Origin: Candidatus Parvarchaeota archaeon UBA446
Lineage (GTDB): Archaea > Nanobdellota > Nanobdellia > Parvarchaeales > Parvarchaeaceae
DNA length: 45,373 nt
Reading direction: 5' to 3'
Assembly (NCBI GenBank): GCA_002503215.1
Contig: DARG01000030.1
Coordinates: forward strand, 1 to 45,373
Below are positions 1 to 45,373 of the stretch, piece by piece; the first letter of the stretch is position 1; every line of letters begins with the position of its first letter. The translations under genes and the position numbers were made by a program. A model generated the notes under the pieces. It did not search any database and was not told where the DNA came from. It was given only the letters and a program-made list of their open reading frames with translations.

Positions 1-73
1 TTACTATGATTAATATGGCCCAGCCATAGGTCATCATGTATTCCAGAGCTGACTGTGCTCTATTTCTTGACAT
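1..73 (-). CDS. Pilin/archaellin-like protein, N-terminal fragment cut by window edge
   Basis: The minus strand from an ATG at 73 encodes about 24 residues (MSRNRAQSALEYMMTYGWAI...) and runs off the left edge. This is a class III (type IV prepilin-like) signal: a short basic leader, an Ala-Gln junction expected to be cut by a prepilin peptidase, then the start of a hydrophobic helix that assembles into a filament core. The same segment heads the protein at 20505-21956, and the two are alike in DNA as well as protein. The mature domain is outside the window, so the exact role is unknown. Confidence 0.75.
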   Translation of the reverse strand, partial: MSRNRAQSALEYMMTYGWAILIIV

Positions 74-194
74 ATGTTAATTTATATGAGGAACAAATAA
101 AAAGATTTCTAGGAGAGTATTATAAGTTAAATATAATTTTAACAGTATAACTTAAGCATCTAACCTTAAGAAATCGTAATTAACAAGAAATTGT

Positions 195-386
195 TTATGA
201 GTAATTCTCTATTACTTCAGCCAGTAATTCAACTTTACCGCCCGTAGGCTTTGCTAGTATTTCATTGCATACTAAACATCTAACTTCGGTAGATGCCCTT
301 GTGAATATTACCTGCTCGTTCTTGCATTTTGTGCATCTTACTTTTGAAAATTTACCTTCTGCTGGCTTAAAAATTATATCTTCCAT
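195..386 (-). CDS. rps27e: 30S ribosomal protein S27e
   Basis: This 63-residue protein is the archaeal/eukaryotic small-subunit protein S27e. Its C4 zinc finger is intact: Cys18 and Cys21 (CTKC), then Cys37 and Cys40 (CLVC), with family-typical spacing and full length. It lies 2 bp downstream of rpl44e on the same strand, the usual archaeal pairing, so the two are almost certainly co-transcribed. Confidence 0.96.
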   Translation of the reverse strand: MEDIIFKPAEGKFSKVRCTKCKNEQVIFTRASTEVRCLVCNEILAKPTGGKVELLAEVIENYS

Positions 387-388
387 TT

Positions 389-682
389 TTATTTAATCTC
401 CAATTTTTTGGCTTTTACACCTCTTTTTTGCGTAGTCATTTTACCGCATTTTGTACATTTATATCTTAAGTCTATCCTTTTTGACTGTTTGATACCAAGT
501 CTTTTCGCATGCTCAAACATTGGGTAAGGAGTTGAACCGTAACCATGCTCCAAATTCCAGCCTTTCCTTCGGCTACCTGCGGTCAATGTCCCTCTATGGC
601 CGCCTTTAACCTGTACAACCTTCTGCAAGGTATGTTCTTTGCAGAATTTACAGTATCTCTTTACTTGAGTCGGCAATTTCAT
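389..682 (-). CDS. rpl44e: 50S ribosomal protein L44e
   Basis: This 97-residue protein matches the large-subunit protein L44e (eL42) in length and sequence. It has two zinc-ligand pairs, Cys11/Cys14 (CKFC) and Cys76/Cys79 (CTKC), separated by the basic loop with GGHRGTLTAGSRRKGW near the middle. It is the first gene of the rpl44e-rps27e operon. A box A (reverse complement of 701-710) lies about 24 bp from the ATG, which predicts a leaderless or nearly leaderless message. Confidence 0.96.
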   Translation of the reverse strand: MKLPTQVKRYCKFCKEHTLQKVVQVKGGHRGTLTAGSRRKGWNLEHGYGSTPYPMFEHAKRLGIKQSKRIDLRYKCTKCGKMTTQKRGVKAKKLEIK

Positions 683-700
683 TTAGTTTGAATAAAACGC

Positions 701-710
701 TTAGTATTTA
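701..710 (-). promoter_or_regulatory. Box A (TATA) of the rpl44e-rps27e operon
   Basis: On the minus strand this reads TAAATACTAA, preceded by an A/G-rich BRE-like stretch (GAAAAAGT). It sits about 24 bp upstream of the rpl44e ATG at 682, the distance expected for transcription starting at or next to the start codon. Very similar TTAAATACTA blocks precede the small genes at 41071 and 43402. Confidence 0.6.
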
Positions 711-738
711 ACTTTTTCTATGCGGAAAATTACAATAA

Positions 739-749
739 TTTTAAATTTA
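739..749 (+). promoter_or_regulatory. Box A of the sedolisin gene
   Basis: TTTTAAATTTA lies about 25 bp upstream of the ATG at 769, predicting a leaderless transcript. It shares the 86-bp divergent spacer with the ribosomal-protein operon. Confidence 0.5.
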
Positions 750-768
750 ACATCGTTTTAGATATACC

Positions 769-3180
769 ATGTACAAAAATTATATATTGGTAATTGGATT
801 GTTACTTTTGCTTGTTCTAATACCCGCTTCACATGCCCAAAAGATAAATCTAAATTTCAAAGAGATACCTCTGCAGTCCGAAGCATGCAATTACCTCACA
901 CCCCAAGATATCCAAACCGCTTATAACTTTAATCCTCTATATAGTAAAGGCATAAATGGTAAAGGTCAAAATATTGCAATAGTTGTAGCTTATGGAGACT
1001 CTCAGCTACAACAGGATGTAAACGCTTACGATTCTTATTATGGACTTTCTGCACTTACAAACGGCTCAAATCTCTTTATTGAGTATCCTTTCGGAAAACC
1101 CTCTTCTTCTAGCACAAATTGGACGGGTGAGACTGCACTTGATGTAGAAACAATTCATTCACTTGCGCCAGGCTCAAATATATATCTTATAGTAGCACCA
1201 AATGACTCCTGGCTTTTTCAGGCCGTAAACTATACAATTGAAAACATAAACACAGATATAATTTCGCTTAGTTGGGGAGCATCAGAATTTGGGTATAATC
1301 AACAAAGTATAGATTATTTCAACCAAATTTTAGCCTCTGGGCAGTCAAAAGGAATAAACATATTTGTGGCTACAGGTGATAGCGGTGCTTATAACGGCCA
1401 GAATACTCTAAATGTGAACTTCCCAGCTTCTAGCCCCAATGTAATAGCCGTTGGAGGTACAAGGCTGTCAGTATATTCAAACGGAGATTATGAATCTGAA
1501 GTAGGCTGGAATCAAAGTGGGGGAGGAGACAGCCAATTCTTTAGCAGACCTTCCTTTCAGCCCGATATAAGCTCTTATAGGATGGTACCGGACGTTGCGT
1601 TTAACGCTGGAACTCCTGTTTGTGTATATGTAAATTCAACAATGGAGGGATTTTATGGAACCAGTGTAGCTGCGCCTTCTTTTGCTGCTTTAGATGCTCT
1701 TGTAAACCAGAATGCAGGAAATGATATAGGATATTTAGATGACAGTTTATATAAAATATATAATAGTTTGGGAAGCCTGGTTTTTAACAACATAACCTCG
1801 GGTTGCAATGGGTTTTATTGTGCTGACGGCAGCTATAACAGAGTAACCGGCCTAGGTTCACCAAAAGCATTTCAACTTGTAGATGCCCTTTCTAACACCA
1901 GTTATTATATAACATTTAACGACCCAAACAATGGTATATTTAGTGTTAACAATAAAAATTATTCTGATACACAGACACTAAAATTTTCTTTTGGAGAAAA
2001 AATAAAAATAAATGCATATTCACAGAATGCAAGCAATTCAGGCGAAAAAAATCTATTTACCTCTTTTTCAGGTATATTAAATAGCAAAGCTAATAGTACT
2101 TACTTTTTTGTGAATGAATCTGGAGTTATAAATGTGAATTTTAATAAATATCTGCGAATTAATGAAGAATATTTCAACGGGATAGATAATAATAGTTACT
2201 ATGTTAAAAATGGAAGCACATTAAAAATATCCGCACAATACACAGAGAATTATTCTGGTTATCAATATGTTCTTAATGGGTTTAAAATAAACAACGGTAC
2301 AATCATACAAAAAGCAGACTATAATATCCAAGTTTTATATCCTTTAAACGTAAGTTATGTCTGGTCAAAACAAACACAGACTAATTTTTATTTTGAAAAT
2401 TATACTCCTGGATTAAAAGCGAACGTGTCGTATTACTCTTATGTTCCTTTATCAAATTTAATAAAAAAGGTATCCACAGTTATACAAAACGGAAGCAAGG
2501 TATATTCGCTACCAAATTCAACTATGTATATTTACGGAAAACCCATTACGATAGGAGCTAACAGGTATCTATTGATAAATAAAACTCAACCATTTACAAA
2601 AAATATCACTGTTAATTTTTTAAAAGAATACAATTATACTATAACATTTTCATCTGCACAGGGAGTTATAATATCACCAAAAAGCTTTTATACAAACGAA
2701 TATTCTTTACAAGAAAAGTATACGAGCGACAGTTTATGGGCTCTTCCAAGTACAAATATTACATTATATAAAATAGACTACGATAATGTTACTCTAGACA
2801 AAAACGTTTCTTTTTACACCGGTTTGAACAGATCTATTAATGTAACTCTACCAATATCGGATATAAAAATAAAAGTTGTAACTATTTTAGGTATACCTGT
2901 TGTCGGAGCTAATGTAACATTAAAAATAGACAACACTTCCTTTAGTAATTCGACTAACTTTTTCGGAAGTGCTGTTTTTTCCAACGTGCCTAAACTTGAG
3001 TATAATGTTACTATAGCTGCATACAATTCGAATTTTTATTTCAAAAATATAAATAATGAATCCGACAGTTTTTCAATAACTGCTGGGTTATATGATATTT
3101 ACATAATAATAACTATAATAATACTGGCTATGGCAATACTGGCGATATACGAAGGAGTAAGACATAAAAAACATAAATAA
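769..3180 (+). CDS. Secreted, membrane-anchored sedolisin-family (S53) acid protease
   Basis: This 803-residue protein starts with a signal peptide (hydrophobic core at 5-20, cleavage near Ala23) and ends in a transmembrane helix (about 775-795) with a basic tail, so the enzyme should face outward. Residues about 40-375 are a peptidase S53 domain: Glu121 and Asp125 in GETALDVE, oxyanion Asp204 in ATGDSGA, and nucleophile Ser299 in GTSVAAP. The usual S53 N-terminal prodomain of about 180 residues is absent, because the catalytic domain begins right after the signal. Against kumamolisin as I remember it, both calcium-ligand Asp positions are Asn (Asn341, Asn357). The remaining 400 residues are beta-rich, with many N-glycosylation sequons and no domain I recognise. 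It likely digests extracellular protein at low pH. The pilus ATPase gene begins 24 bp downstream. Confidence 0.9.
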   Translation: MYKNYILVIGLLLLLVLIPASHAQKINLNFKEIPLQSEACNYLTPQDIQTAYNFNPLYSKGINGKGQNIAIVVAYGDSQLQQDVNAYDSYYGLSALTNGSNLFIEYPFGKPSSSSTNWTGETALDVETIHSLAPGSNIYLIVAPNDSWLFQAVNYTIENINTDIISLSWGASEFGYNQQSIDYFNQILASGQSKGINIFVATGDSGAYNGQNTLNVNFPASSPNVIAVGGTRLSVYSNGDYESEVGWNQSGGGDSQFFSRPSFQPDISSYRMVPDVAFNAGTPVCVYVNSTMEGFYGTSVAAPSFAALDALVNQNAGNDIGYLDDSLYKIYNSLGSLVFNNITSGCNGFYCADGSYNRVTGLGSPKAFQLVDALSNTSYYITFNDPNNGIFSVNNKNYSDTQTLKFSFGEKIKINAYSQNASNSGEKNLFTSFSGILNSKANSTYFFVNESGVINVNFNKYLRINEEYFNGIDNNSYYVKNGSTLKISAQYTENYSGYQYVLNGFKINNGTIIQKADYNIQVLYPLNVSYVWSKQTQTNFYFENYTPGLKANVSYYSYVPLSNLIKKVSTVIQNGSKVYSLPNSTMYIYGKPITIGANRYLLINKTQPFTKNITVNFLKEYNYTITFSSAQGVIISPKSFYTNEYSLQEKYTSDSLWALPSTNITLYKIDYDNVTLDKNVSFYTGLNRSINVTLPISDIKIKVVTILGIPVVGANVTLKIDNTSFSNSTNFFGSAVFSNVPKLEYNVTIAAYNSNFYFKNINNESDSFSITAGLYDIYIIITIIILAMAILAIYEGVRHKKHK

Positions 3181-3204
3181 AAGCCTAAAAATACAATATT
3201 ATTA

Positions 3205-5445
3205 ATGGAATTGAAAGGAAAGGATTATTCTGTATCGAGAGAAGAGGGAGAGATAACTCTTACTTACAAAGTTCCATTAACTGTTCTTTACCCAAATCCA
3301 GAAGACAACGAAGACATATTCGAAAAAATAATAAATGCAATAATAGAATCTGGGAATATAACCTCACTTGTTATAGTAAGCGATAGAAATTATATATACA
3401 CAAAAGATCAAACCGATCTATTAAACGACTTAGCCAATGGGTACAAAAACATATTAGAATCAGATTTGGGTAAAACATTCGACAGTGATATACAAAAGAC
3501 CTTTTCAGAAGACGTTGCTAAATTTAATTACGTTCTCTTTAACAGACTTAAGAGAGACCCTATAGGTGCTTATGTTATCGGTCTTAGATTTTTGAGAGAA
3601 TTAAAAGTAAAAGGAGAAAATATAGATTCAGAAGAATTTAGATATTTTTTAGACCGATTTGAGCAATTGATGTCAAAGATATCTGAGATAAAAATAGTGA
3701 GGGATAACGTTGGGATAATGCTAGGTTATAAGATAGGGGACAGGCAGCCTTATCGTTCAAAACTTAAACCTCTAATAAGACCTAATTTTACGTATACAAG
3801 GATAATGTCAGAGCCTCCTTTATCTGCCATAGAGATAGAAAATTATAAGATAAAAGACGAAGATGATACGGAAGTTACTATATATAGAATACCAGGGATG
3901 TCGCAATACCTTTACCACTTATCTCCACCTGAATTATTACTTAATGTAGAAGAGTATGATATACTTGATCAAGTAAGAAACAATTTAATAGATTATAGAC
4001 CTCAGGAAAATGAATTTACAGATCCTCTACGGATGAGAGATGTGTTCTTTAAGATCAGTAAGGACATGATAGAGGATATAAGTACAAAAAATCGGTACAA
4101 TCTGAGCTTTAAAGATATAGACAAACTTGCTAGAATACTTGTAAGACTTACAGTAGGTTTTGGAATGACTGAAATTATTCTTTCGGATGAGATGGTCGAA
4201 GATGTATACATAAACTCTCCTATAAGCAAGTCCCCTATATTCGTAAAACACTCAAAGTACGGCGAATGTGCATCCAATATTATACCAAATGCCAGAGAAG
4301 TTGAAGCTTGGGCTTCCAGATTTAGGCTTATGTCTGGCAGGGCTCTTGATGAAGGACACCCTGTACTTGATACAGAGCTTGTAACCGATTTATTTAGATC
4401 AAGAGTCGCTATAGCACAAAGACCACTGTCTACAGAAGGAATTAGTATAGCATTTAGAAGACACAGAGAAAGCCCATGGACTATGCCTTTGTTTATAAAC
4501 AACAAGATGATATCTCCATTCGCAGCGGGTTTACTTTGGTTCTGCGTTGAGGGAGCCAGGACTATATTGATAAGTGGTACTAGAGGTGCTGGTAAGACAT
4601 CTTTGCTGTCAGCACTTATGTTACTACTAATGAAAAGATATAGGGTCATAACTGTAGAAGACACTCTAGAGATACCAACTGATGTCTTTACAAAATTAGG
4701 ATATGATATGCTGTCATTAAAAGTACAGAGCGCTATCACTGGAGAAAAAGCAGAGATGAGCGCAGATGAAGGTATAAGAACAACTTTAAGGCTTGGAGAC
4801 AGTTCACTTATAGTAGGTGAAGTGAGAAGTACGGAAGCAAAGGCCCTCTATGAAGCCATGAGAGTCGGAGCATTATCAAATACAGTAATGGGAACAATAC
4901 ATGGAGAAAATGCATATGGGGTTTTTGACAGGGTAGTAAATGATCTAAACGTGCCAAGAACCAGCTTCAAAGCAACAGACTTGATCGTTTCTGTAAATAA
5001 AATAAAAAGCGAAGACAGACTCACGGAAAGAAGAAGAGTATTGGGTATAACAGAGGTAAGAAAAGACTGGAATGACGACCCATTATATGAAAATGGTTTC
5101 GTGGATCTTGTAAAGTATGACATACATAAAGATTTATTAAACCCGTCTAATGACCTGCTCGAAGGTAATAGTTATGTTGTTAAGGAAATTGCTTCTAGAG
5201 TTGAAGACTGGGCAGGGAACTGGGATGCAGTTCTTGATAATATAAAAGCCAGAGGAGAAATACTAAATGCCATATCTGAACATGCAAACGCTACAAAAAA
5301 CCCTTCATTTCTTGAAGCTGAATTTACTTCATCGGCTATTGATCAATATTATGATATAATAAGCAAGTTAAAGGAAGAATACGGGTCAGCTGAAGGCAAA
5401 AATATAAAGAGTATGTTTGATTTATGGCTAAAAAACAAAAAGTAA
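3205..5445 (+). CDS. Type II/IV secretion-system ATPase (TadA/ArlI/VirB11 family)
   Basis: This 746-residue cytoplasmic motor ATPase powers assembly of archaeal type IV pili or related secretion filaments. The N-terminal part (about 1-300) is poorly conserved. The C-terminal ATPase core has Walker A (SGTRGAGKTS, about 456-465), an Asp box with VEDTLEIP (about 484-491), Walker B with LIVGEVRS (about 534-541) and a His box with GTIHGENA (about 565-572), all intact. The stop overlaps the start of the membrane platform gene by 22 bp, the usual motor/platform pairing. It could serve adhesion pili, an archaellum-like motor or secretion. With no archaellum accessory genes (arlF/G/H) nearby, a pilus is more likely. 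Confidence 0.92.
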   Translation: MELKGKDYSVSREEGEITLTYKVPLTVLYPNPEDNEDIFEKIINAIIESGNITSLVIVSDRNYIYTKDQTDLLNDLANGYKNILESDLGKTFDSDIQKTFSEDVAKFNYVLFNRLKRDPIGAYVIGLRFLRELKVKGENIDSEEFRYFLDRFEQLMSKISEIKIVRDNVGIMLGYKIGDRQPYRSKLKPLIRPNFTYTRIMSEPPLSAIEIENYKIKDEDDTEVTIYRIPGMSQYLYHLSPPELLLNVEEYDILDQVRNNLIDYRPQENEFTDPLRMRDVFFKISKDMIEDISTKNRYNLSFKDIDKLARILVRLTVGFGMTEIILSDEMVEDVYINSPISKSPIFVKHSKYGECASNIIPNAREVEAWASRFRLMSGRALDEGHPVLDTELVTDLFRSRVAIAQRPLSTEGISIAFRRHRESPWTMPLFINNKMISPFAAGLLWFCVEGARTILISGTRGAGKTSLLSALMLLLMKRYRVITVEDTLEIPTDVFTKLGYDMLSLKVQSAITGEKAEMSADEGIRTTLRLGDSSLIVGEVRSTEAKALYEAMRVGALSNTVMGTIHGENAYGVFDRVVNDLNVPRTSFKATDLIVSVNKIKSEDRLTERRRVLGITEVRKDWNDDPLYENGFVDLVKYDIHKDLLNPSNDLLEGNSYVVKEIASRVEDWAGNWDAVLDNIKARGEILNAISEHANATKNPSFLEAEFTSSAIDQYYDIISKLKEEYGSAEGKNIKSMFDLWLKNKK

Positions 5446-7541
5446 AGGTGGATTATCCTAAAGTAAAAATTGACAAAAAATTTGTTAATGATTATTATGT
5501 TAATGGGGAGATAGTACCTGAAGATCTATACAAAAAAGACGAAGAAGTAAGAGAAGAATTAAGGTCGTTAGAATATAAAGTATTTAAAGAAAAAAACCCG
5601 AGTACGCTATCAAAAATAATAAACTTTGGAGCAAGCACAATAGGCAAAGTAATAAAATTTAACATAAACAAAGCTCAAGAAAAGAAAATCAATACAATGC
5701 TATACCTGTTAGGATACGATTTTGACGCAAAACAACTATATGGTTTTGGTATATTCATGCTTGTAGGCCTTATAATTCTAGGTATAATACTCTTTATATT
5801 CGGCCAGTTTATAGCAGGGATTATAATAATTTTCTTAGGGATAATATCTTTTGTAGGAGTGCAAATATTTCCGCAGCAACAAATGACAGCGAGATTGAGT
5901 AAAGCCTCAAGCGACCTTGTTACTATGATCCTTTATATGGTTATATTTATGAGACAGACTCCAAACCTAGAAGGTGCTGCACAGTTTGCATCCGATAATC
6001 TGTCAAGTTATTTAGCTTTAGACCTTAAGAAAGTTATATGGGACACGGCTGCTAGAAAATACTCTAACATAAAGGAGGCTTTAGATGACTATTCAAGAAG
6101 ATGGGCAAAATCTAGCCCAGCATTCACAGATGCTCTTTTTCTTATAGAGAGCTCTACATCACAGGAAACAGAAGAAGCTAGACTAGGTTTATTGGATGAA
6201 GCCTCAGATAGAATACTTGGTGGGACTTTCGAATCTATGACTAAGTATGCCTCATCACTTAAAGAGCCTTTAAACACAATATATATGATAGGTATGGTGC
6301 TACCCGTACTGGGATTGGTTTTGGCGCCGATGCTTATGGCATTTGTAGCCATACCTGATTTTGGTATTCTATTGGCAATAATGTACGACGTTGGATTACC
6401 GCTCATGGTATATTTCCTTATAAGAAATAAACTTCTTACAAGACCAAGTGGATTCGGCGCACCTAACTTAGATAGTATACCTAATATACCGAAAATAGGC
6501 TATTTTTTCCTTAAATTTGGAAAAAAGAAAATAAATGTAAGCGCATTACTTCCAGCCATCGTTGTATTTGCATTACTTGTATTGCCAGTATATTTCTTAT
6601 CACCACTGCTTGCTACATTTGGAGCAACGCAAATATACGTTTCTTTATTCATAACAGCTGCAATAGGCTTTTCTATAGTGGTTTACCTAAAGCTTTCCGT
6701 TATACAACTAAAGGAGACAGAAGAGGAACTTAATTCTATAGAGTCTTCTTTTGGAGCTGCCATGTCACAGATGAGTTCGTTTCTTTCTCAAGGTTACCCC
6801 CCAGAAGCTACTTTAGTAAAAGTAGAAGAAAATATGAAAGGAACACCTGTATCCGACTTCTTTGAAATAACAGTTAATAATATAAGAAAATTAGGTATGT
6901 CGTTGAAAGATGCTTTTTTCAATGCAACTAACGGTTCCACAAGATTCTTCCCTTCCCCTATGATTCTTGCTTCTACAAAAATATTCTTGTCTTCTGCTGC
7001 AAAAAGTGTAAGAAACGCATCTGTTGCTACTCTTTATGTATCAAAGCACCTAGCAAATTTAAGAAGAATAGAACAACAAGTCCGTTCGCTTCTGGAAGAA
7101 GTAACTTCTGGTATGCGTGTTGAAGTTGGATTGATAAGTCCTGCTATGGCAGGTATAGTTATAGGACTAACAACCCTTATAGGCACAGTACTTACATCTC
7201 TTTCGGGAAGTATAGGTTCTATACAGAGCGCTGCTAGCACATCTTCAAGCAGTAGTGTATCGTCGGTAGTCCCATTTGCATTTAGCTTATTTAATCTTAG
7301 TGGGGGAGCGATACCACTTTATACCTTCCAAATAATAATAGGAATATACATAGTAACTTTAAGCCTTATAATAGGATACGCCGTTTCTACTATATCGCAA
7401 CCTGGAGACAAGATATTAATGAGGGATACTATGGCATCGATGCTCTTAATATCGATTATACTTTACATACTTATTGCATTCATAGTAACATTGGTGTTTG
7501 CTTCCGTGGGAGGACTTGTAATAAGTGCGACACATATCTAG
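5424..7541 (+). CDS. TadC/ArlJ-like pilus platform membrane protein with two T2SSF domains
   Basis: This 705-residue polytopic protein partners the preceding ATPase as the inner platform of a type IV filament machine. After a charged cytoplasmic start (1-95) come paired hydrophobic helices near 105-150, a cytoplasmic four-helix T2SSF domain, more helices near 285-320 and 370-430, a second T2SSF-like domain (about 435-580, starting ETEEELNSIESSFGAAM) and C-terminal helices. The duplicated architecture is typical of archaeal pilus platforms, whereas bacterial TadB and TadC are separate. The 22-bp overlap with the ATPase gene indicates translational coupling. No pilin gene is in this operon; candidate pilins lie at 1-73 and 20505-21956. 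Confidence 0.88.
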   Translation: MAKKQKVKVDYPKVKIDKKFVNDYYVNGEIVPEDLYKKDEEVREELRSLEYKVFKEKNPSTLSKIINFGASTIGKVIKFNINKAQEKKINTMLYLLGYDFDAKQLYGFGIFMLVGLIILGIILFIFGQFIAGIIIIFLGIISFVGVQIFPQQQMTARLSKASSDLVTMILYMVIFMRQTPNLEGAAQFASDNLSSYLALDLKKVIWDTAARKYSNIKEALDDYSRRWAKSSPAFTDALFLIESSTSQETEEARLGLLDEASDRILGGTFESMTKYASSLKEPLNTIYMIGMVLPVLGLVLAPMLMAFVAIPDFGILLAIMYDVGLPLMVYFLIRNKLLTRPSGFGAPNLDSIPNIPKIGYFFLKFGKKKINVSALLPAIVVFALLVLPVYFLSPLLATFGATQIYVSLFITAAIGFSIVVYLKLSVIQLKETEEELNSIESSFGAAMSQMSSFLSQGYPPEATLVKVEENMKGTPVSDFFEITVNNIRKLGMSLKDAFFNATNGSTRFFPSPMILASTKIFLSSAAKSVRNASVATLYVSKHLANLRRIEQQVRSLLEEVTSGMRVEVGLISPAMAGIVIGLTTLIGTVLTSLSGSIGSIQSAASTSSSSSVSSVVPFAFSLFNLSGGAIPLYTFQIIIGIYIVTLSLIIGYAVSTISQPGDKILMRDTMASMLLISIILYILIAFIVTLVFASVGGLVISATHI

Positions 7542-7589
7542 CTTTAAATTATTCGCAATATTTTCTGCTGAAAAATTATTAAATTTAAA

Positions 7590-8456
7590 CTAGCTTCTAT
7601 TAGAATTAACTTTGGATTCTTTTAATGAAACCATATCTATTATTAATTTTGCCGCTAATACCTCTGTAATATTATCTGCACCCAATGGCCTTACCTCCAT
7701 AATATCCAGTCCCACTAGATTAGAAACATTTATTATCTTCTTGATATAATCTAAAAAATCTCTATATTGTATCCCATCTGGTTGAGGTGTACCTACTCCA
7801 GGAGCTATAGCTGGATCGAAAACATCCATATCTACGCTTATATAGACATTTTTCCCACTCAATTTTTTAAGCAGTTTATCAACACTGCTTACGTCGGAAA
7901 TATCGTTTCTGTAGATAATATCTATCCCTCTTTTTCCTATCTCTTCTTTCTCTTCGAGATTAAGACTTCTCACACCTATCAAAGAAATATTATGTCTTGC
8001 ATTAACTAGCCTAGAATTGCTTGCATGGTTTATAACTAAACCCAAATAATCTTTTTTAAAATCGGCGTGGGCGTCAAATATTATAAATTCTACGCTATCG
8101 TCAAAAGATAAAGATGCCCCGTATGTTGCTGTGTGCTCTCCACCTATAATTATAGGGATCTTTCCTGAGGATAATATATCCGACACGCTTAGATTTATGA
8201 CTTCCATTGCTTCTCTTATATCTCCACTCAAATTCAATTCATTTAAGGTAAATATTTTATCTTTTACTTCGTAATCTAATTCCGAATCGTAGTTCTCCAA
8301 AGACCTTGACGCTTCTATAATTGATCTTGGCCCAAACTTAGTTCCTTTTAGATACGAAGTGGTTATATCTAGTGGTATCGGTAATATAACATATTTCGAA
8401 TTGTCAAAACTTACTTCTTCTTCTAAAAAAGAATCCTTACCTTCATTAAGTAGCAT
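7590..8456 (-). CDS. speB: Agmatinase/arginase (ureohydrolase) family protein
   Basis: This 288-residue ureohydrolase hydrolyses a guanidino group to urea plus an amine. Agmatine to putrescine is the usual archaeal reaction. All ligands of the two-metal (Mn) site are present: His108 in GGEHT, Asp128/His130/Asp132 in DAHAD, and Asp209/Asp211 in SVDMDVFDP, followed by the APGVGTPQPDG loop. Length is normal. The gene follows DNA ligase after a 17-bp gap on the same strand, so they probably share a transcript. The substrate is inferred: arginase, guanidinobutyrase and other family members share these motifs. Confidence 0.88.
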   Translation of the reverse strand: MLLNEGKDSFLEEEVSFDNSKYVILPIPLDITTSYLKGTKFGPRSIIEASRSLENYDSELDYEVKDKIFTLNELNLSGDIREAMEVINLSVSDILSSGKIPIIIGGEHTATYGASLSFDDSVEFIIFDAHADFKKDYLGLVINHASNSRLVNARHNISLIGVRSLNLEEKEEIGKRGIDIIYRNDISDVSSVDKLLKKLSGKNVYISVDMDVFDPAIAPGVGTPQPDGIQYRDFLDYIKKIINVSNLVGLDIMEVRPLGADNITEVLAAKLIIDMVSLKESKVNSNRS

Positions 8457-8473
8457 AGAGGATTACTTCATTT

Positions 8474-10204
8474 CTAGCTTTTAACTTTTACGCTTTTTTG
8501 CTGCTTGTACATTTCTATTATATCTTTTACGGTATTGCTATCCTCTGCCTTTTTGTCTTGCCTTATGAAAGTCATCGCCCTTGGAAAACGCAGTGCATAG
8601 CCTATGCCATCTTTCATTCCTGCAGTATGAGTAGGGCTACGCGTTATTTCATCCGCCTTAACGGTTATAACATATTTTGGCACAGTCCATACATCGGGTT
8701 GAAGTATACTGTCCACTCTGGCCGGTTTAGAATCAACCTTTATATCGTTTAGTAACTTGTAAAGCTCTTTAAATTGCTCTTCCGAAAAGCCAGAACCTAC
8801 TTTTGTCAATGTTTTGAAGGTGTCACTTTCTGGGTCGTAAACTCCGCCTAAAACTGCACCTATTCCAAAATTGGCTCTGTGGCCTCTACCTTTAAAATAT
8901 CCAAGTATAACTAAATCTATAGTATCATTTAGCTTTGATTTATAGGAACGTTTCATCTTAATCCAGTTGAAATTTCTTGCTCCTGCTGAATAAACAGATT
9001 CTAGTCTTTTTGCTACTATTCCTTCTAGACCGCTCTCAAGTGCCGAGTCGAAAAACTTATCTATTTTATTAGGGTCATCCGTAACTATCATCTTGGTTTT
9101 AGCTATGGTATCTGTATCTGAAAACAAATGGTCTATCTCTTTTCTTCTTTCTGAATAAGGTAAATCTATCATACTATTACCGTTAAGAAACATTATATCA
9201 AAGACAAATAGTCTTAGCGGAAGATCCTGTGAAACTTCTTCTATATTATGTTTTCTTTTCCTTTGTATTGTTATTTGAAAAGGGTATAAAACGCCTGTAT
9301 TCTCATCATATGTAAGCGCCTCGCTATCTAATATAAAACTATCATACTTCATTTTTTTTATTTCATTTACTACCTCTGGCATAAAATGTGTTATATTTTC
9401 TAGATTTCTTGAAAATACTTTTATTTCTTGGCCATTCTTGTGGACCTGCGCACGAAACCCATCCAGTTTCTGATCGATTGCACACTTGCCCATCCTGCTT
9501 ATTATCTCTTCGGATGAACTCGCCCTTTCTGCTAGGGCCGGCCTTATTGGCTTCATAGCGGAGATATTAAAATTCTCTATCCCTTCTTTTCCTTTAGAGT
9601 AAAGAACGTCCGAAACATAACCTAAATCTGAACAGAGATTGAATGCCCTCTCTATCTTCTTTTTAAATTCTCTATTTCCAGTCTTTGCCTTGGATAAAGC
9701 TTCCATTATAGTGGCTTCGCCTACGCCGAGCCTTAATTTCCCCATAATAAAACGCATCAAAAACTTTGCCTCCGTGGGAGAACAAGCTTTGAGTATCTCC
9801 GCTAGTTGTGTTATCTTTTGGTCTACGCTCCCTTCGCCAGATATTCTTGCAATCTGTAATAGTCTGTCATATACCTCTTTAACTGAAAGGTCATTGCCCT
9901 CTTTGGATGTGCATTCTTTCTCTGCTACCTCTCCCATGTCTCCTAGCTTACTGTATTCTTCTTCTATCTTTTTCTGAGATTTTTGGTAAGCCAATGCTAT
10001 TGACTTTTCAGCCATCCTATCTGCTATACCCAACTGTACATCATAAAAAGGAGGCAGAAGTTGTTCCTGAACAAAATTAACAATAGGATTTACTTCTTCT
10101 TTCACAGTTTTTGAAAAAAGAGCAGATAATATGTCTATCATCTCAAGTCTTTTTGAAGTACTCTCTAAAGAAAGCAGCCTATCACAGAAATCTTTAAACC
10201 ACAT
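8474..10204 (-). CDS. lig: ATP-dependent DNA ligase
   Basis: This 576-residue ligase seals nicks during replication and repair. I chose the ATG at 10204 (MWFKDFCDRLL...) because it aligns with the usual archaeal ligase start; a TTG three codons upstream (10213) is less likely. An N-terminal helical DNA-binding domain (about 1-210) is followed by the adenylation domain with the AMP-accepting Lys246 in motif I (KLDGFR), then an OB domain. The TRSPTHTAGMKDGIGYALRF region and the motif VI RFPR lie near the C-terminus, with a basic tail. It is divergent from sdhA, with only 37 bp between the start codons, and leads the agmatinase gene. Confidence 0.96.
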   Translation of the reverse strand: MWFKDFCDRLLSLESTSKRLEMIDILSALFSKTVKEEVNPIVNFVQEQLLPPFYDVQLGIADRMAEKSIALAYQKSQKKIEEEYSKLGDMGEVAEKECTSKEGNDLSVKEVYDRLLQIARISGEGSVDQKITQLAEILKACSPTEAKFLMRFIMGKLRLGVGEATIMEALSKAKTGNREFKKKIERAFNLCSDLGYVSDVLYSKGKEGIENFNISAMKPIRPALAERASSSEEIISRMGKCAIDQKLDGFRAQVHKNGQEIKVFSRNLENITHFMPEVVNEIKKMKYDSFILDSEALTYDENTGVLYPFQITIQRKRKHNIEEVSQDLPLRLFVFDIMFLNGNSMIDLPYSERRKEIDHLFSDTDTIAKTKMIVTDDPNKIDKFFDSALESGLEGIVAKRLESVYSAGARNFNWIKMKRSYKSKLNDTIDLVILGYFKGRGHRANFGIGAVLGGVYDPESDTFKTLTKVGSGFSEEQFKELYKLLNDIKVDSKPARVDSILQPDVWTVPKYVITVKADEITRSPTHTAGMKDGIGYALRFPRAMTFIRQDKKAEDSNTVKDIIEMYKQQKSVKVKS

Positions 10205-10241
10205 ACATAACAATTTATATTATGTATACTTAAATTTATTT
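10205..10241. promoter_or_regulatory. Very short divergent promoter between lig and sdhA
   Basis: Only 37 bp separate the two ATGs. TTTATATTA (10214-10222) lies about 25 bp before the sdhA ATG. TAAATTTAAGT on the minus strand (10228-10238) lies about 25-30 bp before the lig ATG. Each box A therefore falls inside or beside the other gene's start region, so both messages should be leaderless and the two transcription complexes could interfere. Confidence 0.5.
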
Positions 10242-11969
10242 ATGCAGGAAAAAGAAGGATACAAGACAATAAAAACAGATTTGCTTATAATAGGAGCAGG
10301 TGGTTCTGGGTTAAGAGCTGCTGTCGAAGCCGTAAAAGCCGGAATAAAGGTAACTATTGTTTCAAAATCATTATTAGGAAAAGCCCATACTGTCATGGCA
10401 GAAGGAGGGATAGCTGCTTCTTTGGGAGATGTTGACCCTGAAGATAATTGGAAAGTACACTTCAAAGACACAATGGTCGAGGGAGTTTATATATCGGACT
10501 GGCGTTTAGTTGAAAAACTTGCAAAAGAAGCCCCTGACAGAGTTTACGAATTGGAAAGAATGGGGGCTCTTTTTGATAGGACACCCGAAAAGAAAATCAT
10601 GCAGAGGGCATTTGGAGCTCATACTTATAGAAGACTATGCCATGTGGGTGATAAGACTGGTCTTGAATTACTTAGAACCTTAGAAGATCAGATAATTCAC
10701 AGCGAAAACGTAACTGTTCTAGATGAAATTTTCGTTACAAAATTAGTAAAGAACAAAGACAAAGTTATAGGGGCAATAGCCCTTGATATGAAAAAAGGAG
10801 AATTTCTGGCAATAAACTCAAAATCAACAATAATAGCTGGAGGAGGCTGCGGAAGAATATACGAAGTAACATCTAATTCTTGGGAAAGCACTGGTGATGG
10901 CATTGCTTTGGCATTTGATGCCGGCGCCGAAGTTAGAGATATGGAGATGATACAATTTCACCCTACAGGGATGATATGGCCTTCTGGAGTACGTGGACTT
11001 TTAGTAACTGAAGGAGTTAGAGGAGAAGGTGGTTTATTGTATAATACAAAAGGGGAGAGATTCATGCTGAGGTACTCTCCTGTCAAAAAAGAACTGGACG
11101 CAAGGGATGTAGTCGCTAGAGCTATATACAACGAGATAAAAGAAGGAAGAGGAACGGAACACGGAGGGGTTTACCTTGATATATCATACAAAGGAAAGGA
11201 CTTTATAATGAAAAAATTACCGGGTATGTATACCCAGTTTATGGATTTTGCAGGTGTAGATATAACAAAAGAGAAAATGGAAGTAGCTCCAACAACTCAT
11301 TATTATATGGGAGGAATAAAAGTAGACCCTGATACAAACGCAACAAATGTAGAAGGACTGTTTGCAGTTGGAGAAGCCGCCTCTGGGGTTCATGGAGCAA
11401 ATAGACTTGGCGGAAATTCTCTAGCAGATTTACTTGTTTTTGGTAAATATGTTGGAGAAAGCGCATCGTTATATGCAAAAGAAGCCAAAGAGTATGAAAT
11501 CGGCGAAAAAGTCGTAATGGATGAAATAAACAGGATAAAAGGTTTCCTCAAAAAAGATGGTATAAACCCGTATACATTAACTGAAAAACTCAGAAATACG
11601 ATGTCAGAAAATGTTGGAATAATAAGAGAAGAAAATGGCCTTAAAAAAGCATTATCGGATATAGAAGAAATAAAGAAAGATTACAGTAAAGTCGGCATTG
11701 ATGGAAGTTTAAAATTCAACCCGGGTTTATTACAATGTATGGAACTTTACAACATGTTTACAATTTCTGAATTACTTGTAAAAGGAGCGATATTAAGAAA
11801 AGAAAGCAGAGGTGCTCACTTCAGAAGTGACTTTCCTAAAAAAGATAAAAATTGGCTTAAAAATATAATATTTAGAAAAAATGGCGACAAACTAGAAAGT
11901 TACACCTCGACTTATCCGGACCTGCCCCCACACTTGGCAGAGATATTACCTGAGGAAAAATATGAATAA
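10242..11969 (+). CDS. sdhA: Succinate dehydrogenase/fumarate reductase flavoprotein subunit
   Basis: This 575-residue subunit carries covalent FAD and interconverts succinate and fumarate. I start at the ATG at 10242, because an upstream extension to 10131 would overlap the ligase gene and has no family counterpart. The FAD-binding GAGGSG is at 18-23, and His49 in the HTVMAEGG motif is the flavin-linking histidine. HPTG (about 239) and GANRLGGNSLADLLVFG further on are substrate and FAD signatures. Its stop overlaps sdhB by 8 bp. Direction is inferred as oxidative because the window also encodes citrate synthase, the 2-oxoacid oxidoreductase and succinyl-CoA synthetase. Confidence 0.96.
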   Translation: MQEKEGYKTIKTDLLIIGAGGSGLRAAVEAVKAGIKVTIVSKSLLGKAHTVMAEGGIAASLGDVDPEDNWKVHFKDTMVEGVYISDWRLVEKLAKEAPDRVYELERMGALFDRTPEKKIMQRAFGAHTYRRLCHVGDKTGLELLRTLEDQIIHSENVTVLDEIFVTKLVKNKDKVIGAIALDMKKGEFLAINSKSTIIAGGGCGRIYEVTSNSWESTGDGIALAFDAGAEVRDMEMIQFHPTGMIWPSGVRGLLVTEGVRGEGGLLYNTKGERFMLRYSPVKKELDARDVVARAIYNEIKEGRGTEHGGVYLDISYKGKDFIMKKLPGMYTQFMDFAGVDITKEKMEVAPTTHYYMGGIKVDPDTNATNVEGLFAVGEAASGVHGANRLGGNSLADLLVFGKYVGESASLYAKEAKEYEIGEKVVMDEINRIKGFLKKDGINPYTLTEKLRNTMSENVGIIREENGLKKALSDIEEIKKDYSKVGIDGSLKFNPGLLQCMELYNMFTISELLVKGAILRKESRGAHFRSDFPKKDKNWLKNIIFRKNGDKLESYTSTYPDLPPHLAEILPEEKYE

Positions 11970-12708
11970 AGAAATAAAATTAAACATTTATAGGTTTGAC
12001 CCAGAAAAAGACAAAGAAGGGCATTTCCAGGAATTTTCCGTGCCAGTAAAAGAAGGGATGGTAGTTCTTGATGCCGTTCATTACGTTGAAAACAATCTTG
12101 ACCCCTCATTAGCGGTAAGATGGAACTGTAAAGCCGCAAGATGTGGCTCGTGTGCGGCAGAAATAAATGGAATGCCGAAGTTAATGTGCAAAACCAGAGT
12201 TGATTCTATTGGTGATAAAATAAGCGTAACTCCGATGAAGGCTTTCCCAGTGGTTAAAGATTTGGTTACAGACGTTTCCAGAAACTGGGAGATAGCAAAA
12301 AAGATACCCGCATTTACACCTAAACCAAACCTAAAGGAACCATGGGTAATAGATGAAATAGATGTATCTAGATCCAGAGAATTCAGAAACTGCATAGAAT
12401 GTTTTCTTTGTCAGGATGTATGCCATGTGATAAGAGAGCATGATAAGAATTATATAGGTCCAAGGTTTATGGTAAAAGCTGCATCACTTGACATGCACCC
12501 TCTTGATAATATAGACAGGTCTAAATTTTTGCACGAAGAAGGCGGAGCGGGATATTGCAACATAACAAAATGCTGTCAGTCAGTGTGCCCAGAACACATA
12601 GCTATAACTGATAATGCAATAATACCAGAAAAAGAGAGCATTGTAGATAGTTATTATGATCCATTAACCATGCTGTTTAAAAAATTGAGGACTAAGAATG
12701 GAAAATAA
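11962..12708 (+). CDS. sdhB: Succinate dehydrogenase iron-sulfur subunit
   Basis: This 248-residue subunit passes electrons from the flavin to the membrane anchor. The N-terminal [2Fe-2S] ligands are Cys56, Cys61, Cys64 and Cys76. The first C-terminal cluster uses Cys144, Cys147, Cys150 and Cys154. The second has Cys199, Cys205 and Cys209 (C-x5-C-x3-CP), plus a neighbouring Cys204 that I cannot assign. It overlaps sdhA by 8 bp and the anchor gene by 11 bp, a tightly coupled operon. Confidence 0.96.
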   Translation: MNKEIKLNIYRFDPEKDKEGHFQEFSVPVKEGMVVLDAVHYVENNLDPSLAVRWNCKAARCGSCAAEINGMPKLMCKTRVDSIGDKISVTPMKAFPVVKDLVTDVSRNWEIAKKIPAFTPKPNLKEPWVIDEIDVSRSREFRNCIECFLCQDVCHVIREHDKNYIGPRFMVKAASLDMHPLDNIDRSKFLHEEGGAGYCNITKCCQSVCPEHIAITDNAIIPEKESIVDSYYDPLTMLFKKLRTKNGK

Positions 12709-13423
12709 AAATTCAAACGTTTTAGGCAGCATAAAAAAAGCTATACCAGAGCTCTTTGAACCTAACTGGAGGTTATGGTCATTTATAGCGATACTGATAT
12801 TTGCTATTTTGGCACTAGTAGTTTTCCCCGTAAAGGAATATAAAGGGTTAATAGACCCATTCTATTCTCCTACAATACTTGTCCTACCGGTTGTGGGACT
12901 ATTCAGACTTACATGCTACGCTTATAGAAAAGATTACTACAGAAATGTGTTTAATCACCCACAGAGCTGCGCTGCCGATGAAAGAGGAGATAGCAATAGT
13001 AGAGGATATTCTGGAGAGACATCTTTATTTGCATTCAATAACTTGCATAGATATTTGTTATACGCTGGGATAATATTACTGCCATTTTTTTACTATGACT
13101 TTTATGTTTCCGTTACATACTTTGGAGGATTTGTATTAAGATTTGCAAGCGTTCTTATACTATTAAACGCAATATTACTTACTCTTTGGGTATTTTCATG
13201 CCACGCCTTTAGACATGTTTTCGCAGGAGGTAATGTAAAGTGTTATGATTGCAGCTTAAATCCCAAAGCTAGAAAAGGTTTTTTCAACGCGCAATCTATG
13301 CTGAATAAAAGACATGAGGATTGGGCATTTATAAGCCTTGTAGTCATAATTCTTTTAGATTTATACCTAAGAGCTTTGGCCGCGGGTTGGCCTATAGATT
13401 TTAGAATATTGCAGGTGCTATAA
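12698..13423 (+). CDS. Succinate dehydrogenase membrane anchor (cytochrome-like, about five helices)
   Basis: This 241-residue membrane protein has about five hydrophobic helices (near 27-43, 52-70, 117-135, 142-167 and 210-228). Motifs FRLTCYAYRKDYYR, YSGETSLFAFNNLHRYL and SCHAFRHVFAGG recall the single-polypeptide anchor of actinobacterial Sdh1-type complexes rather than the small SdhC/SdhD pair; that likeness is from memory. The histidines in HRY and CHAFRH are candidate haem ligands. The position directly after sdhB, with an 11-bp overlap, supports the role of quinone-reducing anchor. Confidence 0.8.
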   Translation: MENKNSNVLGSIKKAIPELFEPNWRLWSFIAILIFAILALVVFPVKEYKGLIDPFYSPTILVLPVVGLFRLTCYAYRKDYYRNVFNHPQSCAADERGDSNSRGYSGETSLFAFNNLHRYLLYAGIILLPFFYYDFYVSVTYFGGFVLRFASVLILLNAILLTLWVFSCHAFRHVFAGGNVKCYDCSLNPKARKGFFNAQSMLNKRHEDWAFISLVVIILLDLYLRALAAGWPIDFRILQVL

Positions 13424-13424
13424 T

Positions 13425-13619
13425 ATGAAATCTTTTGATAGATACAGGTATCCTTTGTTTTTTGTCGGCCTTTTGCTAATGATAGCTGCTGCATTTATAT
13501 ACAAATTTGATTTGATTACGCTTCAGATAGAAGAAATTGTCATTGTGATAGGAACTGTATTGTTCGTTGTGTCTATAGGATCCGGTTTAATAAAATCAAA
13601 TAAAACACACAGTAGTTAA
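13425..13619 (+). CDS. Small two-helix membrane protein in the sdh operon
   Basis: This 64-residue protein is almost entirely two transmembrane helices (about 9-26 and 36-54) with a short loop. Its ATG comes one base after the anchor gene's stop, so translation is coupled. I do not recognise a family. Location suggests an accessory subunit of the succinate dehydrogenase membrane domain, but nothing in the sequence proves it. Confidence 0.65.
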   Translation: MKSFDRYRYPLFFVGLLLMIAAAFIYKFDLITLQIEEIVIVIGTVLFVVSIGSGLIKSNKTHSS

Positions 13620-13697
13620 AACATAAACAACACATAATTGATTTATTTATACGAAATTGATTAACATAATAGATAATATCACTTTAAAATTACAAGA

Positions 13698-14900
13698 CTA
13701 TAATTTATCCGCCCTTTCACGAGGAAGAAGTGGAAGAACTATTATAGAAGCGAGCAATACAAATGCCATATAAAACATTGAAGTGAATATATTTGTAAAA
13801 GTCAGGAAAAAAGTCATTAGAGCTATACCAAATGCCCCTCCAAGTATATTTCCTAAACCCCATACAACTGAATAAGCCGTAGAATAATGTTCTTTCGGAA
13901 CCAGCTGATATGTGTAATCCAATAATACGGAAAAACCGTTGAATAAAAGAAATGCCAAAATAGCATATGAGAGAGTTATTACAACTATATTTTTAAATGA
14001 TAGAAATATTATAAACATAAAAAAAGATAGGATGGATGTAATCGAGATTATATATTTGCCACCTTTTCTTGAGGTCAAATAACCGAAAAAAGGCTGGCCC
14101 GCTATCGCAGGTATAAAACTAAGGGTCAGTATTATTCCAGTAAGTGTTACAGATCCTGTAATTTGATCTAGGTATTTAGCTACGAATATAACCGTACCCA
14201 TCAAAAATGCTCCTTTTAAAAAAACTGGAATCGAGACTCTTAATAAAGTTAGCTTAAGTTTTTTAGTAAGCTTTAAATGTTTTTTAACGACTTTTTGTTT
14301 ACTGTAAACACGCCTGAACCCGCGTAGCCCAAAGTATATTATCATTGCTAAAACCCAAGTATAAACTGCAAGATATTCTAAACCTGTAAAGGAACCGAAA
14401 ATCAAAATAAAGAACGTTATTACTGAAGGAAGCAAAGCCCTACCAGTACTTCCAAATCCTCCATTTATACCAAGGGCTACTCCTAGCTTATCTTTTTTAT
14501 AAACAAACGACAGAATTGACGCACCAAGTGGATGATAAAATGCCTGCCCAGCCCCTAAAGAGATCGAACCTAATATTATAAAAACAAGATAAAAACTCCC
14601 AGAAAAAAACGCGAAACCAAATAAAGACGCAGCAAGTCCCTCTAAGAAAATACCTATAAATATAAGAAGTGAATCTTTATTCAACTTGTCTGCTATCCTA
14701 CCTATTGGTAGGCTTAGAACCCCATAAATTATATTATATATTATAGCATTTACTCCCAAAAATGCGATGTTTATACCCGGAATCTTTGAAAAGTATACTA
14801 CAAGCAATGAAAAAAGAAGAAAATTTCCATCATTAGCAAAATGGGCCAATGATGTAAAAGCAAGCGCGCGTGTCTTGCTGAATGTTTTTATGTTTGTCAT
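13698..14900 (-). CDS. Major facilitator superfamily transporter
   Basis: This 400-residue protein has about 12 hydrophobic helices in two halves separated by a basic cytoplasmic loop (about 195-225, rich in Lys). The first-helix motif HFAND (20-24) and the loop motif LPIGRIADKLNK after helix 2 resemble the fosmidomycin-resistance/sugar-efflux branch of MFS. Substrate is unknown. It converges on the sdh operon and is separated from citrate synthase by 93 bp that include its own promoter region. Confidence 0.85.
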   Translation of the reverse strand: MTNIKTFSKTRALAFTSLAHFANDGNFLLFSLLVVYFSKIPGINIAFLGVNAIIYNIIYGVLSLPIGRIADKLNKDSLLIFIGIFLEGLAASLFGFAFFSGSFYLVFIILGSISLGAGQAFYHPLGASILSFVYKKDKLGVALGINGGFGSTGRALLPSVITFFILIFGSFTGLEYLAVYTWVLAMIIYFGLRGFRRVYSKQKVVKKHLKLTKKLKLTLLRVSIPVFLKGAFLMGTVIFVAKYLDQITGSVTLTGIILTLSFIPAIAGQPFFGYLTSRKGGKYIISITSILSFFMFIIFLSFKNIVVITLSYAILAFLLFNGFSVLLDYTYQLVPKEHYSTAYSVVWGLGNILGGAFGIALMTFFLTFTNIFTSMFYMAFVLLASIIVLPLLPRERADKL

Positions 14901-14993
14901 ATACTATTTTCCTTAGCCACACATATAATAATTGGATGACTATAAAAATTATTTTATTGGGGGTTTATTTACCTACAATTACTTACTAAGTTA

Positions 14994-16142
14994 TCACCTT
15001 TCATTAATTGGCTTGTATTCTAAATCAAGTGCTCCATCATATTCTTCCAAAGGCCTGAACAGCTTATTATTTCGCCAGTACTCTATCACATGGGCACACC
15101 AACCAACTGTCCTACTGGAACTGAATATGACATCAAAAAGCTCCGGTTCTATACCCAAATGCATATACAAAGGACCAGCGAAGAAGTCCACATTCGGCCA
15201 TATACCATGGCTCTTACCCAACCTGTCTACCATTATCTTCTCAGTGTTCAAGGCTATTTTTACGAGCTTGTTGACCTCTTCTTCTCCATTACCGTCTATT
15301 TCATCGAGATACTTCTTTAGGATCCTGGCTCTTGGATCATAAGCCTTGTATACTCTGTGCCCGAAGCCCATTATCTTTTCCTTGCTGGCAAGAACTTCAT
15401 TTATGTATTTCTCCGTGTTTCCAGGCTCTCCGATTGCCTGCATCATCTTCACAGCAGCTTCATCTGCACCACCGTGCAAGGGTCCTTTCAAAGCTGCTTC
15501 CCCTGCAACAACTGCTGAGTATATGTCCGCAAGCGTGGAGCATGCAACCAATGCAGCGAAAGTGGATGCGTTGGAACTGTGTTCTGCATGGAGAATAAAC
15601 ATAACATCCATCAACTTTGCCTTCTTATTATCGGGTTTCTCTCCTGTCAACATGTACAGGAAATTCTTGGCGTGCCCCAATGAATCGTCTGGTGGTATGA
15701 TGTCCTTTCCTTTGCGTACCCTTCCTATAGCAGCAGATATTGTAGCGGTTTTTGCTATTATCTTTACTGCTTTGTGCACGTTCTTCTCTTCCTCACTGCT
15801 ATACGGCTCAGGATCATCCGCAGAAATTGATGACATTGCAGTTCTTAGAGTATCGAGAACATGGGCTTTTTTAGACATCCTTTTTATTATTTCTATTGTT
15901 TCATCTGATAATATTCTCTCTTTCTTAAGCTCGTTTGAAAAGGAGTCTAACTCCTTTGAATTTGGAAGCTTTCCATATAATATAAGGTAGCAGACTTCTT
16001 CATATGTGGATTTTTCTGCAAGATCTTCTATTTTATATCCGCGATAATAAAGTTTGCCTTCTTCGCCATTTACTTTACTTATACTAGATTTGGCTATGTA
16101 TACTCCCTGTAATCCTTCTTTTATTTCAACTTCTTCTGTCAT
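14994..16142 (-). CDS. gltA: Citrate synthase
   Basis: This 382-residue enzyme condenses oxaloacetate and acetyl-CoA. The length matches archaeal and Gram-positive citrate synthases. The catalytic triad is intact: His223 in GPLHGGADEA, His262 in MGFGHRVYK and Asp319 in PNVDFF; SSSRTVGWCAH (341-351) forms the oxaloacetate and CoA site. The ATG is 2 bp after the korB stop, making it the last gene of the trx-korA-korB-gltA operon. 2-methylcitrate synthase is an alternative that sequence alone does not exclude, but the operon partners favour the TCA role. Confidence 0.94.
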   Translation of the reverse strand: MTEEVEIKEGLQGVYIAKSSISKVNGEEGKLYYRGYKIEDLAEKSTYEEVCYLILYGKLPNSKELDSFSNELKKERILSDETIEIIKRMSKKAHVLDTLRTAMSSISADDPEPYSSEEEKNVHKAVKIIAKTATISAAIGRVRKGKDIIPPDDSLGHAKNFLYMLTGEKPDNKKAKLMDVMFILHAEHSSNASTFAALVACSTLADIYSAVVAGEAALKGPLHGGADEAAVKMMQAIGEPGNTEKYINEVLASKEKIMGFGHRVYKAYDPRARILKKYLDEIDGNGEEEVNKLVKIALNTEKIMVDRLGKSHGIWPNVDFFAGPLYMHLGIEPELFDVIFSSSRTVGWCAHVIEYWRNNKLFRPLEEYDGALDLEYKPINER

Positions 16143-16144
16143 AT

Positions 16145-18169
16145 CTAAACTTCCAAAGATTTTAACAAAGGTTCTATATCTGTAATAGAATTTCCATTTT
16201 CATCGGAAATTTTCTGAGACAATGGTGGGGCCATATTTCTTTTTTGGAGTCTGTCCTCAAAAGTATCTGGATCTTCATTTTCAAAGAATATACCTGTGTG
16301 CATATTATCTGCGTCTTCGCTTAGAAGCATATTGATTGCATTTATCTTTTTCTGGTTTACTTCTTCCTTGTTTAACGGGTCTTTTACGTACCCGTCGTAT
16401 TCCTGCGGCAAAGATTTCAAATGAGTATTGAACCAGGAGGCTGAAGTAAACTCCTCGTTGTAAGTAGGACAGCCTTGCATTATATCAACTAATGCAAGAC
16501 CTTTATGTTGTATGGCTTTAACCATTATGTCAGAAAGTTCATTGACTTTATAACTTTGGGACCTTGCTACGAAATTGTAGCCGGCCATTATTGCCAGTGA
16601 CAAAGGATTCAGGGCACCGTTTATATTTGGAGCTGGAAGCGACTTTGTTTTCCTGCCTTCCGGCAAAGTCGGACTGGCCTGGCCTTTTGTAAGCGAATAG
16701 ACTCCGTTATCGTGTATAAACAATTTTATATCAGTATTCCTTCTAGCGGCGCTTATAAAGTGTCCTACGCCTATTCCATATGTATCTCCGTCTCCGCTAT
16801 CCAATACAACTGTCAATTCGGGATTGGCAAGCTTTATTCCTTCCGCAAAAGGTATTGGTCTTCCATGGAGAGTGTGAACTCCATTAACATTTACAAGATG
16901 CGGCAATTTAGACGAACAGCCTATGCCTGAAACGATTACCGTCTTGTGAGGATCAAGATTTGCTTTTACTATGGCATTCTTGACCGCTAAAACTATTCCG
17001 CTGTCGCCGCAGTTATGCAGAGTCGCAGAATTGCTGACATACGAATTTACATCGGCTACCTCAAAATTATACACTGGTCCTTCATAATTGAAATAATCTA
17101 AGCTTCTTATCCTCAAGTATATGTAATTTTCATCCATCAAAGATAGTACGTTGGCATTTTTTGAGGTCTTTGATTCTTTAGAAACAACTCCCAAAACCTT
17201 CATTAATTTATTGTAATGCCTGTTCTTTACTTCTACAGAATATGATTTTTTACGCATGCCATATGCTTTATTCTCATAGACATAAGGAATAACGCCCTGT
17301 CTTAGCAACAACATTTTTATCTGTTCTTTAAGCACGGGTGAGATAGTCTTATAGCCCGCTCTTAGACTCTTTGTATTAACATAGCCGTCTCCCTTCCAAA
17401 GACCTAAAAGAAGTGCTTTTTGCTTCTCTTTAGGCAGTAACACGAATTCGTGCGGTATCCTTTTTTCTGCTGCGCAATCACCAAACCAATCCATAAATAT
17501 TTCGGATAGATAGGATGAACTTACATGTACTTCAATCGAACCTTTTTCTTTGGACCTGTCTTTAATCGTAGCCTTTAACCCAAAAACTTTATTGAAAAGA
17601 TTTTTAGCATCTCCAGCAAGATCGTATTCATCGCCGCCGAATGTCAGCTGTATCTCTCTCCTATGCACATTGCCTTCGGCTATATAATATCCCGCTAACC
17701 TAAGAAAGTTTTCGTCTATTTTAACTTCTTTAGGTAATTCTTTGCTTCTAGTGTCCTTATCTTTCTTTTCATAGACTAAAGGAAGCGAATCCATATCTTT
17801 TTCCGGCTTCATTATCGGATAAGCTACGTAATCTCCGATTCTAAGCTTTCCGGTCTCGACCCACTCTGTTCTTAGAATACCTTTGGCAACGTTCTCTTTT
17901 TTGACTGTGAGGACAGGATGCTCATCCGTTAAAGTAGTCTCTCCAAAGTACGCTGTACGCAACTTGTATATCCTACCTCTATGTATATGTGTCATCACTT
18001 TATCTATTTTATGGAAGTAACCGTCGCTTCCTAGAACTTTGTCTCCTTCCTTGAATGCCTGTATGGCCTTTGCAGAAGGATTTCCTATTATTGTGTTGTC
18101 AGGCAGCAGGCACCCTGGACACCAGTCATTAAATTCATTTGAAGTCAAACTTTTGACATCAGTAACCAT
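16145..18169 (-). CDS. korB: 2-oxoacid:ferredoxin oxidoreductase beta subunit, interrupted by an intein
   Basis: The 674-residue precursor contains a 307-residue thiamine-diphosphate-binding beta subunit split by an intein (residues 20-386). The N-extein ends DWCPG and the C-extein resumes with CGDSGIVLAV, restoring the family motif CPGCGD. Other hallmarks are HGRPIPFAEG and the thiamine-diphosphate motif GDGDTYGIGVGHFISAARRN. With the alpha subunit it oxidatively decarboxylates a 2-oxoacid to acyl-CoA and reduced ferredoxin. 2-oxoglutarate is inferred from citrate synthase next door and succinyl-CoA synthetase nearby. It overlaps the korA stop by 11 bp. Activity depends on protein splicing, because the intein splits the conserved CPGC segment. 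Confidence 0.93.
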   Translation of the reverse strand: MVTDVKSLTSNEFNDWCPGCLLPDNTIIGNPSAKAIQAFKEGDKVLGSDGYFHKIDKVMTHIHRGRIYKLRTAYFGETTLTDEHPVLTVKKENVAKGILRTEWVETGKLRIGDYVAYPIMKPEKDMDSLPLVYEKKDKDTRSKELPKEVKIDENFLRLAGYYIAEGNVHRREIQLTFGGDEYDLAGDAKNLFNKVFGLKATIKDRSKEKGSIEVHVSSSYLSEIFMDWFGDCAAEKRIPHEFVLLPKEKQKALLLGLWKGDGYVNTKSLRAGYKTISPVLKEQIKMLLLRQGVIPYVYENKAYGMRKKSYSVEVKNRHYNKLMKVLGVVSKESKTSKNANVLSLMDENYIYLRIRSLDYFNYEGPVYNFEVADVNSYVSNSATLHNCGDSGIVLAVKNAIVKANLDPHKTVIVSGIGCSSKLPHLVNVNGVHTLHGRPIPFAEGIKLANPELTVVLDSGDGDTYGIGVGHFISAARRNTDIKLFIHDNGVYSLTKGQASPTLPEGRKTKSLPAPNINGALNPLSLAIMAGYNFVARSQSYKVNELSDIMVKAIQHKGLALVDIMQGCPTYNEEFTSASWFNTHLKSLPQEYDGYVKDPLNKEEVNQKKINAINMLLSEDADNMHTGIFFENEDPDTFEDRLQKRNMAPPLSQKISDENGNSITDIEPLLKSLEV
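17012..18112 (-). other. Intein with LAGLIDADG homing endonuclease, inside korB
   Basis: This 367-residue intein (precursor residues 20-386) has a complete splicing set: nucleophile Cys20 at the start (CLLPDNTIIGN), block B TDEHP (81-85), block F near VYNFEVADVNSYVSN (366-380), terminal His385-Asn386, and Cys387 as the +1 nucleophile. The centre carries a two-motif LAGLIDADG endonuclease: LAGYYIAEG (158-166) and LLLGLWKGDGYV (253-264), each with its acidic residue. It is therefore likely both splicing- and homing-competent. The site lies in codons for CPG|CGD, where an intein-free allele would be recognised and cut. Confidence 0.93.
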
Positions 18170-20009
18170 TTAAAACCACCTTCTTCTCTCCTTTTATTAC
18201 ACGGTCGATTGCATCAGCGACTTCATCGTACCTTACCAGCCTACCATTGTATTTTAATATCTCGTTGGGTATAACAAAGCCTGTAACAGATGCAATATGC
18301 TGTTTTAACTGCGCTGTTATGTTCTCCTCCAAAATTGCGACTTTCTTCGCCTTCTTGAGTATTTCATTAACCTCAGAAGGAAGAGGATGTATCAATTTAA
18401 TCTGCAGAAGTGCCACCTTTTTACCGCTTATGGCTTCCCTAGCGGCTGTGACCGGGCCTCCCCACGTTACTAGAAGAAGATCCGCTTCTTCGGGATTCCC
18501 TGTAAGGGTAAACTTCTCCTCCGGCTTTAAATCCCTCAGGATTTGCTGGTATTTCCCGTTTCTCTTCTCCATCATCTTTATCCTGTTGTTGGGATCTTCA
18601 GATACATGCCCCCATTCATCATGCTCATCTCCTGTCAGCCAGAAAATAGCATTTGGATTTCCCGGTAAAATCCTTTCGGATATGTTGTCTTTTGTAAATT
18701 TGAAACGCTTGTATCCGCTGTCAACATTTTCTACCAATTTGCCGCGATTGATTTTATAACTGTCTTTTATATTGGTTATCGTCTTTTTATCGATGTTCAT
18801 TGATCCTTGGGATATTGCCTTTTCACCGAGAACTATAACTGGCAACTGGTAAACCTCGGCGTAATTAAATGCCTCGGCGGTCATCTTTATACTTTCTTCG
18901 ATATCTCCTGGAGCAAGTATTATTCTCCCAAAATCACCATGTCCCTGATGGACTGCAAACATAAGATCGGGCTGCTCTGTCCTTGTTGGCTGGCCTGTGG
19001 CAGGTGCACCCCGCTGGTGATCGACCAATACTATCGGAACTTCGTTCATGCCCGCCCATGTAACTGTTTCAGACATCAAGGATAACCCTGGCCCAGAAGT
19101 CGAACTGGAAGCACGAGCACCCGCTATAGCTGCACCGGTTGTCATTGCCAAAACGGCCAACTCGCTTTCCGGTTGTACTACGCGTATACCCAACTCTGGA
19201 TGAGATTCTATGAAAACACTTTCATCGCTTGCCGGAGTTATAGGATAATAAATCTGCATCTTGCACCCGGCTATCGCCTTGCCTATGGCAGTAGATGCGA
19301 ACCCTTCCATATATAGCTGTGTTGTACTGGGTACATCTTCCAGTTTCTTTATGGGTTCTATCCCCTTGCTCTTAACATGATTTAATGTTTCTTTCGCAAT
19401 GGTTTCGCTTCTCTTTTTAAGATAATCTACTGTTTCATTTGAAACGGAGATATCTAGATCAACAACACTTTTTGGCTTCTTAGCAAATTCTTCTCTTATT
19501 GCTTCTACTGTAGCTGCTTCGTCAAGCCCAATGAGATAACATGAAGCCGCAACACAAATAATGTTTTTGGCTATTACAACCTCGCTTGTCCGCTTGCCAA
19601 GTTTTTTGGCGACACTGGTTATTATTGCATCAAAATCTATATCGAGTATAGTTATATCCTGCCTGCCTATTTTATTTTTATCAAGTTTGCTATCGACTAT
19701 GAGTACGCCCCCTTCTTTTATATCTCTTATATGACCATCATGTACTGCCTCCCCACGCTCGTTTTTCTCACCAAGAACAGATTCGTTATCGAAAAAGATG
19801 GCCATATCGACCTTGCTGGGTATGGAAGCTATTTTTTTATCGGAAACTCTTACAGTAAAGAAACTGTGCATTCCTTTTATATTCGAAAAGTACTCCCTAT
19901 ATCCATAGATATTATAGCCAAATGACATCATCACTCTGGAAAAAAGGCCAAGGGCAACGTCTATACCGCTGCCTTGTTTTCCCCCAGTCATCCAAGTAAA
20001 TTCTACCAT
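18159..20009 (-). CDS. korA: 2-oxoacid:ferredoxin oxidoreductase alpha subunit (gamma-alpha fusion)
   Basis: This 616-residue subunit is the fused gamma-alpha form found in two-subunit archaeal enzymes such as those of Sulfolobales. Residues 1-195 are the gamma domain (GGKQGSGIDVALGLFSRV). After that comes the alpha domain with the YPITPASDES motif near 254-263, which helps place the substrate and thiamine. Its ATG overlaps the thioredoxin stop by one base (TGATG). With the beta subunit it should reduce ferredoxin at the expense of 2-oxoglutarate or a broader set of 2-oxoacids; the exact specificity cannot be read here. Confidence 0.93.
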   Translation of the reverse strand: MVEFTWMTGGKQGSGIDVALGLFSRVMMSFGYNIYGYREYFSNIKGMHSFFTVRVSDKKIASIPSKVDMAIFFDNESVLGEKNERGEAVHDGHIRDIKEGGVLIVDSKLDKNKIGRQDITILDIDFDAIITSVAKKLGKRTSEVVIAKNIICVAASCYLIGLDEAATVEAIREEFAKKPKSVVDLDISVSNETVDYLKKRSETIAKETLNHVKSKGIEPIKKLEDVPSTTQLYMEGFASTAIGKAIAGCKMQIYYPITPASDESVFIESHPELGIRVVQPESELAVLAMTTGAAIAGARASSSTSGPGLSLMSETVTWAGMNEVPIVLVDHQRGAPATGQPTRTEQPDLMFAVHQGHGDFGRIILAPGDIEESIKMTAEAFNYAEVYQLPVIVLGEKAISQGSMNIDKKTITNIKDSYKINRGKLVENVDSGYKRFKFTKDNISERILPGNPNAIFWLTGDEHDEWGHVSEDPNNRIKMMEKRNGKYQQILRDLKPEEKFTLTGNPEEADLLLVTWGGPVTAAREAISGKKVALLQIKLIHPLPSEVNEILKKAKKVAILEENITAQLKQHIASVTGFVIPNEILKYNGRLVRYDEVADAIDRVIKGEKKVVLNGY

Positions 20010-20326
20010 CAGATATTTTTATTAAGCCAATTCCTCAGCTGGTCTGCCTGCATGGCGCCAACCATACTTGCCTTAACATTTCCGCCTTCTATCAATAAAG
20101 TTGTTGGTATGGCCTCGACGCCATATTTAGCGGCTATGCTTTGATTTTCATCGACATTTACTTTTACTAAGTTAAACTTCTCTTTCATCTCATCCGAAAC
20201 CTTTTCTATTATCGGGGAGTACCACCTGCATGGCATGCACCAAGGCGCCCATAAATCAACCAAAACCGGCTTGGTAGCTTTTAAAACATCCTTATCAAAC
20301 TGCTCTTCACTTTTTATTTCTTCCAT
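20009..20326 (-). CDS. trxA: Thioredoxin
   Basis: This 105-residue thioredoxin-fold protein has the active-site pair Cys30 and Cys33 in WAPWCMPCR; CMPC differs from the classical CGPC. The cis-proline loop is EAIPTTLL near residue 75. It leads the korA-korB-gltA operon and overlaps korA by one base, suggesting a redox link to the oxygen-sensitive Fe-S/thiamine enzyme. A G-rich ribosome-binding site (GGGGGT, complement of 20332-20337) sits 5 bases before the ATG, so unlike many genes here this one is translated from a leader. Confidence 0.93.
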   Translation of the reverse strand: MEEIKSEEQFDKDVLKATKPVLVDLWAPWCMPCRWYSPIIEKVSDEMKEKFNLVKVNVDENQSIAAKYGVEAIPTTLLIEGGNVKASMVGAMQADQLRNWLNKNI

Positions 20327-20331
20327 TTTTT

Positions 20332-20337
20332 ACCCCC
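20332..20337 (-). promoter_or_regulatory. Shine-Dalgarno-like site of the trxA-korA-korB-gltA operon
   Basis: GGGGGT on the minus strand lies 5 bases before the ATG at 20326. Upstream, the minus strand has box-A-like TTTTAAATA (complement of about 20380-20388), leaving a leader of roughly 30 bases. This contrasts with the leaderless layout seen at most other starts in the window. Confidence 0.45.
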
Positions 20338-20504
20338 AAAAATTAACCTATAATGGTTTATGTTTAGCATACTATTTAAAATTTTACATCAAGAAATACG
20401 CATAATTGCGTTTATTCGTTAAAATTTATTCCTTTTTGACGGGTTTACCAAAAAAAGAACTTTTAGCGTTATTATCGTACAATATCTTATACTTTTATTA
20501 AGGA

Positions 20505-21956
20505 TTACGCAATGCTTCCAAAAGATACAGTAGGTATTACTCCATTTGGTGGAAGAGGAGCCGTTAAAAAATAATAATAGATGGGTCCGAAAGTTTCATT
20601 GCCTTTATATGAATTAAGAATTCCTAAAATCCTAGGATTTACGTAGGAATAAGCGTTAGTGGTTAAATAAATTTCATGGCTATAATTAAACCAGGCGTAT
20701 ATAAAATAATCATTATAAACTAAAAGATAGTTATTTAGTGCACCAGTATTATCTACCTGAGTTTGATTACTCTGACCATTATCATTATCTACTAAAAATA
20801 AACCATCTTGAAAATATAACGCAGGTGAGCCAGCTATTAGTCCATTCGAGCCAACAATTTCAAAATTAACACCTTTATTCCAAGTAGGAGGCGCTATACC
20901 AAAACCAAAATAAGAATTATACCCATTGTATTGCTTTGAGGTTATAACCCCTATAGATTGTGTAGAATTTACTTTTATTGTTAAACCATTATTAACACTA
21001 TATGTACCTAACTGTGTAGGAGATGAACCTCCCGGCATACCTATTGAGAATTTTGAAGTATTTAGAGAAGTACCATGAAAATTTGAGTAAAAAGGGAATA
21101 TGTTATAACCATCATCATACTCTGCATAAGTACTAGATAACTGAGGAGCTTCACCGTCGTTTACTGTGTTGAATAGATTTGTTGAAGTTGGAGCGAAGCC
21201 CATATAGACTGTAATTGAAGAACCAGAAGGTATACTTTCTACCTTTAACCACCAAATAGCATAACTAGAATTGTATTGCGCCAACCATGAAGGGATTACC
21301 GTTCCGTTGTAATAGAAGAATTCTACGTTTTGAAGGTTGCTTGCGGCATAACTGCTGTATACGGAAGAAGAAGCATTTACCATCTGCTGGAAAGGTTGAG
21401 GGGTAGAAGTAGATTGGGTGTTTGTTATTGTTACTGGTATATAATTCGTCAAAGCTGAAGGCTTGCCTGCTATTGACGTTCCCGCTACCGTTCCTGTCGT
21501 ATTGGTTACTACGTTGCCTGCCGCTGTAGAATAACTGTAGGTTAACGCTGCCGAGAAGGAATACTTTGTGTTTACTGTATTACATACTGCTGCCGGGATT
21601 ATCGTTGTTGCTGTGCTTCCCGACGTTAATGTTATTGGTGAAGACAGATTATATTCACTTTTTGATATGGTTCCTCCCGATGTTGAGGTTATGTATACCT
21701 TTGTTACTTGTACCGAAGTTGCTAGGTTTGGCAAAGGACCTGCTTGGATTGCTACTTTTAAGCCTATGTTGTTGCAGAATGCCGATTTTATTATAAACGG
21801 AGAGAAGCCTGAGGAAGTGAAAGTCACGCTTGAAGAAGGATTGAAGATACCCATGCTGTATAGGATCACTGCTACTATGACTATGATTAGGATAGCCCAA
21901 CCATAGGTCATCATATATTCCAAAGCGGACTGTGCTTTCTTGGAAGAATGGATCAA
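20505..21956 (-). CDS. Pilin-headed surface adhesin with DUF2341-like domain
   Basis: This 483-residue protein begins with a class III prepilin signal (KKAQSALEYMMTYGW) followed by a hydrophobic helix (to about residue 33), so it should be processed by a prepilin peptidase and built into, or capped on, a type IV filament. Residues about 40-165 are Ser/Thr-rich beta structure. About 170-300 resemble DUF2341 (VEFFYYNGTVIPSWL, YAIWWLKVESIPSGSSITVY), and the rest looks like a lectin/LamG-type beta sandwich. The only in-frame start I see is TTG at 21956, as no ATG lies upstream in frame. It stands alone between trxA and the succinyl-CoA synthetase genes. A role in attachment is inferred. Confidence 0.75.
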   Translation of the reverse strand: MIHSSKKAQSALEYMMTYGWAILIIVIVAVILYSMGIFNPSSSVTFTSSGFSPFIIKSAFCNNIGLKVAIQAGPLPNLATSVQVTKVYITSTSGGTISKSEYNLSSPITLTSGSTATTIIPAAVCNTVNTKYSFSAALTYSYSTAAGNVVTNTTGTVAGTSIAGKPSALTNYIPVTITNTQSTSTPQPFQQMVNASSSVYSSYAASNLQNVEFFYYNGTVIPSWLAQYNSSYAIWWLKVESIPSGSSITVYMGFAPTSTNLFNTVNDGEAPQLSSTYAEYDDGYNIFPFYSNFHGTSLNTSKFSIGMPGGSSPTQLGTYSVNNGLTIKVNSTQSIGVITSKQYNGYNSYFGFGIAPPTWNKGVNFEIVGSNGLIAGSPALYFQDGLFLVDNDNGQSNQTQVDNTGALNNYLLVYNDYFIYAWFNYSHEIYLTTNAYSYVNPRILGILNSYKGNETFGPIYYYFLTAPLPPNGVIPTVSFGSIA

Positions 21957-22224
21957 AGAAAAACGGCTTGAAGAAACAGTATTTAGTGTTAAGTGCTTAG
22001 TTGTGTGTGTGTGAATATATATGTGAATCTTTAATCGTGCTTTCCATGCTGTTTATGCTTTCCCTTATCCTGCTTGCTTTGGTGTTAGTAGGCATATAAT
22101 ATTTAAAGGACTTTTCATTTTTAAGCTTTGTTTTCCAGGTTTTTACAAAATTATTACAAGTGATATTTGCTTTATTGCTTACTGAAATCATAGTATGCCG
22201 TGCATAATTTTAACTACGATTTTA
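21957..22224. other. Intergenic region upstream of the pilin-adhesin gene
   Basis: These 268 bp separate the adhesin start from the sucD stop. They contain a (GT)5-type run and, on the minus strand, an AT-rich ACATATATATTC block near 22013-22027 that could be the adhesin box A, giving a leader of about 60 bases. A 64-codon reading frame at 21997-22191 lacks family features, and I do not call it. I see no tRNA or structured RNA. Confidence 0.4.
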
Positions 22225-23091
22225 TTAAATTTTATTGATCAAATACGTTGCAATTTTCTTAAAGTTTTTTGCCACAGGTACGTTTGCTTTTTTAAATGCT
22301 TTCAATTTGCTTTCCGCCGTGCCAGTTTTCCCAGATATTATTGCGCCTGCGTGCCCCATCCTCTTTCCAGGAGGAGCATATATTCCATCTATAAATGCAA
22401 CTACTGGTTTATCAAATTCCTTTCTTATAAATTCGGCCGCCTTTTCCTCTTCATCTCCACCTATTTCACCTACTATTACAACTGCTTTTGTTTGCTCATC
22501 TTGTTTGAAAAGCTTTAAAGCGTCTATAAAACCGATACCAGGTACTTTGTCTCCCCCTATACCTAGTACAGTACTTTCTCCCATTCCACTTTCAGTTAAT
22601 ACATTAACTATTTCATAAGTTAAAGTTCCACTTCTGGAAATAACTCCTATAGTGCCCTTCTTAAGCGTGGAATTTGGGATTATACCCATCTTACCAATCC
22701 CTGGAACTGCTATGCCTGGACAATTCGGGCCTATAATTGTAACACCGTGCATATTTGCATAATCTCTTATCTTAAGCATATCCTGAAACGGCACGTGCTC
22801 CGTTATTATGGTTATTAATTTTATCCCAGAATCAATTGCCTCTATAACCGAATCTTCTGTCAAACTTGCTGGCACAAAAACCACAGATGAATTTGCACCA
22901 GTCTTTCCGACTGCTTCAGAAACGCTGTTAAATACTCTTACACCATTTACCCTTTGACCACCTTTTCCAGGAGTGACGCCTGCAACTACTTTAGTACCTA
23001 ATTCCAACATGGCCTTGCTGTGGAACCTACCTTGATGACCAGTTATTCCCTGCACCAACACCTTTGTGTTTTTGTCCATTAATATCGCCAT
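22225..23091 (-). CDS. sucD: Succinyl-CoA synthetase alpha subunit
   Basis: This 288-residue subunit carries the phosphohistidine that relays phosphate between succinyl phosphate and the nucleotide. I start at the ATG at 23091 (MAILMDKNTKVLVQG), one base after the sucC stop; extending further would add residues absent from the family and overlap sucC. The CoA-binding Rossmann start has VQGITGHQG (13-21), and the active His247 sits in MGHAGAI. With SucC it makes ATP or GTP from succinyl-CoA, the step after the 2-oxoglutarate oxidoreductase. Confidence 0.95.
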   Translation of the reverse strand: MAILMDKNTKVLVQGITGHQGRFHSKAMLELGTKVVAGVTPGKGGQRVNGVRVFNSVSEAVGKTGANSSVVFVPASLTEDSVIEAIDSGIKLITIITEHVPFQDMLKIRDYANMHGVTIIGPNCPGIAVPGIGKMGIIPNSTLKKGTIGVISRSGTLTYEIVNVLTESGMGESTVLGIGGDKVPGIGFIDALKLFKQDEQTKAVVIVGEIGGDEEEKAAEFIRKEFDKPVVAFIDGIYAPPGKRMGHAGAIISGKTGTAESKLKAFKKANVPVAKNFKKIATYLINKI

Positions 23092-23092
23092 A

Positions 23093-24193
23093 TTAATTAG
23101 AAACCTCCACTGCTTTTTTGACAGCTTCTGATATATCCGTAAACGCATCTATTCCATTGGCCTTAAGCAACTGTATTCCCCTTTGGTTGTTTACGCCCAT
23201 CAGCCTTACTATTATCTTTGGGTTTGTATCTGAGTCTTTTATAGCTTTTATGATTCCCTCTGCAACTGTATCTGCTTTTGTGACTCCTCCAAATATGTTT
23301 ATAAAAACAACTTTTGGTTTTGCTTTTTTAACAAGATTTATCGCTTCTGCAACTTTTTCTGGATCGTCTGTTCCGCCAAGATCTAAGAAATCCCCGGCAC
23401 TACCTCCAGCTAACTTTATCTGATCAATTGTGGCAAGAGTTAAACCCGCGCCATTTGCTATTAGTCCTATGTCTCCACCAAGTCTCACAAAAGCGATATC
23501 TTTACGCTTGGCTTCAGCTTCTAAAGGATCCAGGGAAGTGTACTCTTTCTGATAATTCTTATGCCTGAATAATGCGTCGTCTTCTATGGTTACTTTTGAA
23601 TCTAATGCTACCAAACCACTTGAAGTTACGGCGAGAGGATTAATCTCGACCAATTCGCAGTCTTCCCCAGTAAAAACGTTCCAAAGCCTTTCCATTAAAG
23701 TATAGAATATTTCCCTATAATTCTCGCTTAAACCTATAAAATTAAACGCCTCCCGTTTTATGTAATTCTGCATGCCCAATAGTATATCAAGATAAAATTT
23801 TTTTATTTGATTCGCAGGTACGTGTTCTATATCTACGCCACCAGATGGTGATAATATAAGAACAGGCATTTTTCTGCTTCTGTCTAAAGTAAGCCCCACA
23901 TATACCTCTTTTGTATGAGGCACCATCTCTTCAACTAAAAAAGATGTTGCCTTAAATCCATTAAAATTTATGCTACTAATTTTGTTTATTGCTTTCAGTA
24001 TTTCTTCTTTTTCCTTTACTTTTACAACTCCACCGTTTATTCCTCTATGGCCTGAGGGGACTTGGGCTTTTACAACGCATTCTTTTTCCGGCTTTTTTAC
24101 TTCTTTAAATGAGTGTATTATATAACCGGAAGGAATGCTTATCCCATAAGATTTGAAGATTTTCTTGCCTTCGTGTTCTAATAAATCTACCAT
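23093..24193 (-). CDS. sucC: Succinyl-CoA synthetase beta subunit (ATP-grasp)
   Basis: This 366-residue subunit has an N-terminal ATP-grasp domain (about 1-230; VKAQVPSGHRG near 41-51, the VEINPLAV motif near 182-189) and a C-terminal flavodoxin-like CoA-ligase domain (LDLGGTDDPEKV, VVFINIFGGVTKAD). The length is typical. It is the first gene of the sucCD operon. ATP versus GTP use cannot be told from motifs I can see. Confidence 0.95.
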   Translation of the reverse strand: MVDLLEHEGKKIFKSYGISIPSGYIIHSFKEVKKPEKECVVKAQVPSGHRGINGGVVKVKEKEEILKAINKISSINFNGFKATSFLVEEMVPHTKEVYVGLTLDRSRKMPVLILSPSGGVDIEHVPANQIKKFYLDILLGMQNYIKREAFNFIGLSENYREIFYTLMERLWNVFTGEDCELVEINPLAVTSSGLVALDSKVTIEDDALFRHKNYQKEYTSLDPLEAEAKRKDIAFVRLGGDIGLIANGAGLTLATIDQIKLAGGSAGDFLDLGGTDDPEKVAEAINLVKKAKPKVVFINIFGGVTKADTVAEGIIKAIKDSDTNPKIIVRLMGVNNQRGIQLLKANGIDAFTDISEAVKKAVEVSN

Positions 24194-24307
24194 TACTTGT
24201 ATAATTACTGATTATATTTAATAATTGCAATTTAATGGGTACTCTCGACAAAAAACGAAAAAATGACCATTTTAAACATATTTAATAATTAAATCTTAAA
24301 AGTAATT

Positions 24308-25531
24308 ATGCTATACGGGATAGTGTCGATAGAACTCATGCTTGGTGCAGCTGGCGTCCTTCTAATAGGATTCCTTGGAAGAGTCCTTGGAAAAAAGACC
24401 TCAATACCATACATAATATGGCTTATGTTTTTTGGGCTGCTATTGGGTCCGATATTAGGTCTTTTAAAAAGGAATTCTTTAATAGCTTATCTTCCCGTTG
24501 TCATAAACGTAATTATTCTTCTTGTGCTTTTTAATGCTGGTTTAAACATAAACCTGAGAAAAATTATAAGAAGCATATCCAGAGGATTGGGATTGGCATT
24601 GACAAACTTTATATTGTCTTTTCTTGTAGTATTTTTCATCACTTATTTTCTTCTTAATAATTTAATAATATCCACTTTACTCAGCCTTATAGTAGCAGGA
24701 CTTAGTTTGTCTGTAGTTTCTAACTTTAGCAAAAGAGGTAGCGCTGAAAAATCTGGAAATTTAGTAGAACTCGAAGCCACGATAGAAGAACCTCTCAGCA
24801 TAATATTTGTACTCGTGTTTATAGGTGCAATCATATTAAATAATACTAGTTTGAGCTTTGTTTCCGGCAAAGTCATATCAGAATTCTCTATAGGGGCCGT
24901 ATTAGGCGTCTTTATAGGGATGGCCTGGACACCTGTAATGGGTTATCTGCAGAGAAAGCATTATGATTATTCGTACGTGGCTTCACTCGCAATAGCGTTT
25001 TTACTCTACGTTTTTATACAGGAGATATCAGGAAGCGGGCCTATATCTGTGCTTGCTTTCGGTATAGTAATTGCAAACGGAGAAAACATATTCAAGGCAT
25101 TAAAATATAAACACAATATATCTTTTAACATTAACAAAGAATCAAAATCTTTTAATGAATTAGTTACATTTCTTACCACATCTTTTTTCTTCGTTTATTT
25201 CGGTGCTCTGGTAGTCTTAAATGATTACATTGGATTTATATTCGGGATTACTATAGCATTGGCGCTTGTAATAACAAAATACGTTTCAACAAGAATGGCA
25301 CTGTACAAATCCGTATATAATAAAAAAGAGAAAGACGTTATATCTTCAATGGTTTCCAGAGGCACTGGTGCTGCCGTTATGGCTGCGCTCCCAATTAGCT
25401 ATGCTATAAAAGGTACTGGAGCATTCATAGATATAACATTTGCAGTTATATTCGCGACTATATTCATGAACAGTATACTAATATCCACAGTAAATAAAAC
25501 CAAGTATAAAGGAGAAAAAGAAAATGGTTGA
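24308..25531 (+). CDS. CPA-type cation/proton antiporter, first of a tandem pair
   Basis: This 407-residue protein has 11-12 hydrophobic helices of the monovalent cation:proton antiporter (CPA1/NhaP-Kef) fold. The inverted-repeat core is recognisable around LVLFNAGLNINLRKI (72-86) and LVELEATIEEPLSII (152-166). At the site where NhaP-type exchangers have Asn-Asp it has Glu160-Glu161. The C-terminal half also carries the SRGTGAAVMAALP motif (about 346-358). It overlaps the next antiporter gene by 8 bp, so the two are made together and may form a heterodimer. Ion specificity (Na+ or K+) is unknown. For an acidophile, pH or potassium balance is a likely job. Confidence 0.85.
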   Translation: MLYGIVSIELMLGAAGVLLIGFLGRVLGKKTSIPYIIWLMFFGLLLGPILGLLKRNSLIAYLPVVINVIILLVLFNAGLNINLRKIIRSISRGLGLALTNFILSFLVVFFITYFLLNNLIISTLLSLIVAGLSLSVVSNFSKRGSAEKSGNLVELEATIEEPLSIIFVLVFIGAIILNNTSLSFVSGKVISEFSIGAVLGVFIGMAWTPVMGYLQRKHYDYSYVASLAIAFLLYVFIQEISGSGPISVLAFGIVIANGENIFKALKYKHNISFNINKESKSFNELVTFLTTSFFFVYFGALVVLNDYIGFIFGITIALALVITKYVSTRMALYKSVYNKKEKDVISSMVSRGTGAAVMAALPISYAIKGTGAFIDITFAVIFATIFMNSILISTVNKTKYKGEKENG

Positions 25532-26741
25532 TTCTACTACATTTATACTGCTAGTATCTGCACTTATAATATTCTTAGGGTACATAGGTGAACAGATATT
25601 CAAAAAAACGCACATACCTTCTTTCTTATTCTTGGTATTAGCAGGTTTTATTTTGGGGCCGGTACTTAAAGTACTACAACCTGCTTCACTGATCCCTTTG
25701 CTTGGCATTCTTGCAGAAGTAACGCTTATGATGGTAATATTTCACGGCGGAATGGATCTAAAAGCAAGAACACTATTGAAAGATGGGTGGAGACCATTTG
25801 TACAAGTAGCCATCTACGTTTCAATAAGCATAATACTTGTAACAATTATGGCATATTTCTTGTTACATTTCAGCATTGTAATAGCACTTATATTCGGCTC
25901 AATTGTAGGAGGAGAGACTACAACTGTCGTAATAATACCCTTATCAAGAGAATTAGACATAAAAGAAAAAAGTATAATGTTTTTAACATTTGAAGCTGCA
26001 CTTAATTCAATAATTTTAGTAATCCTTTTCCTTACATTTGTGGGACTGTACCAGAGCGGCACGGCAAGCGTTTACTCCACGATTGACTCTATCGTATCCA
26101 CATTTTCTATAGGAATATTCATAGGGCTTGTACTATCTATAATATGGATATACCTTCTTAATTTCCTAAAAAAACAAAAATACACTTACGTTCTTACGCT
26201 TGGACTTCTATTTCTTACCTTCGGACTCACTCAGGAAGCTGGAGGTAGCGGATATTTGGCAGTTATAATATTCGGGATAGTGTTCGGAAACCACAAATTC
26301 ATAAGCGAGCTGTTTAGGAAAAAGATAAGAATGGATCAATTGGAGAAAAAGATATTCGACTTACAGTCAGAAATAACTTTTATACTGAAGACGTTCTTTT
26401 TCGTTTTCTTAGGATTAATACTTAGTCTGTCTTTCTCCAGCCTTTATTTCGGCCTGGAATTTGGAGCAGTAATACTCGGAGTGCTTCTTATTGCAAGAAC
26501 GATTGCGGTTTATGTATCAACACACAAATCAGACATGGTAAAGGACAGAATACCGATATTCATATCTCTTGCGCAAGGATTGACTCCAGCGACTCTTGCA
26601 ATTTTAGCACTTGAAGATGGAATACCGCAAGCTACCACTTTCCTTATCCTTGTAACATATGTCATAATATTCACAAATGTAGTCACTACAGCAGGTGCGT
26701 TCATAAGTTTGAGAGGCAAAAAGGTTATAGACCACAATTAA
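25524..26741 (+). CDS. CPA-type cation/proton antiporter, second of a tandem pair
   Basis: This 405-residue paralogue of the preceding protein has the same helix layout (MVIFHGGMDLKARTL near 70-84, SLAQGLTPATLAILAL in the C-terminal half). At the presumed ion site it reads Asn161-Ser162 in FEAALNSIILV, where many family members have Asn-Asp or Asp-Asp; a nearby loop has VGGETTTVV (128-136). The missing aspartate makes stand-alone electroneutral exchange doubtful and a supporting role in a heterodimer plausible. No RCK/TrkA regulatory domain is attached. Confidence 0.85.
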   Translation: MVDSTTFILLVSALIIFLGYIGEQIFKKTHIPSFLFLVLAGFILGPVLKVLQPASLIPLLGILAEVTLMMVIFHGGMDLKARTLLKDGWRPFVQVAIYVSISIILVTIMAYFLLHFSIVIALIFGSIVGGETTTVVIIPLSRELDIKEKSIMFLTFEAALNSIILVILFLTFVGLYQSGTASVYSTIDSIVSTFSIGIFIGLVLSIIWIYLLNFLKKQKYTYVLTLGLLFLTFGLTQEAGGSGYLAVIIFGIVFGNHKFISELFRKKIRMDQLEKKIFDLQSEITFILKTFFFVFLGLILSLSFSSLYFGLEFGAVILGVLLIARTIAVYVSTHKSDMVKDRIPIFISLAQGLTPATLAILALEDGIPQATTFLILVTYVIIFTNVVTTAGAFISLRGKKVIDHN

Positions 26742-26886
26742 ATCAACGCCCATAGAATTTGAATAATTATTACCCCCATTAAAATTATGAATAGTAAAGC
26801 TAATCCCGACTCTTACTCATTCTACTTTTCAGACAGAAAGTATAGTGAACTGAGATAAATTTATATAAGAACTGCCTTTTATTAAA

Positions 26887-28293
26887 ATGGAAAATTACAG
26901 AGTAGAGAGAGATTATTTGGGTGAAGTGAAGGTACCGTATAGCGCCTATTGGGGAGTACAAACACAGAGAGCGATGGATAACTTTCCTATTTCGGGATTA
27001 AAACCAATAAAAGAGTATACTTATGCAATTACAATGATAAAAAAGGCCGCGGCCATGGCAAACTCAGAGATAGAGTTACTGGATAAAAAGAAAGCTAAGG
27101 CGATTATAGAAGCATGCGATGAGATATTAAAAGGAAAATATGATGACCAGTTCTTAGTTGATGTATACCAGGCAGGAGAAGGCACTTCAAACAACATGAA
27201 TGCAAATGAGGTTATAGCAAACATAGCAATAGAAAAATTAAAAGGCAGAAAAGGAGATTATTCCATTATACATCCAAATGACGACGTTAACATGGGTCAG
27301 TCTTCAAATGATGTCATACCCACTGCTATAAAAATAGCTGCGATAGAACTATCAAATAACCTTGTAAATGCTTTGAAAGAACTACAGACTGCATTTTATA
27401 AGAAATCGAAGGAATTTGACAAAATAATAAAAAGCGGGCGCACACACTTGATGGACGCTGCCCCTATAAGACTTGGACAAGAATTTGGAGCATGGTCAGA
27501 TCTAATAAAAGATTCTATTCTAAGAATACAAACTGCTAAAAACGAACTTAAAAAAATAAATTTGGGAGCGACTGCAGTTGGAACGGGAATAAACGCAGAC
27601 CCAAGATATACTAAAAAAGCGATAATGTACTTAGGTAAATTTATCAATGAAAAATTAGTACAGGCTAAAGACTTGCCAGAAGTTACAGAATCATCTTCCG
27701 ACTTGTTCAACTTGTCTAGTGCATTGGCTGTGCTTTCTACAGACTTAATAAAAATAGCCAATGACCTGAGACTCATGAATTCGGGACCTATTACTGGATT
27801 AGCAGAGATATCTCTTCCAGCGGTACAGCCAGGCTCTTCAATAATGCCAGGGAAAGTAAATCCAAGCATTGCTGAGATGGTAGATATGGTCTGTTTCCGA
27901 GTATTAGGAGACAGCCATACAATAGAACTGTCTACGCAAGCAGGTCAATTTGAATTGAATGTGATGGAACCGATAATAAGTTACTGTTTGCTGCACGACC
28001 TTATAATATTAAGCAATACGTGTAAAGTGTTTTCTGAAAAAGCCATAAACGGTATAAAGGTAAATAAACAACATATTGCTGAGATGGTAGAAAAAACCCC
28101 AGGAATCGGCCTTGCTTTAAACCCATATATAGGATATGAAAAAGCAGCGGAAGTAGTAAAAGAAGCAGTAAAAATGAACAAATCAATACCTCAATTAGTA
28201 AAAGAGAAAAAATTATTGAATGAAAATGACTTTAAGGAAGTATTTAATCCATTTAATCTAACAAGACCCAGAAAGCTAAAGAAAAGAAAATAA
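26887..28293 (+). CDS. Class II fumarase/aspartase family enzyme
   Basis: This 468-residue protein belongs to the fumarase/aspartase superfamily; the signature GSSIMPGKVNPS (about 316-327) carries the catalytic serine loop. It catalyses fumarate to malate, or aspartate to fumarate plus ammonia. Features are mixed. HPNDDVNMGQSSND has the Ser-Ser of fumarases. AGQFELNVMEP, LALNPYIGYEKAAE and the C-terminal NPFNLTRP look more like aspartase. The TCA genes around it argue for fumarase. Family membership is certain and the reaction is not, so I give no symbol. A fusion-like gene follows after about 30 bp. Confidence 0.9.
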   Translation: MENYRVERDYLGEVKVPYSAYWGVQTQRAMDNFPISGLKPIKEYTYAITMIKKAAAMANSEIELLDKKKAKAIIEACDEILKGKYDDQFLVDVYQAGEGTSNNMNANEVIANIAIEKLKGRKGDYSIIHPNDDVNMGQSSNDVIPTAIKIAAIELSNNLVNALKELQTAFYKKSKEFDKIIKSGRTHLMDAAPIRLGQEFGAWSDLIKDSILRIQTAKNELKKINLGATAVGTGINADPRYTKKAIMYLGKFINEKLVQAKDLPEVTESSSDLFNLSSALAVLSTDLIKIANDLRLMNSGPITGLAEISLPAVQPGSSIMPGKVNPSIAEMVDMVCFRVLGDSHTIELSTQAGQFELNVMEPIISYCLLHDLIILSNTCKVFSEKAINGIKVNKQHIAEMVEKTPGIGLALNPYIGYEKAAEVVKEAVKMNKSIPQLVKEKKLLNENDFKEVFNPFNLTRPRKLKKRK

Positions 28294-28324
28294 AGCTTAT
28301 TAGCCACGCGTGCCTATTAACTAT

Positions 28325-29341
28325 ATGATAGTGTTTAGTTCGGCTGTAGCCGGCTCTGACAGAATAAAACTAGAGGAAAAAACCCTAAAACTCGCGAAAA
28401 AAAACAGAAAGAGTATAGAAATAATAAATCTTATAGATGAGATGATAAAAGCCGCAAATAAAACTAACCCTTACATAAATTCCAAAAACTTGCCAAATCT
28501 TGATATTGAAAACGTAAGGATACTCAAAGAGAGTGCGCTTAGAGAGATAAAATCCCGCATAGATAAAAATCCTAAGATAGACTACATAATAGACGGCCAT
28601 ATGTCTTTCTGGTGGAGAGGCGGGCCTTTGGGGCTGATAAATTCAAAAGACATGAAACTTTTAAATCCGGATTTTTTTATTTCCGTTGTAAACGACCCCA
28701 AGACAATTACGAACACACTAAAAAGCAAAAAATCCTGGGAAGACAAAAATGTAGAAGAGTATGAAATAGCATTATGGTCCGAATCTGAGATTTATACTGC
28801 TGATTTGATAAGTAATTCTGTAGGAAAAAAGAATTACATAATAGGTTCACTTGAAGACCCAATGACACTATTTGAACTGATGTATAGAAAAGATAAACCA
28901 AAGGCCTATATCAGTTTCACAATTGAACACAGAAAAAGTGGCTATGAACAATTGAATTCTTTTATAAAAAATATAAAAAAATATCTCATAGTTTTTAATC
29001 CTATGGCTGTAGATATAAACGCATATAAATCTGCCGAAGAAAATGAAAGATTAAAACAGCTCATATTCAACCAGACTGTAAGAAGAGATTTTCATTTTAT
29101 AGACCAAACTGATTTGACAATAGTATACCTTTCTGATTTAGTTTATTCTAGCGGCGTTGACGGAGAGAGAATGCACGCTCACTTCACAGGTAAAAAAGTT
29201 TTACTGTACTTCCCATTTGAGAACTACAGTCCGTTTACACCTTATTTTGTAGATAACATGTATAAAGACGAGAAAGAATTATTAAATGAAATAAGGTTAA
29301 TGGCAAAGAAGTACGCAGAAGACCAAAGATCCAGAAGGTAA
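28325..29341 (+). CDS. Adenylate-kinase-like domain fused to a nucleoside 2-deoxyribosyltransferase-like domain
   Basis: This protein is 338 residues from the ATG at 28325; a GTG at 28310 would add five. Residues 1-170 follow the archaeal adenylate-kinase-like layout: strand MIVFSSAVAGSDR, helices, then YIIDGHMSFWWRGG and the LNPDFFISVVNDP segment. The P-loop is degenerate, with no GKT/S, so nucleotide binding is uncertain. Residues about 190-338 resemble the deoxyribosyltransferase fold (KAYISFTIEHRKSG, then DLVYSSGVDGERMHAHFTGK). The combination suggests nucleotide sensing or salvage, but this is fold-level inference. It follows the fumarase/aspartase gene on the same strand. Confidence 0.6.
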   Translation: MIVFSSAVAGSDRIKLEEKTLKLAKKNRKSIEIINLIDEMIKAANKTNPYINSKNLPNLDIENVRILKESALREIKSRIDKNPKIDYIIDGHMSFWWRGGPLGLINSKDMKLLNPDFFISVVNDPKTITNTLKSKKSWEDKNVEEYEIALWSESEIYTADLISNSVGKKNYIIGSLEDPMTLFELMYRKDKPKAYISFTIEHRKSGYEQLNSFIKNIKKYLIVFNPMAVDINAYKSAEENERLKQLIFNQTVRRDFHFIDQTDLTIVYLSDLVYSSGVDGERMHAHFTGKKVLLYFPFENYSPFTPYFVDNMYKDEKELLNEIRLMAKKYAEDQRSRR

Positions 29342-29404
29342 GCCACTTCGAGCTACCACACAAAACTTTCAGATTTATATAGATGACAATTGAAAACAGA
29401 GCCT

Positions 29405-29420
29405 AAAAAGTATTTATACC
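29405..29420 (+). promoter_or_regulatory. BRE/box A upstream of the first repeat protein
   Basis: AAAAAGTATTTATACC is a strong archaeal BRE-TATA. The first 15 bases recur exactly, on the minus strand, in front of the 129-residue gene (complement of 31425-31439). Here the start codon is about 57 bp away and is preceded by a Shine-Dalgarno-like AAAGGAAGT (29461-29469), so this message should carry a leader. Confidence 0.5.
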
Positions 29421-29476
29421 TTTAATATTCTTAATATCCTATTAAAAAGTAATTAAAATTAAAGGAAGTAAAAACT

Positions 29477-30253
29477 ATGGTAATAAAAGAAAACAATGGA
29501 ATTAAAGAACCTGCCGGATGGAGTACATCTACTAAGACTTCATTAGAGGAGATAATATTGGAGGTAACGAAAGGAGTTTGGGATGACGAAAAACTTAATA
29601 TTATCAGTTCGGCACTGGAACAGATTTCACATTTACAAGGAGATTCTGCGGCCAGAGCAGCTGCAGCCGCTATAGGAAAATACAAAGAAGAAGTTGGTAC
29701 AAAACTGGCTGCCTATATGGCAAGAGGGTTATGCAGTATTAGCGGATTAACTGAATATTATGATAAAGAGTCCACAAAAAATGCAGCTAAGATAATGTCA
29801 CTTGACTATGTAATGGATAGAGTAAGAGAGTACAAAGAAGAAAACATCGTAAATTGCAGAAGCATATTCAAGAGACATAAAGCAGATGAGTATGAACAAG
29901 ATAAAGGAAAAAGTATAATATTTTTATTGACAGAAATCGCCGGTTATACCGGAAGCAAAGAAGCCGTGATGGAAGCGGACACGACAATCAAAATGTATGG
30001 GTTGGAAGTAGCTGATGAACTAAGAAATATCGCTTATCGTACAAGGGACGCATTAGCTACAAAAGTAGCGGCTATAACGATAAGAACGCAAGGAGAAAAA
30101 TACGGGAAGAGAGTAGCCTCTAATACTGCTTATGGGCTGGAATTAATCACAAAATACTCCAAAAACCCAGATGATATAATTGACGCGGCTCTTAAGACTA
30201 ACTGGAATAAAAGGATGATAAAAATAAGCGGCGGCCCTATCTTAAAAACTTAA
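29477..30253 (+). CDS. Helical-repeat protein of unknown function, paralogue of 31695-33215
   Basis: This 258-residue protein has no signal peptide or membrane helix. It consists mostly of short paired helices in roughly 40-residue units, HEAT/ARM-like in pattern, with recurring phrases: AAAAAIGKYKEEVG (61-74), AAKIMSLD (103-110), EIAGYTGSKEA (153-163) and NIAYRTRDA (184-192). The same phrases occur in the same order in the 506-residue protein 1.4 kb downstream, so the two genes are paralogues. Such repeats usually form protein-binding surfaces. I recognise no enzymatic motif. It has its own promoter and is followed at once by a hairpin/T-tract terminator. Confidence 0.75.
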   Translation: MVIKENNGIKEPAGWSTSTKTSLEEIILEVTKGVWDDEKLNIISSALEQISHLQGDSAARAAAAAIGKYKEEVGTKLAAYMARGLCSISGLTEYYDKESTKNAAKIMSLDYVMDRVREYKEENIVNCRSIFKRHKADEYEQDKGKSIIFLLTEIAGYTGSKEAVMEADTTIKMYGLEVADELRNIAYRTRDALATKVAAITIRTQGEKYGKRVASNTAYGLELITKYSKNPDDIIDAALKTNWNKRMIKISGGPILKT

Positions 30254-30280
30254 AAAAGGCACTTTCTGGCCTTTTTATTT
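30253..30280 (+). terminator. Hairpin with T-tract after the first repeat gene
   Basis: The arms AAAAAGGC and GCCTTTTT (8 bp, 8-base loop) begin on the last base of the stop codon and run into TTTTTATTT. Archaeal termination mainly needs the T-tract. The stem is an extra that would also protect the RNA end. Confidence 0.5.
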
Positions 30281-30332
30281 AGTCTTGATAATGGTGTAAC
30301 AACCTTAAGTTCAATAAAGTGACTTTCCTGAA

Positions 30333-31013
30333 CTAATCTTTAATCTGCTGCTCCCATGTCTTTTGGATATTATTTAATAAGCGGCTACTTGGAATCAGCG
30401 GCATTGCTTCCATGTAAAAATCATCCTTATATTTGCCAAAATTTTCAAATCTTTTCCCCATTGTGCTATACAACCTAATCGTTTCAATTTTACTTTCATA
30501 TATCCTTATTTCGTCCTCATACATCATTGAATTCGATAAGCATATCTCACAAAAAAGACCGCCTCCTGATGTTCTCATAAGTTGCGTTCTATAAACTCCT
30601 TTATCTATCTTTTTTAATTGCTCTTTATAGTTGCTTATTATGTACCTTGGGTCCAGGCCAAGGCCATCTTCAAGCAATGACTGGTAAGCAGAAGTATTTT
30701 CTTTGATCCTTTCTGGATCCATAATTTCAACGCCATCGTTCATATTATATATCTTAGATATAGAGTAATCATCGTTAAAGTCTATTTTATTATCATAGGT
30801 TAATTCATCTATATCCGTGCGTTTACTTATAAATAGGGCTTTTGGACTTGTTGTAGCCGTGTGCCCTTTGAATATTCTTTGATGCTCTGGAACGTAAAGC
30901 AATCCAACCCTAGGATTATACGATTTACCTGAATATGGTAAGTACACATAAGGAATCGCAATCCGTTCTGATTTCTCAAAATCATTTAGGGCCTTTTCTA
31001 ACTTAGTTACCAT
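30333..31013 (-). CDS. Hypothetical protein, 226 residues
   Basis: I do not recognise this protein. It is soluble, with mixed helix and strand and no signal or membrane segment. Notable stretches are PYVYLPYSGKSYNPRVGLLY near residue 20-39, which looks like beta strands, and RTSGGGLFCEICLSN (about 149-163), which holds two cysteines as CEIC. No second CxxC pair follows to make a zinc finger. It starts 2 bp after the stop of the 129-residue gene, so the two are an operon. They sit head-on inside the region bounded by the two helical-repeat paralogues. Confidence 0.65.
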   Translation of the reverse strand: MVTKLEKALNDFEKSERIAIPYVYLPYSGKSYNPRVGLLYVPEHQRIFKGHTATTSPKALFISKRTDIDELTYDNKIDFNDDYSISKIYNMNDGVEIMDPERIKENTSAYQSLLEDGLGLDPRYIISNYKEQLKKIDKGVYRTQLMRTSGGGLFCEICLSNSMMYEDEIRIYESKIETIRLYSTMGKRFENFGKYKDDFYMEAMPLIPSSRLLNNIQKTWEQQIKD

Positions 31014-31015
31014 TC

Positions 31016-31405
31016 TTAACTTAATTCATCCGTGGTTTTTGTTTTCTCTCTTGTTTCTTCATTCATCTTCTTTTCCTCTTCAAGTAGTTTAATTACATTA
31101 TAATTGTTTTCCCTAAGATTCAGCTCCATATATTTTAACACAGTAGGATAAGCGGAATTTATAATAAATCTAGGGGTGATAGCTATAACCCCTGTCATAT
31201 AATGTTTTATACATTCTCTCTTAAATTCTTTAAATGGTTCTCTATCTTTTTCATAGGCGGCAAGGAAATCCTTTGCTCTATTCTCTCCCCATTCTTCATA
31301 CATTTTATTAGCTATATTATATGCGTCATCTTCATGAACAAAACCTTCATTTTCTTTGTTGTATAGTATACCCATCAATCCTTTTTTTATTTCTTTTTCT
31401 TCCAT
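31016..31405 (-). CDS. Hypothetical protein, 129 residues
   Basis: This small, charged, mostly helical protein matches no family I know. The first half has an acidic helix pair (HEDDAYNIANKMYEEWGENR), the middle a more hydrophobic helix (YMTGVIAITPRFIINSAYPT), and the end a Lys/Glu-rich tail. It is the first gene of a two-gene operon with the 226-residue protein. Its box A (complement of 31425-31439) lies about 25 bp before the ATG, predicting a leaderless message. Confidence 0.65.
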   Translation of the reverse strand: MEEKEIKKGLMGILYNKENEGFVHEDDAYNIANKMYEEWGENRAKDFLAAYEKDREPFKEFKRECIKHYMTGVIAITPRFIINSAYPTVLKYMELNLRENNYNVIKLLEEEKKMNEETREKTKTTDELS

Positions 31406-31599
31406 GTTAATGTTATAGATATAGGTCTGTATAAATACTTTTTTTCATTCGTAATGGACTTTTGCATAAATACCTAATTTTACCACGAATACATTGTATT
31501 CTGCTGTTTTTATCTACTCACTACACAATAGTTTTTTATTTGAATCCATCTTTTTGGATGAGAAACTTGATTTTCGTAACAGCCGCACAAAAATTAAAG

Positions 31600-31607
31600 T
31601 TTATATG
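31600..31607 (+). promoter_or_regulatory. Box A upstream of the 506-residue repeat gene
   Basis: TTTATATG is centred about 29 bp before an ATG at 31633 and about 90 bp before the main gene's ATG at 31695. Transcription from it would start almost exactly on the short reading frame at 31633-31674. Confidence 0.45.
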
Positions 31608-31632
31608 TGTTTTAGATTCTTTAGTACTAAAC

Positions 31633-31674
31633 ATGATAAGCAAGTTAAAAGCTGAAGTCGAAGAATTTGAATAA
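31633..31674 (+). CDS. Possible 13-residue leader peptide upstream of the repeat gene
   Basis: ATG at 31633 opens a 13-codon frame (MISKLKAEVEEFE) ending 20 bases before the 506-residue gene. It is placed where a leaderless start would be expected relative to the box A at 31600-31607. It may be a translated upstream frame that influences the main gene, or chance. A longer 70-codon frame containing it (from 31462) looks random. Confidence 0.3.
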   Translation: MISKLKAEVEEFE

Positions 31675-31694
31675 AAGGTTATCCAGATCGAATT

Positions 31695-33215
31695 ATGGAA
31701 ACTAACAAATCATTGGACGAGCTATTAGAAAATGTAAAAAGATCGAAAGGTAAGATTTCAGATAAAGGCCTTATTTCGCCGTCTGATCTGTTTGATAAAA
31801 TAACTATATACACTAAGGATCCTAAAGCGGCTATAGCAGTCGCTGCGGTGGTAGGAAGGTATAACGAAAAAACTGCCACTGCTATATTTAATTTATTTTC
31901 ACATTTTGCTTTCTACGACAGAAATCCGGAAGTTATAATAAAAGCGGCTAATATAATGTCACTTGACGAGATAGTTAATGTGGTAGTAGGATACAAAGGA
32001 GACTACTCGGATTGTATCGTTGATTCATTGTCAAATATCGCTAGATACACTAGAAACCGGGAAGCTACTATTGCAGCTGCTGAAAAAATAGGGCAAAATA
32101 AAGGAATAAAATCTGTTTATGTTGCTATTATGTTGTTAGAGATTGCTTATCGGACAAGACATATAGGGTCCAAGAAAGCAATAATGACTACATGCCATCT
32201 ATTGGATAAAGCTGGAAGCAGAATTTTTGATATGTTGGATAAAGACACAATAATAAAACAGTATAAAGAGTTGACAGAATTGTTGGATAATTCGTATGAG
32301 AAAAACAGAAAAGAGTACTCTCTTAATCTAGAAAAAGGAGAAAAACTGAAAATAGATGTGGGAAAACTACCTTACTATTCTCTTATATCTGTAATAGGTT
32401 CCAGAGATCCTTCTAATGAAAAAAATGCTGTATCCACTGTTATGGAGATAGCAGGCGAAAAGGCTGTCAATAGAGCAAGAAATGAGTTTAATTCGCATTA
32501 TAAAAATTTGAGAAATACCATAATATCATATATCAACGATAATGATATAAATGGCGCGTTGAAGCTGTTAAAAGACACGAAAAATGAGGCCATAAATGAT
32601 ATTGTTAATGCCTCAGAGTACAGAAATGGATCAAGAATAGTAAAAGGAAAGAATGTATTAGAAGCAGTGGAAAGTAACAATCCATTGGATTATAATTCTA
32701 GTGTACAAATAGCATGTGTATATTTACCTGCCAACCATAAAGGGGGTATAGTAGATTACTGCAAGGATGAAAGATTCAAGCTGATAAGATACGACGTAAA
32801 CGGCAATACTATAGGAAGTGCAATCTGCTACTTGGAAGATGGCAACTTCTTAGTAGATTCTGTGGAAGGGCATAGGACATTTAGAAAGAAGAGGATATTT
32901 GATATAGTATATAAGGACTTAGTTAATAGAGCTAAAGAATACCATGCTAAAAGAATAATTTTCAGTGTTGATGGGTATAATGAAACACCAAGAAAATTTA
33001 TAGAAAATATTAAAGAATATGGATTGAAGTTAGATAAAACAAAAATGGCTCTAGACACTGAAGGGTATCTTGAAGCTAAGCAAAACCCATATCTTACCAT
33101 CTATGGTGTAACGTCTATAGACGCGGCTAGACAACTCGAATCTAACAAAGGAGGAGTACAAGGGTACATGACAAAAGGATACTGCATAGACTTTCCTCAT
33201 AATAAGAGAAAATAA
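31695..33215 (+). CDS. Helical-repeat protein with extra C-terminal domain, unknown function
   Basis: This 506-residue protein is paralogous over its first 170 residues to the gene at 29477. Matching phrases are AIAVAAVVGRYNEKT (46-60), AANIMSLD (84-91), NIARYTRNREA (114-124) and EIAYRTR (149-155). A charged middle (about 180-330) has further helices. Residues about 340-470 form an alpha/beta domain with strands GSAICYLEDGNFLVDSVEG, then RKKRIFDIVYKDLVNRAKEY and RIIFSVDGYNET. That order resembles a GNAT fold, but the acetyl-CoA loop glycines are missing. No signal or membrane helices. A peptide-binding scaffold with a regulatory or degenerate enzymatic end is possible; function is unknown. 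Confidence 0.75.
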   Translation: METNKSLDELLENVKRSKGKISDKGLISPSDLFDKITIYTKDPKAAIAVAAVVGRYNEKTATAIFNLFSHFAFYDRNPEVIIKAANIMSLDEIVNVVVGYKGDYSDCIVDSLSNIARYTRNREATIAAAEKIGQNKGIKSVYVAIMLLEIAYRTRHIGSKKAIMTTCHLLDKAGSRIFDMLDKDTIIKQYKELTELLDNSYEKNRKEYSLNLEKGEKLKIDVGKLPYYSLISVIGSRDPSNEKNAVSTVMEIAGEKAVNRARNEFNSHYKNLRNTIISYINDNDINGALKLLKDTKNEAINDIVNASEYRNGSRIVKGKNVLEAVESNNPLDYNSSVQIACVYLPANHKGGIVDYCKDERFKLIRYDVNGNTIGSAICYLEDGNFLVDSVEGHRTFRKKRIFDIVYKDLVNRAKEYHAKRIIFSVDGYNETPRKFIENIKEYGLKLDKTKMALDTEGYLEAKQNPYLTIYGVTSIDAARQLESNKGGVQGYMTKGYCIDFPHNKRK

Positions 33216-33319
33216 GATAAAACAAAAAATTAAAAATCAATATGTTATTAGGAAGAACGCATACATTACTATAATATTATTATAAATAATTATTATATGT
33301 TGACAAATATATCATTAAT

Positions 33320-34012
33320 TCACTTTTTAAGATGAACTATTCTCAATGCACCAGAATAAACACTATCTACAAACTTGAAAAGATTATCGAATAACTTAGA
33401 CTTCGATATCAATGCATACATTATGAAACTTATACCTACACCCAGTACTATACCTGCCAGTACATCCGATGGGTAATGTACACCGACGTATACTCTGGAA
33501 AAACACACTAAAGCTGCCTCTAAAACAAGCAGCAGAGAGTACCTCTTTCTTAAAAAGAATATTACTATCGCCGCACCTGCTGCAACTATAAGAGCATGCC
33601 CAGACGGGAATGAAGAATCAAAATCTTTTGGTACTAGCACATGAACGTTTGACAATGTCAAGAACGGTCTTGGTCTATAATAAACCTGTTTAAGTGTTAA
33701 CCCAACTATTATTATAACTATGAAAACAAGAATAAGCAATAATGCTCCTCTTTTCGCCTTCTCGTTTTTGAATGCATCTCCTAAAATCCACATTAAAGCG
33801 ACTACTGGCACCCAGAAATAGGCCCTACCATATGTTGTAAGCTCGGCAAAGAAGGTGTTAAACGCAGGTATATTTATGTTATTTATTGAACGAAAAATGC
33901 TTACATCAAGCGAATGATCTATATTAAAGTAAACGAGAATAAATATAACAGCAAACACAACTACGAGTATTATACCAATATACAAAATTTTTCTTAAATC
34001 TGATTTTAACAT
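33320..34012 (-). CDS. PAP2-family membrane phosphatase
   Basis: This 230-residue integral membrane phosphatase has about six helices. The three-part PAP2 active site is complete: Lys108-x6-Arg115-Pro116, PSGH (136-139) and Ser172-Arg173-x5-His179-x3-Asp183. These enzymes dephosphorylate lipid or isoprenoid phosphates at the outer face. In archaea, recycling of a dolichyl/undecaprenyl-type diphosphate carrier for glycosylation is a likely job, and it would suit the sequon-rich surface protease at 769. The substrate is not shown by sequence. It is divergent from the Cas4-like gene, with 51 bp between starts. Confidence 0.9.
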   Translation of the reverse strand: MLKSDLRKILYIGIILVVVFAVIFILVYFNIDHSLDVSIFRSINNINIPAFNTFFAELTTYGRAYFWVPVVALMWILGDAFKNEKAKRGALLLILVFIVIIIVGLTLKQVYYRPRPFLTLSNVHVLVPKDFDSSFPSGHALIVAAGAAIVIFFLRKRYSLLLVLEAALVCFSRVYVGVHYPSDVLAGIVLGVGISFIMYALISKSKLFDNLFKFVDSVYSGALRIVHLKK

Positions 34013-34063
34013 TATTACTTATAAACAAGTAAATTTAAATCCTTTGCGATTATAGTTTATTAA

Positions 34064-34774
34064 ATGCAAAATGATGATCCTTTGGTAGATGTAGATATAG
34101 GTGCTGTTATAGATGAATATCTTGAAGAAGAATCCAGACCAAAAAAGATAGGTGTTTATTATCCAAGTGAAATAGGAATGTGCATCCGTAGAAGCTATTA
34201 TTCTTATTTTATATCGAAACCTACAGAAACTAAAGCGCTTAGGATATTTGCCTTAGGTAATAATGTACATGAGTTCATAGCAAAGGCCCTTAAAGACTCG
34301 GAAAAATTCGCAGTTGCTGAAGAGGAAAAACCTATAAAAATAGAATACAAAGGAGAGGATACTAACTTTGCGATATACGGCAGAATCGATGATTACGTAG
34401 AAACCAAAGAAGGAAAAAAAATAATAATAGAAGCCAAATCCACTGGAGATATAAACAAGGTAACCGAAGCGGATCCAAAACATAAGATGCAAATCTCCCT
34501 TTATCTGGCAGCACAGCCGGCAGATTACGGCTTATTGGTTTACGCTGACAAAAAGAACCTGGAAATAAAGCAGTTCAAAGTTGAGTACAACAAAGAAGAG
34601 CATGAGAAGGTAATGCAAAGGTTTAAAGATTTGGATTATCATTTAAGAAATAAAATTCTTCCGCCTGCAGAGTACTATTTTGACAATAACAAAGTCTGGG
34701 AATGCAAGTACTGCCCTTACTATCAAGAGTGCATGCAGGCTATTGCGGACAAAAATACTTTAAGTAACTACTAA
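34064..34774 (+). CDS. Solo Cas4-like Fe-S exonuclease (PD-(D/E)XK superfamily)
   Basis: This 236-residue protein has the whole Cas4/AddB-type pattern: Cys40 early, His69 in NVHEF, Asp109 in GRIDD, Glu123-x-Lys125 in IIEAKS, QxxxY (143-147), and Cys214, Cys217 and Cys223 near the end. Together with Cys40 these would hold a [4Fe-4S] cluster. Such proteins are metal-dependent single-strand DNA exonucleases. There are no CRISPR repeats and no other cas genes in the window, so a repair role or a free-standing Cas4-like role is more likely than adaptation. Confidence 0.88.
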   Translation: MQNDDPLVDVDIGAVIDEYLEEESRPKKIGVYYPSEIGMCIRRSYYSYFISKPTETKALRIFALGNNVHEFIAKALKDSEKFAVAEEEKPIKIEYKGEDTNFAIYGRIDDYVETKEGKKIIIEAKSTGDINKVTEADPKHKMQISLYLAAQPADYGLLVYADKKNLEIKQFKVEYNKEEHEKVMQRFKDLDYHLRNKILPPAEYYFDNNKVWECKYCPYYQECMQAIADKNTLSNY

Positions 34775-34873
34775 AATATGTAGGAGGAATAAAAAGAGTT
34801 TAATAACAATCTAAAAATTAAGACTATAGAGGATGGTTTTTTAGTATTAATTATTATCTTAATACAGAATTCT

Positions 34874-35239
34874 TTAAGGATTACTTAAACCTTTAAGTGC
34901 ATCCAAACCTATAGTAGCACACTTTATCCGGGATATACTTATTTCATCTATCCCAATAAGCTTCTTTATACTGTCAAGGTTTAACTCCTTCACATCTTCT
35001 ATTTTTTTGCCTATAAGAAATTCACATAGTTTTGACAGAGAAACCGTTGAGATAACACAACCTCTTCCATAAAAAGATGCGTTTTCTATCTTTCCATCTT
35101 TAGTTTCGAGATATAAGGAGAATTTATCCCCGCAAGAAGGTGAGAAACTCTCTTTAGAATAGTTATATTTATCCAGCTTTCCAAAGTGCTCAGGATTTCT
35201 ATACAGCTCTACAAGCTCATAAAACTTATCATCTTCCAT
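34874..35239 (-). CDS. sufU: Fe-S cluster scaffold, SufU/IscU family
   Basis: This 121-residue scaffold has the three cluster-ligand cysteines and the helper Asp of the family: Cys36-Gly-Asp38 (PSCGD), Cys61 (GRGCVIS) and Cys107 (IKCAT). The start overlaps the end of sufS by 11 bp. It lacks the roughly 20-residue insert of Gram-positive SufU, as far as I can align by eye. It receives sulfur from SufS to build clusters, needed here by SdhB, the oxidoreductase partners and the Cas4-like nuclease. Confidence 0.9.
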   Translation of the reverse strand: MEDDKFYELVELYRNPEHFGKLDKYNYSKESFSPSCGDKFSLYLETKDGKIENASFYGRGCVISTVSLSKLCEFLIGKKIEDVKELNLDSIKKLIGIDEISISRIKCATIGLDALKGLSNP

Positions 35240-36443
35240 ATTTTACAGCGATATTATTAAGTTCTTCCATAAACTTATCTATTTCCTCCTTTGTATTGTA
35301 AAAGTAAATGCTTGCTCTCACTGCCCCATCAAGCTTTAGCCGATCCTCAACCAGAGGCTGTGCGCAGTGAAAACCAGATCTGACAGCTATCCCTTTCCTA
35401 TCTAAGAAATAGGCTGTGTCATGGGAATGGAATCCCTTTACATTAAATGAAAAAACACCTGAAAATTTCTTGCTTTTACCACTGTATACCTCTACATTTC
35501 TGAGTTCTTCCGCCTTCTCATACAAATATTTTGTTAGTTCCTCTTCGTACTTCTGTATGTTTTGCATGCCTATTCTATTAAGATAATCTACTGCCAAACC
35601 CAAACCATATGCGCCTTCTATATTCTGGGTACCTGCTTCAAAAAGATTCGGAGCGTCCTCATAGACTATTTTGTTTATGTTAACGTCCTTTATCATTTCT
35701 CCCCCAGTCAAAAATGGTTTAAGGTTTTCCTCTATATTTTTGTTAATATATAAAACACCAATTCCAAATGGGCCCAGCATCTTGTGCCCGGAAAACGCAA
35801 CAAAATCCGCATTTATGTCCTTTACATCGAACGGCATGTGTGGTATAGACTGAGCAGCATCTATAAGAACCAATGCGCCCTGTTCATGTGCAAGCCTTGT
35901 TACTTCTTTGACATCATTTGTAGTTCCAGTTACATTAGAAACGTGTGTTAATGCCACAAGTTTTGTGTTTGTTGGAAGATGTTTATAATAATCCATATCA
36001 ATGTCGTAATTTTCATCTATGCCTGCAATATCAACAACTACACCTTTCTCCCTCAACCGCAGCCACGGAAGAAGATTAGAGTGATGTTCAAGATATGATG
36101 TAGACACGTGCTCTCCTTCTTTAAATGGAAGAACAAAGGAAACTAGGTTTATTGCCTCTGTAGCATTTCTAACGAAAACTATTTCTTCTGGAAGTGCGCC
36201 TATAAAATTTGCTATCTTTTCTCTCGCTTTCGCATACTCTAAAGTAGCCTGCTCTGCTAAATAATGTATACTTCTTATCGGATTGGCATTTAAATTTTCA
36301 TAAAAGTACTTTATGCCTTCTATTACCTGCCTAGGCCTCTGTGATGTTGCAGCGTTATCCAAATAAATCAAAGGGTTACCGTTTACCATTTTATTCAAGA
36401 TAGGAAAATCTTCCCGTATCTTCTCAGTTTCAATATAATTCAT
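35229..36443 (-). CDS. sufS: Cysteine desulfurase SufS
   Basis: This 404-residue PLP enzyme removes sulfur from cysteine. PLP-binding Lys221 is in FSGHKMLGP, Asp195 in LIDAAQ, His121 stacks on the ring, and Cys360 in RSGFHCAQP is the persulfide carrier on the short group II loop. Full length. It is co-transcribed with the scaffold gene, which overlaps its end. SufB, SufC and SufD are not in the window. Confidence 0.95.
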   Translation of the reverse strand: MNYIETEKIREDFPILNKMVNGNPLIYLDNAATSQRPRQVIEGIKYFYENLNANPIRSIHYLAEQATLEYAKAREKIANFIGALPEEIVFVRNATEAINLVSFVLPFKEGEHVSTSYLEHHSNLLPWLRLREKGVVVDIAGIDENYDIDMDYYKHLPTNTKLVALTHVSNVTGTTNDVKEVTRLAHEQGALVLIDAAQSIPHMPFDVKDINADFVAFSGHKMLGPFGIGVLYINKNIEENLKPFLTGGEMIKDVNINKIVYEDAPNLFEAGTQNIEGAYGLGLAVDYLNRIGMQNIQKYEEELTKYLYEKAEELRNVEVYSGKSKKFSGVFSFNVKGFHSHDTAYFLDRKGIAVRSGFHCAQPLVEDRLKLDGAVRASIYFYNTKEEIDKFMEELNNIAVKYGR

Positions 36444-36545
36444 AGCGTTTATAGACGATGTTCACTTATAAATATAACGCCGTTATAAATTAAAGAAAAT
36501 TCTTAGAGTTATAGTAATACAGCTTTAACAAACGAAATAATCTCA

Positions 36546-37682
36546 TTATATGACTAGATGTAAGTAAACCGAAGCTGCATGCCCCACTAAAAATGTAACT
36601 AAAGCCGCGGTAAGACTCAGTATAAGGGCCCGGCTTATGTACTTTGCCGGACTTTCGTTTGAGTTAAGGGCTATTATTAGAGAAGTTATAGAGATTACAA
36701 AGACTGTGAGAACAACTGAGATGATTAAGTTATAATAAGTATTCGATTTAACTACTGAGCCTATAAAGAAACTTATCAAAGGAACTATTGCACCTATTAT
36801 GTAAAATCCGCCCACATATAATGCATCTTTTAAAGGATTTACATTATTATCTTTTTGATAAACGTTAGTTTCTCCGCCTACGAATTTCATTAATGGATTA
36901 TCTTTTTCTTTTTCGAGTACCTTATAAATAGGATCTTTTTTTAGTTTCAACTCTGCAATTAAGCTTTCAACATCTTTTACGAAACTTTTATAGTTATTCA
37001 ACTTGTACTTTAAATCTTCTTTCAGTCTTTCCTTTGCCACTTGCAGTTCTAGGTTTAGCCTATTAATCCCGTCTACGTCTATATCTACCTCAGATTTTGA
37101 AGACAGATAAGCACCAACTGCCATAGAGATCGTTCCTGATATGCCTACTATCGTTCCCGCTACTGCAATAAGCAAGTTATCGTGTATAGCGCCGGTAAAA
37201 CCAGCAACTGCTGCTAGAACTTCTACTAAACCATCATTCATCCCAAATACTATATCTCTTACATGAGTTAGAACTCCTCCTTCCCAAGACTCTTTTTTCA
37301 ATAATCTTTCTTGGTAGAGCTCTTCTACCAGATAATCCACAACTTCTTCCCTTTGTTTTAATGGTATTGTTTCGAAAACTTTGGATAAATCAGATACTTT
37401 TCTGTTCTCCATTGAATTTATTAGGCTTAATGTCAGCCCTCTTCCCAATAATCTTCTTATGACTAGAAAAGAATAAACCTTGAGGGAGTTATTTATAGGT
37501 TTCGTACTTATTCCAAGGTCTTTGTATATTTTTTCCCAGACTTTTATATGTTTTTTATCCAGATTGCTTAGCTCCAAAAGCTTGGCTTTTAATTCTCTAT
37601 TCTTTTCTATGTGAGATAATTTAGAATATAACTGATAGGATAACCTTTCAAAATTCAATATTTTTTCTATCTCTTCTACCAT
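36546..37682 (-). CDS. Ferritin-like domain fused to VIT1/CCC1-type iron transporter
   Basis: This 378-residue protein starts with a rubrerythrin/ferritin-like helical domain (about 1-140, with ERLSYQLYSKL and LSNLDKKHIKVWEK supplying candidate iron ligands). It continues as a VIT1-type membrane transporter (VRDIVFGMNDGLVEVLAAVAGF near 146-167, several helices, and a cytoplasmic metal-binding hairpin about 200-260). Bacterial MbfA has this same architecture and exports iron. Placed beside sufS-sufU it likely protects from, or exports, ferrous iron, which is abundant in acidic mine-type waters. A manganese role cannot be excluded. Confidence 0.88.
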   Translation of the reverse strand: MVEEIEKILNFERLSYQLYSKLSHIEKNRELKAKLLELSNLDKKHIKVWEKIYKDLGISTKPINNSLKVYSFLVIRRLLGRGLTLSLINSMENRKVSDLSKVFETIPLKQREEVVDYLVEELYQERLLKKESWEGGVLTHVRDIVFGMNDGLVEVLAAVAGFTGAIHDNLLIAVAGTIVGISGTISMAVGAYLSSKSEVDIDVDGINRLNLELQVAKERLKEDLKYKLNNYKSFVKDVESLIAELKLKKDPIYKVLEKEKDNPLMKFVGGETNVYQKDNNVNPLKDALYVGGFYIIGAIVPLISFFIGSVVKSNTYYNLIISVVLTVFVISITSLIIALNSNESPAKYISRALILSLTAALVTFLVGHAASVYLHLVI

Positions 37683-37697
37683 CTTTAACCGCGGTGT

Positions 37698-38039
37698 CTA
37701 ACCAGTAAACGGATGTGTCGGTTTAGATTTATCCAGAAATCCTTTATATTTGTCCCAGATCTCCTGGCCAGTCTCATCGTTTAAAACATCGGTAATAGTA
37801 ACTGGTTTCATAAACATGCCTTGAACTTGGGCCACGCCATTAAACTGCACTATTACAAAATTATTATCTTTTACGTTATTGTTCGTTACTTCGCAGGTTA
37901 TAACGTTATTATCCCACATTTCTATAACGGCTTTACTTTTTTTATCGATATTTATTGCGTTGTTTTTGTTTATTACCTTTACGACTCTGCCTATATGATA
38001 GAATACTATGTTTTCCTGTTTTTTATCCACTTTTTCCAT
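37698..38039 (-). CDS. Hypothetical protein, 113 residues, possibly OB-like
   Basis: I do not recognise this protein. It is Asn/Lys-rich and beta-strand-rich in the middle (IGRVVKVINKN, KAVIEMWDNNVITCEV, FVIVQFNGV), a pattern that could fit a small OB or barrel fold. It ends with a helix and the tail KPTHPFTG. No signal or membrane helix. It lies 15 bp upstream of the ferritin-like/VIT gene on the same strand, so they may share a transcript and an iron-related job. Confidence 0.6.
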   Translation of the reverse strand: MEKVDKKQENIVFYHIGRVVKVINKNNAINIDKKSKAVIEMWDNNVITCEVTNNNVKDNNFVIVQFNGVAQVQGMFMKPVTITDVLNDETGQEIWDKYKGFLDKSKPTHPFTG

Positions 38040-38177
38040 TTTTAAAGTAGGATGTGTTAGGATAAAAAGGTTGTTAATTACTTAAGCGAATAAATTCTTC
38101 ACGCCAAAAGTTTAATTGCAACACGCAAAAAAGCATCTATAGTTAAATTTTATATTCTTTTTAGACAACAAGATAAT

Positions 38178-39071
38178 ATGAAAGAAGTCACTTTAGATAA
38201 TTTTCGTGATTTTGCCAGAACCCACAATTCCGTTAAAATAGAAGACAACACCATAGAAATTGGCATGCAAAAGCAGATCAAAATGCTTCAACCTACTGAT
38301 TTTTCGCCAGAGACTACGACGGTCTGGTCATTTCCAAAACGTGGAGATTGGGCTACACACTATCTTAATTCAAAATATAGAGGAAATTGGGCACCACAGA
38401 TCCCTAGAAATTTAATTTTAGAATACACAAACCCTGAAGATATAGTTTTAGACCCTATGAACGGTTCTGGGACCACACTAATTGAATGTAAACTTCTTGG
38501 AAGAAATGGCATTGGAGTAGATATAAATGAAGAAGCTATAATGATTGCATTAGACAGATTAAATTTTCAGGCACACGAATTACCAAGTTCTGAAATAAAA
38601 ACTTTTGTTGGTGACGCTAGAAATCTTAATTTAATAAAAGACAACGCTATTGATTTAATTCTTACACACCCACCATATGTAAATATCATTTCTTACACTA
38701 AAAATAGAGTTGAGGGTGACCTCTCTAGCATATCTAGCGTTTCTGAATTCATTGAAGAAATAAATAAATTAGCTGTAGAATTCTTTAGAGTTATAAAACC
38801 AGGCAAATACTGCGCGATATTGATGGGCGATACTAGGCGGCATTCACATTATATCCCAGTTACTTTTAGAACCATGCAAGCATTTTTGGAAGCCGGTTTT
38901 GCACTAAAAGAGGACATAATAAAGTTGCAATGGAACATGCAATCTACAAGGCAAAATTGGGCCGGAAAACAAAACTTTTACAAGATAGCGCATGAGCACT
39001 TGTTTGTGTTTAGAAAACCTACACATGATGAAAGGCTTTCAGAATTAAAAGAAAGTATTAAATGGTGGTAG
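38178..39071 (+). CDS. DNA methyltransferase (N4-cytosine/N6-adenine class)
   Basis: This 297-residue SAM-dependent enzyme has motif I DPMNGSGTT (92-100), motif II-like GVDIN near 113-117 and the catalytic motif IV as THPPYVNI (163-170), a variant of [DNS]PPY. The C-terminal half (CAILMGDTRR, YKIAHEHLFVFRKP) matches type II modification enzymes. The acceptor (N4-C or N6-A) and the target are not readable. No obvious nuclease gene adjoins it, so it may be a solitary methylase, or share the locus with the Dam-type enzyme 340 bp downstream. Confidence 0.88.
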   Translation: MKEVTLDNFRDFARTHNSVKIEDNTIEIGMQKQIKMLQPTDFSPETTTVWSFPKRGDWATHYLNSKYRGNWAPQIPRNLILEYTNPEDIVLDPMNGSGTTLIECKLLGRNGIGVDINEEAIMIALDRLNFQAHELPSSEIKTFVGDARNLNLIKDNAIDLILTHPPYVNIISYTKNRVEGDLSSISSVSEFIEEINKLAVEFFRVIKPGKYCAILMGDTRRHSHYIPVTFRTMQAFLEAGFALKEDIIKLQWNMQSTRQNWAGKQNFYKIAHEHLFVFRKPTHDERLSELKESIKWW

Positions 39072-39166
39072 ATTAGAATTTACGTTTACTTTCTTGGTAA
39101 AATCCAATGCAACGATAAGGAAGAAATTATATAGATAATAATGTAATTTGAAGTGTATTACTAATC

Positions 39167-39307
39167 TTAAAGCTTATTTTTCTTCCGCGGTGTATCCCAG
39201 TAAGGACTTTTACAATGCGGACACACGAGTGGTTTTTTGTGCTGACCTCTGGGCAGCCAAACGTGGCCACACCTTTCGCATTTAAAACCATCTAAGACTG
39301 TTTGCAT
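39167..39307 (-). CDS. Small zinc-ribbon protein, 46 residues
   Basis: This short gene encodes 46 residues starting MQTVLDGFKCERCGHVWLPR. Two zinc pairs, Cys10/Cys13 (CERC) and Cys29/Cys32 (CPHC), are followed by KSPYWDTPRKK. The CxxCGHxWxPR...CPxCKSPYWDxPR pattern is widespread in archaea, often as a stand-alone zinc ribbon of unknown function, sometimes next to toxin or nuclease genes. Its box A (complement of about 39325-39337) lies about 25 bp before the ATG and overlaps an inverted repeat TATACC-TTAG-GGTATA (39334-39349). Confidence 0.8.
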   Translation of the reverse strand: MQTVLDGFKCERCGHVWLPRGQHKKPLVCPHCKSPYWDTPRKKNKL

Positions 39308-39369
39308 ATTATTCTATGAAAAGTTTGGATTTATATACCTTAGGGTATATTACTAAAATGAAAAGCTTA

Positions 39370-39404
39370 TATATACTTAATAATAATATACTAATAAGTA
39401 TATA
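39370..39404. promoter_or_regulatory. 10-bp inverted repeat at the Dam-type methylase promoter
   Basis: TATATACTTA (39370-39379) and TAAGTATATA (39395-39404) are perfect inverted copies, 25 bp centre to centre, ending 7 bases before the methylase ATG at 39412. The left arm covers the box A and the right arm the expected transcription start. A dimeric repressor bound here would shut the gene off. The region is AT-rich, so chance is possible. Confidence 0.45.
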
Positions 39405-39411
39405 ATAATAT

Positions 39412-40326
39412 ATGAACATCAAAAAACTGCGGGAATTAAGAAAGCAAAGACTGTTGGAATCAATAAAGATACCTAAATATAATAAAGATGTTACTATAGA
39501 CATGCCATTCGAAGTTCCAACATTTGTAAAATGGGCCGGAGGAAAGCGCCAGCTATTACCTCAACTCTCTAAATTTTTACCTAAGAAGGTGGAGGGTTAC
39601 TTTGAGCCGTTTATAGGAGGAGGTGCTATGGCCTTCTACATAATAAAAAAATATAACCCTGAACGAGTTTTTCTTTCCGACATAAATGAAGAACTAATTA
39701 ATGCTTTAAACATTATTCGAACGAAGACAAATGAACTAATGACTATTCTACTGCAGTATAGAAATTCACATTCGGAAAAGTTTTATTACCAAATGCGTGA
39801 TAAAGACCCCATAAAACTTAATGATATAGAACGCGCTGCTAGATTTATCTATTTAAACAAAACTGGATATAATGGGTTGTATAGAGTAAACTCGAAGGGG
39901 AAATTTAATGTACCGTTTGGTAGGTACAAAAACCCATCAATATTCTCGGAAAAAGATTTTAGAGAGATATCCTATCTTTTAAAGAATGCGCATATAGAAG
40001 TTAAACAATTTTACGAAGCAGTAAGTAACGCTAAATCTAGTGACTTTATTTATTTTGACCCGCCTTATTATCCTTTGAAGAAAGGCAAGAACTTTACAAA
40101 ATATACTAAAGGCGATTTTTTAGACAAAGAACAAGAAAAATTAGCTGAAGTATTCAAAGACTTAGATAGAAGGGGTTGCAAAGTTATGCTAAGTAACAGT
40201 GATACGGATTTCATAAAAGGCTTGTATACGGACTATATTATAAACAAAGTAAAAGCTAAAAGAATGATTAACTGTGATGCAACTAAACGAGGAGAAATAG
40301 ACGAGGTTGTAATCACAAATTATTAG
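39412..40326 (+). CDS. Dam-family (D12 class) DNA adenine methyltransferase
   Basis: This 304-residue enzyme is a D12-class N6-adenine methyltransferase. The SAM-binding N-terminal motif FVKWAGGKRQLL (38-49), EPFIGGGA (65-72) and catalytic DPPY (216-219) are intact, as is the NKTGYNGLYRVN segment of DpnM/Dam enzymes. GATC-type targets are common in this class but not provable here. About 30 residues precede the usual start; an internal ATG at residue 31 is an alternative. It converges with a frameshifted gene that might have been its restriction partner. Confidence 0.92.
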   Translation: MNIKKLRELRKQRLLESIKIPKYNKDVTIDMPFEVPTFVKWAGGKRQLLPQLSKFLPKKVEGYFEPFIGGGAMAFYIIKKYNPERVFLSDINEELINALNIIRTKTNELMTILLQYRNSHSEKFYYQMRDKDPIKLNDIERAARFIYLNKTGYNGLYRVNSKGKFNVPFGRYKNPSIFSEKDFREISYLLKNAHIEVKQFYEAVSNAKSSDFIYFDPPYYPLKKGKNFTKYTKGDFLDKEQEKLAEVFKDLDRRGCKVMLSNSDTDFIKGLYTDYIINKVKAKRMINCDATKRGEIDEVVITNY

Positions 40327-40346
40327 GCAAACTTTCAAATTAATTA

Positions 40347-40870
40347 TTAATGCCTAAATGGCATCGCAGCATTTGATATAGCATAAATATCATCAGTATC
40401 GCGCAGTTTTGTTAACACTGTCTTAAACATAAATGCTCCCTTAAATTGTTTTTCTTCGATACTAAGTAATTCCATGACGTGGCCTATAAGTTCTACCGAA
40501 TATTGCCCGTAAGTATTAAGAGGTTCAAATTTCTTGAGATTTTCTAGATTAGTATATTTCAATTCGCATTTTTGCTGCTCTGCCTTTGTTTTGAAAGGTT
40601 GTACTTTATCATATACCTCTATCAAATATTTTATAAATTCAAGTGTGAGTTCTTTGTTATGTTCTTTTTTGATAAGCAAATCAATAACCCAATTAATATG
40701 TTTTGGAGTCCTTGGAGTAGCTTTGGTATACTTGTCTATATACATAACTTTAATGTCTAAGTCTGGATTTGTGCCACGTGTTCCTTGAAATACACCAATT
40801 ATTTCATTACCGTAAGCTTGAAATCTTTAAATGAAAAAACTTCTGGCTTATTTTTAGGTTTCCAACGCAT
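40347..40870 (-). pseudogene. Frameshifted unknown gene, possible companion nuclease of the D12 methylase
   Basis: Two minus-strand frames join into one protein of about 174 residues. The ATG at 40870 opens MRWKPKNKPEVFSFKD. At 40821-40823 the frame changes, and the continuation FQAYGNEIIGVFQGTRG runs without a stop into the 132-codon frame that ends at 40347. One extra A in the AAA run (T on the coding strand) would restore a single frame. The downstream part has GTNPDLDIKVMYI and RTPKHINWVIDLLIKKEHN. I do not recognise the family. The tail-to-tail position next to the methylase makes a restriction-type partner plausible. Inactivation, polymorphism or an assembly error would all look like this. 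Confidence 0.65.
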
Positions 40871-41070
40871 ATTTATAATTGACATAGATTGGATAAAAAG
40901 ATTTATTTCCGAATTTTTGGCCTTTTCTAAACTTTCAAACTGGTTAATACCGACTATTTACAAAACTTATTTAACCCATTATAACCAGCCAGACTTAGAT
41001 TAATAGATTATAAATTTATTTGGTGGGCTCTATAATCAAAAAGATCTTACATATAAAAGGAGAATTTCTC

Positions 41071-41394
41071 TTATTTCTTCTTGTATTTATCAATATTTAT
41101 TTTGCAGCTTAGTCTTTCATCATATCCATGCGGATAATCCAAAAGTGTAACCTTTTCACCATTTACCTTGCAAGTGTAAGCATAGAAATCTATACTGCCA
41201 GACCATCCTGGATACTGCCTTTTGTCTACCTTAACAAGGCCTTTAGAATTCAAAATAAACCTCTGTCTTATTGTTAAATTCAGCTTCTCGAATTCGTTAG
41301 TATATACATTGTAAGCTAACGGCTCTTTTTTATCTTTTAAGTCATTAACTATTAGCTCTAAACCTGAATCGTATCTTTCAGCCTTAAAAACCAT
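41071..41394 (-). CDS. Small protein of unknown family, copy 1 (paralogue at 43402)
   Basis: This 107-residue protein is taken from the ATG at 41394, because the paralogue also starts there; a TTG at 41412 would add six residues. It is soluble and beta-rich. GLVKVDKRQYPGWSG and KVTLLDYPHG align with GFVKADERIYSGWSK and KVFLMDYLHG in the 99-residue protein 2.3 kb away. I know no function. A 17-bp block identical to that of the paralogue lies 17 bases upstream of the ATG and contains the box A. Confidence 0.7.
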   Translation of the reverse strand: MVFKAERYDSGLELIVNDLKDKKEPLAYNVYTNEFEKLNLTIRQRFILNSKGLVKVDKRQYPGWSGSIDFYAYTCKVNGEKVTLLDYPHGYDERLSCKINIDKYKKK

Positions 41395-41411
41395 ATAATT
41401 TTGAGAATACA

Positions 41412-41428
41412 ACTAGTATTTAAGCTTT
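41412..41428 (-). promoter_or_regulatory. Promoter block shared with 43719-43735
   Basis: ACTAGTATTTAAGCTTT (plus strand) is identical at both sites and ends 17 bases from each ATG. On the coding strand it contains the box A CTTAAATAC about 25 bp before the start, so both genes should give leaderless messages with the same promoter strength. Confidence 0.6.
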
Positions 41429-41563
41429 ATTTTGGCCTAAATGACTATTTACAAGCCATCACTTTATTTTTTAATCCTTTAACAACATTTGATAAGTAAA
41501 ATGACAATGTAGAAGGTTTACTAAGATAAAAAACATTAATAAATTTATTGTATATAACAAAAT

Positions 41564-42610
41564 ATGAAAGCGGCAATATTCAACGGAAAGGGAAACGTAA
41601 AACTTGGAGAGAGGCCTGACCCTAAAATCCAACTTCAAACAGATGCTATAGTAAGGGTAGTAAGATCCTGTGTGTGCGGCTCAGACTTGTGGTATTACCG
41701 CGGTTTATCTTCTCATGCTTCCGGCCCTATTGGACATGAATTTATCGGTATTGTAAAAGAAATTGGTGAAAACGTAAAAAATTTGGAAAAGGGAGATTTT
41801 ATCATATCTCCGTTTACATTCAACGACGGCTCATGTCCAAACTGTGTAAGAGGATGGACGGGCAACTGCGAGCACGGCGGATCCTTTGGAAACAATGGAA
41901 TAGACGGCGGACAAGGAGAATTTGTCAGAGTTCCTTTTGCAGATACAACATTAGTAAAAGTAAATGGTAGAGATTTTTCGGAAGAAAAACTCAAATCGCT
42001 GCTTACTCTTTCAGATGTTCTTTGTACAGGATATCATGCCGCTGTAAGTGCCAATGTAACGAAAGGCAGCACTGTGGTTGTAGTCGGAGATGGTGCCGTA
42101 GGCTTATGCGGAGTAATATCTTCTAAAAGGCTTGGAGCAAATAGAATCATAGTAATGAGCAGGAACCCTTCAAGACAAAGATTGGCAAAGGAGTTTGGCG
42201 CTACTGATATAATAGAAGAACGCGGACCTGAGGCAGTTAAAAAAGTCATGGAATTTACACATGGTGAAGGAGCTGATGCCACATTGGAATGTGTAGGAAC
42301 ATATGAATCTATGAATGCTGCATTCGGTTCTGCAAGAGTGGGTTCCATCGTAGGCTCTGTTGGAGTTCCTCACGGTGTAGAAGTACCTATAAACAATGTC
42401 ATATTCAAAAACGTTGGTTTAAGAGGAGGAATTGCTCCTGCAAGACACTACATACCGGAACTTATTGATGATGTAATTAATGGAAAGATAAACTCGGGTA
42501 AGGTATTTGATTTTCAGACAGATCTTAATGGGATAGAAGAGGCATATAAAGTTATGGATGAAAGAAAGGCAATAAAATCTTATATAATTGTAAGTGATTT
42601 ACAGCAATGA
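41564..42610 (+). CDS. Zinc-dependent alcohol dehydrogenase (MDR family)
   Basis: This 348-residue medium-chain dehydrogenase has catalytic-zinc ligands Cys38 (CVCGSD) and His58-Glu59 (GHEF), a second zinc lobe with Cys91, Cys94 and Cys102 (CPNCVRGWTGNC), and the nucleotide-binding VVVVGDGAVGLCG (171-183). The lobe has three cysteines rather than the classical four, as in a known subfamily with the DGxCxxCxxG pattern. Substrate and cofactor (NAD or NADP) are unknown. It has its own promoter and no operon partner. Confidence 0.9.
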   Translation: MKAAIFNGKGNVKLGERPDPKIQLQTDAIVRVVRSCVCGSDLWYYRGLSSHASGPIGHEFIGIVKEIGENVKNLEKGDFIISPFTFNDGSCPNCVRGWTGNCEHGGSFGNNGIDGGQGEFVRVPFADTTLVKVNGRDFSEEKLKSLLTLSDVLCTGYHAAVSANVTKGSTVVVVGDGAVGLCGVISSKRLGANRIIVMSRNPSRQRLAKEFGATDIIEERGPEAVKKVMEFTHGEGADATLECVGTYESMNAAFGSARVGSIVGSVGVPHGVEVPINNVIFKNVGLRGGIAPARHYIPELIDDVINGKINSGKVFDFQTDLNGIEEAYKVMDERKAIKSYIIVSDLQQ

Positions 42611-42664
42611 ATGATATATTCTAAATTATCTAAAATATAAATAATGCAAAAATTATTAAATTAA

Positions 42665-43015
42665 ATGGTTGAAATAAAATTTAACGACGATTCTTTTGAG
42701 ATAGATCTACACGGTTTGGAAGAGCTTGGAGCAATGAAGAGAAAATTAGTAATTCCGTATGCAAACATAGATGAGGTTGATGAAAACGCAGAAAAGGTTC
42801 AAAGATATTTAAAGGTCGCAGGTGCCAGTTTGGGTGTAAATAATAATCTATATGGTAGATTCACGACCAATTATGGCCTGGGCTTTTTCGTCGTAAAAAA
42901 CAGAGAAAATGCTTTTGCTATGCATCTAAAGAATGAAACTTACAAAGTCGTTGTTCTTGAAGTGGCAGACAAAAATGAAGTAATAAAAACCTTAAAATCG
43001 CACATAAACAAATGA
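42665..43015 (+). CDS. Small PH-like domain protein
   Basis: This 116-residue protein looks like a single bacterial/archaeal PH-like domain: beta strands with IDLHGLEELGAMKRKLVIPYANIDEV, then GLGFFVVKNRENAFAMHL and VVVLEVADKNEVIKTLKSHI as the final strand and helix. Such proteins appear in many genomes without known function. It has no membrane helix. It follows the alcohol dehydrogenase after 54 bp. Confidence 0.65.
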   Translation: MVEIKFNDDSFEIDLHGLEELGAMKRKLVIPYANIDEVDENAEKVQRYLKVAGASLGVNNNLYGRFTTNYGLGFFVVKNRENAFAMHLKNETYKVVVLEVADKNEVIKTLKSHINK

Positions 43016-43101
43016 TTTCTGATAAATAGGTATTTGTGATGTAGATTACCCAACTCTACAATAAGATAAAACATAAATAATATAAAGAGTATTACTATAA
43101 A

Positions 43102-43405
43102 ATGCAAAAGGGCCATACACAAGAAAAGAGAATAAATGTAGAAGCGGAGCCAGGAAAAGAATTTGTATTTAGATTAAGAGATGGAAAAGAAGTCGGAAGG
43201 GCCGGAAACATAAACGGCTTTGAAAGTCTCGTTAGAGTCTTGCCTATAGAATCTTTGGAATATCACAGTAAAGAAAAGCATTTTTCGCCTTGGTTAATAT
43301 ATATTAAACAGGAAAAAACTAGGAAAGGCGTTGGATTCTATTGATTACGATGGAGAGATGTTAAGACAAGAAATACTAAAAACTATAAAAAAATATAAAA
43401 ATTAG
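43102..43405 (+). pseudogene. Frameshifted gene, DUF5752-like small protein
   Basis: The first frame gives 80 residues (FVFRLRDGKEVGRAGNINGF, then LPIESLEYHSKEKHFSPWL) and stops at 43344. A second frame continues from the same place with YILNRKKLGKALDSI and ends KTIKKYKN at 43405, which fits as the missing C-terminus. Two bases, one more TA in the AATATATATT run near 43296-43305, would join them into a protein of about 101 residues. The phrase pattern (charged sheet with DG, then a YH motif and xFxxWL) resembles DUF5752-type small proteins; that family is from memory. The TA run makes slippage or an assembly error plausible. Confidence 0.6.
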
Positions 43406-43701
43406 AGCATGCAGTCAAGTCTGCCTTTGCCATGAAGATAATCCATAAGAAATACCTTTTCGTCCTTTACATTCGAAGAATAAACATAAAAAGGAGTTTT
43501 TTTAGACCAACCACTGTAAATTCGTTCATCGGCCTTAACGAACCCTTTATATTTTAATTTTAACGACTTGTAAAGACCAAGGCGGATTTCTTCGATCTCT
43601 TTCGTTTTTACGTTGTAGGCCTTAACTTTTCCATCCTCGAGCTTGGTTTTGCCTACCAAGTTTTCCAAACCCGAATTATACATTTCCCTTATTTGTACCA
43701 T
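43402..43701 (-). CDS. Small protein of unknown family, copy 2 (paralogue at 41071)
   Basis: This 99-residue protein shares about 60 aligned residues with the 107-residue copy (GFVKADERIYSGW and KVFLMDYLHG), plus the N-terminal MYNSGLE phrase. It is soluble, beta-rich and without cysteine motifs; function is unknown. It lies just downstream of cdc6 on the same strand but has its own box A in the 33-bp gap. Its stop overlaps the end of the frameshifted gene on the opposite strand. Confidence 0.7.
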   Translation of the reverse strand: MVQIREMYNSGLENLVGKTKLEDGKVKAYNVKTKEIEEIRLGLYKSLKLKYKGFVKADERIYSGWSKKTPFYVYSSNVKDEKVFLMDYLHGKGRLDCML

Positions 43702-43718
43702 ATTAACTACTGAATGGT

Positions 43719-43735
43719 ACTAGTATTTAAGCTTT
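43719..43735 (-). promoter_or_regulatory. Promoter block shared with 41412-41428
   Basis: The same 17 bp as at 41412 lie 17 bases before this gene's ATG. The block touches the last base of the cdc6 stop codon, so the promoter fills the space between the two genes. Confidence 0.6.
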
Positions 43736-44994
43736 TAGTTCAGTTCATCTTTTATTATGTTTTCAGCCTTGTTTATTATTGAAACAGAAAATGCAATGTT
43801 CAATTCTCTTGTCCTTCCATACCTTCCGTGGCTTTTTATCCGTGACATAACTAAAGAATTGTAGTCCATATCTGCTATGAGATCCGAAACTCTCCTGAAA
43901 GTAAGCTTTTTCAACCCAAATTTGTCTGAAAGCTTTAGATATGCATCATACACTTCTCCACTATAAACCTTTCCCATCCTTTTAGTTCTAGCAACCGATA
44001 TTATTGAAAGAAGAACGCACTTGCTCTGTTTTGTCATGGATTTTATCATACCTTCTGTAATATTTTGTTCCAGTGATTCTGCTGCCGAATCTAGGCTTTC
44101 TTCGGTTATGGAGGATAAACCTAATTGTTGGGTTGTTTCTCCTGCGACTTTCAAAAGATCCAAGGCCTTTCTTATATCTCCATGTTCCTGGGCAACGATT
44201 GCGGCGGATTTTCGTAAGACTCCATCACTTATAGCATTATCATAGAAAGCCTCGTTGGAACGCACTTTAAGAATATCATATATCTCATCTGCATTGTAAG
44301 GTTTGAATATTATCTCTACGGGATTCAAAGAACTCCTTACTCTCTGGTCTAAAGATGCTTTCAAATCTATATTGTTTGATATGCCTATTATGGATATTTT
44401 AGCGTGTTTTAAAGATTCGTTAAGCCTTAGAAGACTGTATAGTACGCCGTCCCCAGCATGCTGTATTAATTTCTCAATCTCATCCAATATCAGTATAAGA
44501 TACTTATTTTCCGCATCTAATATTTTAACCAGCCTTTTGTAGAGACTGTTTACGGACAGGCCGCTTTCGGGTACGTTGATGTTAAATACACCACACAAAT
44601 TAGAGATAAGTCTGTACTCAGTGTTGTTGTTCTCTAACCTGCAGTTTATGTATACAGGGAGTACGTTTACTTTTTTTTCTTCCGCTGCGCTTGCCAGGTT
44701 TTTACCGACGTACTTTGTAACTAAAGATTTGCCTGTTCCTGAAAATCCATATACTAACACGTTTGATATCCTTTCAAACAACAAACTCGGTGCAACTATT
44801 TTAGATAACATTACTATTTCGTTGTTTCTATGAGTTATTTCATCTGGGACAAACGCAGATGAAAGTGCTTCTTTGTTCTTAAATATCCTTTTGCTTGTGA
44901 GAAACTCTTCAAATATCGATTTTGGATCCAATGTTTTATTTTGTGATTCTTTTGACTTTACATAAAAATCAGAATTTTGGTTATTTGGTTCCAT
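43735..44994 (-). CDS. cdc6: Orc1/Cdc6 replication initiator
   Basis: This 419-residue AAA+ initiator binds origin DNA and loads the MCM helicase. Walker A is GFSGTGKS (83-90), Walker B LILILDEIE (166-174) with Asp171-Glu172, and the sensor 1 region IIGISNNIDLKASLDQRVRSSL. The winged-helix domain fills the last 90 residues (SGEVYDAYLKLSDKFGLKKL, ending INKAENIIKDELN). An acidic, Asn-rich start precedes the AAA+ part. The box A is at 45018-45033 on the complement. ORB-like repeats lie just upstream, as expected for an initiator next to its origin. Confidence 0.96.
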   Translation of the reverse strand: MEPNNQNSDFYVKSKESQNKTLDPKSIFEEFLTSKRIFKNKEALSSAFVPDEITHRNNEIVMLSKIVAPSLLFERISNVLVYGFSGTGKSLVTKYVGKNLASAAEEKKVNVLPVYINCRLENNNTEYRLISNLCGVFNINVPESGLSVNSLYKRLVKILDAENKYLILILDEIEKLIQHAGDGVLYSLLRLNESLKHAKISIIGISNNIDLKASLDQRVRSSLNPVEIIFKPYNADEIYDILKVRSNEAFYDNAISDGVLRKSAAIVAQEHGDIRKALDLLKVAGETTQQLGLSSITEESLDSAAESLEQNITEGMIKSMTKQSKCVLLSIISVARTKRMGKVYSGEVYDAYLKLSDKFGLKKLTFRRVSDLIADMDYNSLVMSRIKSHGRYGRTRELNIAFSVSIINKAENIIKDELN

Positions 44995-45091
44995 AATAAC
45001 TAAATAAGAATGTATTTTTACATTTAAATACTATCTCTAAATCTAGTTATATAACTCTATTTATATAATTGAATTTAACTAAATAGACAGA

Positions 45092-45115
45092 GAGACCTAC
45101 ACTTCTTATGGAAAA
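45092..45115 (-). repeat. ORB-like element 1 (inverted)
   Basis: On the minus strand it reads TTTTCCATAAGAAGTGTAGG followed by TCTC. It aligns with element 4 at TTTCCA, GAA and the AGG.TCTC end. It faces the three other elements across the AT-rich tract. Confidence 0.6.
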
Positions 45116-45160
45116 TTATTAAAATTAAAATTGTTTATTTTTATTTTTAATTATTCCTTA

Positions 45161-45181
45161 TTCTATATTCTATATTCTATA
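45161..45181 (+). repeat. Three tandem TTCTATA repeats in the origin AT tract
   Basis: Three perfect 7-bp copies of TTCTATA lie inside the AT-rich stretch between the inverted and direct ORB-like elements, where DNA unwinding is expected. Confidence 0.7.
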
Positions 45182-45207
45182 TAGAACTATAATAAATATA
45201 ATAAATA

Positions 45208-45230
45208 GGTTCCATAGGAAATATACCTCT
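45208..45230 (+). repeat. ORB-like element 2
   Basis: GGTTCCATAGGAAATATACC followed by TCT aligns with the TTCCAxxxGAAATA core of element 4. The distal part differs from the G-rich end of the classical box, so it is a weaker copy. Confidence 0.55.
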
Positions 45231-45254
45231 ATTCCATAAGAAATAAATAATAGC
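45231..45254 (+). repeat. ORB-like element 3
   Basis: ATTCCATAAGAAATAAATAA is directly joined to element 2 and keeps the TTCCAxxxGAAATAA core without the G-rich end. Probably a mini-ORB. Confidence 0.5.
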
Positions 45255-45290
45255 TAAAAGTGGATAAAACACAGCGATCGTTCAAATATA

Positions 45291-45317
45291 ACTTTCCACT
45301 GGAAATAAAGGTGTCTC
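45291..45317 (+). repeat. ORB-like element 4 (best match)
   Basis: ACTTTCCACTGGAAATAAAG followed by GTGTCTC is very close to the archaeal origin recognition box as I remember it (TTTCCACTGGAAACAAAGGGG type): the dyad TTTCCA...TGGAAA plus the downstream AAAGG. It is the strongest sign that this end is the origin. Confidence 0.75.
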
Positions 45318-45373
45318 TTCTAATAATATTTGAAAATTTTTTATTTATAGTAAAATTATAGAAAGATTTAAAT

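Follow-up and report, generated by a model that had tools for sequence, protein, structure and literature searches.

The window, a 45,373-nucleotide stretch of DNA (contig C35 of its genome), contains an inserted block with four open reading frames, all at the coordinates and on the strands that a first-pass annotation had given them. Positions below are those of the window.

Ends at 29341: AAA_17/adenylate-kinase-like gene, the left flank of the inserted block
29342-33319, strand not applicable: inserted block of ~4 kb, between the AAA_17/adenylate-kinase-like gene and the PAP2-like phosphatase gene
29405-29419, plus strand: 15-bp block AAAAAGTATTTATAC, upstream of the 258-aa gene; probably a BRE/TATA core
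29477-30253, plus strand: 258-aa gene, a solenoid-only paralogue with degenerate repeats and without the GNAT domain
30333-31013, minus strand: 226-aa gene, LolA/LolB/LprG/RseB-like predicted fold
31016-31405, minus strand: 129-aa gene, from a small family of Parvarchaeum type; leads the two-gene pair that it forms with the 226-aa gene
31429-31443, minus strand: 15-bp block AAAAAGTATTTATAC, upstream of the 129-aa gene; probably a BRE/TATA core
31695-33215, plus strand: 506-aa gene, a repeat solenoid plus GNAT-fold protein and the core of the finding
31818-32159, plus strand: solenoid repeats of the 506-aa protein (residues ~42-155; three repeat HMM matches)
32277-33089, plus strand: conserved C-terminal GNAT-fold domain of the 506-aa protein (residues 195-465; HMM 408.6 bits)
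33320-34012: PAP2-like phosphatase gene (name given by eye), the right flank of the inserted block

The insertion and its four genes

The four genes are a one-off insertion and do not form a conserved module. Thirteen stretches were fetched for an empty-site comparison, and the flanking genes adjoin directly in all seven relatives that carry both on one stretch; four stretches hold the Cas4 side only, and in two (G018 and G015) other genes come after fumarase. Transposon-like borders were also considered, and no clear terminal or target-site repeats were seen at the borders of the ~4-kb block. The first-pass annotation had proposed that the four genes act jointly as one system. They do lie side by side within one insertion, and a promoter-like block is common to two of them, but the insertion is missing from this site in the seven relatives compared. 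Moreover, detectable relatives of both middle genes occur in this genome alone among the 55 searched: the 129-type was found in five other genomes and the 226-type in four, always singly and never together, although the searches used single distant queries and may have missed some relatives. This genome has a second string of genes of the order 129-129-226 on contig C2, and that contig has no match to the repeat proteins, all of whose matches in this genome fall on the window or on contig C28. The four-gene module was rejected on the empty site and the absent co-occurrence, and joint action of the four genes is very improbable. The 129/226 pair may instead be a separate small operon that has its insertion site in common with the repeat genes.

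The 15-bp block was correctly reported upstream of both the 258-aa and 129-aa genes, in exact copies, but its occurrence is not limited to the cluster. On contig C16 of this genome, AAAAAGTATTTATAC recurs exactly for a third time, upstream of a gene that is glycosyltransferase-like by eye, and the genome-wide matches with at most one mismatch number four, against three for a backward control pattern. A shared regulon acting through the block was rejected on the C16 copy and these near-control counts. The block resembles the consensus of the archaeal BRE/TATA core, and it is probably an ordinary archaeal promoter core.

The 226-aa protein is predicted, with moderate confidence, to have a LolA/LolB/LprG/RseB-like fold, and it differs from those proteins in that no signal peptide was seen by eye. 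For the 129-aa protein, an eight-member alignment was built and a profile search found 15 proteins. The 258-aa protein gives weak matches to the repeat HMM of the 506-aa family (best 11.3 bits), and its matches elsewhere are partial only, to the repeat regions of family proteins. Its kinship with the 506-aa protein, noticed in the first pass, is borne out by BLASTP (29% identity over 204 aligned columns, E = 6e-7 in a single comparison), and the gene may be a solenoid-only derivative of the solenoid-GNAT family. No convincing match to a known defence family was found: the PADLOC models gave none for the 258-aa and 506-aa proteins or for P0014, a relative of the latter, and those for the 226-aa (pAgo, 0.0073) and 129-aa (Cas3b, 0.0066) proteins were local, marginal and taken as chance.

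A multi-copy family of DPANN archaea

The 506-aa protein belongs to an unnamed, repeatedly duplicated family of DPANN archaea, of which no published description was found in the open-licence literature searched. The family comprises at least 91 protein clusters, with its own cluster counted, and was found in 19 of 55 genomes and at 39 DPANN loci; the sampled loci span records titled Parvarchaeota, Nanoarchaeota, Aenigmatarchaeota and Micrarchaeota. The idea of a lineage-specific scaffold plus effector put forward in the first pass is right in its design, but a single protein holds both parts as domains, and the lineage takes in DPANN at large.

Copies within a genome share stretches of 164-407 bp in which DNA identity reaches 97-98%, and internal repeats are often 80-90% identical in DNA. 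In genome G004, family genes are interrupted by a contig end in 13 cases, and the family would account for assembly breaks in several of these genomes. A viral origin was rejected, as a scan of viral contigs returned 21 stretches with a motif and no relatives of the family, and PHROGs gave no convincing match (best E 0.004). The window copy has only three recognised repeats, does not have a ~70-residue linker present in 37 of 40 aligned members, and, when aligned with ten relatives, shows additional sequence close to its end. It may be specialised or decaying.

The repeats, their variable face and selection

The repeat unit is 35 residues long and consists of two helices, as derived from 196 repeats that include some entries shifted by nine residues, from a longer variant. 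The phrases that the first pass had found in both the 258-aa and 506-aa proteins are the consensus of one such repeat: GKY/GRY is the end of helix A, IA..T is the end of helix B, and AA.IMSLD marks the variant at 44-residue spacing. Among the 196 repeats, entropy exceeds 3 bits at positions 21, 22, 25, 28, 29 and 32 and is less than 0.8 bits at Y15, A20, L27 and A31. The eight most variable positions of the second helix hold 5.7% Trp (0.2% elsewhere) and 9.2% Tyr (4.0% elsewhere) with a net charge of -0.41 per repeat, so that the variable face is slightly acidic, and it holds much Trp, Tyr and Gly. The aromatic enrichment and the negative charge make this surface look more protein-binding than nucleic-acid-binding. 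The diversity of octamers at the variable positions (168 distinct of 196) is not evidence, because framework strings are equally diverse (174 of 196).

PPR repeats are also 35 residues long, with code positions 5 and 35, and the variable di-residue of TALE repeats lies at positions 12-13. The shared length of a two-helix repeat, and the activity of some GNATs on aminoacyl-tRNA, would fit a solenoid that reads nucleic acid in the manner of PPR, PUF or TALE proteins and a GNAT domain that modifies RNA or aminoacyl-tRNA. Variation in the family is concentrated at positions 21-33, whereas the PPR and TALE positions are much less variable: V makes up 70% at position 5 (1.55 bits) and K 53% at position 35 (2.31 bits), and I accounts for 81% at position 12 and G for 52% at position 13. 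With the acidic, Trp/Tyr/Gly-rich face also against it, nucleic-acid reading appears quite improbable.

Codon analyses of the repeats covered 125 repeats from 36 genes in 63 nearest-neighbour pairs at ≥80% identity, with repeats that had gaps or lesser scores left out. The dN/dS ratio is 1.22 at the six variable positions (bootstrap range 0.86-1.69, which includes 1) and 0.42 (0.34-0.51) in the framework; 31 disjoint pairs gave 1.17 (0.74-1.95) and 0.45 (0.34-0.58), respectively. This site-based estimate was used in place of the raw count of nonsynonymous to synonymous codons (203:12 at variable positions, 189:130 in the framework), which exaggerates selection by scoring multi-base codon changes as nonsynonymous. 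Since pS is also higher at the variable positions (0.255 vs 0.134) and the dN/dS range includes 1, the cause may lie in mutation or recombination. The C-terminal domain is under strong purifying selection, with dN/dS of 0.04-0.24 in six same-genome pairs from four genomes. The three pairs from G004 are not independent of one another, and the one from G002 approaches saturation (dS 1.58). The window copy and the contig C28 copy give 0.24 in this domain.

The variation could also have no role in recognition and have arisen by neutral drift within a repeat family that is selfish and undergoes gene conversion. The multiplication of copies at many sites, the similarity of internal repeats and the dN/dS range at the variable positions are consistent with such drift, as is the finding that no conserved neighbours of family genes were seen in the loci inspected. 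On the other hand, selection holds the C-terminal domain, long intact reading frames persist, and the variation is concentrated on one helical face with a Trp/Tyr-rich composition unlike that expected of relaxed surface positions. We consider neutral drift unlikely.

The C-terminal domain, proposed function and known systems

The GNAT-like strand order described in the first pass for the 506-aa protein is upheld by a structure model of P0014, in which helices extend to about residue 290 and a strand at 292-299 joins a GNAT fold at 407-563. Foldseek E-values to GNAT proteins are 0.003 or weaker for this model, and the assignment rests on fold comparison because the C-terminal profile found no GNAT in solved structures; the full-length profile found designed repeat proteins only, over the repeats. 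Pfam Acetyltransf_1 has no match in the window protein, scores 16.8 bits in P0014 (cut-off 20.7), and reaches E ≤ 0.1 in 12 of 40 members (0.0023 at best). The canonical acyl-CoA loop of GNATs has the consensus R/Q-x-x-G-x-G/A. The loop in the window protein is EGHRTFRKKRIF, nearly all of the 40 members have EGHRTFRK or a close string, and G-x-G/A is absent from the loop strings of all 40. Because these glycines are missing, the domain may use a different donor or may have lost its activity. Invariant features of 11 aligned sequences are two cysteines, a V-D-S-x-E-G stretch and R-K. By its predicted fold, the domain is filed as a divergent GNAT-fold domain and not as a canonical acetyltransferase.

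Taken together, these features suggest a divergent acyltransferase to which targets are presented by a protein-binding solenoid that diversifies, a reading to which we give about even weight. The 506-aa protein would be one member of a DPANN family whose copies modify specific targets. Its N-terminal stack of repeats would form a solenoid, and the putatively exposed face of the second helices, which varies between repeats and copies, would bind a single specific partner, which would most probably be a protein from a host, a rival or an invader. The C-terminal domain would then modify this bound partner with an acyl or related group. Gene duplication, gain or loss of repeats, and substitutions at the variable positions could give rise to new specificities. 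The absence of the loop glycines might instead mean that the GNAT-fold domain is non-catalytic, with a structural or dimerisation role, in proteins that only bind, as adaptors, decoys or inhibitors; the solenoid-only 258-aa paralogue shows that the solenoid can stand alone. Such a role is rather unlikely given the strong purifying selection on the domain and the invariance of its cysteines, V-D-S-x-E-G and R-K in sequences from varied DPANN records.

The genomes of DPANN archaea are tiny, and these archaea, so far as is known, mostly depend on hosts. To our knowledge, how they recognize hosts and resist rivals is largely an open question. In such small genomes, a multi-copy family that combines a diversifying surface with a conserved enzyme-like domain offers a candidate for this recognition that can be tested directly. 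A tentative extension is that the solenoid-GNAT genes are a germline-style repertoire, in which repeat shuffling and selection at a paratope-like face would let each protein mark a different foreign or host protein.

Among known systems, the GNAT acyltransferases RimI, RimL, PAT, VipF and NatD differ from the family, which has a ~100-residue helical insert between the first two strands and no canonical acyl-CoA loop glycines. The repeats are closest in kind to HEAT and alphaRep proteins, as stacked helix pairs form a predicted solenoid with variable positions on the second helix; Pfam HEAT_2 scores 24.2 bits in P0014 (cut-off 27.7) and matches 2 of 40 members at E ≤ 0.1. AlphaRep repeats have 31 residues. 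In PMC3754942, alphaRep and thermostable HEAT-like repeats are two-helix solenoid repeats that vary at positions 18, 19, 22, 23, 26 and 30, which match family positions 21, 22, 25, 26, 29 and 33 after a shift of three. The family differs in its repeat of 35 rather than 31 residues, in the variation at positions 28 and 32, in the interspersed variant at 44-residue spacing, and in being natural, chromosomal and fused to a GNAT-fold domain. Its natural repeats resemble engineered binding scaffolds.

The retroelement-diversified hypervariable sensor proteins (PMC10907252) are comparable in that they, too, exist in many copies and couple a variable recognition surface to a conserved domain. A diversity-generating retroelement was rejected for the family, since PF00078 reverse transcriptase (E ≤ 1e-5) was found in none of the 17 genus members searched and in one of 29 genomes overall, these genomes being incomplete. 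Diversification in the family appears to proceed by repeats and paralogues, and if the repertoire exists, it would give archaea a counterpart, free of retroelements, to hypervariable receptor families, acting in symbiont-host conflict or immunity.

Insertion site and co-occurrence

Four open reading frames were found where the first-pass annotation had placed them:

29477-30253, +, 258-residue repeat protein
30333-31013, -, 226-residue protein
31016-31405, -, 129-residue protein
31695-33215, +, 506-residue protein with a repeat solenoid and a GNAT-fold domain

In profile searches with Pfam and NCBIfam, none of the four proteins had a match over curated cut-offs, and PHROGs matched them only weakly, to families without an assigned function. 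By sequence, the 258- and 506-residue proteins are related: a single comparison gave 29% identity over 204 aligned columns at E = 6e-7. The phrases common to both are a repeat consensus. The proposal that the four genes form a module is not borne out. The usual gene order in relatives is fumarase, AAA_17/adenylate-kinase-like, PAP2-like. The latter two genes abut without the block in all seven of the 13 fetched stretches that hold both; four of the other six have the Cas4 side alone, and two, from more distant genomes, have other genes after fumarase. Because the flanking genes adjoin in these seven relatives, the ~4 kb block in the window is an insertion. No clear terminal repeats were found at its borders. 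Nor do the genes co-occur as a set. In 55 genomes from the same genus, family and class, 19 have a relative of the 506-residue gene, 6 of the 129-residue gene and 5 of the 226-residue gene (own genome included each time), and the own genome alone has all three. The 15-bp block shared by the 258- and 129-residue genes has a third exact copy 5' of an unrelated gene.

In the genome G004, genes of the 506-residue family are also found among homologues of the antiporter and fumarase genes that precede the block (stretch L028, 7596-17395), and this neighbourhood may be a favoured region for such genes. On contig C2 the own genome carries another 129-129-226 string (stretch L081, 4030-5444). The leader 5' of the second 129-type gene in this string has TATATCTATAACATTAACATGGAAGA in common with the window copy, a sign of duplication. 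Outside the own genome, the 129- and 226-type genes are each single. The 129-type gene adjoins aldehyde-dehydrogenase-like and AbiE-like genes, named by eye, in four genomes (G026, G010, G025 and G001). An AbiEii-type toxin gene and a partner lie next to it in L088 301-2144, L090 8684-10108 and L087 3439-5067; AbiEii was confirmed by Pfam in L088, the one tested, and the genes of the others are named by eye.

The window holds further features:

16145-18169, -, 2-oxoacid:ferredoxin oxidoreductase beta-type protein, split by an intein that carries a LAGLIDADG domain
34064-34774, +, Cas4-like PD-(D/E)XK nuclease (PADLOC Cas4, E 8.5e-15)
38178-40326, +, two DNA methyltransferase genes near each other, N6_N4_Mtase and MethyltransfD12

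In the intein, Intein_splicing falls slightly below its cut-off and LAGLIDADG_3 exceeds it. The Cas4-like gene has relatives in 29 of the 55 genomes, own included, and adjoins SufU/SufS-like genes.

Spread and positions of the 506-residue family

A search with the 506-residue protein returned at least 91 clusters, own included. All 39 loci from named genomes carry record titles of DPANN groups (Parvarchaeota, Nanoarchaeota, Micrarchaeota, Aenigmatarchaeota or Nanohaloarchaea), and no member was found in the viral contigs searched. Among the 55 genomes, the protein family is present in 16 of 28 of the genus, in 3 of 4 further genomes of the same taxonomic family and in 0 of 23 from other families. 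Copy number differs among genomes. In G004, three genes are complete and further pieces lie at 13 contig ends, as expected if near-identical copies break assembly.

The copies neighbour differing housekeeping genes. A methyltransferase and a HAD-like gene (by eye) adjoin on own contig C16, and G026 has a family gene between their homologues; G010 has a family fragment next to the homologue of this methyltransferase. The copy on own contig C28 is flanked on its two sides by prefoldin- and PfkB-like genes (by eye), which adjoin each other in G015. All matches of the own genome to the two repeat proteins are on C28 or on the window contig, C35, and none is on C2 with the other 129-129-226 string. 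A tree of 34 C-terminal domains places several same-genome copies as sisters, such as those of the window and C28; other genomes have copies that belong to separate branches.

The window locus is an atypical member. Three repeats are recognised in its 506-residue protein, which retains 5 of 72 linker positions, against 50 or more in 37 of 40 members, and carries near its end an extra ~25-30 residues (~33084-33170, +) missing in the other ten aligned sequences. The 258-residue protein is a derivative with the solenoid only. The family claim therefore rests on the relatives.

Repeat variation and the C-terminal domain

Across 196 gapless repeats, entropy exceeds 3 bits at positions 21, 22, 25, 28, 29 and 32, and positions 15, 20, 27 and 31 are almost fixed. 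By the helix limits of a predicted model, the variable positions lie in the second helix of each pair. Trp, Tyr, Gly, Arg and Asn are over-represented at them, and their composition is slightly acidic. First-helix positions 7, 10 and 14, probably exposed on the opposite face, remain E or R/K; the variability pattern is thus not accounted for by exposure alone. Nei-Gojobori counts over 63 pairs of similar repeats gave a dN/dS of 1.22 (0.86-1.69) at the six variable positions versus 0.42 (0.34-0.51) in the framework. The variable codons also show more synonymous differences than the framework, and targeted mutation or recombination is for this reason a possible source of the variation.

For six pairs of same-genome copies, drawn from four genomes, the C-terminal dN/dS is 0.04-0.24 (0.24 for window and C28), and a G016 pair has a C-terminal pN of 0.002, yet its repeat sets differ. 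Residues conserved in all of 11 aligned domains include two Cys, a V-D-S-x-E-G stretch and R-K; the 11 include loci in records titled Parvarchaeota, Nanoarchaeota, Aenigmatarchaeota and Micrarchaeota. Among 40 members inspected, none has the glycines usual in the acyl-CoA loop. These sequence features suggest a putative working but divergent transferase.

Proposed function and relation to known systems

The analysis shows only the architecture, spread, variation and selection contrast of the family. We propose that the variable solenoid face would bind a target and that the GNAT-fold domain would then modify it, in a setting of conflict or symbiosis. We found no description of the family in the open-licence papers searched. 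Its elements are of known kinds, and their combination in DPANN appears to be new.
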